Source of the DNA: Pseudomonadota bacterium
GTDB lineage: Bacteria > Desulfobacterota > Desulfobulbia > Desulfobulbales > Desulfocapsaceae
Direction: 5' to 3'
NCBI GenBank assembly: GCA_018821985.1
Contig: JAHJKP010000034.1
Coordinates: 1-64,000, forward strand
DNA: 64,000 nucleotides
Shown here: in pieces, positions 1 through 64,000 of the stretch
Layout: every line of letters starts with the position of its first letter
Position numbering within the stretch: position 1 is the stretch's first letter
Position numbers and translations under genes: made by a program
The notes under the pieces: model-generated
What the model was told of the DNA's origin: nothing
What the model saw: the letters and a program-made list of their open reading frames with translations, nothing else
Databases searched by the model: none

Positions 1-79
1 ATGTCTACTTGAGTGTCAGATTAAGGGTGGCGGCTTTCGCCCTAGCTGTCAGCTTCGATCTAAGCTTCTACAAATAATC

Positions 80-823
80 CTACACCTTGTTTTTAAGAAT
101 CTGCTCGACAACGGCAATATCCCCGGGACGATCAACGCCATGGCTTTTATGGCTTGTTATCACTACGTGGATGGGGATATCGTTTTCCAGCAGGCGCAGC
201 TGTTCGAGCGCTTCCTTTTTTTCCAGAACACCTTTTTCAAGCGCGACAAACTGCTCAAGGGTCTTCATCCTGAAGGCATAGATGCCGATGTGGCCGTAAT
301 ACTCACCCTCGCTTCCGTCCTGAGGAAAGGGGATGGGAAGCCGAGAGAAGTAGAGGGCCTGGTTGTCCCTTCCCATAACCACCTTGACCTGATCCGTGGC
401 TTGTGCTTCACTGCTGCTTATCTTCCGGGCCAGGGTGGTGACCTGGATCTCAGGAGAGCAGAATGGGGCGATGAGGGCGGTCAGCATTTCCGGTTCGAGG
501 GCCGGTTCGTCACCTTGAATATTGACCACCACTCCATCGTCAGGCACTGCAAGCAGGCGCGCCGCCTCCAGTACCCTTTCGGTGCCGCAGCTATGATTGG
601 GGCTGGTCATGAGCACGGGAATGGCCAGGGACTCAGCCACCGAAAAGATACGTTCATCATCGGTTGCCAGGACAACCTGCTGTAAATGGGGACATTGGCA
701 GGCTCGGCTATAGACATGCTGAATCATAGGTTTGCCGAGGATGAGGGCCAGGGGTTTTCCCTCAAAGCGGGAAGAGGCATAGCGCGTCGGGATGATGCCG
801 TAGCATGGTGGCAGTGAGTTCAT
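80..823 (-). CDS. kdsB: CMP-KDO synthetase (3-deoxy-manno-octulosonate cytidylyltransferase)
   Basis: Activates KDO with CTP to CMP-KDO in the cytoplasm, the donor used by WaaA for the lipid A inner core. The 247-residue length is normal for the family. The N-terminal nucleotide-binding segment IIPTRYASSRFEGKPL and the NIQGDEP motif are both present, as is the family-typical C-terminal region rich in Leu/Glu. It starts with ATG six bases after the waaA stop codon, with no clear Shine-Dalgarno sequence (the upstream stretch is A/T rich), so translation is probably coupled to waaA. Last gene of the cls-waaA-kdsB minus-strand group, which places KDO activation next to KDO transfer. Family assignment is secure. 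Confidence 0.95.
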   Translation of the reverse strand: MNSLPPCYGIIPTRYASSRFEGKPLALILGKPMIQHVYSRACQCPHLQQVVLATDDERIFSVAESLAIPVLMTSPNHSCGTERVLEAARLLAVPDDGVVVNIQGDEPALEPEMLTALIAPFCSPEIQVTTLARKISSSEAQATDQVKVVMGRDNQALYFSRLPIPFPQDGSEGEYYGHIGIYAFRMKTLEQFVALEKGVLEKKEALEQLRLLENDIPIHVVITSHKSHGVDRPGDIAVVEQILKNKV

Positions 824-829
824 GGTATT

Positions 830-2212
830 TTATTTATTGGTTATTGGGTTTACGCTTCCCTCAAAGAGAAGATTGTTGATGGTGGTACATGTCGTATCGG
901 TTCCGCCGCGGCGGTTTTTCACATAGGTGATAATCTTCTGACGTGTCTGCTCGCGTAGTGGTGGAAGCGAACTCTGCTGCATCAGGATGTCAGCGGCCTC
1001 CTGCCAGTCTTGGGCCTGGAAGACCAGTTGCTGATCAATAATATCCCGGCCTATCCATAAAAAATTGGACCAGTGCGGGCCGATCACCGGCCTGAGCCCG
1101 CAGGTAAGCGGCTCCAGAAAATTCTGACCACCCAGCGGTGCCAGACTGCCACCGACAAAGGCGGCGTCGGCAAGCTGATAGGCGAAGAGCATCTCGCCCA
1201 TGGTGTCCCAGAGGATGATGCTGCCGGGAGAAACTGACCCCGTGCAGCGAGACCGTAATTGCCAGGGGAGCCCGTGCGTCTCCAGCATCTTTTCCCAGTT
1301 TTTGATGCGGTGCATGTGTCGGGGGAATAAGGCGATGCTTGTCTGATTATTTTGTCCCCTGATGTGACAGATCAGCTTGATGATATCCGCTTCTTCTTCC
1401 TCTCGCACCGAACCCAGGACCAGCAGCTTGGCTCTTGCCGTCGTGTCGGGCGGAAACAGATGGGCCAGGGGATTGTTTACAGTATCTTCAGTACGTTGCT
1501 CGCTGATACGGTCAAATTTGATATTTGGCACGGCCTCTACTTCATCCATGCCAAAGAGGGTGGCAAAACGTGAGGCATCATCGCTGGATATGGCGAGAAT
1601 CCTTTCTGGCCTCAGATAGCGCCATAATGACGGCCAGATACGATAGCGGCTAAAACTCTTTGCCGTCATCCTGCCGTTTGCCACCAGAACCTTTACTCCT
1701 TGCTGTCTGCAGCTTGCCAGGAGTCCGGGCCATAATTCACTTTCCAGCAGCAGCATCACCTTTGGCCGGATGACGGTCACGGCTTTGGTCATGAGACCGG
1801 GATGATCAAAGGGAAAATAGGCGGTGTGAATGGTGAGTTTACAGTTTTGTTGCATGGCCTCATTTCGGGCCTTTTCCAGGATTTCCATGCCTTGACTGGT
1901 ATAGGTGGTCAGAAGTACCCGGATTGGTCCGGCCGGATCAAGTTTTCTGAGAACCTCCCCTGCCAGAAATGATTCTCCCACCGAGGCTGCCTGGATCCAG
2001 AGATCAGCAGGTGCCGGCATTTCCTCTAAGGTACGTTGGCTGAAACCGTGATACAGTCTTTGATTGCGACGGAGGAAAGGAATGGCAATGTTCCATGCCA
2101 GTTGATAGACCAGCATGGCGATCTTGATGGATAGCGGAGTCCTGGTGCTGGGTGGTTGAGTGGAAATTCGCTTGTCTCCAAACGTCTGTTGTTTGATGGA
2201 TATATTCACCAT
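830..2212 (-). CDS. waaA: 3-deoxy-D-manno-octulosonic acid (KDO) transferase
   Basis: Inner-membrane-associated glycosyltransferase that adds KDO from CMP-KDO to lipid IV-A. Recognised by the ASVGE motif near the start of the first Rossmann domain, the LLLESELWPGL stretch, and the C-terminal GGQNFLEPL motif (equivalent to GGHNPLEPA in other KdtA proteins). A hydrophobic N-terminal anchor (MLVYQLAWNIAIPFL) precedes the catalytic domains. The start is uncertain: the frame is open to a TTG at 2224, ATG occurs at 2212, and an ATG at 2116 directly before the anchor would give the usual family N-terminus; none has a good ribosome-binding site. It sits 48-60 bases after cls and immediately before kdsB, the next step back in the pathway. 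Confidence 0.92.
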   Translation of the reverse strand: MVNISIKQQTFGDKRISTQPPSTRTPLSIKIAMLVYQLAWNIAIPFLRRNQRLYHGFSQRTLEEMPAPADLWIQAASVGESFLAGEVLRKLDPAGPIRVLLTTYTSQGMEILEKARNEAMQQNCKLTIHTAYFPFDHPGLMTKAVTVIRPKVMLLLESELWPGLLASCRQQGVKVLVANGRMTAKSFSRYRIWPSLWRYLRPERILAISSDDASRFATLFGMDEVEAVPNIKFDRISEQRTEDTVNNPLAHLFPPDTTARAKLLVLGSVREEEEADIIKLICHIRGQNNQTSIALFPRHMHRIKNWEKMLETHGLPWQLRSRCTGSVSPGSIILWDTMGEMLFAYQLADAAFVGGSLAPLGGQNFLEPLTCGLRPVIGPHWSNFLWIGRDIIDQQLVFQAQDWQEAADILMQQSSLPPLREQTRQKIITYVKNRRGGTDTTCTTINNLLFEGSVNPITNK

Positions 2213-2272
2213 GTCGTATGGCAAGGTTGTTTGATAAAAACGGTTTGTTACGCTACTCGGTTCTTACTGATT

Positions 2273-3667
2273 TTACAACTGCGGGGCGACGATCCGCATC
2301 AGGTTTTCGGCCAGTCGCCGCATGATACCGGCCGGTTTCATTTCATGGTGTGAGTCCTGCAGGAGTTTCTCCATCCAGGCGTTTACCTCCGAGATGATGG
2401 GCACCGAATAGGCGAAACTGACCACTTCATAGTTCAACAACAGGCTGCGATTATCAATATTGACCGAGCCAAGCATCGCCCCTGTATCGTCAAAAAGGAT
2501 CGCCTTGGCATGGAGCATGGGGCCCTTGTACAGGGCGACTTCCACCCCGGCCTCCATCAATTCCCGCATGTAGCTGCTGCGCACCAGATCGGCCAGGAGG
2601 TGGTTGGATTCATAGGGGGTAATCAATTTAACATCGACGCCCTTGTGATGGGCGATAATCAGCGCCTCCTGCAGTGAGGTAACGGGAACGAAGTAGGGGG
2701 TGACGATCCAGATCCGTTTTTGGGCGGTATAGATGGCGCAGATCAGTGACTCGAAGAGGGCGTCTCTGGCGATGTCAGGCCCGGATGGCACTACCTGGAT
2801 GTAGGCGTCACCGTAGCCCAGGGGAACGGTGTCCAGAGCGATTGGCGTGGTGTGACCGCAGGCATAGGCCCAGTCTGAGGCGAATATCTCCAGATAGTGA
2901 AAGACCGCCGGTCCTTCGATGAGAAAGAGCAGATCGTTCCAGCGGCCGGGCTCAGGCGTTGGTCCCATGTACTCGGCGGAGAGATTCATGCCGCCGGTCA
3001 GGACAATACGGCGGTCAAAAAGATATATTTTTCGGTGGTTACGCAGGTTGATATAGTTTCGAAACGGCATCTGCAGGATGGGCATGAAAAATGAGATCAT
3101 GGCCCCGGCCTGACGCAGTTTTTTGAAGGGATGCTGGAAACAGTAGAGGGGGAATGATCCCAGTGAATCGATGAGAATCTTGATCTCCACCCCTTCTGTT
3201 GCTCTCTTGGTCAATGCCTTGAGGAGTTGGGCAGTTACCGCGTCGTTATTAAAGACATAGGTGCTGATAAAGATACTTTCCTTCGCCTTCTCTATCTCCT
3301 GCAGCAGAGCACTGTAGGCCTCAGTCCCGTCAGTATAAAGGGCAAAACGGTTTCCCTGAGTGCCTCCTGGTATCCCGTTGGCGCGTAGAACGCCGTCAAT
3401 GGGGTTGGCCTTTTCCAGGGGCAGATCCGTCACCGAGCGGAGGCTGAACATCGATTTTGTTTTGGAGCTGGTGCGCTTACGTGAACCGAGGATGAAGTAG
3501 AGCGGCACGGCAAGATGCGGCAGCAATATAATCGCCAGCAGCCAGGAGATCATGCTGGTTGGGGTTCGCCGCTGATACACCATGTGCAGCAGGGCGCTGA
3601 GAAAGAAGATCTCGCCTACTACGAGGAAGGAGTGGGAGAAGATCAGATGGAGCCATTCGATGTGCAT
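2273..3667 (-). CDS. cls: Cardiolipin synthase, phospholipase D superfamily
   Basis: Makes cardiolipin from phosphatidylglycerol at the inner membrane. Two phospholipase D HKD motifs are visible: HRKIYLFDRRIVLTGG in the middle and LHAKAILFDDTGAMLGS toward the C-terminus. The N-terminus has two hydrophobic segments (the second is MISWLLAIILLPHLAVPLYFILG), as in ClsA-type enzymes. The frame stays open upstream to 3874, but that extension is basic and unlike the family. The ATG at 3667 (MHIEWLHLIF) gives about 464 residues and the normal membrane N-terminus, so it is preferred. First gene of the minus-strand envelope group with waaA and kdsB. Confidence 0.93.
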   Translation of the reverse strand: MHIEWLHLIFSHSFLVVGEIFFLSALLHMVYQRRTPTSMISWLLAIILLPHLAVPLYFILGSRKRTSSKTKSMFSLRSVTDLPLEKANPIDGVLRANGIPGGTQGNRFALYTDGTEAYSALLQEIEKAKESIFISTYVFNNDAVTAQLLKALTKRATEGVEIKILIDSLGSFPLYCFQHPFKKLRQAGAMISFFMPILQMPFRNYINLRNHRKIYLFDRRIVLTGGMNLSAEYMGPTPEPGRWNDLLFLIEGPAVFHYLEIFASDWAYACGHTTPIALDTVPLGYGDAYIQVVPSGPDIARDALFESLICAIYTAQKRIWIVTPYFVPVTSLQEALIIAHHKGVDVKLITPYESNHLLADLVRSSYMRELMEAGVEVALYKGPMLHAKAILFDDTGAMLGSVNIDNRSLLLNYEVVSFAYSVPIISEVNAWMEKLLQDSHHEMKPAGIMRRLAENLMRIVAPQL

Positions 3668-6493
<2,826 letters not shown>

Positions 6494-6516
6494 TTACGCC
6501 CCCGGAGGGAACGCCA

Positions 6517-6573
6517 GAGCCTTACTTTCCGGAGGTGGCGGGTGGCGCCCACCTTTTCTGGAGAATAAGGCTC
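6517..6573. terminator. Imperfect long hairpin between icd and the nifV remnant
   Basis: GAGCCTTA at the left end pairs with TAAGGCTC at the right end, and the inner arms (TTTCCGGAGGTGG and CCACCTTTTCTGGAG) pair with a few mismatches, giving a stem of about 25 bases. It lies between two convergent genes, so a two-way terminator is plausible, but no long T run follows on either strand. It also overlaps the last recognisable nifV-like sequence. Confidence 0.45.
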
Positions 6574-7214
6574 ATAGGTGTTGGGATTGACGGTCAGGCC
6601 ATGCAGAAATCATTATGAGTATGGATCCCACTGGGAAGTCCTGACTGCTGCAGGAGCATTCGCACCATTTTTGTGATGGTGGCAGGAGAGCCGATACCCA
6701 CGGTGTCGGCCAGCCGCAGACGCTGCACGCCGCAATCGGCAGCGGTCTTGGCCAGTAAACAGAGGAACTCGGGATCGGCCCGGGTCGCGTCTTCAAGACC
6801 AAGGGATATAAAAGGAATACCAAGTGTCCTGGCTTGGGCCACTGCCTGGCGCAGGGTGCGCAGGACCCAGTTTCGGTCTTTTTGCAGCCGCTGGCTGATG
6901 TGCAGGTCTGAGGCCGGAATCGACAGAGACAGGACGTCTGGCCGGCAGCTTGCGGCAAAAGCGATATCGCCACTATGGCAGCGGCACCAGAGCCCCAGAC
7001 GTTGCCGTCCTTTGCTTGTCTTCCTGGCAAAGGTAAAAAGATCCTGAAGATGGCTGTTCTTTTCGGAAGCAATGCCCAGTTCAATCTCTTCCACTCCCAC
7101 CTGACAGAGCTGAGTAATAATCTCGTAGCGCAGTTCCTGGCTGAAGTGCACCCCCGGCGTCTGTTCGCCTTCCCGCAGGGTGGAGTCAATAATGCCGTGA
7201 AAGTTGGGCGTCAT
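6530..7214 (-). pseudogene. nifV: Homocitrate synthase NifV remnant, 5' half with internal deletion
   Basis: NifV condenses acetyl-CoA and 2-oxoglutarate to homocitrate, the organic part of the nitrogenase FeMo-cofactor. The first 206 codons read as a normal DRE-TIM metallolyase N-terminus: IIDSTLREGEQTPGV, EELELGIA-type sequence (here EEIELGIA), and HTHNDFCMA, where the family has HTHNDFGMA. A TGA stop follows at once. In another frame directly after it the DNA encodes GLTVNPNTYEPYSPEKVG, which resembles the later NifV segment ending YEPFAPE-VG, so roughly 100 codons appear deleted at the junction near 6590. The rest of the gene (normally about 380 codons) is missing. The ATG has a good ribosome-binding site (AGAGG) and lies 11 bases after the unknown gene upstream, in the old nif operon. 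Confidence 0.85.
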
Positions 7215-7225
7215 GGCAGACCTCT

Positions 7226-8536
7226 TTAGTTTCCTTCGATCTGTTTGCGGAACAAATTGATCTGGGCGGTGCGAATCTCATCCATCTTCAGTCGATAAAT
7301 ATCACCGGGAAAAAGGAAATCCGCCACCCCGGTGTCGAAGATCCGCTTGACCTCATATTCGTCATGGGCGACATCCCGCTGGTAGATATAGTTGAGATAG
7401 GAGCGGTTGGTGTGGATGATGAATTCCACGCGGATGCCCCCCAGTCTGGCAAAGAATTTCAACATCGGGGTCTGGTTGGAACTGCCCATGGCCGTACTCC
7501 CGTACTGGCCACCGGTGAGGGTGTCGGAGATATCCTCGAGCGTCATGAGTGATCCTGCCTCTACCGCGCTGCGGGTCAGGTGGCGGATGAAGCATTTAAC
7601 GTCACCCACCGAGTTGAGCACCGCCATCAGGCCCAGCTCATCATCAACGGCCACTGCTGGATTTTTTTCATTTTTACGCAACAGCTTCAGGACCTTGGCT
7701 GCAGGTGGTTTTTTCCTGATGGTGACGTAAATCGGCACCTCTCTCTCCTGGCTGCGAAAACGGCGGCGCTTGATCAGGGTCAGTTTCTCGCCGGATGTGG
7801 GTGTCAGCGCTCGGGCCTGCTCTTCAGAAAGGACAGTTACTTCCTGGCAACTGAAGTCGTCGGGGTGGTGGTGGCTGTGCAGGTACTTGATCTCCAGCTC
7901 ACCGATCTTGAGACTGGGGCTCCAGACATGGGCATTCAAGAAGCGAAGAAAATTGGAAAACTTGGTCTCGATATCGGTCTCCCGTTCCCGCTGATCAATG
8001 GAGCCGGCAAGATTCATGAGTACCAGCTTGCGCTTGGCCTCAAAGCGGGCCTTGCGGTGAAATCGCTCGTCAAAGATGATGAGCAATAGATCCACCGGAT
8101 CATGAGTGGTTTCGATCTCATTGGTGGTCTCAATATGCGAGCGATAGGGGGCCAGCACCTTTGCCCGCAGGGAGTTGACCACGTCATCGGCTGTGCGGGC
8201 ATAGTCGTACAGGTAACGGCCAATGTCATGGCTGGCACCGTCCAGGCCGAACATGTTTCCTAAAAGGGTACGGGAGCGTTCCGCAGTTTTTTGGCGTAGT
8301 GTACGGTCATGGATCAGGATCAGGATCTCATCAAAGTTGCTGATCCCCAGAAAGTCGAAGATCTGACAACGAACGGCGCGATATTTGGTCTTCAGCAGTT
8401 GATCTCCTTGCAGGTTACGCACCCAGTTTTTGGCCTCTTTGGAAAAGGGATGGGCAAAGGGTGGTAATTCGTTTACAGCAAAGGGGCCATCCTGCAGCAT
8501 GGATGTAAAGATGGATTTTTGATTCAGGAGATTCAT
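7226..8536 (-). CDS. Unknown protein, intact gene within the decayed nif operon
   Basis: I do not recognise this 436-residue protein. It is uninterrupted, unlike the nif genes on both sides, and the nifV remnant starts 11 bases after its stop, so it belonged to the nif transcription unit. The ATG at 8536 is preferred over an upstream TTG at 8578 because an AGGA lies about nine bases ahead. It has no signal peptide or membrane segment. The first 150 residues are helical and charged. The last third (about 294-436: VDDELGLMAVLNS, then YGSTAMGSS, GIRVEFIIHTNRSYLNY and AHDEYEVKR) has an order of acidic strand, glycine/serine turn and E-x-I-x-T strand loosely like the RelA/SpoT nucleotidyltransferase fold. 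That comparison is by eye only and is weak. Confidence 0.8.
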   Translation of the reverse strand: MNLLNQKSIFTSMLQDGPFAVNELPPFAHPFSKEAKNWVRNLQGDQLLKTKYRAVRCQIFDFLGISNFDEILILIHDRTLRQKTAERSRTLLGNMFGLDGASHDIGRYLYDYARTADDVVNSLRAKVLAPYRSHIETTNEIETTHDPVDLLLIIFDERFHRKARFEAKRKLVLMNLAGSIDQRERETDIETKFSNFLRFLNAHVWSPSLKIGELEIKYLHSHHHPDDFSCQEVTVLSEEQARALTPTSGEKLTLIKRRRFRSQEREVPIYVTIRKKPPAAKVLKLLRKNEKNPAVAVDDELGLMAVLNSVGDVKCFIRHLTRSAVEAGSLMTLEDISDTLTGGQYGSTAMGSSNQTPMLKFFARLGGIRVEFIIHTNRSYLNYIYQRDVAHDEYEVKRIFDTGVADFLFPGDIYRLKMDEIRTAQINLFRKQIEGN

Positions 8537-8593
8537 GGTTGTTATCCTGTTCTTTTCAATATCTTGAAATGAGTTCAATCGGTTACATGGCCT

Positions 8594-9553
8594 CTATGTT
8601 TTATTATTCCATGGGCTCAGGCTAAATTCAGGCCTGTCGAGCTTGAATTTTTTGATCCGATAGCCAATCTGGCGCTGGGTCAGACCCAGTTCCCGGGCTG
8701 CACGGGCCTGGACCCAGCCATTTCTCATCAGGGCGGCCTTGATCTCGGCCAGTTCCAGCTCTCCCAGAGAATGGAGGGCTGCCGGATACGCTGGAGTCAA
8801 GACCATGATCAGTGGGGGCTATCCTTGCAGAGGAAGTAGGAGTTCTATCCTGAGGCAAGGTTCTCATCATCTCTTCGGGAAGATCACTTTCATAAATAAT
8901 ACTCTTGTCGCTCAGAATAACCAAGCGTTCAATGAGATTTTGCAGTTCCCGCACATTTCCCGGCCAGTTGTAGTCCATCACGAAATCGAGGACCTCTTGG
9001 GATAGCTCCACCTCCATGCCATTTCGTTCATTGCTGGCGCGCAGGAAGTGGTTGAGCAGGATCGGGATGTCGCTCTTGCGTTCCCGTAAGGGGGGAAGAT
9101 GAGAGGCAGCACATTTAAGCGATAGTAGAGGTCGTTACGAAAGGTACCGTTGGCCACGGCATCGCCAAGGTTTACATTTGTGGCGGCAATGATGCGCACA
9201 TCGACCTCCAGTGTCCTGGCGCCGATATGATCGAGGAACAGGGGCTCGCTGCTGATGTCCGGGACGATGCAGGGCGATCCGGTCTGAAATATCTGACCGC
9301 AGATCCCCTCGGAGAGCCCGTAAATCCCCCACTGTTCCTCTTCAATGGTCAGGCCGTAGGATGCCTTTATCTCCAGTCTCTGTCTGTGGGGGTCAAGAAG
9401 AACCAGGGTGGCCCGGTCCATGCGCAGGATCTCGTGAAGGACTTGAAAGACTCTGGTCAGGGCGGTGTCGAGATGTACGGCCTCGCCGATGAGCTGGCAT
9501 ATCTCGGAAAGGGGATCAATCGCAACCAGTTCCCGTCCCATGGCAGTGTCCAC
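8594..9553 (-). pseudogene. nifA: Nif-specific regulator NifA, internally deleted and frameshifted
   Basis: NifA is the sigma-54 activator of nif operons. The N-terminal GAF domain (about residues 10-110, LCQLIGEAVHLDTALTRVF-like helices through EGICGQIFQTGSPCIVPDI) is intact. The sequence then jumps in frame from LFLDHIGAR to TLEVDVRIIAATN near 9210. This removes the Walker A, GAFTGA and Walker B parts of the AAA+ domain. Near 9099, one missing base shifts the frame: restoring it turns the reading into LPLHLPPLRERKSDIP. The next part (DYNWPGNVRELQNLIERL) reads in a second frame, and a further shift near 8815-8850 leads to the C-terminal Fis-type helix-turn-helix (AARELGLTQRQIGYRIKKF). It cannot contact or activate RNA polymerase as it stands. 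Confidence 0.92.
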
Positions 9554-9615
9554 TGCCGCAACTCTTTTTCTCCCGCCGTTTCAGTTTGGACAATCCCTCG
9601 CCACTATAAATCGCC

Positions 9616-10451
9616 TTAAGTGCGTATTTCACTGAATCCTGACATGGTAGTAATCGGTTCTATCCCATGCTTTTGCAGGATCTCGCGGGGAGTCTCACCC
9701 ATATCGCTGACCAGTACAGCCTGGCAGTCTTTCCATTAAGGGTTCGGCCAAATTCGATGGTGGCGCTGGCCCGACCCATAGTGGCGATGGAAGCCAGAGG
9801 GGTGCCGCCGGGCTGAATCTTGTCATACTTACTGGTGGCCCGACCCATGGTGTCAGAGAGATCTGGTAAAATCGTGGCGTCCAGTCCAAAATCATCTATT
9901 ACTTCAGAAAAATAACGCTTGTCGGCAGGTGAGATAAATCCCGGCAACAGGTTGATCTTCTCTTGAACCGCCTCACGACCTTTGGCCAGTTGCTCCACCA
10001 CCGCAGTTACCGCGGCATGGAATCCCTTCATGTGGGTGCCGTTATAACTGGGGGTTGCGACCCGAACCATGATCGGCATGGTGCCCACGGTTTCCCGTTG
10101 AAACTCATGGAGGTACCTGCCCACATCGTTACCAATGGTCTCAGTCATACAGGTGGTGGCAATGCCGATGAGCTTTGGCTGATACTTCTGGGTTACATTG
10201 ACCAGACCCATTTTCAGGTTGGGGCCGCCACCATAGATGGCATTCTTCTCAGAGAGTGAGGAGGAGGCAATATCAATGGGTTCATTATAGTGGCCGATAA
10301 TATAGCGCCGCATATAGGTGGCGCAGCCCTGCGATCCGTGCAGATAAGGGACAGCGCCCTCGATCCCCTTGAAGGCCAGACAGGCCCCAAGCGGGGTGCA
10401 GAGCTTACAGGCGTTGGTGGTGGAGATATAATTGGGAGGATTCTTTGACAT
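9616..10451 (-). pseudogene. nifN: NifN N-terminal half fused by deletion to a NifB/NifX-type tail
   Basis: NifN, with NifE, forms the scaffold on which FeMo-cofactor is matured. The first 245 or so codons are good NifN: TTNACKLCTPLGACLAFKGI, LHGSQGCATYMRRYI, SSSLSEKNAIYGGG. After EFGRTLNG the frame becomes nonsense, and in the neighbouring frame the DNA encodes DCQAVLVSDMGETPREILQK, then HGIEPITTMSG. That matches the C-terminal dinitrogenase iron-molybdenum cofactor domain found in NifB and NifX, not NifN. The junction lies near 9728-9745, followed by a stop at 9616. So a deletion removed the end of nifN and at least most of a nifB or nifX gene, or of a nifN-B fusion as known in Clostridium pasteurianum. 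A ribosome-binding site (AAGGAAGAG) precedes the ATG. Confidence 0.88.
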
Positions 10452-10494
10452 GGCACTCTTCCTTTATCTAATGAACCTCTTAGAAAACTTTTGC

Positions 10495-11866
10495 TTATCC
10501 GTTGATAATGGTCTTGCTGGTTTCTGTCCCAAGATCCTTGGCTTTGGTACGCATCGCAAAGCGCCAGACCGGACTCATCACCGAGGAATAGACCTCTTCA
10601 GCAAAGTTGAGCATCCCCTGAAAACCGGCCAGGGCCTCTTTGCGTTCATGGGTATGATCACAGAAGCCCACCCCCAGTTTGTAGGCAATGGGCCGCTCCT
10701 TGACTCCGCCCACCAGGATATCCACCTCTTTTTCCTCAAGAAAGGAGGTGAGCTCCAAGGGATTCGTGTCATCGACAATGATCGTGCCGGGATCGGTAAT
10801 CTCGGCCAGTTCTCGATATTCCTGTTCGGTGCCAGTCTGGGAACCCACCATTACCACCTGCATATCCAGAAGACGAAAGGCCTTGACCAGAGAAAAGGCC
10901 TTGAATGAGCCACCGACATAAATGGCCGCTTTTTTACCGGCCAGGGCCTCTCTGTACTTCTGCAACTGCGGTACCACCCGGGCCAGTTCTTCTTTGACCA
11001 GTTTACTGGTCCTCTCCAGCATCTCCTGGTCACCAAAATGGTCAGCCACGTCATAGAGAGACTGGGCCATATCCTCAATCCCGAAATAGGAGACGCGGAT
11101 GGAGGGGATTTCGTATCGTTCTTCCATTATCTTGGCCAGATCCATGGTGGAACCGGAACACTGCACCACGTTCAGTGCCGCACCGTGCGCCCGCGCAAGA
11201 TCAGCAATCCTGCCGTCGCCGGTAATATTGGCCACCAACTGTACCCCCATTCGTTCAAAGTATTCGCGGATCATCCAGATCTTGCCCGCCAGATTAAAGT
11301 CCCTTAAAATATTGATGGAATAAGGGGAGATGCCGGCGGTATCGATCCTGGCCATGGCATTGCAGGCGGCCGTATATCCGGCCCGCTTGTTGCCCTTGAA
11401 TCCTTCGGACTGCACCGGAATTACCGGGATTCATTTCTCGGCCTCCACCCGCCTACAGACCGCCTCCAGATCGTCGCCGATGATGCCGACAATACAGGTG
11501 GAGTAGACTAAGACGCCTTTAGGACTGTGACGGTCAATGAGCTCAATCAGGGCACGATATAGTTTTTCCTCACCGCCAAAGATCACGTCGCGTTCCTGGA
11601 GGTCGGTGGAAAAGGAGAGCCGATGCAGCTCCGGGCCCGAGGAAAGGGCGCCGCGGATATCCCAGGTATAGACCGCGCAGCCGATGGGCCCATGTACCAG
11701 ATGCAGGGCATCGGCGATGGGGTAGAGCACTACCCGTGATCCGCAGAAGACACAGGCCCGCTGGTTCACCGCTCCGGCCTGACTGTCTTTATTTGCACAC
11801 CAGAGTAAAGGGTTGTTCACCGGTGCGGTGAATCTGTTCCTGTCTATCTTCAAGTAACGCTTCCAT
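10495..11866 (-). pseudogene. nifE: FeMo-cofactor scaffold NifE, full length but broken by two small lesions
   Basis: NifE pairs with NifN as the FeMo-cofactor assembly scaffold. The true start is the ATG at 11866 behind a strong GAAGGAG site, giving MEALLEDRQEQIHRTGEQPF, a standard NifE N-terminus. One extra base near 11791 (CAAA-T-AAAGAC) shifts the frame; removing it restores VCKKDSQAGAVNQRACVFCG. A second lesion is an in-frame TGA at 11431-11433 within EAEK-stop-IPVIPVQSEGF, most simply a former GGA glycine codon. The rest runs to the normal C-terminus. The span of 1372 bases is 457 codons plus one, so apart from these two changes the gene is complete. First gene of the remaining nif operon; nifD and nifK, usually just upstream, are absent. 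Confidence 0.93.
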
Positions 11867-12296
11867 GCCGCTTCTCCTTCCTGATACCAAGGGTGTTTAT
11901 GGACTTTCTTTAAACAGAGAAAAGCAAGAAGGATGCCAGTAGGAAAATGTCGCCTATTGATTTATGATTACAGATGGTTATGCATAGAAACAGGTCGAGT
12001 GGGGTAAGAGGAAAAGAGGTACTGAAAATGGAGAAAAGCTTACAAAATGAAAGGAATAGTTCTTTATTGTTGTAAACAATGAAAGGTCAGATCCCTCGGG
12101 ATCTCTTTTAAAAAGAGTAGTTGTGGATCGACAGGATCACCGCGAACAGGAAAATTGTGAAGATGGGGTTGGAGAGTCTGCTGTATAGTTAGCAATAAAT
12201 TTTTTTGAAAAACGAGGAAAAAGGTGTAACCTAACATAGAAGAACAGCGAGTTGTAAAGTTAACAGGGCAAAGAAAATCCGTCGCAACGGAATCAA

Positions 12297-12329
12297 CTTT
12301 TCATCCATTGCCGAGAAGCAATGGAAAAG
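12297..12329 (+). promoter_or_regulatory. Hairpin covering the uspA ribosome-binding site
   Basis: CCATTGC (12305-12311) pairs perfectly with GCAATGG (12318-12324) around a six-base loop, and CTTTT (12297-12301) can extend the stem with AAAAG (12325-12329) across a three-base bulge. The AAGGAG ribosome-binding site for uspA begins at 12327, so the folded form would partly hide it. The 430 bases upstream (11867-12296) are A/T-rich and show no gene. Confidence 0.4.
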
Positions 12330-12338
12330 GAGTCAGCC

Positions 12339-12788
12339 ATGTACAATACCATATTAGTACCTCTTGATGGATCCAAGCGTGCTGAAGCAATTTTAAATCA
12401 TGTCGAGGAAATGGCCAAAAAACTAGGGGCAAGAATTATTCTGCTCACCTGTATTGAGCAGAAACTTGTCTACTCCGGGGACGTGGAAATTTCCGCCATA
12501 GTGCAGTCGGATGAGGACATGGTGCAGCAGACCAATACCGCGAAGTCGTATCTCAAGGAAGTACAGACGAAACTGGAACAGCAGGGTCTCAAGGTAAGCA
12601 CGACGATCATACAAGGCCCGCCGGTTGAAGCAATCTTGACTGTTGCCGCTCAGAAAAATGCTGATTTGATTGCCATTGCCAGCCATGGACGCAGCGGACT
12701 GGGCCGGGTATTCTACGGCAGTGTGGCCGCGGGTATCCTGCAACGGGCGGATCGCCCCCTGCTTATTATCCGCGCTCAGGAAGGTTGA
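12339..12788 (+). CDS. Universal stress protein, UspA family
   Basis: Cytoplasmic ATP-binding stress protein of about 149 residues, the usual single-domain length. The N-terminal strand MYNTILVPLDGS and the C-terminal nucleotide-binding loop (SHGRSGLGRVFYGSVA) fit the ATP-binding G-2x-G-9x-G-S pattern. The ATG at 12339 is preferred over one at 12321 because AAGGAG lies six to seven bases before it, whereas the first ATG lies inside the upstream hairpin. Transcribed away from the nif remnant and not part of a visible operon. The specific stress role cannot be told from sequence. Confidence 0.9.
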   Translation: MYNTILVPLDGSKRAEAILNHVEEMAKKLGARIILLTCIEQKLVYSGDVEISAIVQSDEDMVQQTNTAKSYLKEVQTKLEQQGLKVSTTIIQGPPVEAILTVAAQKNADLIAIASHGRSGLGRVFYGSVAAGILQRADRPLLIIRAQEG

Positions 12789-13006
12789 GGAAAAAAGCTG
12801 GCAGGAGATGTCAATCAACTACCGAAAGATGAAGAACAATTCTGATGTCTAGCAGCCAAGAGGGGTAATTCTCAAAAAGAATGGATAATTTGCAATAAAA
12901 CAGCATTTTTTCTGTGAATCCTTTAATTCCCTGCGGCCATTCTGGCTCCGCGATCGCAATTAGCGAGTCAATCCTTGAGCGTCATCCTCTAGATTGAGGT
13001 TGGATT

Positions 13007-13067
13007 GGCCCACGACAAGACCTCCATGCCCTGATTGGTAATCGGGCTGGAGGTCTTGTCGTGGGCC
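13007..13067. repeat. Very long, nearly perfect hairpin (61 bases)
   Basis: A perfect 20-base arm beginning GGCCCACGACAAGACC pairs with its exact complement ending GGTCTTGTCGTGGGCC. The pairing continues inward through GCCC/GGGC and GATT/AATC with two single-T bulges to a GGT loop, about 28 base pairs in all. It lies downstream of the cytochrome remnant (minus) and of uspA (plus). No T run follows on either strand, so it is not a typical intrinsic terminator. Confidence 0.85.
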
Positions 13068-13118
13068 GTGAGTGGTGTCGCCTGCTCTGTTTCCCAACCA
13101 GGGAAAGAGAAGTTAGTT

Positions 13119-13460
13119 TCAGCCACGGCAGATGTTTGCTTTGACGTTGTTTGCCCAGCGCCAGAGGCAGTCGTTGACCCTGCGCAACTGTTCATCATTG
13201 ATGCCATTCCAGGAACCATCCTGAGCACACTTGGGATAACGGGTTGCGAAGACTCTGTTCCAGGGCATCCTGGTTTCGAATCTGACCAGAAGAAGGGTGC
13301 GCCTTTATCGTTGTGGCTGTTATGGCAACTCCGGCAGCTGGTCTTGAATGTCTTGCCTCCTTCCCCCCAGGCCTGACTTTCCCATTCCAGCGGTCCGTTG
13401 CTGAGTACCCGGCATGTTTGACTGCGGCGTCATAACGGGTTACGGGCTTTGCGTACGTCT
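13119..13460 (-). pseudogene. Small c-type cytochrome, frameshifted remnant
   Basis: One minus-strand frame encodes EWESQAWGEGGKTFKTSCRS followed by CH, giving a CxxCH haem-binding site (CRSCH) near 13322-13336. About 15 codons further the sense passes to another frame, which reads RFETRMPWNRVFATRYPKC and runs to a stop at 13119 (ending NNVKANICRG). The two parts join into a plausible small periplasmic monohaem cytochrome once a one-base shift near 13275-13300 is corrected. The N-terminus and export signal are not clear: stop codons interrupt the frame before about 13440. The exact cytochrome family is not identified. Confidence 0.65.
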
Positions 13461-13630
13461 GCATGGAGTAAAATTCTAAATCTCTATTTCGAGATGCCCA
13501 GATGCGGCAGGGCTGTATGAGTGCCGGAAGGCATTAACCCTGTCTCTGTCCGTTGCTGCGCCCAATAGAAATCGGGTTTCCCTGGAAACAGGCATAGTTA
13601 TGAATCCCCTCATAGAAAAGGAGTAGTGCC

Positions 13631-14461
13631 ATGGAGAAGTCAATGTATAACTTTCAGGTTGATGAGGAGCGTTGCATTGAGTGTGGAGAGTGTGCGGCGG
13701 ATTGCCCGGCCGGGGTTATTCGCATGGACGGTAAACCCAAATTCAATGAGGAAGGAGGCTGTTTCGGGTGCCAGCACTGTTTTGCCATTTGCCCCACCGG
13801 GGCCGTGTCGATTCTCGGCAAAAATCCGGATGAGAGCCAAATGCTGGCTGGTACTTTCCCTACTGCTGCCCAGATGACCGCCCTGATCAAAGGGCGCCGA
13901 TCCGTGCGACGTTATCGCGACGAGGAGGTAGCCGCCGGCCTGATCGATGAGCTCCTGGATATTGCCGGTCATGCCCCCACCGGGGTCAATGCCCAAGGCG
14001 TGCTTTTTACCGTGGTCAAGGAGCGTGCGATCATGAATGCCTTGCGCCAAGAGGTCATGGAACGGCTCGGGAGACTCAAGAAGAGTGGTGGGCTGCCGGA
14101 GGGCTTTGTCGGACAGTATATGGGCGGGGCCGTCAAGCTCTGGCAGGAGGAGGGCAGGGACATCATCTTCCGGGGTGCGCCCCATCTGCTCATCACCAGT
14201 GCCCCCAAGGCCTCCCCCTGTCCGGCTCAGGATACCCTGATCGCCCTTACCACCTTCCAGATGATCGCCCATGCCCATGGACTTGGCACGGTCTGGGACG
14301 GCATGTTCATGATGGTGCTCTCCCTCTGTCCCGATCTGGTCGAAAGACTTGGCATTCCTGGGCAGCATCTGCTCGGCTATGCCATGGCCTTTGGCCAGCC
14401 GGCCGTTGACTATTTTCGTAGCGTACAGCGTGGGCCGGCCCAGGTCAATGTGGTGCGTTGA
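13631..14461 (+). CDS. Ferredoxin-nitroreductase fusion protein
   Basis: A 276-residue cytoplasmic redox protein. The first 65 residues form a two-cluster 4Fe-4S ferredoxin domain with CIECGECAADCPAG and CFGCQHCFAICPTG. Residues from about 85 to the end are an FMN nitroreductase domain, starting with the typical IKGRRSVRRYRDEEV and containing HAPTGVNAQ. Such fusions are common in anaerobes and probably move electrons from an internal ferredoxin module to FMN for an unknown acceptor. An AAAAGGAG site lies about nine bases before the ATG. It stands alone between the cytochrome remnant and the AsmA gene. Confidence 0.92.
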   Translation: MEKSMYNFQVDEERCIECGECAADCPAGVIRMDGKPKFNEEGGCFGCQHCFAICPTGAVSILGKNPDESQMLAGTFPTAAQMTALIKGRRSVRRYRDEEVAAGLIDELLDIAGHAPTGVNAQGVLFTVVKERAIMNALRQEVMERLGRLKKSGGLPEGFVGQYMGGAVKLWQEEGRDIIFRGAPHLLITSAPKASPCPAQDTLIALTTFQMIAHAHGLGTVWDGMFMMVLSLCPDLVERLGIPGQHLLGYAMAFGQPAVDYFRSVQRGPAQVNVVR

Positions 14462-14572
14462 GGATGGGTGAACGGTGAAACGGAAGGGATTGACTTTTGT
14501 CTATGCTAAGAGCTGAGAGCGGTAACGACTTGTTCTGGCAAGAGTCATGCAGATCAACAGGAAAGGAGCACT

Positions 14573-16447
14573 ATGAAGAAAATTATTAAATTTTGTCTGC
14601 TTGGCGCAGGCGTCATTCTTGGTCTGGCAGTGGCGGTTGTGGTCTATGTGGTGGCGACGTTCAATCCCAACAATTATAAAGGGAAAATCATTGAGGCGGT
14701 CAAGGAGAGCACGCAACGCACACTGAGTATTGGCGGCGACATCAAGCTTTCCCTTTTTCCCAATATAGGCGCTGAGCTGGGCAAGGTGTCACTGTCCGAC
14801 TTCAAGAGCGACAGTGAGTTTAGCTCGGTGGACAACGTGCACGTTTCGCTTGCACTCATGCCATTATTGAGCAGGCAGGTGGTAGTTGACGAAGTGATGG
14901 TGAGCGGGGTACAGGCTGTTCTGGTCAAGCATAAGGATGGAACGACCAATATTGACGATCTGCTCGCTAAGGAAGAAAAAGGTAGCAAGGGAATAAAGGC
15001 GGAAAAGAAGGAGGCCCCGGGTCTGCAGGGCGTCAAATTAGACATCGCGGCGGTCTCTCTTGAGAAGACCAGCCTCACCTATCGTGACGAGGCTACTGGC
15101 GCGCAATATATCATCAAGGACTTGCATCTTACTACCGGGCGTATTGCCAATGGCCTGCCGACTGAGCTCAATCTGGCGGTGGGGGTGCAAGCCAATCAGC
15201 CCAGGATGGACATCGCCACTCAACTCAAGACTACGCTGACTCTTGATCTGGATAAAAAACAGTATCAGCTGGAAGGCATGGATCTGCAGGTCAGTGCCTC
15301 GGCACTTGATATCGGCGACCTGAAATTGCTGGCCGGTGGTGATAAGCAAGCCAATGAATCAGTGCTCATTGCAATGAAGGGCAGTCTGCAGGTGGATGCC
15401 GCCAAGGAAAGTTTGCAGCTGGACCTTGCCGGCGGCCTGCTGCAAAGCCAAGTCAAGATCAAGGTCGGCATGAATGGTTTTTCCAGCCCCGCTATTCACT
15501 TCGATGTAGAGGCTGATCAGTTCGACGCTGATCAGTATTTGCCTGAGAAGGCAGAAAAGACAGCCGAGGTATCAAAGGCAACGGAGGAGAAGGCGCTTGA
15601 TCTGTCAGGATTGCGTAAGCTTAATCTGGACGGTAGTCTGCGCGTTGGTTCCCTGAAAGTTGCCAATGTTAAACTGGCGCAGGTCCGGGTGGACGTGAAG
15701 GCGGAGAGCGGACAAGTCAACCTCGCGCCACTGTCTGCCAATCTGTATGATGGCAGTCTGAACGGCAGCCTGGGGATCAACGCCCAAGCCACGCCCAGCA
15801 TTTCCATTAAGCAGAATCTGACCGGCATCAATGTTGCTTCGTTGACAAAGGATGCCGCCAACTTCGACACCCTGGAGGGTAAGGGTGATATTGGTATAGG
15901 CCTCACCATGCAGGGTAACACTGTCAGTGAGATGAAGAAGGCCATGCACGGCATAGTCTCTTTAAACCTGACCGATGGCGCCATTAAGGGGATTAATATC
16001 GCCAAGCATTTGCGTGATGCGAAGAACGTGCTGAGTATGGGGGGCGCTAGTATTCAGACGCAATCCGCCAATAGTGCCGAGAAGACTGATTTCAGTGAGC
16101 TCAAGGCGACTTTCAAGGTGAATAAGGGGGTGGCGCACAACAATGACTTGTCCTTGAAATCACCCTTGCTGTGCGTGCTTGGCTCAGGCGATATCAATAT
16201 CGGCAACGACAGCATGGACTATCTGGCCAAGGCCACCTTGGCCAATACTCTGGAAGGACAGGGCGGTCAGTTCAACGTCAGCGGTATCACCGTGCCGGTA
16301 CGGGCCAAAGGCCCATTCAGTAATTTGCAGTACACTCTTGATTTTGGTGTGATGGTCGGGGAAGCGGCGAAACAAAAAATTGAAACTGAAGTCAAGGCCA
16401 AGGTACAGGATCAACTGAAAAAGAGCTTGCAGGGCTTTTTCAAGTGA
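14573..16447 (+). CDS. AsmA family inner-membrane-anchored protein
   Basis: A 624-residue protein with one N-terminal transmembrane anchor (FCLLGAGVILGLAVAVVVYVVATF) followed by NPNNYKGKI, the usual AsmA start. The long body is beta-rich. The C-terminal AsmA_2-type region has the repeated pattern of LDGSLRVGSLKVANVKLAQV and later GKGDIGIGLTMQGNTVSEMK. AsmA-like proteins form long periplasmic grooves linked to phospholipid transport and outer-membrane assembly; the role here is inferred from family only. A GAAAGGAG site lies ahead of the ATG. It converges on the FG-GAP gene, with 54 bases between them. Confidence 0.9.
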   Translation: MKKIIKFCLLGAGVILGLAVAVVVYVVATFNPNNYKGKIIEAVKESTQRTLSIGGDIKLSLFPNIGAELGKVSLSDFKSDSEFSSVDNVHVSLALMPLLSRQVVVDEVMVSGVQAVLVKHKDGTTNIDDLLAKEEKGSKGIKAEKKEAPGLQGVKLDIAAVSLEKTSLTYRDEATGAQYIIKDLHLTTGRIANGLPTELNLAVGVQANQPRMDIATQLKTTLTLDLDKKQYQLEGMDLQVSASALDIGDLKLLAGGDKQANESVLIAMKGSLQVDAAKESLQLDLAGGLLQSQVKIKVGMNGFSSPAIHFDVEADQFDADQYLPEKAEKTAEVSKATEEKALDLSGLRKLNLDGSLRVGSLKVANVKLAQVRVDVKAESGQVNLAPLSANLYDGSLNGSLGINAQATPSISIKQNLTGINVASLTKDAANFDTLEGKGDIGIGLTMQGNTVSEMKKAMHGIVSLNLTDGAIKGINIAKHLRDAKNVLSMGGASIQTQSANSAEKTDFSELKATFKVNKGVAHNNDLSLKSPLLCVLGSGDINIGNDSMDYLAKATLANTLEGQGGQFNVSGITVPVRAKGPFSNLQYTLDFGVMVGEAAKQKIETEVKAKVQDQLKKSLQGFFK

Positions 16448-16501
16448 GGGGTTGGGAGGTGGAGACCTCTGATCTGTGGAGGGTTTTGAGAGGAGCCGGT
16501 T

Positions 16502-17923
16502 CTAGGGACTGTAGTAGTTCCATGTCATCTTGCTGCGGCGGTAATGGGGGGTGGTCCACAGTCGCGGTATCTCGGGGCGGGGATTCGGTTGCGGGTTGGA
16601 GTAGATATGCAGTTCATTACCGCTCCAGACAATGATCTCCTCACGCCAGTCCCCGCTGACATCGGCGACATAGAGGCGATCCGCTTTTTCCGGCAGGCGT
16701 AGCAGGAAGCGGCCGGAAACTGGATCGAAGATACAGACGTCACCCGACCTGTGACGTTCTTTGGCGCAAGCGTACATGCGTTCTTCTCCGCTCCAGTAGA
16801 TGCTGTTTATCACCTCCACTCCGCGTAGCGTCCACCCCTTCGGAGCCATGTCATCCATCTTGTATTCCGAGTACAGGGCTCCGTGCGCATTGAGCACGAA
16901 GGGTGTCTGGTGCTCGTTGAATCGGCTGCGGCACCAGATCTGCATCTCGGAGAGACCGGGTATGAACCGCCCTATGGCAGCGTTCTGGGGCTCCTGGTGC
17001 TTATGATGCGCTTCCCAGATCAAGCCGGATATCCCAACCAGAAAGATGCGGTTCAGGCGTCCTTCTTCCAACATCACCACCTCAAGACCAGGGAGCTCGG
17101 GGCGCACATCTCCGACGAATATTGAGTCGAGGTGCCCCTTCAGGTCCACTATGACCCGTAACTCGCCGTCTGGGCCGAGAATGGTTGCACCCAGAACTTC
17201 GTCTCTTCCATCACCATCCAGGTCGGCCAGGCGGGCGCCATTATGAGCGCAGGAAACGAAGTCGTTACGTTGCCAGAGTGGCTCGTTCTTTCCAGCTTGC
17301 AGCGACTCAACGCTATAGGCGGCAAGGTACCTGCCCGTGCGGTAGCCTTTGGCGTTGGTTGCCTGCATTAGCAAATCGCGATCGCCTTTTCCGCGAAAAT
17401 TGGCGATGATGACATGCTCCCAGCGTTGAGCCCCTGCAGGCGGCTGCAGCTTTGCGGACCATAGCTCCTGGCCATTGCCTCCCCGGAGTACATGGAGGGT
17501 GCTCTCCCGATCGAAGAAAACGACCTCGGTTTTTCTGTCCCCATTGATATCGCCCGCTTGAACGCCAGGGCCATGGTGCCCAGGCAGGCCTTTCGACTCA
17601 GACTCTCCGCCCACGCACACGTCGATATGTTTTGACCACAACTGCTTGCCATTGGTTCCATAGGCGCCGATATAGCCCGGCGCCGTGATCAAGAGTTCAC
17701 GGGCACCGTCGTCGTTTATATCTGCGGCGATCAGGCCGCCGGCAGTATCCTTCGGGGTAGAGACCTCCAGAGGAATAACCGCTTTTGTGGCGGTGAATTC
17801 CTGACCCATTACCACATTCCCCATGAGCAGCATTGCGGTAAATATCAACAATAAGCGTATGGGGCTTTTCATCCAGTTGTTGCTGGTGCCGAGCTGTTTG
17901 CAGGATGGAGTTTTGTCGAGCAT
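16502..17923 (-). CDS. Secreted FG-GAP/VCBS beta-propeller protein
   Basis: A 473-residue exported protein of unknown substrate. The signal segment SPIRLLLIFTAMLLMGNVVMGQ starts about residue 19. The first ATG at 17923 is kept because a strong AGAGGGGG site precedes it, whereas the ATG at 17872 has none. The mature part carries repeated calcium-loop blocks of propeller blades: DINDDGARELLI, DINGDRKTEVVFFD, DLDGDGRDEVLG, and later DVSGDWREEIIVW. The C-terminus (RLWTTPHYRRSKMTWNYYS) resembles propellers related to rhamnogalacturonan lyases. No neighbouring sugar-use genes support a polysaccharide role. It is transcribed alone. Confidence 0.8.
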   Translation of the reverse strand: MLDKTPSCKQLGTSNNWMKSPIRLLLIFTAMLLMGNVVMGQEFTATKAVIPLEVSTPKDTAGGLIAADINDDGARELLITAPGYIGAYGTNGKQLWSKHIDVCVGGESESKGLPGHHGPGVQAGDINGDRKTEVVFFDRESTLHVLRGGNGQELWSAKLQPPAGAQRWEHVIIANFRGKGDRDLLMQATNAKGYRTGRYLAAYSVESLQAGKNEPLWQRNDFVSCAHNGARLADLDGDGRDEVLGATILGPDGELRVIVDLKGHLDSIFVGDVRPELPGLEVVMLEEGRLNRIFLVGISGLIWEAHHKHQEPQNAAIGRFIPGLSEMQIWCRSRFNEHQTPFVLNAHGALYSEYKMDDMAPKGWTLRGVEVINSIYWSGEERMYACAKERHRSGDVCIFDPVSGRFLLRLPEKADRLYVADVSGDWREEIIVWSGNELHIYSNPQPNPRPEIPRLWTTPHYRRSKMTWNYYSP

Positions 17924-18300
17924 ATTTCCCCCTCTGGCTGAATAAGATTTCTCCCTTTTTTTATATTAACCCTGAAAGAGGGAAAAACAATCTCTGTCTT
18001 GTCCGTTTGTGGGATTTACGCTGACAGGCCTCCCTTAATTGCGATATTGTGCCGGGGAGAATATATGGGCCGGTAGATGTGTTGATTTTCGCAAGTTAAC
18101 CCTCTGGTTTTACTAGAGGACAACAAAAAATTTTATCGTTCAGGAATAGGAGGATGCGCTTTGCAGTTGAACCGCTGAAAGTCACGAAAAATGAGAGCTG
18201 GATTGGGAAGATGGTCCTAACAAGGGCAGGAATTTTTGTCGGACAGCTGGTGCGGTGATTGTCAGAAGAGAGGATTGATGGAGGGCCATTCGCTCATTGT
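17924..18300. other. Intergenic region between the FG-GAP gene and amtB
   Basis: A/T-rich non-coding stretch upstream of the FG-GAP gene (minus) and downstream of amtB (minus). A weak stem (CCTCT ... AGAGG) lies near 18101-18119. No gene, RNA or convincing promoter could be identified. Confidence 0.4.
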
Positions 18301-18324
18301 CCGGGGTGACAAATGTCACCCCGG
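18301..18324. terminator. Perfect 11-base-pair hairpin after amtB
   Basis: CCGGGGTGACA and TGTCACCCCGG form an exact inverted repeat with a two-base centre, 20 bases beyond the amtB stop. The stem is GC-rich and suits a transcript end for glnK-amtB, although no T run follows on the minus strand, so it may instead stabilise the mRNA 3' end. Confidence 0.55.
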
Positions 18325-18343
18325 AGTTGATTTCATTTAGAAA

Positions 18344-19675
18344 TTAAGCCTGCTTGGATCCCATCTGGAAGTCGAAATAGGCATGACCTCCGTGCTCGGC
18401 AATATCGAGACCTTCGAGTTCCTCTTCTTCGGAGACTCGCAGGCCGATAGTGGCCTTCAGAATCCTGAAGATGATATAGCAGCAGCCGAAGGACCAGATA
18501 AAGGCGGCACCGATACCAATGAGCTGGACACCGACAAGATGGGCGGTCACTCCCTCAATGTTGAAGAGAGCAGCGGCCAGAGTTCCCCATGCGCCATTTA
18601 TGCCATGGACGGAGACGGCCCCGACTGGATCGTCGATGCCGATCCGGTCAAAGAACAGGACTGAGAATACTACGAGTACTCCGGCAATGGCACCGATAAT
18701 GATGGAACTGGTGGGTGAGACGTTGGCACAACCGGCGGTAATGGCCACCAGACCGGCCAAGGCGCCGTTCAGACTCATACCGATCTCCGGCTTATTGAAG
18801 ATGAGCCATGAGGCCAGCATTGCGGTAACGCATCCGGCTGCGGCTGCCAGATTGGTGTTGACAAAGATCATGGCAATGGTGGTATCGCCTATAGTGGTGG
18901 AACCCGGATTAAACCCGAACCAGCCCAGCCACAGGATAAAAACGCCGATCGCGGCCAATGGGATATTGTGGCCGGGGATGGCCTTTACTTTGCCGTCCTT
19001 CGTATACTTGCCGATGCGTGGTCCGATGACCAGGGCTCCTGCCAGCGCAGCCCAGCCGCCGATGGAATGGACGACCGTTGAGCCGGCAAAATCGATAAAG
19101 CCAAGTTTTCCCAGCCAGCCGCCGCCATGGAAGAGGCTGCCCCAGGCCCAACTACCGAATATCGGGTAGATGACAGCAGAGATAACCGCGCTGTAGATAA
19201 TATAGGTCACGAACTTGGTCCGTTCGGCCATGGCCCCGGAAACGATGGTGGCTGCCGTGGCGGCGAACACAACCTGAAACATCCAGAAGGCAAGGATCCA
19301 GGGGTCGCCACCAACTGTAAAGTCACTCAGGAAAAAACCGTCTGTGCCGAACCAGCCAGTGGTGGTTGTACCAAACATCAGGCCAAAACCGATGGCCCAG
19401 AAGGCAAGGGAGCCAACGGCGAAGTCCATCAGATTTTTCATCATGATATTGATCGAGTTCTTGGCCCGGGTAAAGCCGGCCTCAACACAGGCAAATCCGG
19501 CCTGCATGAAGAAGACCAAAGCGGCGCAAACCAGGGTCCATACATAATTCAGGTTAGTCTGCACCCCTTTGATCGCGTCCGCATTCGTCATAATTGTCGG
19601 TGCTGCCTCTTCGCCTGCCCAGCATAGGGCGGGCACAGCCAGCAGGGCCAGAACGACCAGTAGCGTTTTTTTCAT
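18344..19675 (-). CDS. amtB: Ammonium transporter AmtB
   Basis: Inner-membrane ammonium channel/transporter gated by GlnK. After a signal peptide (MKKTLLVVLALLAVPALCWA) come about eleven membrane helices. The first has QAGFACVEAGFTRAKNS, the family's typical start. The twin pore histidines lie in FAGSTVVHSIGG and VSVHGINGAWGT. The start ATG at 19675 is chosen over 19750 because it begins the signal peptide and has an AGAGG site. It follows glnK by 75 bases in the standard glnK-amtB order and shares its sigma-54 promoter. It is intact although the nif genes 7 kb away are not. Confidence 0.96.
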   Translation of the reverse strand: MKKTLLVVLALLAVPALCWAGEEAAPTIMTNADAIKGVQTNLNYVWTLVCAALVFFMQAGFACVEAGFTRAKNSINIMMKNLMDFAVGSLAFWAIGFGLMFGTTTTGWFGTDGFFLSDFTVGGDPWILAFWMFQVVFAATAATIVSGAMAERTKFVTYIIYSAVISAVIYPIFGSWAWGSLFHGGGWLGKLGFIDFAGSTVVHSIGGWAALAGALVIGPRIGKYTKDGKVKAIPGHNIPLAAIGVFILWLGWFGFNPGSTTIGDTTIAMIFVNTNLAAAAGCVTAMLASWLIFNKPEIGMSLNGALAGLVAITAGCANVSPTSSIIIGAIAGVLVVFSVLFFDRIGIDDPVGAVSVHGINGAWGTLAAALFNIEGVTAHLVGVQLIGIGAAFIWSFGCCYIIFRILKATIGLRVSEEEELEGLDIAEHGGHAYFDFQMGSKQA

Positions 19676-19750
19676 AGGATTGCCTCTGTCGGGAAAATTT
19701 TTAGCGAAGCCCGTGGGCTCCGAAACGGTTGTTTGTCTCATCTTTATCAC

Positions 19751-20196
<446 letters not shown>

Positions 20197-20457
20197 ATTG
20201 AATTTCAACTGATGCTAATTGTATATATTGAAGTATATCAGTATATTAACTGGTTGGTGCCAAGGGGTATGTGCGAGGTCTGGCGGTCGTTGTCGCTAAA
20301 AAATGAAAGTTTACCTTCCGGCTGGAGCATATAATTGTACAATTTTGTTATTTGAGTATCGCTGATAATTCAAAAATGTAAGTTATGTCAGTGATGCTAG
20401 CTTCTAGCTATTTGTGTTATTTCAAGCTGTTGCGTCTAGTAAATGTTCTTTTGGTTA

Positions 20458-20474
20458 TTGGCATAGAATTTGAG
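20458..20474 (+). promoter_or_regulatory. Possible weak sigma-54 promoter for the TIGR02001-type gene
   Basis: TTGGCATAGAATTTGAG has the TGGCA part of a -24 box, but ten bases after the GG comes GA instead of the invariant GC. It lies about 75 bases before a start codon and diverges from the glnK promoter. The missing C makes it doubtful. Confidence 0.25.
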
Positions 20475-20548
20475 ATACAAAAGTAGACAGAAGACGGTCT
20501 TTGGGCCTTAATAAGTAAATTCATAATGTTTAGAAAAGGAGAGAGGAA

Positions 20549-21334
20549 ATGAGTAAAGTCGCGAGAAAGGTATTGGCCGGGGTTGCTGCTGCAGGGGTAT
20601 GTCTTTCCATGTTTTCAGGGGTCGCCTGTGCCGAGGAAGAAAAGCCTACGGCGGACCTGACCGTTGGTGCATACAGTCAGTATATATGGCGTGGATTTGA
20701 GCTGAGCAAGGACAGTATTGTGCTGCAGCCGTCCATGACTGTGGCGTATAAGGGTTTTTCTGCAAACCTCTGGGGAAATCTCGATACCGATCCCTACTCC
20801 ACTGAAGAGGATTTGGCTAAAAAGTGGAATGAGACTGACATGACCCTGGCCTATGGCTGGGAAATGGGTCCCGCGGCCTTATCCGTTGGCTATATTTACT
20901 ACGCCCTTGATGCGGCGGATGATTCGCAGGAATTTTTTGCAAGCGCGGCGCTGAACACCTTCTTGACGCCGACCCTGACCGTGTACCGTGACACGGATTC
21001 CTATCAGGGCTGGTACACGACCCTGGGGGTTTCCCATTCTTTCCCGGTGCAGGGAGATATTACCCTGGATCTGGGCGCCCAGGCGAGCTACCTTGCAGCG
21101 GATGAGGACTCAACCTATGCAGACGCAAATGGCGACTCCTACAGCAATTTCCATGACGGGCTGTTGTCGTTGGGCTTCACCGTGCCGGTGAACACCCTCA
21201 TTACAATCAAACCGAAGATCAGCTATACCTTTGCCCTGAGCAATGATGCCGAAGAGCTGATGAAGGCAAGCAGTAAGGACGGGAATGACAGCAGCTTCAT
21301 CTATGGTGGGGTGGCCGTGAGCATGGCTTTCTGA
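20549..21334 (+). CDS. TIGR02001-type outer-membrane beta-barrel protein
   Basis: A 261-residue exported protein. The signal peptide ends near CLSMFSGVACAEE. The mature chain has the conserved early block LTVGAYSQYIWRGFELSKDS and alternating strands ending with GGVAVSMAF, a terminal aromatic residue as in outer-membrane barrels. The family is of uncharacterised proteobacterial proteins, often seen near glnK-amtB; diffusion of a nitrogen compound is a guess. It diverges from glnK and has an AAAAGGAGAGAGG site. An intrinsic terminator follows directly. Confidence 0.8.
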   Translation: MSKVARKVLAGVAAAGVCLSMFSGVACAEEEKPTADLTVGAYSQYIWRGFELSKDSIVLQPSMTVAYKGFSANLWGNLDTDPYSTEEDLAKKWNETDMTLAYGWEMGPAALSVGYIYYALDAADDSQEFFASAALNTFLTPTLTVYRDTDSYQGWYTTLGVSHSFPVQGDITLDLGAQASYLAADEDSTYADANGDSYSNFHDGLLSLGFTVPVNTLITIKPKISYTFALSNDAEELMKASSKDGNDSSFIYGGVAVSMAF

Positions 21335-21365
21335 CAGGGGTTTTTCCCATTTTTTTCCTGTTCGG

Positions 21366-21411
21366 CCCGTCTGTCTTACTCCCTCCCCGGTTGAGACAGG
21401 CGGGTTTTTTT
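21366..21411 (+). terminator. Rho-independent terminator after the TIGR02001-type gene
   Basis: CCCGTCTGTCT (21366-21376) pairs with AGACAGGCGGG (21394-21404), one G-U pair, followed at once by seven T residues. It separates this gene from the mod operon. Confidence 0.85.
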
Positions 21412-21434
21412 ATGGGAAAAAGATCTTGCGCAAT

Positions 21435-21458
21435 CGTTATATTTTGGTAAATATAACG
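21435..21458. promoter_or_regulatory. ModE binding site
   Basis: CGTTATATTT-TGGT-AAATATAACG is a perfect ten-base inverted repeat and closely matches the known ModE box (CGnTATAT palindrome). It ends two bases before the first modE start codon, so bound repressor would block transcription of the modEABC operon and allow self-regulation. Confidence 0.85.
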
Positions 21459-21460
21459 AA

Positions 21461-21856
21461 ATGGAAAAAAATATGACACAAAACAAGGTGAAATCTGGCC
21501 TGCAGTGGCGGGGGCGGATCTGGCTGGAGGGAAGTGATGGCACCTTCCTCGGTCATGGCCGGGTGGTCTTGCTGGAGCGGATCAAGGAGCACGGATCTCT
21601 CTCTCAGGCGGCCAGGTCCATGGAGATGTCCTACAAACACGCCTGGGATCTGCTCGATTCGATAAACCGGCAGGCGGGTTGCAGGCTGGTGGAAACCACC
21701 CGGGGCGGCAAGAGTGGCGGCGGGGCTATGCTCACCCCTGCAGGGGAGAAGGCAATTGCCATCTTCTGGCACTATCATGGACGTTTCCAAGAGCTCCTGC
21801 AGGAGATGACTGTAAGCATGGAGGAGAAATTGTGCGAAGAAATAAAATGTTTGTGA
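21461..21856 (+). CDS. modE: ModE-type molybdate-responsive regulator, DNA-binding domain only
   Basis: A 131-residue winged-helix regulator of the ModE N-terminal/LysR-like type: GHGRVVLLERIKEHGSLSQA, then ARSMEMSYKHAWDLLDSIN is the helix-turn-helix and GGKSGGGAMLTPAGEK the wing. The C-terminal molybdate-binding (TOBE/MOP) domains of E. coli ModE are absent, so metal sensing must use another partner or a different mode. The start is unsure: ATG at 21461 or at 21473 (MTQNKVK), neither with a clear ribosome-binding site. It overlaps the start region of modA and sits directly behind its own operator. Confidence 0.85.
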   Translation: MEKNMTQNKVKSGLQWRGRIWLEGSDGTFLGHGRVVLLERIKEHGSLSQAARSMEMSYKHAWDLLDSINRQAGCRLVETTRGGKSGGGAMLTPAGEKAIAIFWHYHGRFQELLQEMTVSMEEKLCEEIKCL

Positions 21857-21864
21857 GGTGCTTT

Positions 21865-22605
21865 ATGTGGGTGCTGATGGTAATGGCAGTGCTTTTCTCG
21901 AAAGCAGATTGTGCCGGCGCGGAAGAGCTTCTTGTCTCTGCAGCCAGCAGCCTGACGAACTCCTTCAAGGATATTGGCAAGGCATATGAGGCAAGAAATC
22001 AGGGGATGACGGTCCGCTTCAATTTTGCGGCCACGGGGCCACTCCTGCAGCAGATAGAGCAGGGTGCGCCTGTAGATATCTTTGCCTCTGCCGACCAGGA
22101 ATTCATGGATAAGGCGGAAAAAGGCAGTTTTGTCCTGCCGGAAAGCAGAACAGATTTTGTCGGAAATTCTCTGGTGCTGATCACTCCGCTGCATATGACG
22201 GTGGTGAAGGGACTTGCTGATCTGCAGTCATCCGCCGTTCAAAAAATCAGTATGGGCAATCCTGATTCGGTGCCTGCCGGCAGATACGCCAAGGCGGCCC
22301 TGGAAAAGCAGGGAATATGGGGGATGATTGCTCCCAAATGTGTCATGGGGATCTCGGTGAAACAGGCCCTTGAGTATGTGATGCGGGGAGAGGTTGAGGC
22401 GGGGATTGTCTATGGAACAGATGGAGTGGTGGCAAAAGAGAGGGTGCGGGTTGTGACAGAGATCCCAGTCGTTGCCCCCATTGTCTATCCGGTGGCTGTT
22501 GTGAGGGCGAGCACGAAGCAGGATGAGGCCCGGGCCTTTATCCGCTATCTGCACGGCCCAGAGGCGCAGGCCATTTTTGCAGGATATGGTTTTAAAAAAA
22601 TATAA
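21865..22605 (+). CDS. modA: Molybdate ABC transporter substrate-binding protein
   Basis: Periplasmic molybdate/tungstate binder. A signal peptide (MWVLMVMAVLFSKADCAGA) is followed by the ModA pattern: VSAASSLTNSF, FNFAATGPLLQQIEQGAPVD, FASADQEFMD and GNPDSVPAGRYAKAAL. About 246 residues, normal length. The ATG at 21865 is preferred because GAGGTG lies five bases before it; an ATG at 21847 overlaps the modE stop. Second gene of the modEABC operon. Confidence 0.93.
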   Translation: MWVLMVMAVLFSKADCAGAEELLVSAASSLTNSFKDIGKAYEARNQGMTVRFNFAATGPLLQQIEQGAPVDIFASADQEFMDKAEKGSFVLPESRTDFVGNSLVLITPLHMTVVKGLADLQSSAVQKISMGNPDSVPAGRYAKAALEKQGIWGMIAPKCVMGISVKQALEYVMRGEVEAGIVYGTDGVVAKERVRVVTEIPVVAPIVYPVAVVRASTKQDEARAFIRYLHGPEAQAIFAGYGFKKI

Positions 22606-22699
22606 ATCCACAGCCGTAAGTCTTAAGCCATAAGCGTTCGGTTTACGGTTAAGCGCCATGGCTGCAAGCTGATTAAAAACTCTTCCCATCCCATCAACC

Positions 22700-23374
22700 A
22701 TGCCTGATCTTTCCCCCCTGTGGCTCACCCTGCGCGTTGCCTGTTTCGCGACCCTGATCGCCTTTGGCTTTGCCGTGGCCTTTGCCTGGATCACTGCCCG
22801 CTTAACCTTCTGGGGCCGGGATCTGCTCGATGCCATCCTCACTCTGCCGCTGGTCATGCCGCCCACCGTCCTGGGCTACTATCTCATCGTGGTCTGGGGC
22901 CGCAACGGCTGGCTGGGCGGCTGGCTGTATGAGCATCTGGGCATCATCCTGATGTTCACCTGGCAGGGCGCGGTCCTTGCCGCCACGGTGGTGGCCTTTC
23001 CCCTGCTCTTCAAGTCGGCGCGGGCCGCCTTTGAAGGGGTTGATAGTGAATATGAAAAGGCCGCCCGGATCCTGGGTGATACGGAGATTCAGCTCTTTTT
23101 CAGGATAACCCTGCCGCTGGCTGCCCGCGGTCTGGCGGCGGGAACCATGCTTGCCTTTGCCAGGGCCATGGGTGATTTCGGGGCGACCCTGATGGTGGCT
23201 GGCAACATCCAGGGGAGGACCCAGACCGTGTCCATGGCGGTCTTTGACGCCGTGCAGGTCGGCGATTATCAACTGGCCAATACCCTGGTGGTTATCATGT
23301 CGCTGGTCTGCATCACCATCCTGGTCATGACCAACAAGCTGACCGCCAGGCGGCAGGGAGGGACCAGGCAATGA
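22700..23374 (+). CDS. modB: Molybdate ABC transporter permease
   Basis: Inner-membrane permease of the molybdate importer, 224 residues with about five helices. The EAA loop that docks to ModC is EYEKAARILGDTEIQLFFRI, and the region after it (TLPLAARGLAAGTMLAFARAMGDFGATLM) is strongly conserved in ModB. The ATG has no good ribosome-binding site. The 94-base gap after modA has partly self-complementary sequence (CAGCC ... GGCTG, CTTAA/TTAAG), perhaps an mRNA structure that sets the high modA to low modB ratio. Its stop overlaps the modC start by four bases. Confidence 0.94.
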   Translation: MPDLSPLWLTLRVACFATLIAFGFAVAFAWITARLTFWGRDLLDAILTLPLVMPPTVLGYYLIVVWGRNGWLGGWLYEHLGIILMFTWQGAVLAATVVAFPLLFKSARAAFEGVDSEYEKAARILGDTEIQLFFRITLPLAARGLAAGTMLAFARAMGDFGATLMVAGNIQGRTQTVSMAVFDAVQVGDYQLANTLVVIMSLVCITILVMTNKLTARRQGGTRQ

Positions 23375-24111
23375 GGCTTGAGGTTGACATCTGCAAAACA
23401 CTGCGCTCTGGAGGCAGAAGCTTTGTGCTGGAGGCAACATTCGCCTCCCGGGATGACCTGACCGTGATCTTCGGACCCTCTGGTTCGGGCAAGAGCCTGG
23501 CCGTCCAGTCCATTGCCGGCTTGGTCAGGCCTGACAGCGGCAGGATCGTAGTGGGCGGCGAGCTTCTTTTTGATGACAGCCAAGGGACCAACTTGCCGAC
23601 AAGGGAACGCAATATGGGCTATCTTTTTCAGGATTATGCCCTGTTCCCGCATCTGACCGTCCGGGAGAACATCGCCTACCCCCTGAAGAAAACGTGGTAT
23701 TTTGGTCTGCTGCCGGGGCAGAGGCAGGAGGTCGAGGAAATCATGGCGGCCTTTGAGATCAGCCATCTTGCTGAAAGCCTGCCGAGCGAGCTGTCCGGGG
23801 GACAGAGGCAGCGGGTGGCCCTGGCCCGGGCGCTCATCAAGAAACCTTCCATTCTCCTGCTGGATGAGCCATTTTCAGCGCTCGATTCCATGCTCCGCCA
23901 CCGCATGCGTATGGAACTCCTCGAGATCCGCCAGAAATTTGCTGTGCCCCTGGTGGTCATCACCCACGACCCGGCTGACGTGGAGGTCTTTGGTGACACC
24001 CTGGTGGTCTTTGAAAACGGGGGGGTCAAGGAGGTCAGCCGGAGAACGCATCAACCGGAAACGGCAGATGCCAACATCTGGCGCCAGAAGGTCTGCTGGC
24101 GGGCCAAGTAG
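23371..24111 (+). CDS. modC: Molybdate ABC transporter ATP-binding protein, short form
   Basis: ATPase of the importer. Walker A is GPSGSGKS, the signature is LSGGQRQRVALARAL, Walker B is ILLLDEPFSALD, and the switch histidine is in VVITHDPAD. At 246 residues it lacks the roughly 100-residue C-terminal molybdate-sensing (TOBE) domain of E. coli ModC, so feedback inhibition by bound molybdate is not expected. It overlaps modB by an ATGA. Its last 260 bases and 70 bases beyond the stop recur, decayed, at 30.6 kb in the same orientation. Confidence 0.93.
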   Translation: MRLEVDICKTLRSGGRSFVLEATFASRDDLTVIFGPSGSGKSLAVQSIAGLVRPDSGRIVVGGELLFDDSQGTNLPTRERNMGYLFQDYALFPHLTVRENIAYPLKKTWYFGLLPGQRQEVEEIMAAFEISHLAESLPSELSGGQRQRVALARALIKKPSILLLDEPFSALDSMLRHRMRMELLEIRQKFAVPLVVITHDPADVEVFGDTLVVFENGGVKEVSRRTHQPETADANIWRQKVCWRAK

Positions 24112-24179
24112 GAAGCAGAAACAGTGGCATAAGCATGGGTGGTGAGCCGGCAAAAGGGATGGCAGTAGATGATAACTCG
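23853..24179 (+). repeat. Direct repeat, left copy (modC 3' end and flank)
   Basis: This stretch, ending in GATAACTCGG, is matched at 30591-30865 by a diverged copy that includes the 3' flank (GAAGCAGA, GTGGCATAAGCA, GGGTGGTGA). The remaining 350 bases before the next gene (24180-24534) hold no recognisable feature apart from that gene's ribosome-binding site. Confidence 0.85.
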
Positions 24180-24534
24180 GTGCAACCCGGTAACGGATCT
24201 TGTCGGGCTAATCAGTGAAAAAATCCTGCCATGAAGTCTGTATTAACTCGAAATATCCCCCTTTTTTCTTCTCAGTATCCAGATATCGAATTGACTCTGT
24301 GGCTCTATCGCATTGAAATCGTCTCCTCTTTCCGGTACACTATTTCTTCCCTTCGGGCTGTTGCTCCTTCGGCTTAGATTTTTTGGTGATGACAATTTTT
24401 TTGACAGGGATAGTATTTTTATATCCCTGTTCCGCCATTGTGCTGTTAGGGACGTGCTCGAAATAATCTTCAGGGAGGAGTGTCTTTCTGTTGTCTTCTG
24501 ACGAAAATTTATAAAACCTCACGGAGAAATGTCC

Positions 24535-25371
24535 ATGAAACCATCTCGAAAAACCGGAAAATTAAAGCTGCTGGCCCTTGCTCTCTTTTTCTTTTCTTTT
24601 CCTCTCTCTGCTGGAAGTGCTGAGCTGACGCTGGCGCTTGCTGATTCTACCTGTGAGACCATGAAGCAAGCGGGAGAGATCTTTACCCGGAAAACCGATA
24701 TCAGCCTTCATTATATCTGCCAGTCCTCCGGATTACTCTTCAAAGGTATCAGCGAAGGAGCACTCCCTGCCGATTATTTTTTATCTGCCAGCAATAAATG
24801 GATGCAGGCTATCGTGGAGGCCGGTCTGGTTCATTCGGAGGCGGTCAGAACAAACTGGGGGAATCAGCTGGTCGTGACTTCTTATCCTTCCAAAACCGGG
24901 GAGTTGGAAGTCCATGGCCTTGATGATTTGCTGACGCCATCGGTGAAAACAATCATTGTCGGCGACCCGGAGATAGCCCCCTTCGGAATGTATGCCAAGC
25001 AAGCCCTTGTCAATGCTGAAATGTGGGAAAAAATTCAACCCAAACTCAAGATCACTCCCAAAATCAGCTTGTCCATTCGAGCGCTCAAAAAATTAAGTTT
25101 GACGACTCCGGGCATCGTCGCCTTGCTGTATAAAACAAATGTGGCCGACAAAATGCAGATTCACTTTGCCGTTCCCCAACAGCTGTATCCCCCAATAAAC
25201 TATTATTCCGCGCCTCTTGCCAAGGCCGAACAGAAGAAGGAAATGATCCTGTTCCTCGATTTTATCAGAGGGGAAGAGGCCAGTGCGATTTTCAGCTCGG
25301 CAGGCTTTGTTGTTAATCCGTCCAGCCAATCGCTGCCAAAAGAAGCGGATGCTGCGGCGAAGAGTCGTTAG
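24535..25371 (+). CDS. ModA-like periplasmic binding protein linked to a sensor kinase
   Basis: An exported binding protein of about 278 residues (signal peptide LKLLALALFFFSFPLSAGSA). It aligns by eye with ModA along its length: YICQSSGLLFKGISEGALPAD for FNFAATGPLLQQIEQGAPVD, and GDPEIAPFGMYAKQAL for GNPDSVPAGRYAKAAL. The key serines of the oxyanion pocket are only partly kept, so the ligand may differ. There is no permease or ATPase partner; the next gene is a hybrid kinase with a periplasmic sensor, so it probably delivers a ligand signal rather than nutrient. ATG at 24535 has GGAG at better spacing than the ATG at 24529. Confidence 0.82.
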   Translation: MKPSRKTGKLKLLALALFFFSFPLSAGSAELTLALADSTCETMKQAGEIFTRKTDISLHYICQSSGLLFKGISEGALPADYFLSASNKWMQAIVEAGLVHSEAVRTNWGNQLVVTSYPSKTGELEVHGLDDLLTPSVKTIIVGDPEIAPFGMYAKQALVNAEMWEKIQPKLKITPKISLSIRALKKLSLTTPGIVALLYKTNVADKMQIHFAVPQQLYPPINYYSAPLAKAEQKKEMILFLDFIRGEEASAIFSSAGFVVNPSSQSLPKEADAAAKSR

Positions 25372-25446
25372 CCATCACCAGACAAGGATATTGTGGGGTA
25401 GCGTTGGCAAGCGTGGCGGGTATAAATAAGATTGTGGAAGGGATTC

Positions 25447-28400
25447 ATGTCAGAAAAATTGGAAGACAGTCAGAATAGTTTTACCTTCACCCTGCGTAGG
25501 GGCTTGGGGCGAACCCTTTTTCTCAGCTTTATGCTCCTTGCCTTGGTGCCGCTGCTGGTGTCTGGCTGGTTGAGTTATCGCAACGCTCGCACCAGCCTGT
25601 TCGAAAAAGAGATCAAGAGTTTGCAGACGGCCATGTCGCTTCGCAGTTTGTATTTTGAGGCATATTTCCAGGAACGATTTAACGACTTGGCGATCCAGGC
25701 CGATCTCAGTGAAAATATATTCCTCCTGAAGGAACTGCAACAGAGCTATAATAAGAGCAAAATTCCCCTGACCCAATTTGTAAAATCATACGACTATCTC
25801 CGTATCGCCACCGAGCATTCTCAGGATCTCCAGGATTTTCAGGAACGTGCCGGGTATTCCAATATTTATCTCATTGATGTGAACGGAAATATTCTCTTCA
25901 GTGTTGCCGGCGAGGAAGATCTGGGCACCAATATTTTCACTGGCCCCTATCATGAATCCGATCTGGCCAAACTCTGCCGTCTAGCTGTCAAGACCGGCCG
26001 TCCCCTCAGTTCCGATGTCACCATCTATGGTCCTTCCGGTAAGCAGAAGACGCTTTTTAATGCCCAGCTTATGTTGGATGGATCCGGTGAAGAAGCAGGG
26101 ATTCTCGTCATGCAGATCAAATTGGAAACAATCGATGCCCTCATGGCTGATGCCAGTGGACTGGGGACAACAGGGCAGGTGTTTGTTGTCGGCAATGATG
26201 GGACCCTGCGCACCAGCCTCCGAAACGATCGAGCAAAGCAGGTCTTGTCGAGTCATGTCAATAATATATTAGTCAAGAAGTGGCTGGACAGGGAGGAGAT
26301 ACGGCACGGTGTCGGTCACGAAAAGGAGAGAAAGTCTCTTGTCTCGGGAGAGCTGAAGGGCACTCTTTACGTGGGGGAGAGTGGCAACAGAGTCCTGGGC
26401 ATTTCCCAGGATATGGACGCCATGGGGCAATATGACATGCACTGGCTGATGATCGCCGAAATAGATGAGGCAGAGGTGTTGGCAGCGGCCAGTGAGTTAC
26501 AAAACATGCTTATTGCCATTGTCTCTTCTACCGGCGTCCTTATTCTGTTGCTGGCTGTTTTCCTGACCAGGCGGATGATTACCCCCTTGGTAAATCTTAC
26601 CGCCTGGGCCAAAGAGGTGGCTACCGGTGATCTTGCTCTTCGTAAGATGACCCCTCCGGCTAACGAGATTGGGACCCTCTATCAGGCGCTCTCCGACATG
26701 GTAAGTTCCCTGCGGGAAATGATTGACTCGAAAGATAGGCAGGACTGGTTCAAGACTGGTGAAACAGGGCTGAATGATGAGATGAGGAGCGAAGGCACTA
26801 TCGCAACCCTTGGCGAGAATATCCTCAACTATCTGTGCCGCTATCTGGATTTGCCTGTCGGCGCATTCTTTGCCTATGAAAACGATACATTAAAGTTGAC
26901 GGCCAGTTATGCCTATTCAATACAGCCTGGCGGCGGGACGGAGTTTTCCCTCGGTGAGGGGCTGGTCGGCCAGACGGCCCGGGATAAGAGGAAGATGTGT
27001 CTACAGGAAGTTCCAGAAAATTGTGTCGATCTGCAGATCAGGTCGGGCCTTTGTACATTCTCCCCTAAGGCTATCCTGATCCTCCCCCTGGTTCGAGACA
27101 ATAAGGTCCTGGGTGTCCTTGAGTTTGGTTCGAGCCGGACTTTCAGTGAAGAGGAAATCAATTTTCTCGAACACATCTCTGAATCTGCGGCCATCGCCAT
27201 TCAAAGCTCCACGTCCCGCCAACAGCTGCAGGCGCTCCTGAAGAAAACTCAGGAGCAGGCCATCCAGCTCAAAAGGCAGCAGATCATTCTTGAGGAGAGG
27301 AATAAGAAAATCGAGCAGAGCAGTCAGTACAAATCGGAATTCCTGGCCAATATGAGCCATGAGCTGCGCACCCCGCTCAACTCCATTCTTCTGCTTTCAA
27401 GCCTCATGGCTGACAATAAAGGGAAGGTGTTGTCCGAGGGTGATGTGGAGTGTGTCAGGACCATCAACAAGGCGGGCAATGATCTGCTCAATCTTATTAA
27501 TCAAGTGCTTGATCTGGCCAAGGTGGAATCAGGACGGATGGAGGTTGTCTTTGCCGATGTCAGAACGGAGAGTGTCGCCCGGCATATGACTCATCTCTTT
27601 CAGCCAATTTGTGAAAACAAAGGGCTGGAATTTCAGGTAAGCAGTGATGATAATATGGTGAAATCGTTTAGGAGCGATCAGTTTCGCATGGAGCAGATCC
27701 TGAAAAATTTTCTCTCCAACAGCTGTAAATTTACGGAAAAGGGGAGGGTCTCCCTGCGTATGGGCAGCGTGCAGGGTCTGGGGCCGGATCTGCTCGCCTC
27801 TGTGCCCGAAGAACTGCGATCACCCGGGAATCTGGCCTTTAGCGTGACCGATACCGGTATAGGTATTGCCAAAGCAAATCAGGATCTTATTTTTGAGGCC
27901 TTTCAACAGGCGGATGGGAGTACCTGCCGCCACTACGGCGGTACAGGGCTCGGCCTGTCGATCAGCCGGGAAATTGCGAGACTGCTCGGGGGTTGTATCG
28001 CCATGATAAGCGATCCCGGCCATGGGTCGACCTTTGCTCTTGTTATTCCGGAGCAGGGTGAGGCGTCTGCCTTAGACGAGGTTGCTGGCAAGATTTCAGC
28101 TCAAAAAGGAAGCGTCTCCGCCTCAATATCGGAAGCGTCCATAAAGGTGTCTGAACAGCAGCCCGTTGTCCTTGTTGCCGATGATAGAAACCATCTGGAG
28201 GACGATGACAAAGTATTGCTGATTATTGATGATGATCCAGTTTTTGCCACAGTTGTCCGGGATATGGCCCGGGAGGAGCAATTCAAAGTTCTGGTGGCGG
28301 AAAATGGTGAGGTCGGCCTGCAGCTCACCGAGGTATACCGAATAACAGCTATTGTTCTTGATATCGGACTTCCGGGTATGAGCGGCTGGTCCGTTCTCAG

Positions 28401-29403
28401 CCGCTTAAAAGAAGGCAGTTCGACCCGGCATATCCCGGTGCATGTTATTTCTGCCTCAGATAGAGACCGAGAGGCTTTGAAGATGGGTGCCTTGAATTTT
28501 CTCATCAAGCCGATAGACGCAACCGCTCTTCATGAGGCATTGGCAGAATTGAGAGATGTTGCCTCCTCCCGCCGGAAAAAACTCCTGCTGGTGGAGGACG
28601 ATGCCACCCTGTCGCAGGTGCTGAAAAACTTTTTAATGGCAGACGATATTGAGTTTCTCCATGCCGATACCGGGGCTCAGGCACTTGCCATTCTGCAGGA
28701 GAATAAGCCTGATTGCATCATCCTTGACCTTGGCCTGCCGGATATGGATGGTGAAGACTTGTTGCAAGTAATTGAAGAGAGGAAGGATCGGCAGAAAGTT
28801 CCGGTTATTGTCTATACCGCTAAAGATCTGACTCCTGCACAGAAGGCCTTGATTGATCAATGCAGCCGGACAACCCTTTTAAAGGATGGAGCTTCCCATG
28901 AGCAATTGCTGGCCGAGATCACGCTGTTCATGCATCGGGTGGAAAAGGAGCTTCCTCCCCAGCAGCAGGAGATAGTGCAACGATTTTATAATCGTGGTGA
29001 AGATGCCTTTGCTGGGAAAAAAATTCTGCTGGTGGATGATGATATGCGGAATGTTTTTTCTTTACGGAAGATCCTTACTGACAAGTCAATCGATGTTGTG
29101 GTCGGCAAAAATGGCAGGGAGGCCCTGGAGCAGTTACAAAACCATGCTGATATAGACCTGGTGTTAATGGATATCATGATGCCGGTCATGGACGGCTTTG
29201 AGGCCATGGCGGAGATCCGCAAAGAGAGCAGGTTCAAGAGATTGCCGATCATTGCCCTTACCGCCATGGCGATGAAGGATGATCGGCAAAAATGCATTGA
29301 TGCCGGGGCCAGTGATTATCTGACAAAACCCATTGAGATGGAGCGACTGTTTTCCATGTTGCGGATGTGGTTGTATGGGCAGGAAGGTAGAAGAACCCCA
29401 TGA
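25447..29403 (+). CDS. Hybrid sensor histidine kinase with GAF and three receiver domains
   Basis: A 1318-residue membrane kinase. Order: TM helix (about 23-43); periplasmic dCACHE-like sensor to about 350; second TM helix (about 354-376); HAMP (about 377-430); GAF (about 460-590); coiled coil; HisKA with the phosphate-accepting His638 in FLANMSHELRTPLNS; HATPase with NFLSNSCKF, DTGIG and GTGLGL; then three receivers whose phosphate-accepting aspartates are Asp972 (VLDIGLPG), Asp1094 (LDLGLPD) and Asp1242 (MDIMMPVMDG). All catalytic residues are present. The ATG at 25447 has a GGAAGGGA site; a TTG at 25432 is unlikely. Its stop overlaps the start of a cheR scrap, and a REC-GGDEF gene follows. 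Confidence 0.93.
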   Translation: MSEKLEDSQNSFTFTLRRGLGRTLFLSFMLLALVPLLVSGWLSYRNARTSLFEKEIKSLQTAMSLRSLYFEAYFQERFNDLAIQADLSENIFLLKELQQSYNKSKIPLTQFVKSYDYLRIATEHSQDLQDFQERAGYSNIYLIDVNGNILFSVAGEEDLGTNIFTGPYHESDLAKLCRLAVKTGRPLSSDVTIYGPSGKQKTLFNAQLMLDGSGEEAGILVMQIKLETIDALMADASGLGTTGQVFVVGNDGTLRTSLRNDRAKQVLSSHVNNILVKKWLDREEIRHGVGHEKERKSLVSGELKGTLYVGESGNRVLGISQDMDAMGQYDMHWLMIAEIDEAEVLAAASELQNMLIAIVSSTGVLILLLAVFLTRRMITPLVNLTAWAKEVATGDLALRKMTPPANEIGTLYQALSDMVSSLREMIDSKDRQDWFKTGETGLNDEMRSEGTIATLGENILNYLCRYLDLPVGAFFAYENDTLKLTASYAYSIQPGGGTEFSLGEGLVGQTARDKRKMCLQEVPENCVDLQIRSGLCTFSPKAILILPLVRDNKVLGVLEFGSSRTFSEEEINFLEHISESAAIAIQSSTSRQQLQALLKKTQEQAIQLKRQQIILEERNKKIEQSSQYKSEFLANMSHELRTPLNSILLLSSLMADNKGKVLSEGDVECVRTINKAGNDLLNLINQVLDLAKVESGRMEVVFADVRTESVARHMTHLFQPICENKGLEFQVSSDDNMVKSFRSDQFRMEQILKNFLSNSCKFTEKGRVSLRMGSVQGLGPDLLASVPEELRSPGNLAFSVTDTGIGIAKANQDLIFEAFQQADGSTCRHYGGTGLGLSISREIARLLGGCIAMISDPGHGSTFALVIPEQGEASALDEVAGKISAQKGSVSASISEASIKVSEQQPVVLVADDRNHLEDDDKVLLIIDDDPVFATVVRDMAREEQFKVLVAENGEVGLQLTEVYRITAIVLDIGLPGMSGWSVLSRLKEGSSTRHIPVHVISASDRDREALKMGALNFLIKPIDATALHEALAELRDVASSRRKKLLLVEDDATLSQVLKNFLMADDIEFLHADTGAQALAILQENKPDCIILDLGLPDMDGEDLLQVIEERKDRQKVPVIVYTAKDLTPAQKALIDQCSRTTLLKDGASHEQLLAEITLFMHRVEKELPPQQQEIVQRFYNRGEDAFAGKKILLVDDDMRNVFSLRKILTDKSIDVVVGKNGREALEQLQNHADIDLVLMDIMMPVMDGFEAMAEIRKESRFKRLPIIALTAMAMKDDRQKCIDAGASDYLTKPIEMERLFSMLRMWLYGQEGRRTP

Positions 29404-29575
29404 ATGACAACGCCAACTGGCAAAAGATCTTCTTCTTCAGGACATCCAGTTCAAATATGGCTGTGATTACTGCTACGATGCTGAGTCCTCTGTATGTCCC
29501 GCGCTTGCCTGGACATGCTGCAACCCGGGCCGGAATACGAACTGAGGAGAAATCGAAATTTTTACAGGGACTGAC
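29400..29575 (+). pseudogene. Scrap of a CheR-type methyltransferase gene
   Basis: An ATG at 29400 overlaps the kinase stop (ATGA), a coupled start. The first codons read MNDNAN; after a one-base shift the neighbouring frame reads LAKDLLLQDIQFKYGCDY, which resembles the N-terminus of CheR-like methyltransferases (DLLLEAIYRRYGYDF). Only about 175 bases remain before the next gene. Kinases of this architecture are often followed by cheR and cheB before a response-regulator gene, so a deletion probably removed most of cheR and all of cheB. The identification rests on a short match. Confidence 0.5.
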
Positions 29576-29577
29576 TG

Positions 29578-30573
29578 ATGAAAAAACCTGAAATTCTTGT
29601 TGTCGATGACAGAGCGGAAAATCTTCTGGCCATGCAGCGGGTTCTTAACGATCTGGATGCAGAGATCCACACGGCTTCATCAGGAAACGAGGCCCTGGCA
29701 ATGGTGCTCGACCATGATTTTGCCCTCATTCTGCTTGACGTCCAGATGCCCGACATGGACGGTTTTGAGACGGCGGAAATGGTTCGTCTCTACGATAAAA
29801 CAGCCCATATTCCCATTATTTTTGTGACTGCAATCAGCAAGGAGCGGAAACATATTTTCAAGGGCTATGCAAGTGGGGCGGTGGATTATATTTTCAAGCC
29901 AGTGGATAGGGAGATTCTTCTCAGCAAGGTGAAGGTATTTCTTACACTGTACAGGCAGAGGCAGGAGCTGCAGCAACTGGTTCAGAACTTACAGCACTCC
30001 CAGGAGCTCATTGCAAAACAAAATGCAACACTAACCCTGCTTGCGCTGCATGATGAGTTGACCGGTCTCTATAATCGCCGTCATCTGAACACTATTCTGG
30101 CCCAGGAGTTTTATCGCAGCAAGCGCTATGGAACTGATCTGGCAATTTTGATGCTTGACCTGGATCATTTCAAGAATGTGAACGATACCTATGGACATGC
30201 CTTCGGTGATTTTGTCCTCAAGGAATTTGCTCACCGGATGAAGAAAATAAGCAGGCCGACGGACCTGATCTTTCGCTTCGGCGGGGAGGAATTTCTCATC
30301 CTCTTGCCGCAGACCGATATTGAAGGGGGGGTAAAGGCGGGCGAGCAGATTCGTAAGATCTGTGCAACGGAGATGTATGAAGAGGGGCCGGTCTCAATCT
30401 CGGTGACGACCAGTATTGGAGCCGCTGCATTTCATAACGATAAGCCGGAAGAGCCGGATCAGTTGATAGAAATGGCAGACAAGGCTTTGTATCAGGCAAA
30501 GGATGCCGGACGTAACAGGGTTCTTGCTTATACGCACCTCATGGAAGATCAGGGGCAGCCGAAAGGTGTATAA
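29578..30573 (+). CDS. Response regulator diguanylate cyclase (REC-GGDEF)
   Basis: A 331-residue cytoplasmic protein with an N-terminal receiver domain (phosphate-accepting Asp54 in LLDVQMPDMDGF, lysine in YIFKPV) joined by a coiled helix to a GGDEF domain. The active site is GGEEF at 235-239, and an RxxD inhibitory site (RPTD, 226-229) lies exactly five residues before it, so it should make c-di-GMP and be inhibited by product. It is probably phosphorylated by the kinase encoded just upstream, completing a path from periplasmic ligand to c-di-GMP. Confidence 0.95.
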   Translation: MKKPEILVVDDRAENLLAMQRVLNDLDAEIHTASSGNEALAMVLDHDFALILLDVQMPDMDGFETAEMVRLYDKTAHIPIIFVTAISKERKHIFKGYASGAVDYIFKPVDREILLSKVKVFLTLYRQRQELQQLVQNLQHSQELIAKQNATLTLLALHDELTGLYNRRHLNTILAQEFYRSKRYGTDLAILMLDLDHFKNVNDTYGHAFGDFVLKEFAHRMKKISRPTDLIFRFGGEEFLILLPQTDIEGGVKAGEQIRKICATEMYEEGPVSISVTTSIGAAAFHNDKPEEPDQLIEMADKALYQAKDAGRNRVLAYTHLMEDQGQPKGV

Positions 30574-30590
30574 CTGACCTTGTCCTTTTA

Positions 30591-30865
30591 TTCCTCTGCT
30601 CGATGAGCCTTTCTCTGTCCTTGATTCTATGCTCCGCCATCGGAGGTGTATGGGACTTTTAGATATCCGTCAGAAGTTTGCTGTGCCCCTGGTGGTCTTT
30701 GAAAATGGGGGGGCAAGGAGGTCAGCCGGAGAAAGCATCAACCGGAAACGGCAAATGCTAACATCTGGCGCCAGAAGGTCTGCTGGCGCACAAAATGGGA
30801 AGCAGAGACTGTGGCATAAGCACGGGTGGTGATCCGGAAACGGAGTTGCGCAACAGACGATAACT
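30591..30865 (+). pseudogene. Decayed duplicate of the modC 3' end
   Basis: This piece matches modC from the Walker B region (CTCGATGAGCCTTTCTCTG for CTGGATGAGCCATTTTCAG) through the stop codon region and about 65 bases of downstream DNA. It has many point changes, and a 51-base deletion exactly between two 11-base CCCTGGTGGTC repeats present in the parent gene. The start, Walker A and signature parts of modC are missing. It is in the same direction as modC, so the 6.4 kb between them is bracketed by direct repeats. Confidence 0.88.
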
Positions 30866-31344
30866 ATGTGTCCTCATTGTTCTGTCAGGGAGGTGCCCCT
30901 GTGGGAAGAGCATCCCTGGCAGACATCCAGTGAATCTCTTCTGCATTCTCCATATCCTGAAAAAAATGGCAAGATTATGGGGCGACTTTGCCTTATCACC
31001 ACGAAAAAGGTGAAATTGATTGACAATACAGTCGATATGAACAGAGAATCAGATAAGAGAATCCATGCGGCTGGGAAATAAAAACGGATCAAGATGATCT
31101 CCAGCCAGTATGAAAATGGTGAAAATTGTACTCATCTTTCATTCTCTAGTTCTTATGATTAAAATTGAGTAAGCTCGAAATGAGCTAAGTATAAAATATG
31201 CATCTGGTTGAATAGTGGGTAAAAAGGTGGCAGCAATCTTATTGCTCAAGTTTTATTGATGAGGGTGACTGGCTCGTTATATTAGGTAGTTGGATATAGT
31301 ATTCGTATGTTGGCATTATTGTTGAATCTTAAAATAGAATACCT
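30866..31344. other. A/T-rich non-coding stretch before the MITE-like element
   Basis: About 480 bases with no convincing gene. Base composition becomes clearly A/T-rich after 31100, unlike the flanking operons. A small stem (AGCTC-GAAAT-GAGCT) lies near 31174. Confidence 0.45.
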
Positions 31345-31476
31345 CTATAGGAAGCTCAGCTATTAACCTTATAGACTCCCTTACGCGGGAGTGACGAAGC
31401 ATTTAATTAATGTTATTCCCATGTAACCGGTAATCCCACATTCATAAGGGGTCTATTTTAGCTGAGTTTCCTATAG
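31345..31476. mobile_element. MITE-like element with terminal inverted repeats
   Basis: CTATAGGAAGCTCAGCTA at the left end and TAGCTGAGTTTCCTATAG at the right end are inverted copies with a single difference, and TAGACTCCC/GGGGTCTA continue the match inward. The 132-base interior has no gene but contains ACTCCC-TTACGC-GGGAGTGACG, similar to the palindromic repeats (TTCGCGGGAATGACG type) common between genes in many proteobacteria. No clear target-site duplication was seen. Confidence 0.6.
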
Positions 31477-31481
31477 AACCA

Positions 31482-31501
31482 CGTCTTATAAAAATAAGAC
31501 G
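31482..31501. promoter_or_regulatory. Palindrome upstream of the cus operon
   Basis: CGTCTTAT-AAAA-ATAAGACG is a perfect eight-base inverted repeat 58 bases before the first efflux gene. It may be an operator or a small terminator-like hairpin. No regulator gene lies beside the operon. Confidence 0.4.
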
Positions 31502-31559
31502 AGGCATATTTATCGCGTACTTTCTGACCTGAACAGCATGGCTTTTTAAGGAGATAGGA

Positions 31560-32867
31560 ATGAATATGCCCATACGTTTCTTGCTGGCTCTGCTTCTTTT
31601 CATCTCCATGCCAGGGGGCGTACTTGCGGCGCCGGAAAACAACCCTCCCTCCCCGGTCCTGGAGGAGCTTATCGGAGCGGCCCTGGCAGGTAACCCCGAA
31701 CTGAAAGCGGCCGAGGCCCGTTTGCATCTCTACGAAAACAAGATCATCCCGGCCGGTTCCCTGAACGACCCCTCCCTCTCCTTCTCCTTGAGCAACTATC
31801 CGGTGGACACCTTTGCCGGTAACGAATACGCTATGAGCGGCAAGGTGGTCAAGTTCTCCCAGGATCTCCCTTTCCCCGGGAAACTTGCGGCCCGCACCGA
31901 GGTTGCCGAACTGCAGGCCAAGTGGTACCAAGCCCTTCTTGCTGAGCAGCAACTACAACTTACCCGTCAAGTCAAGGATGCCTACTACTTCCTGGTCTAT
32001 GCCGGCCGGGCCGTTGTTATCACCGAGAAAAACATGAAGCTGCTCGATGATTTCATCCGCTTGACCGAGACCAGCTATGAGGTGGGCCGCGGCCAGCAGC
32101 AGGATGTGCTCAAGGCGCAGGTGGAGCGGGCAAAGCTGCTTGACCGCCTCTACAGCCTGCGCCAGCAGCGTGTCACCGCTCTTGCCGCCTTCAACCGCCT
32201 GGTGAATCGACCTTCGGCCACGGCGGTTGCGGAGATGTCCGACCCGGCACCTGCCGCCATTGAGACTCCCCTTGCCGAGCTCCAGAAAAATTCCGAAACC
32301 CTGCGCCCCATGTATGCGGCCTACCGCTCCCTGATCGATCGCTATCAAGCCCAGTACAAGCTGGCCCAGCTCGACTACCAGCCGGACTTCAAGGTGGGAC
32401 TGGCCTATGCCTTCCGGGAACCGAACATGGCCGATTCCGGCACCGACTTTGCCGGGATCGAGGTGGCGGTCAACCTGCCGATCTTCCGGGACAAGCGCAG
32501 TGCTGCCGTAGCCGAGGCCGAGGAGGGGGTGCGCATGGCCCTGGCCCAGTACGACGACTTCCGCAACCAGGTGCTCTTTAACATTCAGGATGCCTACAGT
32601 CAGGTGCAGACCAGCTATGATCAGGCCTCCCTATACAAGAATGGTATCATCCCCCAGGCCGGCCAGGCCCTGGAATCGGCGATCAATGGGTATCAGGTGG
32701 GCAAGCTCACCTTTCTGGGACTTCTGGATAACCTGATGACCCTTTACAACTTCGAGCTGCAATACCAGAAGGCAGTAAGCGACGGGCAACGCAACCTTGC
32801 CCGCCTGGAAGCGGAGTCCGGCCAGTCCAACACCCCGGCACAAAATAATGTCGGTCAGATGCCATGA
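31560..32867 (+). CDS. Outer-membrane efflux protein (TolC/CusC family)
   Basis: Outer-membrane channel of the tripartite metal pump, 435 residues. A signal peptide (FLLALLLFISMPGGVLAAPE) is followed by two repeated alpha-helical halves typical of TolC proteins. Conserved segments include LNDPSLSFSLSNYP, the long helix RQVKDAYYFLVYAGRAVVIT, and VGRGQQQDVLKAQVE. The AAGGAGATAGG site lies directly before the ATG. First gene of a cus-like operon and overlapping or nearly touching the adaptor gene. Confidence 0.9.
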   Translation: MNMPIRFLLALLLFISMPGGVLAAPENNPPSPVLEELIGAALAGNPELKAAEARLHLYENKIIPAGSLNDPSLSFSLSNYPVDTFAGNEYAMSGKVVKFSQDLPFPGKLAARTEVAELQAKWYQALLAEQQLQLTRQVKDAYYFLVYAGRAVVITEKNMKLLDDFIRLTETSYEVGRGQQQDVLKAQVERAKLLDRLYSLRQQRVTALAAFNRLVNRPSATAVAEMSDPAPAAIETPLAELQKNSETLRPMYAAYRSLIDRYQAQYKLAQLDYQPDFKVGLAYAFREPNMADSGTDFAGIEVAVNLPIFRDKRSAAVAEAEEGVRMALAQYDDFRNQVLFNIQDAYSQVQTSYDQASLYKNGIIPQAGQALESAINGYQVGKLTFLGLLDNLMTLYNFELQYQKAVSDGQRNLARLEAESGQSNTPAQNNVGQMP

Positions 32868-32890
32868 CATGGCAAGGAGCACCAATAATC

Positions 32891-34261
32891 ATGCTGCGGA
32901 CACTTAAATTTTTTCTGACTGCCTCTCTCGCTCTCCTGCTGCTATTTACCGGCCCCATTGCGTTTTTGCCGTCTGATGCTGAACATGTCCACCTGCATCT
33001 TTCGGCAGGTCCTGACGAGGCCAGGGCTGAGAGCCAGAAATACACCTGCAGCATGCATCCTTTCATTATCCGGGATGAGCCGGGTAACTGCCCCATTTGT
33101 GGCATGACCCTTACCCCGATAAAAATTGCGGGCCCCAGCCAGGGAAGCCAATCCGGAGAGCATGATTCCTCAGGTGCGATCATCACCATCGATCCGGTGA
33201 CCCAGCAGAACATGGGCGTACGCCTCTCCACCGTCAGTCGCCGGGACATGAGCCGGACCATTCGCACCGTCGGTGTGGTTGCCTACGAGGAGCCGCACCA
33301 ATATTCCATCAACTCAAAGATCGAGGGCTGGATCGAACGGCTTCATGTCAATGAGACCGGCAGCCAGGTAAAGAAAGGCCAGCCCCTGCTGGAAATCTAC
33401 AGCCCTGAACTGGTCACGGCCCAGGAAGAGTTTCTCCTGGCCCTGCGCAACAAGGCGGCCCTGGCACAGAGTGATGTGCCGGAAATCGCCGCCGGTGCCG
33501 GGCGCCTGCTGGAATCATCACGCAAAAGGTTGCGCTACTGGGATATAAGCGAAGGACAGATCAAGAAGCTCGAGAAAACAGGAACGGTCCAAAAAAGCCT
33601 CACCCTCTATTCCCAGTATGACGGGGTGCTTACCCAGAAGAAGGTTAATGAGGGCATGTTTGTCAAGGCAGGGATGGAGCTGTTCCAGATCGCTGATATC
33701 TCCAAGGTGTGGGTCTATGCCGACATCTATGAGTATGAACTGCCCTGGCTCACGGTAGGGCAGACGGCAAGCATCCAGCTGCCCTATCAACGGGAGCCGG
33801 TCCAGGGGAGGATCAGCACCATTTACCCCTATGTGGAGACCAAGACCAGGACCGTCAAGGCCAGGATCGATCTGGACAACCCCGGCTTCGAACTCAAACC
33901 TGACATGTATGTGAATGTCCGCATTGAGACGCAGGCGGTCAAAAATGTGCTCACCATACCGATGGAGGCAGTACTCAATTCCGGGGAACGCCAGTCCGTT
34001 TTCGTTTCTCTGGGGGAAGGAAAATTCGAACCGCGCTTGGTGAAGCTGGGTCTGCAGACTGAGGATGGCTTTGTGCAGGTGGTGCAGGGGCTTGCTGAAA
34101 ACGAGAGCATCGTGGTCTCCGCCCAGTTCATGCTCGACTCGGAAAGCACCCTGCGGGCGGCAGTGCAGAAGATGACGGAACTGGAAAAAGAGCAGCCCCC
34201 TGCCGGGAAAGCAGCCGGTCCCAAGGCCGAAGAATCTCTTGATTCTCTCTTTGAGAAGTAG
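32891..34261 (+). CDS. cusB: RND efflux adaptor with metal-binding domain (CusB type)
   Basis: Periplasmic membrane-fusion protein. An N-terminal membrane/signal segment (FFLTASLALLLLFTGPIAF) precedes a small metal-binding domain with YTCSMHPFIIRDEPGNCPIC and GM, whose Cys, Met and His residues are typical of heavy-metal-binding modules on Cu/Ag adaptors. The hairpin and lipoyl/barrel domains follow (VNETGSQVKKGQPLLEIYSP). The ATG at 32891 is used because AAGGAG lies eleven bases before it; an earlier ATG at 32864 overlaps the outer-membrane gene stop by four bases and would add nine residues. Confidence 0.92.
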   Translation: MLRTLKFFLTASLALLLLFTGPIAFLPSDAEHVHLHLSAGPDEARAESQKYTCSMHPFIIRDEPGNCPICGMTLTPIKIAGPSQGSQSGEHDSSGAIITIDPVTQQNMGVRLSTVSRRDMSRTIRTVGVVAYEEPHQYSINSKIEGWIERLHVNETGSQVKKGQPLLEIYSPELVTAQEEFLLALRNKAALAQSDVPEIAAGAGRLLESSRKRLRYWDISEGQIKKLEKTGTVQKSLTLYSQYDGVLTQKKVNEGMFVKAGMELFQIADISKVWVYADIYEYELPWLTVGQTASIQLPYQREPVQGRISTIYPYVETKTRTVKARIDLDNPGFELKPDMYVNVRIETQAVKNVLTIPMEAVLNSGERQSVFVSLGEGKFEPRLVKLGLQTEDGFVQVVQGLAENESIVVSAQFMLDSESTLRAAVQKMTELEKEQPPAGKAAGPKAEESLDSLFEK

Positions 34262-34269
34262 GCGCGCCC

Positions 34270-37200
34270 ATGCTCACCAAGATAATCGAGGGGTCCATCA
34301 ACAATAAATTCATGGTCATTCTCCTCACCGCCCTCCTGATCGTGGGCGGCGGCTATGCCCTGAAAAATACGCCCATTGACGCCATTCCGGATCTCTCGGA
34401 CGTCCAGGTGATCATCTTCACCGAGTACGCCGGCCAGGCACCTCAGGTGGTGGAGGATCAGGTGACCTATCCCCTGACCACCCAGATGCTGGCCGTCCCC
34501 CATGCCAAGGTGGTGCGGGGCTACTCCTTTTTTGGCTTCTCCTTTGTCTATGTGATCTTTGACGACGGCACGGACATCTACTGGGCCCGGTCCCGGGTGC
34601 TCGAGTATCTCAACTATGCCTCCGGCAAGCTGCCGCAAGGGGTCACCCCAAGTCTTGGGCCGGATGCCACCGGAGTCGGCTGGGTCTATGAATATGTGCT
34701 GGAAAGCGATCGTCATGACCTGCAGCAGCTCCGCTCCATCCAGGACTGGTACCTGCGTTACGAACTGGCGGCGGTGGAAGGGGTCTCCGAGGTGGCGAGC
34801 ATCGGCGGCTATGTGAAGCAGTATCAGGTGTCCGTGGATCCCAACCGCTTGCTGGCCTACCATGTCACCATCCCCCAGATCCGCCAGGCCATCCAACACA
34901 GCAACAATGATGTCGGCGGCCGCCTGCTGGAGATGGGCGAGACCGAGTTCATGGTGCGGGGCCTGGGCTACATCAAATCGGTGGCCGACATTGAGCAGGT
35001 GGTGGTTGCAACCGACCGCGCCGGTACCCCGATCCTGGTCAAGGATCTGGCCGAGGTAGGCATCGGGCCGGAACTGCGGCGCGGGGCAACGGAACTTGAC
35101 GGCAAGGGCGAGACCGTGGGCGGCATTGTCGTCATGCGCTACGGTGAAAACGCCCTGACCGTAATCGAGAAGGTCAAGAAGAAACTCGCATCGCTTCAGG
35201 CAGGGCTGCCCGAGGGTGTGCGGATCAAGGCGGTCTATGATCGCTCCGGTCTGATCGAGCGGGCGGTGGACACCTTGAAGGGCAAGCTCATCGAGGAGAG
35301 TATCGTGGTTGCCCTGGTGACTGCGCTCTTCCTCTTCCATTTGCCCAGCGCCTTTGTCGCTATCTTCACCCTGCCGGTGGCGATCCTCATGGCCTTCATC
35401 GTCATGCATGCCCAGGGGATCAACGCCAATATCATGAGTCTTGGCGGCATCGCCATCGCCATCGGGGCCATGATCGACGCCGCCATCATCATGATTGAAA
35501 ACGCCCACAAACATCTGGAGCGGGACCGGGGTAAAAAGCCGCACTGGGATATCATCATGGAGTCGGCCAAGGAGGTGGGTCCCACCCTCTTCTATTCCCT
35601 TCTGGTCATCACCGTCTCCTTCCTGCCGGTCTTCACCCTGCAGGAGCAGTCCGGCCGACTCTTCAAGCCCCTGGCCTTTACCAAGACCTATGCCATGGGG
35701 GCGGCCGCTCTGCTTTCAGTCACCCTGGTGCCGGTGCTCATGGGCTGGTTTATCCGCGGCAATATCAAGCCGGAACATGCCAACCCCATCAACCGGCTGC
35801 TGATTCGGATTTACCATCCGGTGGTTGATTTTGTCCTCAGATGGCGTACAGGTACCATCCTGGTGGCCCTGCTTCTCATTGCCTCCATTGCCTGGCCCAT
35901 CAGCCGGATGGGTTCCGAGTTCATGCCGCCCCTCTATGAAGGCGACCTGCTCTATATGCCCACCACCATGCCGGGGGTCTCCATCACCAAGGCCAAAGAA
36001 CTGCTGCAGCAGACCGATCGCATCATCGCCAGCTTTCCCGAGGTCGAACACGTCTTCGGCAAGATAGGCAGGGCAGAGACTGCCACCGATCCGGCCCCCC
36101 TTTCCATGCTGGAAACAACCATCATGCTCAGGCCCGAGGAGCAGTGGCGCAAGGTGAAGGTCAGCCGCTTCTACAGCCCCTGGCCGGCATGGCTGCAAAG
36201 GCCTTTACGTTTACTTTGGCCGGAGCAGAAGGCGATGACGCCGGAACAGCTCATTGAACGACTCAATAATGCCATCCAGTTTCCCGGCCTGACCAATGCC
36301 TGGACCATGCCGATCAAGACCCGGATTGACATGCTCTCCACCGGCATCAAGACGCCGGTGGGCATCAAGGTCATGGGCAACGACCTGAATGAGCTCAGCC
36401 GCATCGGTGAGGAGATTGAGGCGTTGATCGGCACCCTTTCCGGCACATTGAGTGCCTATTCTGAAAGGGTGGTGGGCGGTAACTATCTCGATTTTACGGT
36501 CGACCGCACTGCCGCTGCCCGTTATGGTCTCACCGTCGGCGAGGTGCAGGACATCATCCAGTCGGCCATCGGGGGTATGAATGTTACCCAGACCGTGGAA
36601 GGGCTGGAGCGCTATCCGGTAAACATCCGCTATCAGCGCGACTATCGCAATGACCTGCAGGCCCTGCACCGCATCCTGGTGCCGCTGCGTGACGGCACCC
36701 ATATTCCCATGTCCCAGGTGGCCACCATCACCATGCACAAGGGGCCGCCAGCCATCAAGAGCGAAAACGCCCGCCGCACCGCCTGGGTCTATGTGGACAT
36801 CACCGGCATCGATATCGGCACCTATGTGCAGCAGGCGCAGGCGGCAGTGGCGGCCAAGATTAAGTTGCCCCCCGGCTATTCCATCGTCTGGAGCGGCCAG
36901 TATGAATACATGCAATCGGCCAAGGAACGGCTGGTGGTGATCATCCCCCTGACCATCCTGCTCATCTTCGTCATCATCTTTCTGAACACCAAGTCGCTGG
37001 TGAAAACCGCCATCGTCTTTCTGGCCGTGCCCTTCTCCCTGGTGGGCGCCTTCTGGTTCCTCTACCTCCTTGGTTACCATACCTCGGTGGCGGTCTGGGT
37101 CGGGATTATTGCCCTGGCAGGACTCGATGCCGAGACCGGGGTAGTGATGCTGCTCTACCTTGATATCTCCCACAAGCTCTGGGCAGATGCCGACCGGATG

Positions 37201-37488
37201 CGCACCCGGGGCGATCTCAACCAGGCTATCCACCACGGGGCGGTCAAACGCATCCGGCCCAAGATCATGACCATCTCGGTGATCATCGCCGGTCTTCTGC
37301 CCATCATGTGGAGCCATGGCGCCGGTGCCGATGTGATGAAGCGGATCGCAGCCCCCATGGTGGGCGGGGTGGTGACCTCCGGCATCATGGAGCTGATGGT
37401 CTACCCGGTTATCTTCTTTCTTTGGCGCGGCTGGAATCTGGAGAAAAGCATGATTGCCACTGCCACAGACGAGGTGGAAGGGTCATAA
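34270..37488 (+). CDS. cusA: Heavy-metal RND efflux pump, CusA type
   Basis: Inner-membrane proton/metal antiporter of 1072 residues, twelve helices expected. It begins with the family-typical N-terminal helix and TPIDAIPDLSDVQVIIFTEY. The transport helix IAIAIGAMIDAAIIMIENAH holds the acidic residues of the proton relay, in the form used by pumps for monovalent Cu and Ag. Together with CusB and the outer-membrane gene it should expel copper or silver from the periplasm. It starts nine bases after cusB; the spacing sequence is weak as a ribosome-binding site. Slightly longer than E. coli CusA (1047). Confidence 0.93.
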   Translation: MLTKIIEGSINNKFMVILLTALLIVGGGYALKNTPIDAIPDLSDVQVIIFTEYAGQAPQVVEDQVTYPLTTQMLAVPHAKVVRGYSFFGFSFVYVIFDDGTDIYWARSRVLEYLNYASGKLPQGVTPSLGPDATGVGWVYEYVLESDRHDLQQLRSIQDWYLRYELAAVEGVSEVASIGGYVKQYQVSVDPNRLLAYHVTIPQIRQAIQHSNNDVGGRLLEMGETEFMVRGLGYIKSVADIEQVVVATDRAGTPILVKDLAEVGIGPELRRGATELDGKGETVGGIVVMRYGENALTVIEKVKKKLASLQAGLPEGVRIKAVYDRSGLIERAVDTLKGKLIEESIVVALVTALFLFHLPSAFVAIFTLPVAILMAFIVMHAQGINANIMSLGGIAIAIGAMIDAAIIMIENAHKHLERDRGKKPHWDIIMESAKEVGPTLFYSLLVITVSFLPVFTLQEQSGRLFKPLAFTKTYAMGAAALLSVTLVPVLMGWFIRGNIKPEHANPINRLLIRIYHPVVDFVLRWRTGTILVALLLIASIAWPISRMGSEFMPPLYEGDLLYMPTTMPGVSITKAKELLQQTDRIIASFPEVEHVFGKIGRAETATDPAPLSMLETTIMLRPEEQWRKVKVSRFYSPWPAWLQRPLRLLWPEQKAMTPEQLIERLNNAIQFPGLTNAWTMPIKTRIDMLSTGIKTPVGIKVMGNDLNELSRIGEEIEALIGTLSGTLSAYSERVVGGNYLDFTVDRTAAARYGLTVGEVQDIIQSAIGGMNVTQTVEGLERYPVNIRYQRDYRNDLQALHRILVPLRDGTHIPMSQVATITMHKGPPAIKSENARRTAWVYVDITGIDIGTYVQQAQAAVAAKIKLPPGYSIVWSGQYEYMQSAKERLVVIIPLTILLIFVIIFLNTKSLVKTAIVFLAVPFSLVGAFWFLYLLGYHTSVAVWVGIIALAGLDAETGVVMLLYLDISHKLWADADRMRTRGDLNQAIHHGAVKRIRPKIMTISVIIAGLLPIMWSHGAGADVMKRIAAPMVGGVVTSGIMELMVYPVIFFLWRGWNLEKSMIATATDEVEGS

Positions 37489-37557
37489 CCCAGCATAAAC
37501 TCTATTCTCACGCGGAATAATCCGTTTTTTACAAAGAAATTCAAGAGGAGAAAAACA

Positions 37558-38025
37558 ATGAAAACGAAGCTGATGCAACTGATAAGCGCCCTGGTTTTTC
37601 TGATCCTGGCCGTCGGAGCCCAGGCAATGGAGCCTGCTACAACGGAGCATGACACAATGGCCGGCATGGAGATGGGCGGCGGTGAGATCATGCTGCCGGA
37701 GGTAACGGTGGACGGGGTCAAGGCCATGGCCCACCTGCTGGATACCAGCAAGGCCATGGCAGAGGCTGGCATGAGCACGACCAATCATCTCATGATCACC
37801 TTTACCGATCTTGCCACCGGCAAGGTCCTGGACTCAGGCATGGTTGCGGTCAAGGTCGTCGATCCTGCCGGCAAAAAAACGGAGGCCGCACAGATGATGG
37901 CCATGGAAGGAAGTTTTGGCGCAGATGTGGCATTAAGTGAGAAGGGAAAGTACGTTTTTGAGGTGGGTACCAAGCTGGGCCAGGGTGAAAAACGGCAGTT
38001 CCTCTTTGACTATATGGTCAAGTAA
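37558..38025 (+). CDS. Methionine-rich periplasmic protein of the copper efflux operon
   Basis: A 155-residue exported protein: signal peptide (LISALVFLILAVGAQAME), then a short Met/Gly/His-rich segment (EHDTMAGMEMGGGEIMLPEV) suited to binding Cu(I) or Ag(I), then a beta-sandwich-like domain with STTNHLMITFTDLATGKVL and KGKYVFEVGTK. Resembles the small periplasmic proteins that follow cusCBA in other deltaproteobacteria; a carrier role feeding CusB is inferred. Good AGAGGAG site. A terminator-like hairpin follows, ending the operon. Confidence 0.8.
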   Translation: MKTKLMQLISALVFLILAVGAQAMEPATTEHDTMAGMEMGGGEIMLPEVTVDGVKAMAHLLDTSKAMAEAGMSTTNHLMITFTDLATGKVLDSGMVAVKVVDPAGKKTEAAQMMAMEGSFGADVALSEKGKYVFEVGTKLGQGEKRQFLFDYMVK

Positions 38026-38037
38026 GAGGCGGGACCG

Positions 38038-38070
38038 GGACAGGCCGGAGGAGTTCCGACCTGTCCTTTC
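38038..38070 (+). terminator. Probable terminator of the cus operon
   Basis: GGACAGG (38038-38044) pairs with CCTGTCC (38060-38066), extended by CGGA/TCCG around a short loop, and the stem is followed by TTTC. It lies 13 bases after the last cus-operon stop. Confidence 0.6.
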
Positions 38071-38181
38071 ACCTTGCCAGAAAACTGCACCCACTAGCCC
38101 TTGGCACACCAAATAAGTGTGGCGGGACCGCCCATACTCTTTCGCACGGGGGCTCAATAACTAAAGACCAAAAAGGTAACT

Positions 38182-38343
38182 ATGAACATGAGCATCAATT
38201 TAAGCCTTGCCCCACTAATATCGCTGATCGCCGGCATTCTTATTCTGGTTGTTCCGCGTCTGCTGAACTACATCGTTGCAATGTATTTGATCATTATCGG
38301 CTTGATAGGACTGTTCGGAGCGAGCGGTTTTCAGATCCGCTAA
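38182..38343 (+). CDS. Small membrane protein, DUF3096 family
   Basis: A 53-residue protein beginning MNMSINLSLAPLISLIAGIL and consisting of two hydrophobic helices around VVPRLLNYIVAMYLII. This VPRLLNYIVA core is characteristic of the DUF3096 family of tiny inner-membrane proteins, whose function is unknown. The ATG is preceded by AAAGG. It stands between the cus operon and zwf, 90 bases before zwf. Confidence 0.85.
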   Translation: MNMSINLSLAPLISLIAGILILVVPRLLNYIVAMYLIIIGLIGLFGASGFQIR

Positions 38344-38433
38344 TGGCAGGTGCCGAACATCCGACAAAGATGGTATGAAGTGCCTTGTTGAACTGAACAG
38401 TGTATTGTTTTTTTTATAACAGGAGGTCGCAGT

Positions 38434-39900
38434 ATGCCGGAACAGAAGAATATAGCGTGTGACTTTGCCATCTTCGGAGTGCTTGGTGATCTGTCCCGCC
38501 GCAAACTCATCCCTTCGCTCTACCAGTTGGACCGTGAAGGACTGCTGCATCCAGAAACCCGGATTCTAGGAATTGCCCGTCATGATCTCAGTCATGCTGA
38601 TTTTGTCGGGAAAATGCGGGCGGCACTGGAAATCTTTGTTAAAAATGGCCTGGATGAAGAGGTGGTGGAGCGTCTGCTGGCTCGTCTCAGTTATGTCCTG
38701 ATCAATATTGATCAAGCCGAGGACTATAAAAAGCTGTTGGCAGCAACCGATCAGGGCAGGCGGGTGTTGATCAATTATTTTTCGGTTGCTCCCAATCTTT
38801 ATGAAGATATCTGCCAAGGGCTTGATCACGCTGGTATTATCACGCCTGAAACCAGGGTGGTACTCGAAAAACCGATTGGCCGGGATCTGGCCTCGTCCCA
38901 GGAGATCAATGATGTGGTGGCCAGAGTCTTTGCTGAGAGTCAGGTCTATCGGATTGATCACTATCTGGGCAAGGAAACGGTCATGAACCTGCTTGCTTTG
39001 CGTTTTGCCAACTCCATCTTCACCACCAATTGGGACCATGATACTATTGATCATGTCCAGATCACCGTGGCGGAAGAGGTGGGCATTGAGGGGCGGTGGG
39101 GCTATTTCGACAAATCCGGCCAGTTGCGGGATATGGTGCAGAATCATCTGATACAGATCCTTACTTTGGTGGCCATGGAGCCGCCAGCCAATATGGACGG
39201 AGACTCCATCCGCAACGAGAAGCTCAAGGTGCTCAAGGCTCTGCGTCCAATTACCGTTGACAATGTGGACGATAAAACTGTGCGTGGCCAGTATGCTGGC
39301 GGTTTTATTAAAGGTAATCCGGTTGCCGGCTATCTGCAGGAAGAGGGCGGGAATCCCAGGTCCACTACTGAAAGCTTTGTCGCCATCAAGGTGGATATCG
39401 ACAACTGGCGTTGGGCGGGCGTCCCTTTTTATCTGCGGACCGGTAAACGGATGACCACCAAGCGTTCAGAGGTCGTTATCTTTTTTAAACAATTGCCTCA
39501 TAATATCTTCAAGGACAGCTACAGGGATCTGCCGCCCAACAAGCTGGTGATTCGTCTTCAGCCAGATGAGGGGGTGGAGATTGAGATGCTGAACAAGGTG
39601 CCTGGGATCGGCAAGGGGATCAAGCTGCAGAAGACCATGTTGAATTTGAGTTTTTCAGATGCCTTTTTGGGTGAGCACGTAGCTGACGCCTATGAACGTC
39701 TCATCCTGGAGACGATGATCGGCAATCAGTCCCTCTTTATCCGTCGTGATGAGGTGGAGCGCTCCTGGGTGTGGATTGACTCCATCCAAGAGGCATGGGC
39801 CAGTTCCAATGAGCCGCCTCGGACGTATCCTGCCGGCTCCTGGGGACCGGTGGCCTCAGTGGCCCTTCTGGCGCGGGATGGACGGGAGTGGGAGGAATAA
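38434..39900 (+). CDS. zwf: Glucose-6-phosphate 1-dehydrogenase
   Basis: Oxidises glucose-6-phosphate to 6-phosphogluconolactone, making NAD(P)H. 488 residues, normal length. The nucleotide-binding motif is FGVLGDLSRRKLIPSLY, and the active-site block RIDHYLGKETVMNLLALRF has the substrate-binding Lys and catalytic His region. A very strong AGGAGGT site precedes the ATG. First gene of a five-gene Entner-Doudoroff set. Confidence 0.97.
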   Translation: MPEQKNIACDFAIFGVLGDLSRRKLIPSLYQLDREGLLHPETRILGIARHDLSHADFVGKMRAALEIFVKNGLDEEVVERLLARLSYVLINIDQAEDYKKLLAATDQGRRVLINYFSVAPNLYEDICQGLDHAGIITPETRVVLEKPIGRDLASSQEINDVVARVFAESQVYRIDHYLGKETVMNLLALRFANSIFTTNWDHDTIDHVQITVAEEVGIEGRWGYFDKSGQLRDMVQNHLIQILTLVAMEPPANMDGDSIRNEKLKVLKALRPITVDNVDDKTVRGQYAGGFIKGNPVAGYLQEEGGNPRSTTESFVAIKVDIDNWRWAGVPFYLRTGKRMTTKRSEVVIFFKQLPHNIFKDSYRDLPPNKLVIRLQPDEGVEIEMLNKVPGIGKGIKLQKTMLNLSFSDAFLGEHVADAYERLILETMIGNQSLFIRRDEVERSWVWIDSIQEAWASSNEPPRTYPAGSWGPVASVALLARDGREWEE

Positions 39901-39906
39901 CTGGCG

Positions 39907-40602
39907 GTGCATGAGTTTCTTGATTTTTCTACTTCCGGACTGCTGGTGGAGGCCTTGGCAGTTCGGATTTGTGATTGCCTGCACCAGGGAATTTGTAGCC
40001 GCGGTCAGGCCAGTCTGGCAGTGTCCGGCGGCAGCACTCCTCTGCCGCTTTTTGCCCGGCTGGCGGAAACAGAGCTGGAGTGGAACAAGGTCACGGTTTT
40101 TCTGGTGGATGAACGCTGGGTTGCACCGGATAATCCTGATTCCAATGAAAATCTGGTACGCAGCCATTTGCTTCGGGAAAAGGCGGCGAAGGCCTCGTTT
40201 ATCGGCATGAAAAATAAAGCGGCTACGGCCAGTGGTGGGGAAGCAACGTGTGAAAAACGGCTGCAGCTGCTTCCCCGGCCTTATGATTGTCTGATCCTGG
40301 GGATGGGCAATGACGGCCATACCGCTTCCCTGTTTCCCGGTGCCAAAAATCTGGAGGCGGCGGTTGATCTCCATTCCACTAAGATCTGCATGGCCATCCA
40401 GCCACCTGCGGCGCCCTACGAGCGGATGACCTTGACCCTGCCGGCCATTCTGGACAGCCGTCAGCTGATTCTCCATCTGCAGGGTGAAGAAAAGAAAAAG
40501 ACGCTGGCCAGAGCCCAGGAACCAGGGGAGGCCGGGGAAATGCCTATCCGTTATATCCTGCGACAGACAGCAATCCCCTTGGTCGTTTATTGGTCACCAT
40601 AA
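39907..40602 (+). CDS. pgl: 6-phosphogluconolactonase
   Basis: Hydrolyses the lactone made by Zwf. 231 residues starting at GTG, six bases after the zwf stop. The family motifs LAVSGGSTPLPLFARL, VFLVDERWVAPDNPDSNE and LILGMGNDGHTASLFPG are all present. The GTG start and tight spacing suggest translational coupling. Confidence 0.95.
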   Translation: MHEFLDFSTSGLLVEALAVRICDCLHQGICSRGQASLAVSGGSTPLPLFARLAETELEWNKVTVFLVDERWVAPDNPDSNENLVRSHLLREKAAKASFIGMKNKAATASGGEATCEKRLQLLPRPYDCLILGMGNDGHTASLFPGAKNLEAAVDLHSTKICMAIQPPAAPYERMTLTLPAILDSRQLILHLQGEEKKKTLARAQEPGEAGEMPIRYILRQTAIPLVVYWSP

Positions 40603-40630
40603 TGATGGACAGGGCATCAAGGAGAATGCA

Positions 40631-42454
40631 ATGAACGGTGTGGTACAGCAGGTGACCGAGCGTATCGTCAGGCGCAGCGAAAAACATCGGAACGGCTATC
40701 TGCAGCGTCTGGAGGAGGCCCGCTCCGACATCCCCTTCCGTCATCATCTACCCTGTAGCAACCTGGCCCATGTAGCAAGCTGCTCCGGCGGCGCCTGTAT
40801 GATTATCCGCGATGAGCGGATGCCTAATATCGGCATTATTTCCAGTTATAACGACCTGGTGTCTGCCCACAATCCCTATGGCGAATATCCGGCTCTGATT
40901 AAAAGTGTAGTCGCTGAGGCCGGGGGCATCTGCCAGGTTGCCGCTGGTGTTCCGGCCATGTGTGACGGCGTGACTCAAGGCGAACCGGGCATGGATCTGA
41001 GCCTGATTAGTCGGGATGTCATTGCCATGGCCACGGTTATTGGCTTGTCTCATAATGTCTTTGACGGTGCCCTGCTGCTCGGGGTCTGTGATAAGATCCT
41101 GCCCGGCCTGCTCATGGGTGCCCTGCAGTTCGGTCACTTGCCCATGCTCCTGGTGCCCTCCGGCCCCATGCAATCCGGGATAGCCAACAAAGACAAGGCC
41201 CGGGCCAGGGAGCGGTTTGTCCAGGGTGAGATCACCCGCAAGCAGATGCTCGAGTATGAGAGCCATGCCTACCATAGTCCGGGCACCTGTACCTTTTACG
41301 GGACCGCCAACTCCAATCAGCTGATGGCCGAGATGCTGGGGATGCATCTGCCCGGTTCCTCTTTTGTCAATGCCGGGACCCCGATGCGGGAACTGCTGAC
41401 CAGGGCTGCGGCCCGGCGGGTAACTGAGCTGGCTAACCAGGAAAATGAGTATATCCCTATTGGTCATGTCATCAGTGAAAAGTCGGTGGTTAATGCCATC
41501 GTCGGCCTACTGGCCAGCGGAGGTTCCACCAACGAGACCATGCACCTGGTGGCCATTGCCCGGGCCGCCGGGATCAGGATCAACTGGGATGATTTCTCTG
41601 AACTTTCCGATGTGGTCCCCCTGATTGTGAGCATCTATCCTAATGGTCCCGGTGATATCAACTCTTTTCAGCGGGCTGGCGGCATGACCGTATTTATCAG
41701 GGAGCTGCTGGAAAATGGTTATCTTCACGAAGACGTGCAGACGGTGGCGGGATTAGGGCTGGAGCGGTATATGCGGATGCCGGAGGAAAAAGAGGGGGAA
41801 CTGATCTGGGAGAAGATCCCTGACGGCTCTTCTGATCTGGAGACTCTGGCCACCACCCGTCAGCCCTTTGCCGCCACCGGTGGGATCAAGCTGGTGCGCG
41901 GCAATCTGGGGCGGGCCATCATCAAAGTCTCGGCCCTGGTCCAGGGGGTCAACACCGAGCTGACTGCTCCTGCCATGATCTTTCATTCTCAGGAGGAGAT
42001 GGCTGCGGCCTTTAAGGCTGGAGAGATGAACCGGGATTTGATTGCGGTCATCCGTTTCCAAGGGCCGCGGGCCAATGGCATGCCGGAGCTGCACAAGCTG
42101 ATCACCTATCTCTCTATTCTCATGGATCGGGGCTTTATTGTGGGGCTGGTTACTGATGGCAGGCTGTCAGGGGCCTCCGGCAAGGTACCATTTGCCATCC
42201 ATCTGACTCCTGAGGCTCTGGCTGGTGGGATGATCGCCAAGATTCAGAATGGTGATCTGATCACCATGAGCGGCAGCGGTGTCCTGCATCTTCATGTCAG
42301 TGATAAGGAACTGGCCGCCCGGCCTCTGGTCCGAGCGGATCTCCGGGAGATCCGGTCCGGTTTTGGGCGGCAGATCTTTGCCCCTTTACGGCAAAATCTG
42401 GCCGGTGCTGAAGAGGGAGCAAGTTCTATCTTTACCTATACTGAGGAAGATTGA
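40631..42454 (+). CDS. edd: Phosphogluconate dehydratase
   Basis: Fe-S dehydratase that converts 6-phosphogluconate to KDPG, the first reaction unique to the Entner-Doudoroff pathway. 607 residues, IlvD/Edd family. Conserved segments: [19 protein letters not shown], the cysteine-bearing [12 protein letters not shown] and [17 protein letters not shown], and [14 protein letters not shown] near the end. The start at 40631 has AAGGAG eight bases before it and gives the family N-terminus; the frame runs open upstream inside pgl but that is not used. Confidence 0.96.
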
Positions 42455-42572
42455 CGTCTCGCGCAGTGATGCAGAGGTGCAGGGAAAGATAGAAAACTGT
42501 TTTTTTCATTTTGCACGAGAAGAGAATCTGTATGATGAATAGTTGCTTTTGAATCTTGAAATGAGGAAAAAG

Positions 42573-43226
42573 ATGACACAGATAAAGTGGAAGATACCAC
42601 CCTTGGAGATTCTCCAGGCTGGACCGGTGGTGCCGGTCATGGTGATCCATGAACTTGAGTATGCCGTGCCGTTGGCCCAGGCCTTGGTTGCCGGCGGAGT
42701 CAGGGTGCTGGAGATTGTCTTGCGGACACCGGTGGCCATTGAGGCCATCCGGGCCATTGTCCGTGCGGTGCCGGAGGCCATCACCGGTGCCGGAACCGTG
42801 GTCAATACCCATGATCTGGCGGCAGTCAGCGAGGCCGGTGCCATGTTTGCCATCAGTCCCGGCCTGACCGGGGAACTGCTGGATGCCGCTCTGCGAGGGC
42901 CCATTGCTCTGATTCCGGGGATAGCCACGATCTCCGAGCTGATGCTGGGGATGGATAAAGGTTATCGTCAGTTCAAATTTTTTCCGGCGGAGGCCGCAGG
43001 CGGCATTGAGATGCTCAAGGCTATTGCCGGGCCCTTTCCCCAGGTGACCTTCTGCCCCACCGGCGGCATCTCCGCCGCCAACTATCGCGACTATCTGGCC
43101 CTGAAGAATGTGGCCTGCGTCGGCGGTTCCTGGATCGTTGCCGCTGATCTCATTGCGGCGCGAAACTGGGACGCGATCACTGAACTGGCGGTACAGACCA
43201 TCGCTGCTGCCAGTGAAAAAAGGTAA
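42573..43226 (+). CDS. eda: KDPG/KHG aldolase
   Basis: Splits KDPG into pyruvate and glyceraldehyde-3-phosphate. 217 residues. The Schiff-base lysine is in [12 protein letters not shown]; other motifs are [17 protein letters not shown] and FCPTGGIS. The ATG at 42573 follows GAGGAAAAAG at good spacing. It lies about 120 bases after edd and 8 bases before the mutarotase gene. Confidence 0.96.
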
Positions 43227-43234
43227 GATTGAAG

Positions 43235-44104
43235 ATGGAGAGCGCGGTGATACAGTCCGTGGCGGCATTGAATGAGCAGTACGGCAGTGAAGGAGGGTTG
43301 ATCTTTGCCGTCAACCCTCAGGGGCTGATATTCGCCGAGATCAACAATGGATGGTGCCGGGGCCGGGTTTATCTGCAGGGTGGCCATGTCACCGACTATC
43401 AGCCGGGTAAGGCTATTCGCGGCGGTATCCCTGTCTGCTGGCCCTGGTTCGGCAGTCATCCATCAGGTCGCATGCAACCGGCCCATGGGTTTGCCCGTAC
43501 CACCCTGTGGAATCTGGTTGCCACTAGCCATAATAGCAAAGGCGAAACCATTATTACCCTGGACTTAAATGACTGCCCGCCGACCCATGCCATCTGGCCG
43601 CATTCCTTTTCCCTGACCCTGACCATCATTTTTGGTGCCAGCCTGCAACTGTTGCTGGCCATGGAAAACCGCAGCGCGTCACCCATGAGTCTCAGCTGTG
43701 CCCTGCACAGTTATTTTCGCGTTACCGACTGGCAGACCTGCCGGATTCACGGCCTGGATGGTGTCGATTATCTGGACAAGGTAGAGGGATATGCCCGTCA
43801 AACGCAATCAGGAATGGTTGCGTTTGAACAGGAAACAGATCGAATCTATCTTATTGCCGATGCCGCCTGCCGGATTGCAATCCCGGAGAGTGGTCGGGAT
43901 TGCCTGATCAGTCAAGAGGGGAGCACCGCTACGGTGGTCTGGAATCCCGGTCCGGTCAAGGCGTCAGCCATGGCCGACATGATTGCTGAGGAATACCGGG
44001 AGATGGTCTGTGTGGAGACCGCCATCGCTCCCCAGACACCTCTTATTCTACAACCGGGCGTAACCCATGTGCTGGCCGCAGAGATGAGGAGTATCCCAAA
44101 ATAA
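43235..44104 (+). CDS. D-hexose-6-phosphate mutarotase (YeaD-type aldose 1-epimerase)
   Basis: Interconverts the anomers of hexose-6-phosphates, easing substrate supply to Zwf. 289 residues with the family landmarks GGHVTDYQP, IRGGIPVCWPWFG, HGFARTTLW and, near the end, VWNPGPVKASAMADM. A TTG at 43229 would add two residues; the ATG at 43235 is preferred. Last gene of the Entner-Doudoroff set. Family assignment is good; exact sugar specificity is unknown. Confidence 0.9.
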   Translation: MESAVIQSVAALNEQYGSEGGLIFAVNPQGLIFAEINNGWCRGRVYLQGGHVTDYQPGKAIRGGIPVCWPWFGSHPSGRMQPAHGFARTTLWNLVATSHNSKGETIITLDLNDCPPTHAIWPHSFSLTLTIIFGASLQLLLAMENRSASPMSLSCALHSYFRVTDWQTCRIHGLDGVDYLDKVEGYARQTQSGMVAFEQETDRIYLIADAACRIAIPESGRDCLISQEGSTATVVWNPGPVKASAMADMIAEEYREMVCVETAIAPQTPLILQPGVTHVLAAEMRSIPK

Positions 44105-44197
44105 TTAGGGGCAGTTACAGTATATGCGTCCTGAACAGAAGATTGATGACGTGGGTATCGCTGGCCATCTGTCATAAGGGGAAAAAATTTTTGCGAC

Positions 44198-44226
44198 TTG
44201 ACAAGCCGTCCCAGAAAAGGGATATA
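44198..44226 (+). promoter_or_regulatory. Possible sigma-70 promoter of the carbonic anhydrase gene
   Basis: TTGACA at 44198-44203 matches the -35 consensus exactly; GATATA or TATATT follows at a spacing of 17 to 19 bases. It lies about 50 bases before the start codon, whose ribosome-binding site AAAAGGAGG is strong. Confidence 0.55.
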
Positions 44227-44275
44227 TTTCTATTGAGTTTATTATTATCTATTTTAAAAAAGGAGGAAGTAGTAA

Positions 44276-45061
44276 ATGAAGAAAATGTTCAGGACGTTAG
44301 CCCTTAGTTGTTGTCTGCTGGCTGTTACTGCGGTACAAAGTCAGGGTAGCAGTACTGCCCAAAAGCCTGCTCCGGATGCGGTTGTGAAGATGTTGCAGGA
44401 AGGAAACTCCCGTTTTGTGGCCAATAAGTCCATTCATCCGCATAGTGACACCCAACGTCTAATCCTGGCCGGCAAGGAAGATCAGGGGAATTATGCCTAT
44501 GCCACGGTCATTGCCTGTTCAGATTCCAGGGTTCCTGTGGAACGGATCTTTGATGCCGGGGTCATGGATATCTTTGTGGTCCGGGTAGCGGGTAATGTGG
44601 TTGATGTTGATGAGGCCGGTTCCATTGAATACGGACTGCTCCATGTCAATACCCCGGTTCTGGTGGTGTTGGGACATACGCAGTGCGGGGCAGTGACTGC
44701 GGTTACCAACGCAGTTGAAGGTCATGGTCATGCCTTGGAACTCAATATCCCGCCTTTGGTTGACAATATCGAGCCGGCGGTCAAAAAGGCTATGGCATCC
44801 AATCCGGACAAGCATGGCAAGGATGTTATCCCTTATGCCATTGAAGAAAATGTTTGGCAGGGAATTGATGAACTTTTCATGAGGAGTCCTGCCGTACGTG
44901 AACAGGTGAAAAGCGGTAAGGCCAAGGTGGTTGGTGCGATCTATGATGTGGCCACCGGTAAGATTGAGTGGTTGCCTGAGACTAAAGTGAGTGAAATCTT
45001 AAAAGAGGTTGAGCAGAATCCGGCCAGGGCCATGGAGGCCATGGCAAAGGCTGGTCATTGA
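44276..45061 (+). CDS. Exported beta-class carbonic anhydrase
   Basis: Interconverts CO2 and bicarbonate. 261 residues including a signal peptide (LALSCCLLAVTAVQSQGSS), so it should act in the periplasm. Zinc ligands are Cys81 (in ACSDSR with Asp83 and Arg85), His134 and Cys137 (GHTQCGA). The N-terminal arm and VVRVAGNVVDVDEAGSIEYG block are typical. Single gene with its own promoter and terminator. Confidence 0.94.
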   Translation: MKKMFRTLALSCCLLAVTAVQSQGSSTAQKPAPDAVVKMLQEGNSRFVANKSIHPHSDTQRLILAGKEDQGNYAYATVIACSDSRVPVERIFDAGVMDIFVVRVAGNVVDVDEAGSIEYGLLHVNTPVLVVLGHTQCGAVTAVTNAVEGHGHALELNIPPLVDNIEPAVKKAMASNPDKHGKDVIPYAIEENVWQGIDELFMRSPAVREQVKSGKAKVVGAIYDVATGKIEWLPETKVSEILKEVEQNPARAMEAMAKAGH

Positions 45062-45155
45062 AATAGAGTTTCTGAATGATCAGAACGGCGGAAGGTGCTG
45101 CAACGAAATAATTAGAAAAGCTCCTGGGTATTTCGTTGCGGTTTCTGAATATTCT

Positions 45156-45192
45156 CCGGCCATGAGGCATTGCTTCATGGCCGGTTTGGTTT
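45156..45192 (+). terminator. Terminator after the carbonic anhydrase gene
   Basis: CCGGCCATGA (45156-45165) pairs with TCATGGCCGG (45175-45184), followed by TTTGGTTT. It also lies at the end of the convergent DUF504 gene and may serve both. Confidence 0.75.
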
Positions 45193-45463
45193 ATGGGGAG
45201 ATCTCACTAGCCCCGGGTCGCTGCCAGATCAGCTCACCATTACGGTATACCTCACGTACCCGGTGCAGGGGAATCCGCTGGTAGATGCCCTCCATGTCCA
45301 TGAGGAGAAAGGACTCCTTGTTGCCCGGTTCAAAGAGGAGGTCGGCCAGCGGTCGCCTGACGATAATGTCCTCCACCCGGTCGTAGTAGCCGATCTCAAA
45401 GAGGGCGTCACCGAAGCTCCTGTCCCATTTGATACGATTCAGCACCTTGTCAATTGGCTGCAT
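45191..45463 (-). CDS. DUF504 (MJ1316-type) protein
   Basis: A 90-residue protein that is nearly all one DUF504 domain (also called MJ1316 RNA cyclic group end recognition domain): PIDKVLNRIKWDRSF, FEIGYYDRVEDIIVRRPLAD and IPLHRVREVYRNGELIWQRP. The ATG at 45463 with an AGGGG site is preferred over an upstream GTG at 45550. The function in bacteria is uncertain; the domain name points to RNA-end recognition. No partner gene is adjacent. Confidence 0.85.
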   Translation of the reverse strand: MQPIDKVLNRIKWDRSFGDALFEIGYYDRVEDIIVRRPLADLLFEPGNKESFLLMDMEGIYQRIPLHRVREVYRNGELIWQRPGASEISP

Positions 45464-45597
45464 GCCGGCCCCTATGTACGATGAATGAGGGGATCTATCA
45501 TAGTTCTTCCCCCGTATCTTTTCATCTCCTGCTTCATGTTTGTGTGCCACGCTCTCTTATCCGAACCAATGTGCCATCCACTTCCTGGACCCGAGTT

Positions 45598-46806
45598 CTA
45601 TAAGTGACTTGCCTCAACTACGGTATTTCGCCCATTTTCCTTTGCTTTGTACATGGCTTGGTCGGCCATTGAGATGAGTCGGTTGTAGTCGCTGGTGTCC
45701 TCAGGGAAGCGGGCTATTCCTATGCTGATCGTGAGCTGGATCTTGCGGCCGTCCAGCAGCAGGAAAGGATCAGTCTCGATCCTGAGCCGGATTTTTTCGG
45801 CAACATGGAGAGCGGCTCGCCGGTGAGTTTCCGGCAGCAGTATAATAAACTCTTCTCCGCCATAGCGGGCCGCACAATCGCTGCCCCTGGTCTGCCCGAT
45901 CAGGTTTGCGGCAATATGCCGCAAGACCTCGTCGCCGACCTCGTGGCCATGGGTGTCGTTCACCATTTTGAAATGATCCACATCGAGCATCAGCACAGCA
46001 AAGGGGATGTTGTTGCGCTGGCTCCGGGCATATTCTTCAACCAGGCGAATTTGGAAAACATTACGGGTGTAGAGACTGGTCAGGGCGTCATGGCAAACCT
46101 CAGTCTCCAGCTTGTCTGCCATCTCGTAGAATGATCTGGCAAGGACGCCTATCTCGTCGTTGTATTCCGTGTCCATTTTCTTGATATGAAAGTGGCCGCT
46201 GCCCAGCTCTTTGGCCGCCCGGGAAAGGTGCCGGATGGGGCGGGAAACATATTCGGCAAGCAGGATCGCAAAAAAGATGGCAAGCAATGAACCGATACTG
46301 AAAATCAGGATAATGTCTCGGGTAAGGATTTTGACAGCATTCTTGATGCCGATGTGCGAGTAGCTGAGGATGGCGGTGCCCAGCTGCACACCACCGGCTG
46401 CAATCGGTGCCAGGACATCCATCACCGTTTCGCCGGCCTCATTGGTGTAATGCTCGCTGAACAGATACTGCCCTTGCTCTGGGCATGTCCCCTTATATTT
46501 TTCACCGACTTTTTCCAGCTTGTTGTGCATGAGGATGCGGCAATCGTTATCAACGACCATGGCCTGGGTGACATATTCCTGGCTCATGGTGTAGCGGATG
46601 TAGTTACGGAGTTCCGCCAGATCCTGGCTGATGAGTGACCTGGCACAGACATGGGCCAGGTCATAAGCCAACGCCAGACCGAGTTGGTGGTTTTCATGGT
46701 GCATTGCCTTCTCTACCTGGGAGAGAATGAGCAGGCCGGTGACAAGCTGAGCGCCGACAATAAGGCAGATGACCTGGACGATTATCTTGGCCTGGAGGGT
46801 TTTCAT
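45598..46806 (-). CDS. Membrane diguanylate cyclase (HAMP-GGDEF)
   Basis: A 402-residue inner-membrane protein. Helix 1 is near residues 8-28 and helix 2 (IILIFSIGSLLAIFFAILLA) near 170-190, with a periplasmic sensor between them and a HAMP linker after (EYVSRPIRHLSRAAKEL). The GGDEF domain has RYGGEEFIILLPE, with an RxxD inhibitory site (RGSD) five residues before it. Starts four bases after the stop of the binding-protein gene and is surely cotranscribed. Confidence 0.94.
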   Translation of the reverse strand: MKTLQAKIIVQVICLIVGAQLVTGLLILSQVEKAMHHENHQLGLALAYDLAHVCARSLISQDLAELRNYIRYTMSQEYVTQAMVVDNDCRILMHNKLEKVGEKYKGTCPEQGQYLFSEHYTNEAGETVMDVLAPIAAGGVQLGTAILSYSHIGIKNAVKILTRDIILIFSIGSLLAIFFAILLAEYVSRPIRHLSRAAKELGSGHFHIKKMDTEYNDEIGVLARSFYEMADKLETEVCHDALTSLYTRNVFQIRLVEEYARSQRNNIPFAVLMLDVDHFKMVNDTHGHEVGDEVLRHIAANLIGQTRGSDCAARYGGEEFIILLPETHRRAALHVAEKIRLRIETDPFLLLDGRKIQLTISIGIARFPEDTSDYNRLISMADQAMYKAKENGRNTVVEASHL

Positions 46807-46810
46807 GCGG

Positions 46811-47731
46811 TTACCGGTTCATCAGCATAATTTTTCTGACTTCGTCGTAGTCGCTGTCCTCTGCCTTGACAAACCCGCCCACCTCCGTAGACTCCAGAAT
46901 TCCTTCATGGGCTTCGTTGTTCGGGTTGAGAGCGGTCAAGGCCTTATTTATCCGGGCAGCAAGACCGGCATCAACCCCGGTGCGGGCGGCAAAGACCCAG
47001 GTGGGAATCTCCTCGGTCTGGCCGAGAATCCGCAGCTGATTGGGTGGTAGCTCGCTTTCGCCAGCCTCCTTCGCTTCGTTGATATGTTTGAAGGAGTAGT
47101 CGCAGACCGCTCCGGCATCGACGGTTTTCAGAAAGACATTAAGGGCGATGGATTCACAGCTCCCGTCGTATCTGTAACCGCCGAGGTCCTTCTCAGGGTT
47201 GATTCCGTGGGCGGCAAGCAGGTGTTTTGCCGAGAGGGATTTTGCCATGTCGTTTTCCGCACCGAAGAGGACGTATTTTCCCTTGAGATCCTCTATGCGC
47301 AGCAGAGGGCTGTCCTTGCGGACAATGATCACCCCCCGGTGTTTACTTTCGCCTTCCGGGGTCAGTGCTTTGAGCAGCATTTCTTTGTTATAGAGATGGG
47401 CCAAGCGCACATAGGTATGGGGGGCCTGGAAGGTGAACTCTACCTTTCCGTCTATGACGAAACGTTCGAATTCCTGAAAATCCTTGGGGATGAGGAGAAC
47501 AACCGGCTGCCCGATCTGTTTTGCCAGGTATGCGGCCAGCGGCTGATACTCACTAAAGGTCTTGATGATGTCAGTGCAGGGGGTGATGGCGATCTGCACC
47601 GGTTGCGGCTTGTCGGCGGCCTCTCCTGGCTGGGCAAGGCACAAAAGAAGAAGGGTGGTCAGAATGGATAGCATACCCTTTTCCGGCAGGAAACGGAATT
47701 GGACAAAAAAAGAAGACGGATATCTGGGCAT
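46811..47731 (-). CDS. PhnD-like periplasmic binding protein paired with a diguanylate cyclase
   Basis: A 306-residue exported protein (signal LSILTTLLLLCLAQPGEAADK) of the phosphate/phosphite/phosphonate-binding family: VQIAITPCTDIIKTFSEYQP, EFTFQAPHTYVRLAHLYNKE, VIIVRKDSPLLRIEDLKGKYV, GAVCDYSF. No transport permease or ATPase is near; the next gene is a membrane diguanylate cyclase, so it likely gives that enzyme its ligand signal. Ligand unknown; the family binds oxyanions and other small solutes. Confidence 0.88.
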   Translation of the reverse strand: MPRYPSSFFVQFRFLPEKGMLSILTTLLLLCLAQPGEAADKPQPVQIAITPCTDIIKTFSEYQPLAAYLAKQIGQPVVLLIPKDFQEFERFVIDGKVEFTFQAPHTYVRLAHLYNKEMLLKALTPEGESKHRGVIIVRKDSPLLRIEDLKGKYVLFGAENDMAKSLSAKHLLAAHGINPEKDLGGYRYDGSCESIALNVFLKTVDAGAVCDYSFKHINEAKEAGESELPPNQLRILGQTEEIPTWVFAARTGVDAGLAARINKALTALNPNNEAHEGILESTEVGGFVKAEDSDYDEVRKIMLMNR

Positions 47732-48007
47732 TGCTAATTACTCCTTGTGTTTGAAAATAATATTCTACCTCTCTTACATGTTCTGATGCATAGCCACGGT
47801 AGGAATGCTGGCCTGTTGACTTGCTTTTTATTAGTCATTAAGCACCCGCCCTCGCCTTTTGTCCTTTGACCAGACGTTGTGATGTGAATGGCCTTTTTTT
47901 ATTATCCATCTTCCCTTTGCTCGTGTCAACAGTTGCCTTTTTGATTGGGCAACCGGGGTCAAGGTGATTTGAGAGGTTCTTTTTTTCTTGATAGAAATGA
48001 TGACCTT

Positions 48008-49144
48008 TTATTTTGCAGGCACCAGATCGATGATGGTTATCTCCGGCGGTGCCAGGAAGCGGATGGGTGGCCCCCAGGTGCCGGTGCCGCGGCTCAGATA
48101 GAGAAGACTGCTGCTTAACTTGGTGAGCTGACCCGCCCGTTGGGGATAAAAAAACCAGGTGAGCAGGTTGAAGGGAAAGATCTGACCGTTGTGGGTGTGG
48201 CCGGAAAGTTGGAGATCAAAAAGTCCAAGACTGGTCGGGTTAATATCAGGTCGGTGCTTGAGAAGAACGGTAAAATTCCCCCTGGGTTGGGCCACAAGAA
48301 GATCTCGTTCCGATTCCGCATGCCCTTTTCCCCATGATTTGACTGCCGGGTCATCCACTCCGACAATATTGATGCCGCCGATTATTATCCCTTGATGGCG
48401 CAGCATGGTAAACCCTGATTTTTCCGTAAAATCCAAGGCATCCTGCAGGCCGGCAATGAATTCATGGTTGCCGGTAATGGCGATCTTGCCCAGAGGCGGC
48501 TTGACCGCTGCCAGCATTCCTGCTTCTGTGGTGAGGTGGTTGAGTTGGCCGTCAACCAGATCGCCGGTGGACACCAGAATATCAGGCTTTGCCTCCTCTA
48601 TTTTGGCAAGCATCCTGTTGAGCCGTTCCTCCCTGACAATGAGCCCCAGATGCATATCTGAAATCTGGGCAATACGTATCCTGCCACTGTTTTTTGGAAT
48701 TTTTGGACTGGCGATCTCAATGCGTTGCAGGTGGATATTTGCTGCCTCAAAGAGGCCGTAGCCGTAAACGGCAAGCACCATTATTGCCTGTATCGCAAAG
48801 AGTTGCCGTGGCGATACCTTTGCCCTGGCAGGTTGTCGTTTCTGAAATCTTGCAGTTGCCAGACAGGTCGAACGAACCACATCAACTGTGCCTGCAAGGG
48901 TCACGAAGAGGAAAAGCAGTCCCATCCAAGTGAAGCTGGTATAGGTCCAGAACCACGCCCCGGTTTCAATCCCGGCTCGTTCGGCCAGTCGGACCACGAT
49001 CGGTGCCGTGATCATGACCACCATGAACATGATTATGCTTATGGTGGCTTTCCTGCCCGGCAAAAAGGCAGACTTGATCTTGTGGAAGGTATAGTAATGG
49101 GCGAGGGAATAGACCGACAGATAAACAAGTAGGAAATAGATCAT
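48008..49144 (-). CDS. Membrane metallophosphoesterase (YkuE/calcineurin-like)
   Basis: A 378-residue inner-membrane protein with about four N-terminal helices (to about residue 130), then a calcineurin-like phosphoesterase domain. Metal-binding motifs in order: QISDMHLG, STGDLVDG, ITGNHEF, LLKHRPD and LSGHTHNGQIFPF. Family members act on phospholipid-type or nucleotide substrates; the substrate here cannot be told. Single gene. Confidence 0.9.
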   Translation of the reverse strand: MIYFLLVYLSVYSLAHYYTFHKIKSAFLPGRKATISIIMFMVVMITAPIVVRLAERAGIETGAWFWTYTSFTWMGLLFLFVTLAGTVDVVRSTCLATARFQKRQPARAKVSPRQLFAIQAIMVLAVYGYGLFEAANIHLQRIEIASPKIPKNSGRIRIAQISDMHLGLIVREERLNRMLAKIEEAKPDILVSTGDLVDGQLNHLTTEAGMLAAVKPPLGKIAITGNHEFIAGLQDALDFTEKSGFTMLRHQGIIIGGINIVGVDDPAVKSWGKGHAESERDLLVAQPRGNFTVLLKHRPDINPTSLGLFDLQLSGHTHNGQIFPFNLLTWFFYPQRAGQLTKLSSSLLYLSRGTGTWGPPIRFLAPPEITIIDLVPAK

Positions 49145-49386
49145 GCGTTCTCTCCCTGTTTGAGGTGATCAAACTGAGGTCTGGCGAAGGCCTGTCTTGA
49201 ACCAATAGGTGCTTCCCTCGGACCGTTCCATGAAGGAGCTGTCTTAGGGAAGTTCATGGACGGCAACGGTGTATAAAATCGATATTTGTGCAGGATCACA
49301 TCCTTTTGCCGGTGCGAACCTCTTCGCTCCAGTTAGGGTTGACCAACATTGATTTTCCCCATAGCGCTATATCCGAGTCCTGTAAA

Positions 49387-49839
49387 TCATCCACGCTTCT
49401 GGGCCAGTTGCTCCAGCTTTTGACGGAGCTGTGGCTCGGGGGGAGCGCCCACCACCTGATCAAGCAGTTGGCCATTCTGAAAAAAGAGAAGAGTGGGCAC
49501 GCCCCGGATCTGGTAATGGCCGGCCGTACCCGGATGAAGGGCGGTGTTCAGGGTGGCTATCTGGACCCGGCCCAGATATTCCCGGTTAAGCCGGTAAACC
49601 AGGGGTGCCAGGGCCTTGCAGGGGCCGCAGGTCGGGGAGTAGAAGTCAACCATTACCGGCAGGGTGGCACCCTTGACAAAATTTTGGAATTCATGATCCG
49701 TCAATTCGATGGGCTGGGCCTTGTCCCGGAGCTCCAAAGGAGTTCCGCACTTACCGCATTTTGGACGCAGATGCTGACGATCCGCCGGAATCCGGTTCTT
49801 GCCGGAGCAGGATGGACAGGTGACGATAAAGGTATTCAT
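49387..49839 (-). CDS. trxC: Thioredoxin 2 (zinc-ribbon thioredoxin)
   Basis: A 150-residue cytoplasmic thioredoxin with the N-terminal zinc-binding pairs Cys8-x2-Cys11 and Cys28-x2-Cys31, then a thioredoxin fold with active-site Cys71-Gly-Pro-Cys74. The residue before the first active cysteine is Thr (TCGPC) instead of the usual Trp, which may alter redox properties or partner choice. AGAGGAAC site before the ATG. No reductase gene adjacent. Confidence 0.93.
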   Translation of the reverse strand: MNTFIVTCPSCSGKNRIPADRQHLRPKCGKCGTPLELRDKAQPIELTDHEFQNFVKGATLPVMVDFYSPTCGPCKALAPLVYRLNREYLGRVQIATLNTALHPGTAGHYQIRGVPTLLFFQNGQLLDQVVGAPPEPQLRQKLEQLAQKRG

Positions 49840-50008
49840 GACTCTGTTCCTCTGGTAAAAGAATTTAGAAGGGCTGCAGATGGTGCAAGAAAAAATGGTT
49901 CCTTAGGCGATTCCTGTCAAGGGGGAAAGGTTGGGCAAAGTTCAGGAAACAGGCAGGCATGTAACTATTCCAATGGCTTGGAGAAAGGTGAATCCAATAT
50001 AATAGGCA

Positions 50009-52132
50009 TCAAACATCGCGGAGCGAAAGGGCGATCCGTTTTCGTTGACGGTCAACCTCGAGCAGGCGCACCGTCACCTGTTGCCGCACTTGAATCACCT
50101 CAGCCGGGTCCTTGACAAAGCGGTCGGCCAGCTGACTGATGTGGATCAGGCCATCCTGATGCACCCCGATATCGACAAAGGCCCCGAATTTAGTCACGTT
50201 GGTGACGATCCCCGGCAGTCTCATGCCTGGTTCCAGGTCATCGATGCTGTTGACTCCTGCGGCAAAGGCAAAGAGGGCAAAAGAGGCGCGGGGATCACGG
50301 CCGGGTTTGGCCAGTTCCGCCATAATGTCGGCCAGGGTCGGCAATCCCACCGCATCCGTGACATAGTGGCTCACATCTATCTGTTTCCTGAATTCCTCCT
50401 GCTCCATCAGGTCGACAACGCGGCAGCCGCAATCCTTGGCCATCTGTTCAACAATAGCATATTGTTCCGGATGTACGGCGCTGCCATCCAGGGGATTTTT
50501 GGCCCCACGGATGCGCAGGAAACCGGCACCTTGTTCAAAGGCCTTGGCCCCCAGGCGAGGGACCTTTAATAACTGGCGCCGGCTGCTGAACGGGCCATGT
50601 TCATCTCTAAAGGCAATAATGTTTTTGGCAAGGACTGGACCCAGCCCGGAGACAAAGGTGAGGAGCTCCATACTGGCGCTGTTTACCTCCACTCCCACGT
50701 TGTTGACGCAGCTTACGACCACATCCTCCAGACTTTTTTTCAGGGCCGACTGGTTGACGTCGTGCTGGTATTGGCCAACGCCGATGGCCTTGGGATCGAG
50801 TTTCACCAATTCGGCCAAAGGGTCCTGCAGTCGTCTGCCTATGGAGACCGCACCGCGTACTGTCAGGTCATGGTCGGGAAACTCGGCCCTTGCCGTCTCT
50901 GAGGCGGAGTAGATCGAGGCGCCGCTTTCATCGACCATGGTAATAAGCGGCTCATGGGGCAGGCTCAGTTCACGGACAAAGGTCTCTGTCTCGCGGCCTG
51001 CCGTGCCGTTGCCAATGGCGATGGCCTCGATTTTAAATCTCTCACACAGCTCAATGACCAGCTGGCCGGCCTCTTGGCTCTTTTTCTCGGAGTGAATCGG
51101 ATAGATGGTGGTAAAGTGGAGGAGCTTGCCCTGTCCGTCGAGGCAGACCAGCTTGGCACCGGTGCGAAAGCCGGGATCGAGGGCCAGGACTCTTTTCTGG
51201 CCCATGGGCGGCGCTAGCAGCAACTGCCGCAGATTCTCGGCAAAGACCTGGATCGCTTCCCTGTCCGCCCGTTCCTTGAGGGTGGTGCGCAGTTCGTTTT
51301 CAAGGGACGGCGCCAGCAGCCGCTTGTAACCGTCATCAATAGCCAGCGTGATCTGACGGCCGGATTCATTGCTGCTCTTTACATAGTGCTGATGCAACAG
51401 GCCCAGGGCCGCATCCTCGGGGGGGCGCAGGGAAAGGGTCAGCACTTTTTCATTTTCGCCGCGCAGCATGGCCAGAAAACGATGTCCTGGTGTCTTTGTC
51501 GCTGCCTCCTGCCAGTCGAAATAATCCCGGAATTTGCTGCCGGCTTCCTTGTTCTTCTTCACAACCGAGGAGATAATCAGGGCCTGATTGGTAAAGACAC
51601 GGCGCAATCGGGCCCGGGTTGCAGGATCTTCACTGACCCATTCGGCCATGATATCCCTGGCCCCGGCCAGGGCCTCGTCTGTATTCTGCACCTCTTTGGC
51701 CGGATTAACAAAGTCTTGCGGCCGCAGCTCACGGCTCTCCTGGGAAAAGATGGCGCGGGCCAGGGTTTCGAGCCCCTTTTCCTTGGCAATACTGCTTCGG
51801 GTCCGCCGTTTGGGGCGATGGGGAAGGTAGAGATCTTCGAGCGCCGTCAGGTTGGTGGCGGCCCGGATCGCTGTGTTCAGCTCCTTGCTTAAAAGCTCTC
51901 GCTCGGCCAGTGAAGAGAGGATGGCCTCCCGCCGCTTATCAAGCTCGGCCAATTGTGCCAGCCGATCACGAACGGCGGTAATCTGGGTTTCATCCAGTGA
52001 ACCGGTGACCTCTTTCCGGTAGCGGGCAATAAAGGGGACAGTGGCCCCACCATCGAAAAGGGTTGCGGTGGCCGCCACCTGCTCAACACGGACATTCAGC
52101 TCCCGGGCAATAGTTTTTTGGTGCTGTTCCAT
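50009..52132 (-). CDS. tex: Tex family RNA-binding transcription accessory protein
   Basis: A 707-residue cytoplasmic protein with an N-terminal helical part (EQHQKTIARELNVRVEQVAA), a YqgF/RuvC-like domain (VLALDPGFRTGAKLVCLDGQ), helix-hairpin-helix repeats (FVSGLGPVLAKNIIAFRDEH) and a C-terminal S1 domain (IVTNVTKFGAFVDIGVHQDG). It lacks the extra C-terminal tail of the longer Tex proteins (about 770 residues). General nucleic-acid role; specific function unclear. 196 bases after rpoN. Confidence 0.95.
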   Translation of the reverse strand: MEQHQKTIARELNVRVEQVAATATLFDGGATVPFIARYRKEVTGSLDETQITAVRDRLAQLAELDKRREAILSSLAERELLSKELNTAIRAATNLTALEDLYLPHRPKRRTRSSIAKEKGLETLARAIFSQESRELRPQDFVNPAKEVQNTDEALAGARDIMAEWVSEDPATRARLRRVFTNQALIISSVVKKNKEAGSKFRDYFDWQEAATKTPGHRFLAMLRGENEKVLTLSLRPPEDAALGLLHQHYVKSSNESGRQITLAIDDGYKRLLAPSLENELRTTLKERADREAIQVFAENLRQLLLAPPMGQKRVLALDPGFRTGAKLVCLDGQGKLLHFTTIYPIHSEKKSQEAGQLVIELCERFKIEAIAIGNGTAGRETETFVRELSLPHEPLITMVDESGASIYSASETARAEFPDHDLTVRGAVSIGRRLQDPLAELVKLDPKAIGVGQYQHDVNQSALKKSLEDVVVSCVNNVGVEVNSASMELLTFVSGLGPVLAKNIIAFRDEHGPFSSRRQLLKVPRLGAKAFEQGAGFLRIRGAKNPLDGSAVHPEQYAIVEQMAKDCGCRVVDLMEQEEFRKQIDVSHYVTDAVGLPTLADIMAELAKPGRDPRASFALFAFAAGVNSIDDLEPGMRLPGIVTNVTKFGAFVDIGVHQDGLIHISQLADRFVKDPAEVIQVRQQVTVRLLEVDRQRKRIALSLRDV

Positions 52133-52328
52133 TGAAAACCTTTCTTGTTATAGCTACGTGACCGGAGAGATAGAAACTGCAGGGAGAATTATCGGTGATA
52201 CTTGCACAGGGCTTCCATCCTGGTTTGGGCTTTTCTCCCATTGCCGGAAGCGGAAAGATGAAGGAGCTGAGTTCCATCGTCCCCTCATTGCCCTGAAGTT
52301 GCCAGTATCCGAAATGCGCGTTTGATAG

Positions 52329-53780
52329 TCAGCTTTTCCGGCGATGTTTCACCGGCAGGATTTTCATCTGTTCCCGGTATTTGGCCACAGTACGCCTGGC
52401 AATCTGGACATTGGTTTCGGCCAGTTTTTTGGACAGGGCATCATCGCTGAGCGGTTTGCGAGGATCTTCATCCCTGATCAATTGGCGGATCCGTTCGCGG
52501 ATGGATTCAGCGGCCAGGGGGTCGGCACCTTCCCGGGGAATGGAGGTGGAGAAAAAATATTTCAGCTCATAGATACCCTGCGGGGTATGGACATACTTGT
52601 TGGAGGTGACCCGGCTGATTGTCGATTCGTGCATCTCAATGTCTTCGGCCACGTCCCGGAGAATGAGGGGTTTGAGCCGGGTGGGGCCATATTCAAAAAA
52701 ATCATGTTGAAAACGGAGGATGCTCTCCATGGTCTTGACAATGGTGCGTTGTCGCTGGTGGAGGGATTTGAGAAACCATTCGGCATCCTTGAGCTTTTCC
52801 TTGAGGTAGGCGCGGGAAGTCTTCTCCATGTCACCACTGCTCTGGAGCAGCTCCTGGTAATGGGAGGAAAGCTTGAGATGGGGCAGGTCGTCGTCATTGA
52901 GCCGCACCACATACTCGCCGTCAATCTTCTTCACATAGATATCAGGGACGATATAATTAGTGCTTTCTTCGGCGTAGGGCAGGCCCGGGTAGGGAGAGAG
53001 TTCGGTGGTGATAAAGTGAATGGCCTTGACAACTTCAGGTTTCTTGCGTCCGGTTGCCCTGGCAATGGCTGCATGGTTGCCGGTCTGGAGATGGTTCAGA
53101 TGGTGGAGTGCGATCTCGGCGGCCAGGGAATCTCCCATCCCCTTACGTTCAAGTTGGAGAAAGAGGGATTCGCTGACGTCTCGGGCGGCGATCCCAGGCG
53201 GATCAAGATCCTGAATGACCTCTAGGATGTATTCGGCCGTATCCTGATCGCAGCCTGTCTCCGCCATGATTTCCGGCAGGTCAACTTCCAGAAAGCCGTA
53301 ACGGTTGAGATTGCCAACGATAAAAAGGGCAACGTCCCACCCTTCTGAATCAAGGTTGCTGTGGGCCAGCTGCCACTGGAGATAGGCGGAGAGTCCAGGT
53401 TTCTGCGAGATGAAGTCGAACTGACTGGGGGCGTCGGCCGCTGGCGTTTCGTGGGAAAAGGAGAAATTATCGTCAAAGGTGTTGGCGTAATCTTCCCAGT
53501 TGGTCTCGGGCATGGTGTCTGACGCCCTGACTGGCTCGGTAAAATCTGTTTCCTGGCCGCTTCCCGGTGTTTCTTCGACTGCTGTCAAGCTCTGGGGGTT
53601 GGAGATCTCCTCCTGGATGCTGAAGTCTTCTTCGAGGGCCGGATTCTGTTCCAGTTCCGCTTGCAGGGCGTTGCTCAATTCCAGGCGGTTGAGCTGTAAG
53701 AGCTTGATCGCCTGGCGCAGCTGCTGGGTCATTACCAGCTTCTGGCTCAGTTTGAGCTGTTGTCTTAGTTCCAGGGCCAT
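52329..53780 (-). CDS. rpoN: RNA polymerase sigma-54 factor
   Basis: A 483-residue sigma-54. Region I is Gln/Leu-rich (LELRQQLKLSQKLVMTQQLR), followed by an acidic region II, the core-binding middle and the C-terminal RpoN box ARRTVAKYRE. It directs transcription from promoters of the GG/GC type such as that found before glnK, and would once have served nif promoters. It follows lptB by five bases in the common lptA-lptB-rpoN order; the usual hpf and ptsN genes are not next, tex is. Confidence 0.96.
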   Translation of the reverse strand: MALELRQQLKLSQKLVMTQQLRQAIKLLQLNRLELSNALQAELEQNPALEEDFSIQEEISNPQSLTAVEETPGSGQETDFTEPVRASDTMPETNWEDYANTFDDNFSFSHETPAADAPSQFDFISQKPGLSAYLQWQLAHSNLDSEGWDVALFIVGNLNRYGFLEVDLPEIMAETGCDQDTAEYILEVIQDLDPPGIAARDVSESLFLQLERKGMGDSLAAEIALHHLNHLQTGNHAAIARATGRKKPEVVKAIHFITTELSPYPGLPYAEESTNYIVPDIYVKKIDGEYVVRLNDDDLPHLKLSSHYQELLQSSGDMEKTSRAYLKEKLKDAEWFLKSLHQRQRTIVKTMESILRFQHDFFEYGPTRLKPLILRDVAEDIEMHESTISRVTSNKYVHTPQGIYELKYFFSTSIPREGADPLAAESIRERIRQLIRDEDPRKPLSDDALSKKLAETNVQIARRTVAKYREQMKILPVKHRRKS

Positions 53781-53785
53781 GGCGG

Positions 53786-54508
53786 TTACATGCTGAAGTT
53801 TTCGCCCAGGTACATCTTCCTGGCAACTTCACTGGCGATGATGTCGTCGGCCACACCGCTGGTGAGAATCTGCCCCGCGTTCATGATATAGGCAAAGTCG
53901 CAGACCTGGAGGGTTTCCCGGACGTTGTGGTCAGAGATGAGGATGCCAAGTCCCTTATCCTTCAGCCCCATGATGATCTTCTGCAGATCGGCCACCGCCA
54001 GAGGATCAATACCGGCAAAGGGCTCATCCAGCAGAATAAAGTTGGGGCGGGTGGCAAGGGCGCGCATGATCTCCACCCGGCGCCGTTCGCCTCCTGAAAG
54101 GGCGTGGCCCTTGTTGTGGCGCAGGTACTCGATTTTCAGATCCGCCATCAGTTCATTGATCCGGTTATTAATCTCGTTTTTAGAGAGGCCGAGTGGTTCA
54201 AGGATGATGCGCACGTTCTCTTCAACGGTCAGCTTTTTAAAGACGGATGGTTCCTGGGCAAGATAGGAGATACCCTTCAGGGCCCGCTTGTGGATGGGGA
54301 GGGCGGTGATGTCCTCGCCATTGAGCAGTACCTGGCCGCTGTCCGGCCGGATGAAGCCGGCGATGGTGTAGAAGGATGTGGTCTTGCCGGCGCCGTTTGG
54401 GCCGAGCAGGCCGACCACGATGCCGGTATTTACCTGCAGGCTTACACCATCGACCACGGTGCGGCTGCGATAGCGTTTGACAATCTTTTTGGTTTCAAGC
54501 TGGGCCAT
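53786..54508 (-). CDS. lptB: LPS export ABC transporter ATP-binding protein
   Basis: ATPase of the LptB2FG lipopolysaccharide extractor. 240 residues; Walker A GLLGPNGAGKTTSFY, signature LSGGERRRVEIMRAL, Walker B FILLDEPFAGIDP, and HNVRETLQVCDFAYI after the switch histidine. Between lptA and rpoN on the minus strand. Confidence 0.96.
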   Translation of the reverse strand: MAQLETKKIVKRYRSRTVVDGVSLQVNTGIVVGLLGPNGAGKTTSFYTIAGFIRPDSGQVLLNGEDITALPIHKRALKGISYLAQEPSVFKKLTVEENVRIILEPLGLSKNEINNRINELMADLKIEYLRHNKGHALSGGERRRVEIMRALATRPNFILLDEPFAGIDPLAVADLQKIIMGLKDKGLGILISDHNVRETLQVCDFAYIMNAGQILTSGVADDIIASEVARKMYLGENFSM

Positions 54509-54529
54509 GGGTGAATACCGGGTCGTGTG

Positions 54530-55054
54530 CTATTTAGGAATGATGGTGGCCTTGACCCGTCCGCCTTTTTTCCCAGAAGTGGCAGAGGCTTTGGAAGGGA
54601 CGACCTCGGATCGGCCTTCGTCAATATAGTAGACAATAGTCTCGCCGGATACCTGATTTTTCCCCTGCCAGGCCTTGGCATTTCCTGTGAGAATGACCTT
54701 TCTTTCCTGGGCCAGATAATCCATCTTATTTCCGGTGCCCAGCCAGTCTCCTCTGGTAATCTCCACGTTGCCCACACAGAGAAGCTTTTTGACCTCCTGT
54801 CCCTGACCCTTGCCCTTGGCGGCCTGACTGTAATAAACGGTCATTTCATTGGACCGGATCTTTACATCTGCCTGGGTGGCCAGCACGTTGCCGGAGAAGA
54901 GGACACTGTTTTTTTGTTCAAGAGAGACCATCCGGTCTGCCTCGATGTTGATGGGCGATTTATCGGCAGACCAGGCGGGAGCGGCCAGCACGAGCACGAG
55001 CAGGAACAGGGCGCGGGTGAAAAGATGAGGGTTGGCGAGGAGGGAAATGCGCAT
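54530..55054 (-). CDS. lptA: LPS transport periplasmic protein LptA
   Basis: Forms the periplasmic bridge that carries LPS to the outer membrane. 174 residues: signal peptide (RALFLLVLVLAAPAWSADK) then the beta-jellyroll (OstA) repeats INIEADRMVSLEQKNSVLFS, VKIRSNEMTVYYSQ and AKAWQGKNQVSGETIVYYI. AGGAG site before the ATG. No lptC is present upstream within the window; argB starts 249 bases away on the other strand. Confidence 0.9.
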   Translation of the reverse strand: MRISLLANPHLFTRALFLLVLVLAAPAWSADKSPINIEADRMVSLEQKNSVLFSGNVLATQADVKIRSNEMTVYYSQAAKGKGQGQEVKKLLCVGNVEITRGDWLGTGNKMDYLAQERKVILTGNAKAWQGKNQVSGETIVYYIDEGRSEVVPSKASATSGKKGGRVKATIIPK

Positions 55055-55302
55055 GGAGAGACTCCTGTTCAGGTTGGAAGTAAAAAAAACACGCTGAAAT
55101 TACAATGCAATTATTGAGCCTATGATACTCGGAGCCGAATAAATTGTAAAGGTGCGGCTTGGTAAAAGGTTGTCGAGTCTGCAGAAAGAGTGCTTTACTT
55201 AGCGTGTGTAAGTCAGTACAATATGAAGTAATATCTACCTATTTTCAACAAATCATCAGCGAATTATTCATGGCATTCCAATAGATAGAGGATGGACAAT
55301 TA

Positions 55303-56196
55303 ATGAAAGAAGAAAGTATCGAACGGGCCAAGGTGCTCATTGAGTCTTTACCCTATATGCAGACGTTTCGTCATAAGACGGTGGTGATCAAGTATGGCGG
55401 TCATGCCATGGTGGATGAGAACCTGAAGAAACAGTTTGCCCTTGATGTGATTCTGATGAAGCATATCGGCATCAATCCGGTGATCGTGCATGGCGGCGGG
55501 CCGCAGATTAATCTTCTGCTGGATCGTCTGCAGATCAAACCCAGTTATGTCCAGGGGATGCGGGTGACTGACGGCGAGACCATGGATGTGGTGGAGATGG
55601 TGCTGGTGGGCAAGGTCAACAAGGAGATTGTCGGCAATATCAATCATTGCGGCGGTCGGGCCGTTGGCCTGTCCGGACGGGATGGCGATCTGGTCTGCGC
55701 GGAAAAACTGCAGGTGAGTAAAAAAACGGATGCTGCGGCCATGGAAAATGCGCCTCCCGAGCTCATCGATCTGGGCCGGGTGGGCCGGGTGACCCGGATC
55801 AACGCCGAGATCCTCAGGACCCTTGAGCGTGAGGACTTTATTCCGGTGATTGCCCCGGTGGGTGTTGGTGCGGATGGTCAGGCCTTCAATATCAATGCCG
55901 ATCTGGTGGCCGGGGCCATTGCGGCGGAATTGAAGGCGGCCAAACTGATCCTGCTCACCGACGTGGAGGGAGTCAAGGACCGGCAGGGAAAGTTGATCCA
56001 TTCTCTGCTCAGGGCGGAGATAGAGACCCTGATTGACAAAGAGACGATTATTGGCGGCATGATCCCCAAGGTGCGTTGTTGTGGAGAGGCGTTGGCGGGG
56101 GGAGTCACCAAGGCCCATATCATTGATGGCCGGGTTGAGCATGCTATTTTGTTGGAGATGTTTACCCGTGAGGGTGTCGGGACGGAGATTGTATGA
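55303..56196 (+). CDS. argB: Acetylglutamate kinase
   Basis: Phosphorylates N-acetylglutamate, the second step of arginine synthesis. 297 residues: [65 protein letters not shown]. The N-terminal helix (residues 1-20) is of the kind seen in arginine-inhibited hexameric kinases. Its stop overlaps argD by an ATGA. Promoter expected in the A/T-rich gap upstream. Confidence 0.97.
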
Positions 56197-57395
56197 TGGG
56201 CAATACAAACAATGAAATAGCGGCAAGGAGCGATCAGGTGTTCATAGGAACCTATAGCCGGTATCCGGCGGCCATGGTCAAGGGGGCCGGCTGCCGGCTG
56301 ACCGATGCGGAGGGCAAGGAGTATCTGGACTTTCTGGCTGGTATTGCCGTCTGTGGCCTTGGCCATTGCCATCCGGCAGTGACTGCGGCCATCTGCCACC
56401 AGGCCGGCGAACTGGTGCATGTCTCCAACCTCTATTATACTGAACCACAGACAGAGCTTGCCGAGCTGCTGACGGCCCACTCCTTCGCTGATCGGGTCTT
56501 TTTGGCCAACAGCGGGGCTGAGGCCAATGAGGCGGCCATAAAGCTGGCTCGGATTTGGGGGGGAGGAGAGCGATACGGGATTATTTCACTCACGGGCTCT
56601 TTTCATGGCCGGACCTTGGCCACGGTTGCCGCCACTGGTCAGGCCAAGTTTCAAAAGGGCTTTGAGCCCATGCCCGAGGGCTTTTCTCATGCTCCCTTTG
56701 GCAATCTGGTTGTGCTTGATGCCATGATCACCGATCAGACCTGTGCCATCCTCTGTGAGCCTCTGCAGGGAGAGGGCGGGGTGCGTCCCCTGGATCGTGA
56801 ATACCTGCAGGGGCTGCGGGCTCTCTGCGATAAACATGAGCTGCTGCTGATCTTTGATGAGATCCAGACAGGGATGGGGCGTACTGGCACTCTCTTTGCC
56901 TATGAGCAGTTGGGGGTGGTGCCGGATATCATGACCTTGGCCAAGGCCCTTGGTAATGGCCTGCCCATTGGGGCGATGCTGACCCGAAAGGGAATAGCCG
57001 CTGCCTTTACTCCAGGTACTCATGGTTCCACTTTTGGCGGGAATCCTGTGGCTTCGGCCGCGGCAGTTGCCACCATGAAGGTGATGCTTGCTGATGGTTT
57101 TCTGACCGAGGTGCGTGCAAAGGGGAACTACCTCCATGAACAGCTTCAAGTCCTGGCTGCCCGTTTTCCAACACTTGCCGCCGGAGCCCGAGGTCTTGGG
57201 CTGATCCAAGGTCTGGTGTTGACCGAGGCCGGGGTGGAAAAGGGTGGGCTTATAGTGACTCGGATGTTTGAAAAGGGTTGTCTGATCAATTTTGCCGGTA
57301 ACGTAGCCCTGCGCTTTCTGCCGCCGCTGATTGTCAGCCGGGAGGAGATTGACCAGATGATTCAGCTCTTGACGGAGGTTCTTGGGGAGATGTGA
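56193..57395 (+). CDS. argD: Acetylornithine aminotransferase
   Basis: PLP enzyme of arginine (and possibly lysine) synthesis. 400 residues. PLP-binding lysine in [38 protein letters not shown] and [13 protein letters not shown] are conserved. Starts ATGATG overlapping the argB stop. The 152-base gap after it holds a weak stem (GAATTCCC ... GGGAAATTC) and a run of T at about 57438. Confidence 0.97.
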
Positions 57396-57547
57396 GGCCT
57401 GAATTCCCTGAAAGTGGGAAATTCTTTGCAAATCATCTTTTTTTTTTGTAGATATTGTCTTTTCCCCATACGAATAAGCATTGGGCTTGGGGGCAGAGTG
57501 AATTTGGCAGGAAACTCTTTTTCTGCCTGGTACAGAGACGGATCTCC

Positions 57548-58462
57548 ATGTTAAGGCATTTACGGTCATTAGAAGATTTTACCAAGGAAGAACTGGGCGC
57601 TTTCATTGAGCGGGCCCTGGAGTTGAAAAAAGAACGTCAGGCCGGACTGACGCATCAGCAGCTTGCCGGAAAGATCATAGGCCTGATCTTTGAAAAGCCC
57701 TCCACCAGGACCAGGGTCTCTTTTGAGTCTGCCATGTATGGTCTGGGCGGACAGGTGATCTTTCTTTCCGGACGTGATACCCAGCTTGCCCGCTCTGAAC
57801 CCCTGAAAGACATGGCTCGAGTCATGGCCCGTTATGTGGATGGCGTGGTGGTGCGGACCTTCGGCCAGAATGTGGTGGAGGAGCTGGCTCGATATTCATC
57901 GGTGCCGGTGATCAATGCCCTTACCGATCTGCATCATCCCTGCCAGATCCTCAGTGACATCATGACCGTGGTTGAGAAAAAAGGACCCATTGAGAAGCTG
58001 AAGATTGCCTGGGTGGGAGATGGTAATAATGTGGCCAATTCCTGGATTCAGGCCGCTGAGTTCTTTGGTTTTGAACTGATCCTGGCCTGTCCTGAGGGCT
58101 ATGACCCTGATCCTGAGATCCTGCATAAGGGGCGCAGCAATGCTGCCAAACCCATTGTCCTGGTTCGCAGTCCGGAACAGGCCGTGGCCGAGGCCGATGT
58201 GATCAATGTGGATGTGTGGACCTCCATGGGGCAGGAAGGTGAAGAGAATGCGCGTCTGGCGGCCTTCGATGGCTTTCAGATCAATGACGCCTTGCTTGCC
58301 TGCGCCCCGGCCGATGCCATTGTCCTCCATTGTCTGCCTGCCCATCGTGGCGAGGAGATAACGGAAGAGGTCCTGGAGTCAGACCGTTGTGTGGCCTTTG
58401 ACCAGGCGGAAAATAAGATGCATATGCATAAGGCGATTCTTGAAAAACTGATCGGAGGATGA
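57548..58462 (+). CDS. argF: Ornithine carbamoyltransferase
   Basis: Makes citrulline from ornithine and carbamoyl phosphate. 304 residues: carbamoyl-phosphate motif [13 protein letters not shown], then [11 protein letters not shown] and the ornithine loop [11 protein letters not shown]. The ATG at 57548 ([11 protein letters not shown]) is the family start; the open frame further upstream is not. Ends four bases into the first possible argG start. Confidence 0.97.
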
Positions 58463-58464
58463 AG

Positions 58465-59664
58465 ATGGCGGATGTGAAGAAGATTGTGCTGGCATACTCC
58501 GGCGGGCTTGACACCTCGGTGATATTGAAGTGGCTGTCCGAGGAGTATCAGTGTCCCATTGTGGCCTATGCCGCGGACGTGGGTCAGGAAGAGGACTGGG
58601 ATGCGGTGCGGGCCAAAGGGCTGGCCACCGGCGCCGAAAAGGTCATTATCTCCGATCTGAAAAAAGAATTTGTGGAAGAGTATATCTTTCCCGCCTTTCG
58701 CTCCAATGCCATCTATGAGGGCTCCTACCTGTTGGGAACCTCCCTGGCCCGGCCGATCATTGCCAAAGAACAGGTGCGGATTGCCCATGCCGAGGGGGCG
58801 GATGCAGTCAGCCACGGCGCCACCGGTAAGGGGAATGATCAGGTCCGTTTTGAACTGGCCTATCTGGGGATTGATCCCAGTCTGACCATCATTGCCCCCT
58901 GGCGGACCTGGGATCTCAATTCCCGGCAAAAGCTGGTTGAGTATGCCCAGGAACATAAGATTCCGGTGCCGGTGACCAAGGAAAAACCCTACAGCTCGGA
59001 TGAGAATCTCCTCCATATCAGTTTTGAGGGTGGGATTCTGGAAAATCCCTGGAACGAGCCGGACGAGGCCATGTTCAAACTGACCGTCTCGCCGGAAAAG
59101 GCACCGGATGTGCCCACCTATCTGGAGATTGAGTTTGCGCACGGTGATCCGGTGGCCATCGACGGGGTGAAGATGGATCCCCTGCCCCTGTTCATGCGGC
59201 TCAACGCCCTTGGCGGGGCCAATGGTATCGGTCGTCTGGATCTGGTGGAGAATCGGTTTGTGGGCATGAAGTCCCATGGCGTCTATGAGACTCCGGGCGG
59301 CACCATCCTGCGTGCGGCCCACCGCGATCTGGAGACCATCACCATGGACAGGGAGGTGATGCGGATCAGGGATTCTCTGGTGGCACGCTATGCCGAGCTG
59401 ATCTATAACGGCTTCTGGTTCTCGCCTGAGCGTGAACTGCTGCAGACCACCATGGATGCCACTCAGAAAACAGTGAACGGTACGGTGCGTCTCAAATTGT
59501 ACAAAGGTAATTGTATCCCGGTTGGCCGCAAGTCTGATCAATCCTTGTATCAGGAAAGTTACGCCACCTTTGAGGAAGATCAGGTCTATGATCAGGCCGA
59601 TGCCGGTGGGTTTATCCGTCTTAATGGTCTGCGCCTGCGTATTCAGGCCATGCAGAAAAAATAG
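58465..59664 (+). CDS. argG: Argininosuccinate synthase
   Basis: Joins citrulline and aspartate using ATP. 399 residues: ATP-binding [31 protein letters not shown], and [20 protein letters not shown]. Two ATG codons are possible: 58459 overlaps the argF stop; 58465 has GGAGG at better spacing and is chosen. A very long hairpin lies between this gene and argH. Confidence 0.97.
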
Positions 59665-59707
59665 CAGTGGTACTTTCTCAGCATAGCGATTGATGTCTAT
59701 GACATCT

Positions 59708-59788
59708 TTTCCCGCGGAGGGGCTGAGACGCCGAGAAAGACAAAAAAGTTTTTCTCGGCGTCTCAGCCCCTCTTCGGGAAATCTTTTT
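59708..59788 (+). terminator. Long hairpin with T tail between argG and argH
   Basis: GAGGGGCTGAGACGCCGAGA and its exact complement form a stem of 22 perfect pairs, extended outward by TTTCCCG/CGGGAAA after two mismatches, about 31 pairs in all with a loop of roughly 12 bases. TCTTTTT follows, so it can act as an intrinsic terminator or attenuator that lowers argH expression. Confidence 0.75.
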
Positions 59789-59837
59789 AAAATCCGTGTG
59801 TGGCGATTCTCACAGAGTTTTTTATGGGCAATAAGGT

Positions 59838-61244
59838 ATGAGCAAAGACAAAAAAGGCGGATCCAAGAAACTTTGGGGTGGGCGATTCGAGGGGGCTACG
59901 GCTGCCTCGGTTGAGGCCTTTACCTCCTCCATTCATTACGATTCCCGCCTATATAAGTATGATATTGCCGGAAGTCGTGCCCATGCGACCATGCTGGCTG
60001 CCCATGGTCTGCTCTCTGCTGCAGAGCTTGCGGCCATTATCTCAGGACTTACGGCCATTGAGGTCGAGATTGAGGCAGGTACTTTTGAATTCAGGCAGGA
60101 TCTGGAAGATATTCACATGAATATTGAAAAGGCCTTGGTGGATCGTATCGGTGCTGCCGGAGCGAGGCTGCACAGCGCCCGCAGTCGCAATGATCAGGTT
60201 GCACTCGACATGCGCCTCTATCTGCGGGATGAGTGTGATCGTCTCATGGAGCTGCTGGATGCCACGCGGAGGGCCTTTGTGGCCTTAGCCAGAAAGTATC
60301 TGGGACAGGTGATGCCCGGCTACACCCATCTGCAGCGAGCCCAGCCGGTGTTGATCTCACACCATATGCTGGCCTATTATGAGATGTTTGGCCGGGACCG
60401 GGAACGTCTGGTTGACTGCCGGAAGCGAATCAATATTATGCCCCTGGGCGCCGCGGCCCTGGCGGGAACCGGTCTGCCAATAGATCGGCAGCAGGTGGCG
60501 GATCTCCTTGGCTTTGCCGCCATTACCGCCAACTCCATGGACACCACCGGTGACCGGGACTTTGCCATCGAGTTTGTCAGTTGCTGTACCCTGATTCAGC
60601 TCCACCTCTCCCGGCTCTCTGAGGAGCTGGTGCTCTGGTCCAGTCAGGAATTTTCCTTTGTTGATATTGCCGATCGATTCTGTACCGGCTCCTCCATCAT
60701 GCCCCAGAAAAAGAATCCGGATATCCCCGAGTTGATTCGGGGCAAGACCGGACGGGTGGTTGGCAGTCTCATGGCCCTGTGCACCTTGCTGAAAGGTCTG
60801 CCGCTCACCTATAATCGGGATCTGCAGGAAGATAAGGAACCGGTTTTTGATACAGTGGATACGGTTTCGGCATCGCTTGCCATTACTGCCGAGCTGCTGG
60901 CCAATCTTGTTTTCAACACCAGACGTATGGAAGAGGCAACCAGGACCGGTTTTATGACGGCCACTGATCTTGCCGATTATCTGGTCTTGAAAAATGTTCC
61001 TTTCCGCGAGGCCCATGGTATTGTGGGGCGGGTGGTGGCGTTTTGTATTGAAAAGGGATGCGAACTTGTCGATCTGACCTTGGAAGATATGGGCCAATTC
61101 TCAGCGGTGATCGGGAAAGATGTGTTTGAGGTGTTGAGCGTGCAAGGTTCTGTCAACAGTCGCATCTCAGCCGGCGGCACAGCCTTGCAGCGCGTGGAAG
61201 AGGCTCTTGATCTTGCTGAATATAACATAGGGATAAGATTATGA
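59838..61244 (+). CDS. argH: Argininosuccinate lyase
   Basis: Last step of arginine synthesis, releasing fumarate. 468 residues; the lyase signature GSSIMPQKKNPDIPE is intact, and KLWGGRFEGATAASVEAF and HSARSRNDQVALDMRL are conserved. ATG at 59838 follows AAGG. Its stop overlaps the lipoprotein gene by ATGA. Confidence 0.97.
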   Translation: MSKDKKGGSKKLWGGRFEGATAASVEAFTSSIHYDSRLYKYDIAGSRAHATMLAAHGLLSAAELAAIISGLTAIEVEIEAGTFEFRQDLEDIHMNIEKALVDRIGAAGARLHSARSRNDQVALDMRLYLRDECDRLMELLDATRRAFVALARKYLGQVMPGYTHLQRAQPVLISHHMLAYYEMFGRDRERLVDCRKRINIMPLGAAALAGTGLPIDRQQVADLLGFAAITANSMDTTGDRDFAIEFVSCCTLIQLHLSRLSEELVLWSSQEFSFVDIADRFCTGSSIMPQKKNPDIPELIRGKTGRVVGSLMALCTLLKGLPLTYNRDLQEDKEPVFDTVDTVSASLAITAELLANLVFNTRRMEEATRTGFMTATDLADYLVLKNVPFREAHGIVGRVVAFCIEKGCELVDLTLEDMGQFSAVIGKDVFEVLSVQGSVNSRISAGGTALQRVEEALDLAEYNIGIRL

Positions 61245-62296
61245 AAATTGCTTTTGGGGCACATCATGCAGGGGCGTTGTTGCTTGTTGGAGCATTGTTT
61301 TTCGGGGGCTGTGGATACAAGACATTGCCGGTGCCACCTGAAACAATTGTACCAAAGGCCATTGAGGACCTGCGCTATTCCGTGGATGAAAAGGGTGTCA
61401 CCCTGACCTGGTCCTATCCAGTGGAGACAATCAAGGGGACAGATCTTACTGATATCGCTTCGTTTGAGCTCTATCGGGCAGTGGTCTCCCTTGACAGTTA
61501 TTGCCCTACCTGTCCCATTCCCTTCGGGGAACCTCTGGTCGTCCCTGGTGGTATGATTAATACCGATGGAAGACGGAAAGGAATTTATGAAAGTGCCCTT
61601 TTGCGTTCGGGTGAAAAATATTTTTTCAAGGTGCGTTCTCGTACCAGTTGGTGGGCGGCAAGTGCTGATTCCAATATCGTCACCTTTGTCTGGCATATGC
61701 CGGCCAAGGCGCCGAAATCTCTGCAGGCAGAGGGAGGGGATCGCTCAATCCGTCTACAATGGCAAGCCGCGACTCAATTGATGGATGGGCAACAGCTTGA
61801 TCTTCCTGTTCATTATCAGGTGTTACGCAGTCTTGACGGGAAATCCTTTGAAGACCTGGCCACGGCTGGCATTGAGACAAGCTTTACTGATGCTGCGCTG
61901 CAGAATGGTCAGAAATATTTTTATAAGATCCAATCGGTTCTTCAGATTGACGGAAACGCAGTTGGCGGCGGTATGAGCGAGGTTGTAACAGCGGTGCCGG
62001 TGGATTTGACTGCGCCGGAAGTACCAACAGGCGTTACGGTAATTGCCACCGGGAATGGCTTTAAGGTTTTCTGGGACAAAGCCACAGCGGCAGATCTTCA
62101 GGGCTATCATGTCTATCGTCGTGCGGCTGATCAGAAGAACAAAGAGCGGATCGGAGATGTTCAGGCAATTTATACTATCTTCGAGGATACTACTGTTTCG
62201 GCGGACGGGCAGTTTTATTATTCTGTTACCGCCTACGACAGCATGAAGCCGGCAAATGAGAGCAAGCCTTCGGCTGAGGCAACCGTTCGCCACTGA
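61241..62296 (+). CDS. Fibronectin type III lipoprotein
   Basis: A 351-residue predicted lipoprotein. Signal peptide with lipobox FFGGC (cysteine about residue 27) is followed by fibronectin type III-like domains (DEKGVTLTWSYPV, GDRSIRLQWQAA with YQVLRSLDG, and GNGFKVFWDKA with YHVYRRA). Coupled to argH by overlap and close to lysA, a position seen in related deltaproteobacteria; its role at the cell surface is unknown. Confidence 0.85.
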   Translation: MKIAFGAHHAGALLLVGALFFGGCGYKTLPVPPETIVPKAIEDLRYSVDEKGVTLTWSYPVETIKGTDLTDIASFELYRAVVSLDSYCPTCPIPFGEPLVVPGGMINTDGRRKGIYESALLRSGEKYFFKVRSRTSWWAASADSNIVTFVWHMPAKAPKSLQAEGGDRSIRLQWQAATQLMDGQQLDLPVHYQVLRSLDGKSFEDLATAGIETSFTDAALQNGQKYFYKIQSVLQIDGNAVGGGMSEVVTAVPVDLTAPEVPTGVTVIATGNGFKVFWDKATAADLQGYHVYRRAADQKNKERIGDVQAIYTIFEDTTVSADGQFYYSVTAYDSMKPANESKPSAEATVRH

Positions 62297-62390
62297 GAAG
62301 GAATGCCCAATGTGGATAAATCTAGTCCTTTAGGCTAGTTGCTAAACCGTTGTAAAAAAACATGGGCACTTATTTGATCCGAGCGGCATA

Positions 62391-62443
62391 AGGGGCCGTA
62401 ACGAAATAGTTTTAACGGTTCAAGCCGTTTCGTAACGGCTCCT
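62391..62443 (+). promoter_or_regulatory. Nested hairpin in the lysA leader
   Basis: AGGGGCCGTAACGAAA (62391-62406) pairs with TTTCGTAACGGCTCCT (62428-62443), with one mismatch and one G-U pair. An inner stem AACGG/CCGTT (62414-62429) partly competes for the right arm. No T run follows. It lies 54 bases before lysA. It does not match the lysine riboswitch as I know it. Confidence 0.45.
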
Positions 62444-62496
62444 AAATAATCAGGGATTAAACAACCTGACTTATCTTTTATTTTTTTGAGGTTGTT

Positions 62497-63774
62497 GTGA
62501 ATCATTTTGTGTCCACAAACGGGGAACTCTTTTGTGAACAAGTGTCGGTGGCAGAAATTGCCAGGGACATGGGAACCCCATTTTATCTTTATTCTAAGGC
62601 AACTCTGACTCGTCATTTTCAGGCCTTTGATTCTGCCTTTGCCGGAATTGATCATTTGACCTGTTTTGCCGTCAAGGCCTGTTCCAATATCGCCATTCTC
62701 AATCTTTTCTCAGGTCTCGGCGGTGGCGCTGATATCGTGTCAGGCGGTGAACTGTACCGGGCTCTGACCGCCGGTGTTGACCCCAAACGGATCATTTATT
62801 CAGGGGTGGGTAAGACTGAACAGGAGTTACGCTATGCCCTGGAGTCTGGCATCCTCCTTTTCAATGTTGAATCCGCCCAGGAGCTTGAACGCCTGCAGCG
62901 GGTTGCGGCAGCCATGGGAGTGATGGTCCCGGTCTCTTTTCGCGTCAACCCTGATGTGGATCCCAAGACCCATGCCTATATCTCCACCGGTCTGGCCAAG
63001 AATAAATTCGGTATTCCCATTGAAGAGGCCCTGGAGTTGTATGAACGGGCCATGACCATGGGAAATATAGCGGTTAAAGGGGTGAGCTGCCATATCGGCT
63101 CCCAGTTGACCCTGATTTCACCTTTTATTGAGTCTCTGCGCAAGGTGAAGACCTTTGTGGAACGGCTCACTGCCAGGGGGATTACCATCGATTTTATCGA
63201 TCTGGGAGGCGGTGTCGGCATTACCTATGATACGGAGCAACCACCTCATCCCCGGGACTATGCTGAGGCGATCAAGCAAGAGTTGCAGGGATTCAAGGCG
63301 ACCTTGATCCTTGAACCGGGGCGGGTTATTGTCGGCAATGCGGCCATCCTGGTGACCGAGGTGCAATACACCAAGAGCAATCGGGGCTCTGAGCAGGTCA
63401 AGAAATTTGTGGTGGTGGATGCGGCCATGAATGACCTGACCCGCCCAAGTCTCTATGGTGCGTATCATGCCATTGTCCCTGTCCTTGAGAAAGGTGCTGC
63501 CTGCGAGGTGGTGGATATTGTCGGCCCGATCTGTGAGACTGGAGATTTTCTGGCCAAGGATCGGGAGCTGCCGCAGGTGGAGCAGGGTGATCTACTGGCG
63601 GTGATGAGTGCCGGGGCCTATGGCTTCAGTATGTCCTCCAACTACAACTCTCGGCCCAGGGTGGCGGAGGTACTGGTGGATGGCAGTCATTACGAGATAA
63701 TCCGTCGCCGGGAGACCTTTGAGTCACTTGTTGAGGGTGAGACTATTCCAGGCGACGTCCGACATGGCCATTAA
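62497..63774 (+). CDS. lysA: Diaminopimelate decarboxylase
   Basis: PLP enzyme of the last step of lysine synthesis. 425 residues: PLP lysine in CFAVKACSNIAIL, FGIPIEEAL, HIGSQLTLISPF, the ILEPGRVIVGNA block and the catalytic cysteine region GPICETGDFLAKDREL. GTG start preceded by TGAGG. Overlaps the dapF start by eleven bases. Confidence 0.97.
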   Translation: MNHFVSTNGELFCEQVSVAEIARDMGTPFYLYSKATLTRHFQAFDSAFAGIDHLTCFAVKACSNIAILNLFSGLGGGADIVSGGELYRALTAGVDPKRIIYSGVGKTEQELRYALESGILLFNVESAQELERLQRVAAAMGVMVPVSFRVNPDVDPKTHAYISTGLAKNKFGIPIEEALELYERAMTMGNIAVKGVSCHIGSQLTLISPFIESLRKVKTFVERLTARGITIDFIDLGGGVGITYDTEQPPHPRDYAEAIKQELQGFKATLILEPGRVIVGNAAILVTEVQYTKSNRGSEQVKKFVVVDAAMNDLTRPSLYGAYHAIVPVLEKGAACEVVDIVGPICETGDFLAKDRELPQVEQGDLLAVMSAGAYGFSMSSNYNSRPRVAEVLVDGSHYEIIRRRETFESLVEGETIPGDVRHGH

Positions 63775-64000
63775 TTTTCCGGTTCCCTTTACCAAGATGA
63801 GTGGTGCGGGCAATGACTTTATCGTCATAGATCATCGCGTTTCACTGATTCCAGAGGCAGAGCAGGCAGAATTTGTCAGAAAAGTGTGCCGGCGGATGTT
63901 TTCCGTGGGAGCTGATGGTCTGATTTTGATTGAAAACTCAGAGCTTGCTGATTTTCGCTGGCGCTTTTATAACGGAGATGGTTCGGTGGCGGAGATGTGT
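63764..64000 (+). CDS. dapF: Diaminopimelate epimerase, cut by the window edge
   Basis: Converts LL- to meso-diaminopimelate for lysine and cell wall. The 79 codons present read AINFPVPFTKMSGAGNDFIV, followed later by ADGLILIEN and NGDGSVAEMC, ending exactly on the first catalytic cysteine. The second half lies outside. Overlaps lysA, so the pair is translated together. Confidence 0.95.
   Translation, partial: MAINFPVPFTKMSGAGNDFIVIDHRVSLIPEAEQAEFVRKVCRRMFSVGADGLILIENSELADFRWRFYNGDGSVAEMC

Follow-up and report, generated by a model that had tools for sequence, protein, structure and literature searches.

The small alarmone synthetases RelP (SAS2) and RelQ (SAS1) and the long RSH proteins Rel, RelA and SpoT are among the closest described systems to the protein analysed here; enzymes of this kind produce (p)ppGpp, a signal of starvation. 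In RelP, R78 and R112 stack the adenine of ATP, K80, K88, R91 and S84 contact the phosphates, D107 and E174 are the Mg ligands, and the G-loop residue Y151 binds guanosine (PMC5794853). FaRel2 uses R64, K66, S70, K74, R77, D90, G93, R95 and Q147 (PMC11782079). The window, i.e. the whole stretch of 64,000 nucleotides that was analysed, contains at 7226–8536 on the minus strand an open reading frame that starts with ATG at 8536 and comprises 436 codons and a stop codon without any lesion; an alternative TTG start is possible 14 codons upstream. All features of the gene and of the nif operon given below are on this strand.

The protein was modelled with AlphaFold2 from 65 homologues (pLDDT 87.4, pTM 0.86). 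The 26 best hits of a Foldseek search against the PDB were all alarmone synthetases (RelP, RelQ, SpoT, RelSeq, CapRel, Rel, and RelA; best E 6e-4, probability 1.00), and the RelA/SpoT-type structural match covers residues ~185–436. For residues 178–436, a second aligner, VIA, scored Rel at a Z of 9.2 and RelP at 8.3, compared with about 6 for polymerase-X folds. Because Z values of 7–8 are common for unrelated models, the case for the fold rests on the consistent hit list and the active-site residues. The order of strands and helices in the model matches the descriptions of RelP and FaRel2. As expected, the conserved active-site residues fall where the first strand of the core ends (R274), in the helix after it, where the second strand starts (D299), and in the last strand (E371). 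Judging from the model, a RelA/SpoT-type synthetase fold is very probable, and the guess of such a fold in the initial annotation was borne out by structure prediction and fold search.

The N-terminal domain (residues 1–204, 7925–8536) is all-helical and contains an invariant basic segment, KARFEA(K/R)RKL.LM.LA. When folded alone, it was predicted with a pLDDT of 79; among solved structures, Foldseek returned nothing at an E value under 3 for the isolated domain, and the best VIA Z was 2.6. The C-terminal part (residues 205–436, 7229–7924) carries an insertion rich in strands and about 50 residues long (about 210–262) just before the synthetase-like core, which starts at residue 265. RelP and RelQ, the best structural hits, share the core strand order, whereas the insertion and the 200-residue helical domain are extra features of the gene product, and the identity to them is about 17%. 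The overall order is similar to that of the long RSH proteins, in which a helical N-terminal part also precedes the synthetase domain. Unlike these, the gene product has no TGS/ACT regulatory part, and no similarity to HD hydrolases was detected in its N-terminal domain (no Pfam HD hit).

The donor-triphosphate signature R274-x-K276-x7-K284-x2-R287 (7676–7717) corresponds to R78/K80/K88/R91 of RelP and R64/K66/K74/R77 of FaRel2, and the spacing R-x-K-x7-K-x2-R is identical in RelP and RelQ. D298-D299-E-L-G302 (7631–7645) contains the Asp at the Mg position (RelP D107, FaRel2 D90) and a Gly equivalent to FaRel2 G93, and the strand IRVEFIIHT (7409–7435) carries E371 at the position of RelP E174. 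The residue register, including the assignment of D299 and E371 as Mg ligands, was set by secondary-structure position in the model. R274, K276, K284, R287, D299, G302, and E371 are invariant in 65 of 65 sequences. When conserved columns were shuffled, the pattern R-x-K-x7-K-x2-R-x(9-17)-D arose in 6 of 200,000 trials and in none with the Gly included; with the shuffling restricted to residues 240–310, the numbers were 43 and 2 of 200,000, respectively. The near-invariant HDEYEVKR (residues 391–398, 7343–7366) lies on the helix after the last strand, where the RelA/SpoT counterpart is AAHWxYK.

Other positions depart from RelP and RelQ. The donor-site Ser is replaced by A280, while the R, K, K, and R of the signature are invariant. 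The second adenine-stacking Arg, located five residues after the Asp (RelP R112, FaRel2 R95), is replaced by Met in 64 of 65 sequences (M304), and I373 takes the place of the Gln two residues after the Glu. The loop at the position of the G-loop (residues 339–358, 7463–7522) is unusual, being variable in sequence and of low confidence in the model; its Y345, a candidate for the G-loop Tyr that stacks on the base of the acceptor, is Tyr in 52 and His in 11 of the 65 sequences. The peptides quoted in the initial annotation are all present in the protein, and VEFIIHT and AHDEYE are near-invariant among the homologues, as is DDELGL. YGSTAMGSS falls in a variable loop, outside the conserved part, and was dropped as a family motif.

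Searches at the sequence level gave a different outcome from the fold search. The protein has no match in Pfam, NCBIfam, PHROGs, PADLOC or PDB sequences; no Pfam family was found up to an E value of 10, and RelA_SpoT (PF04607) was absent from the hits of all 65 homologues. Profile-profile comparison with RSH sequences gave a collinear register over residues 267–377, which we discount as evidence of homology because the hhalign score against the RSH alignment was reached by 44 of 200 column shuffles. Homology to RelA/SpoT from sequence alone is therefore not significant, and the profile search suggested in the initial annotation came out negative. The protein thus follows the plan of RSH synthetases, yet fails the sequence-model test of the family and is without some of its residues. 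RelA/SpoT enzymes are found through sequence models, and this family, which is near-core in a major sulfur-cycling group, escapes all of them. No described family of this kind was found in the limited collection of literature that was searched.

The replaced residues A280, M304, and I373 and the variable loop would also fit a catalytically dead RelA/SpoT-fold protein that serves as a nucleotide sensor (for ppGpp or ATP, for example) or as a protein-docking regulator and whose basic residues only bind phosphates. However, D299, E371, and the four donor-phosphate basic residues are retained throughout the family, and a dead enzyme need not keep them. We regard this explanation as possible but rather unlikely, and catalytic activity of the gene product, as far as the model can indicate, as somewhat probable. 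The two-domain gene product, a new helical N-terminal domain followed by a predicted synthetase fold of the RelA/SpoT type, is best read as an active pyrophosphokinase-like enzyme. The NTP donor would be bound through R274, K276, K284, and R287 and Mg through D299 and E371, and the variable loop would hold the acceptor that receives pyrophosphate (or a nucleotidyl group). Given M304, I373, A280, and the unusual loop, the donor or the acceptor may differ from the classical ATP and GTP. The probable task of the N-terminal domain is to sense or dock a regulator.

The gene neighbourhood points to nitrogen metabolism. Nitrogen genes are nearby in 32 of the 76 named loci. A class-I glutamine amidotransferase gene is located directly upstream in the same direction in 10 loci (spaced by -4 to 135 bp), and genes for PII and an ammonium transporter (amt) precede it in several. 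The amidotransferase linkage is found on both sides of the deep split of the tree and is therefore old. Most members of the genus have the gene between nifA and nifV, and nifV is directly downstream in the same direction in 14 loci, including three outside the genus (L052, L063, and L108). Outside the genus, a hand count placed the gene within 15 kb of nif in 9 of about 43 nif-bearing genomes, where about one was expected; the rough p value of 5e-7 treats the genomes as independent and is hence optimistic. Many holders lack nif in searches for nifE and nifH, so the occurrence of the gene is not restricted to nif-bearing genomes. In a large clade comprising Desulforhopalus, Desulfofustis and relatives, and in Psychromonas, it is apart from nitrogen genes and sometimes beside genes for histidine kinases or HD-type response regulators. 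The initial annotation had suggested that a nif operon might encode a nucleotide-signalling protein and had proposed a survey of homologues in such operons; the recurrence of the nif/PII/amt neighbourhood in several families supports this in part, but many holders are free of nif and the signalling activity is putative. As a separate observation, the same HD-type response regulator and large sensor protein are encoded near the gene at L087, L182, L186, L181, L183, and L102, which belong to Psychromonas and one Desulfobulbales genome; this suggests a co-transferred or shared partner.

The recurring context of glutamine amidotransferase, PII, ammonium transporter, and nif genes suggests that the output of the protein follows nitrogen status, a role to which we give about even chances. 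The same neighbours, together with a fold of the nucleotidyltransferase class, would suit a GlnD-like nucleotidyltransferase acting on PII or another nitrogen protein. GlnD, the PII uridylyltransferase, shares this fold class and the nitrogen context, but its domain make-up differs, the closest fold is a synthetase and not GlnD, and a canonical GlnD is already present in the same genome and most relatives. Such a modifier is therefore improbable, and a replacement of GlnD was rejected on the same ground. With moderate confidence, we favour a divergent signalling enzyme of pyrophosphokinase type with an ancestral role in nitrogen status that is not tied to nitrogenase. A bolder version is a tentative and unlikely suggestion: a new class of enzyme with the RelA/SpoT fold, a regulatory domain of its own and changed sites for base binding, which would use a new acceptor or make a signal other than (p)ppGpp in response to glutamine/ammonium status, and would control ammonium uptake and nitrogen fixation in Desulfobulbales. 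If the enzyme is active, it would extend alarmone signalling by a branch linked to nitrogen, in organisms whose nitrogen regulation is little studied.

The fate of the nif operon in the window bears on the tie to nitrogenase. Two intact syntenic loci of the same genus (L031 and L033) have the order nifE-nifN-nifB-nifA-gene-nifV, with icd coming next on the opposite strand. The window has the same order of nif genes, but in comparison with these loci every one of them is damaged by frameshifts, stops or large deletions. The nifE pseudogene (10498–11890) has a frameshift and a TGA. Only the first 244 codons of nifN remain (9723–10451; residues 245–451 deleted), and nifB is reduced to its 3' end (9522–9729; residues 1–354 deleted and a frameshift). 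The nifA remnant (8597–9562) lacks residues 140–351 and is frameshifted, and the nifV remnant (6529–7214), 11 bp after the gene, lacks residues 207–292 and has a frameshift. No nifH, nifD or nifK was found elsewhere in the genome of the window. In agreement with the initial annotation, the gene itself is intact amid these broken neighbours, and it aligns end to end with the L031 and L033 loci at 96% identity. An exact match to the consensus of a sigma-54 type -24/-12 site is present upstream of nifE in the window (11923–11938) and at the corresponding place in L031 and L033, and is a possible promoter of the operon. The gene's own promoter, which the initial annotation had considered, was not found: a scan of its strand at 6500–9300 gave no sigma-70 site and was no better than shuffles.

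Selection was measured by counting the changes unique to the genome of the window relative to two live relatives. The gene has 37 synonymous and 9 nonsynonymous unique changes, corresponding to a dN/dS (w) of 0.073 compared with 0.10 between the live relatives, and thus is under purifying selection that does not differ between dead and live nif contexts. The pairwise w across the genus is 0.07–0.13. For nifE, nifN, and nifB, the w values in the window genome are 0.16, 0.19, and 0.46, compared with 0.046, 0.072, and 0.063 between the live relatives (Fisher p 6e-5 for dead versus live changes), and the difference between the gene and these three in the window genome has a p value of 0.04. In the genome of one relative (G015, locus L034), the nif genes are absent, yet the gene has kept its place in the locus, 93% identical and with a w of about 0.12, flanked by a universal-stress-protein gene and by a cls remnant, kdtA, and kdsB. 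The low w on the window branch and the survival in this nif-less genome indicate that retention was neither by chance nor for nitrogenase. Of the two options raised in the initial annotation, chance is thus discarded and a function outside nitrogenase is upheld. The locus amounts to a natural experiment in which the gene is still under selection once nif is lost. A cardiolipin-synthase-like gene in the window (2273–3874) has a window-branch w of 0.215 versus 0.096 in relatives and more unique changes than its neighbours.

An accessory gene of nif, tied to nitrogenase and intact only because the decay is recent, would agree with the position that most of the genus shows, between nifA and nifV, and with the relaxed nif remnants, whose w is still well below 1, as expected for recent decay. 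This explanation was already disfavoured by a window-branch w equal to that in live relatives, and retention of the gene in many nif-less genomes, including G015 at the same locus, makes it quite improbable. The data support selection on the gene that is independent of nitrogenase, and the putative signalling enzyme would have survived the decay of nif because it is not part of nitrogenase.

The gene is near-core in Desulfobulbales, the order in which the named loci place it. It is present in 76 of 97 relatives and in 65 of the order's 73 good-quality genomes, with identities of 53–96%, and the full-length matches in relatives are free of stops. Matches in an even sample of the phylum were confined to the same order. 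Outside it, the Psychromonas family has intact copies in 11 of 24 genomes and a remnant in one, and the gene was found in 1 of 368 other sampled genomes of the class to which this family belongs. Psychromonas aquimarina had no nifH above the cut-off. In a FastTree tree, the Psychromonas clade is nested inside the Desulfobulbales sequences, which suggests transfer. A mobile-element origin was rejected, as no plasmid, phage or viral-contig relatives of the gene were found. Two extra damaged copies lie about 8–10 kb from the intact copy in one genome (G014; L188:10565-12459); one has a frameshift/deletion between residues 262 and 298, and the other is truncated.

A toxSAS/CapRel-like toxin or defence synthetase, which would modify tRNA or make (p)ppApp, would have the same fold, and CapRel is among the structural hits, but it is very improbable for a mostly single-copy, near-core gene under strong purifying selection across the whole order, with no PADLOC, plasmid or phage match, no linked antitoxin seen, and no small partner that recurs among the neighbouring products of 90 aa or more. 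The genome of the window also encodes a long RSH of RelA type (HD signature HGVLKE), a long RSH of SpoT type (HDTVED), and a short RelA_SpoT-domain protein of 327 aa (L157); the new protein is therefore additional to the standard stringent-response set. The short gene lies close to another long ORF, and a defence or toxin-antitoxin context is possible for it. At L159 and L161, the HD signature of the RelA type is altered (HGVLKE), while the SpoT type has an intact HD signature and a diverged synthetase; this deltaproteobacterial lineage thus has a split resembling that of RelA and SpoT. A 9-kb contig of the same assembly (contig C5 of G000), probably a contaminant, carries a Rel gene of high GC (68%) and actinobacterial appearance (L118/L160).
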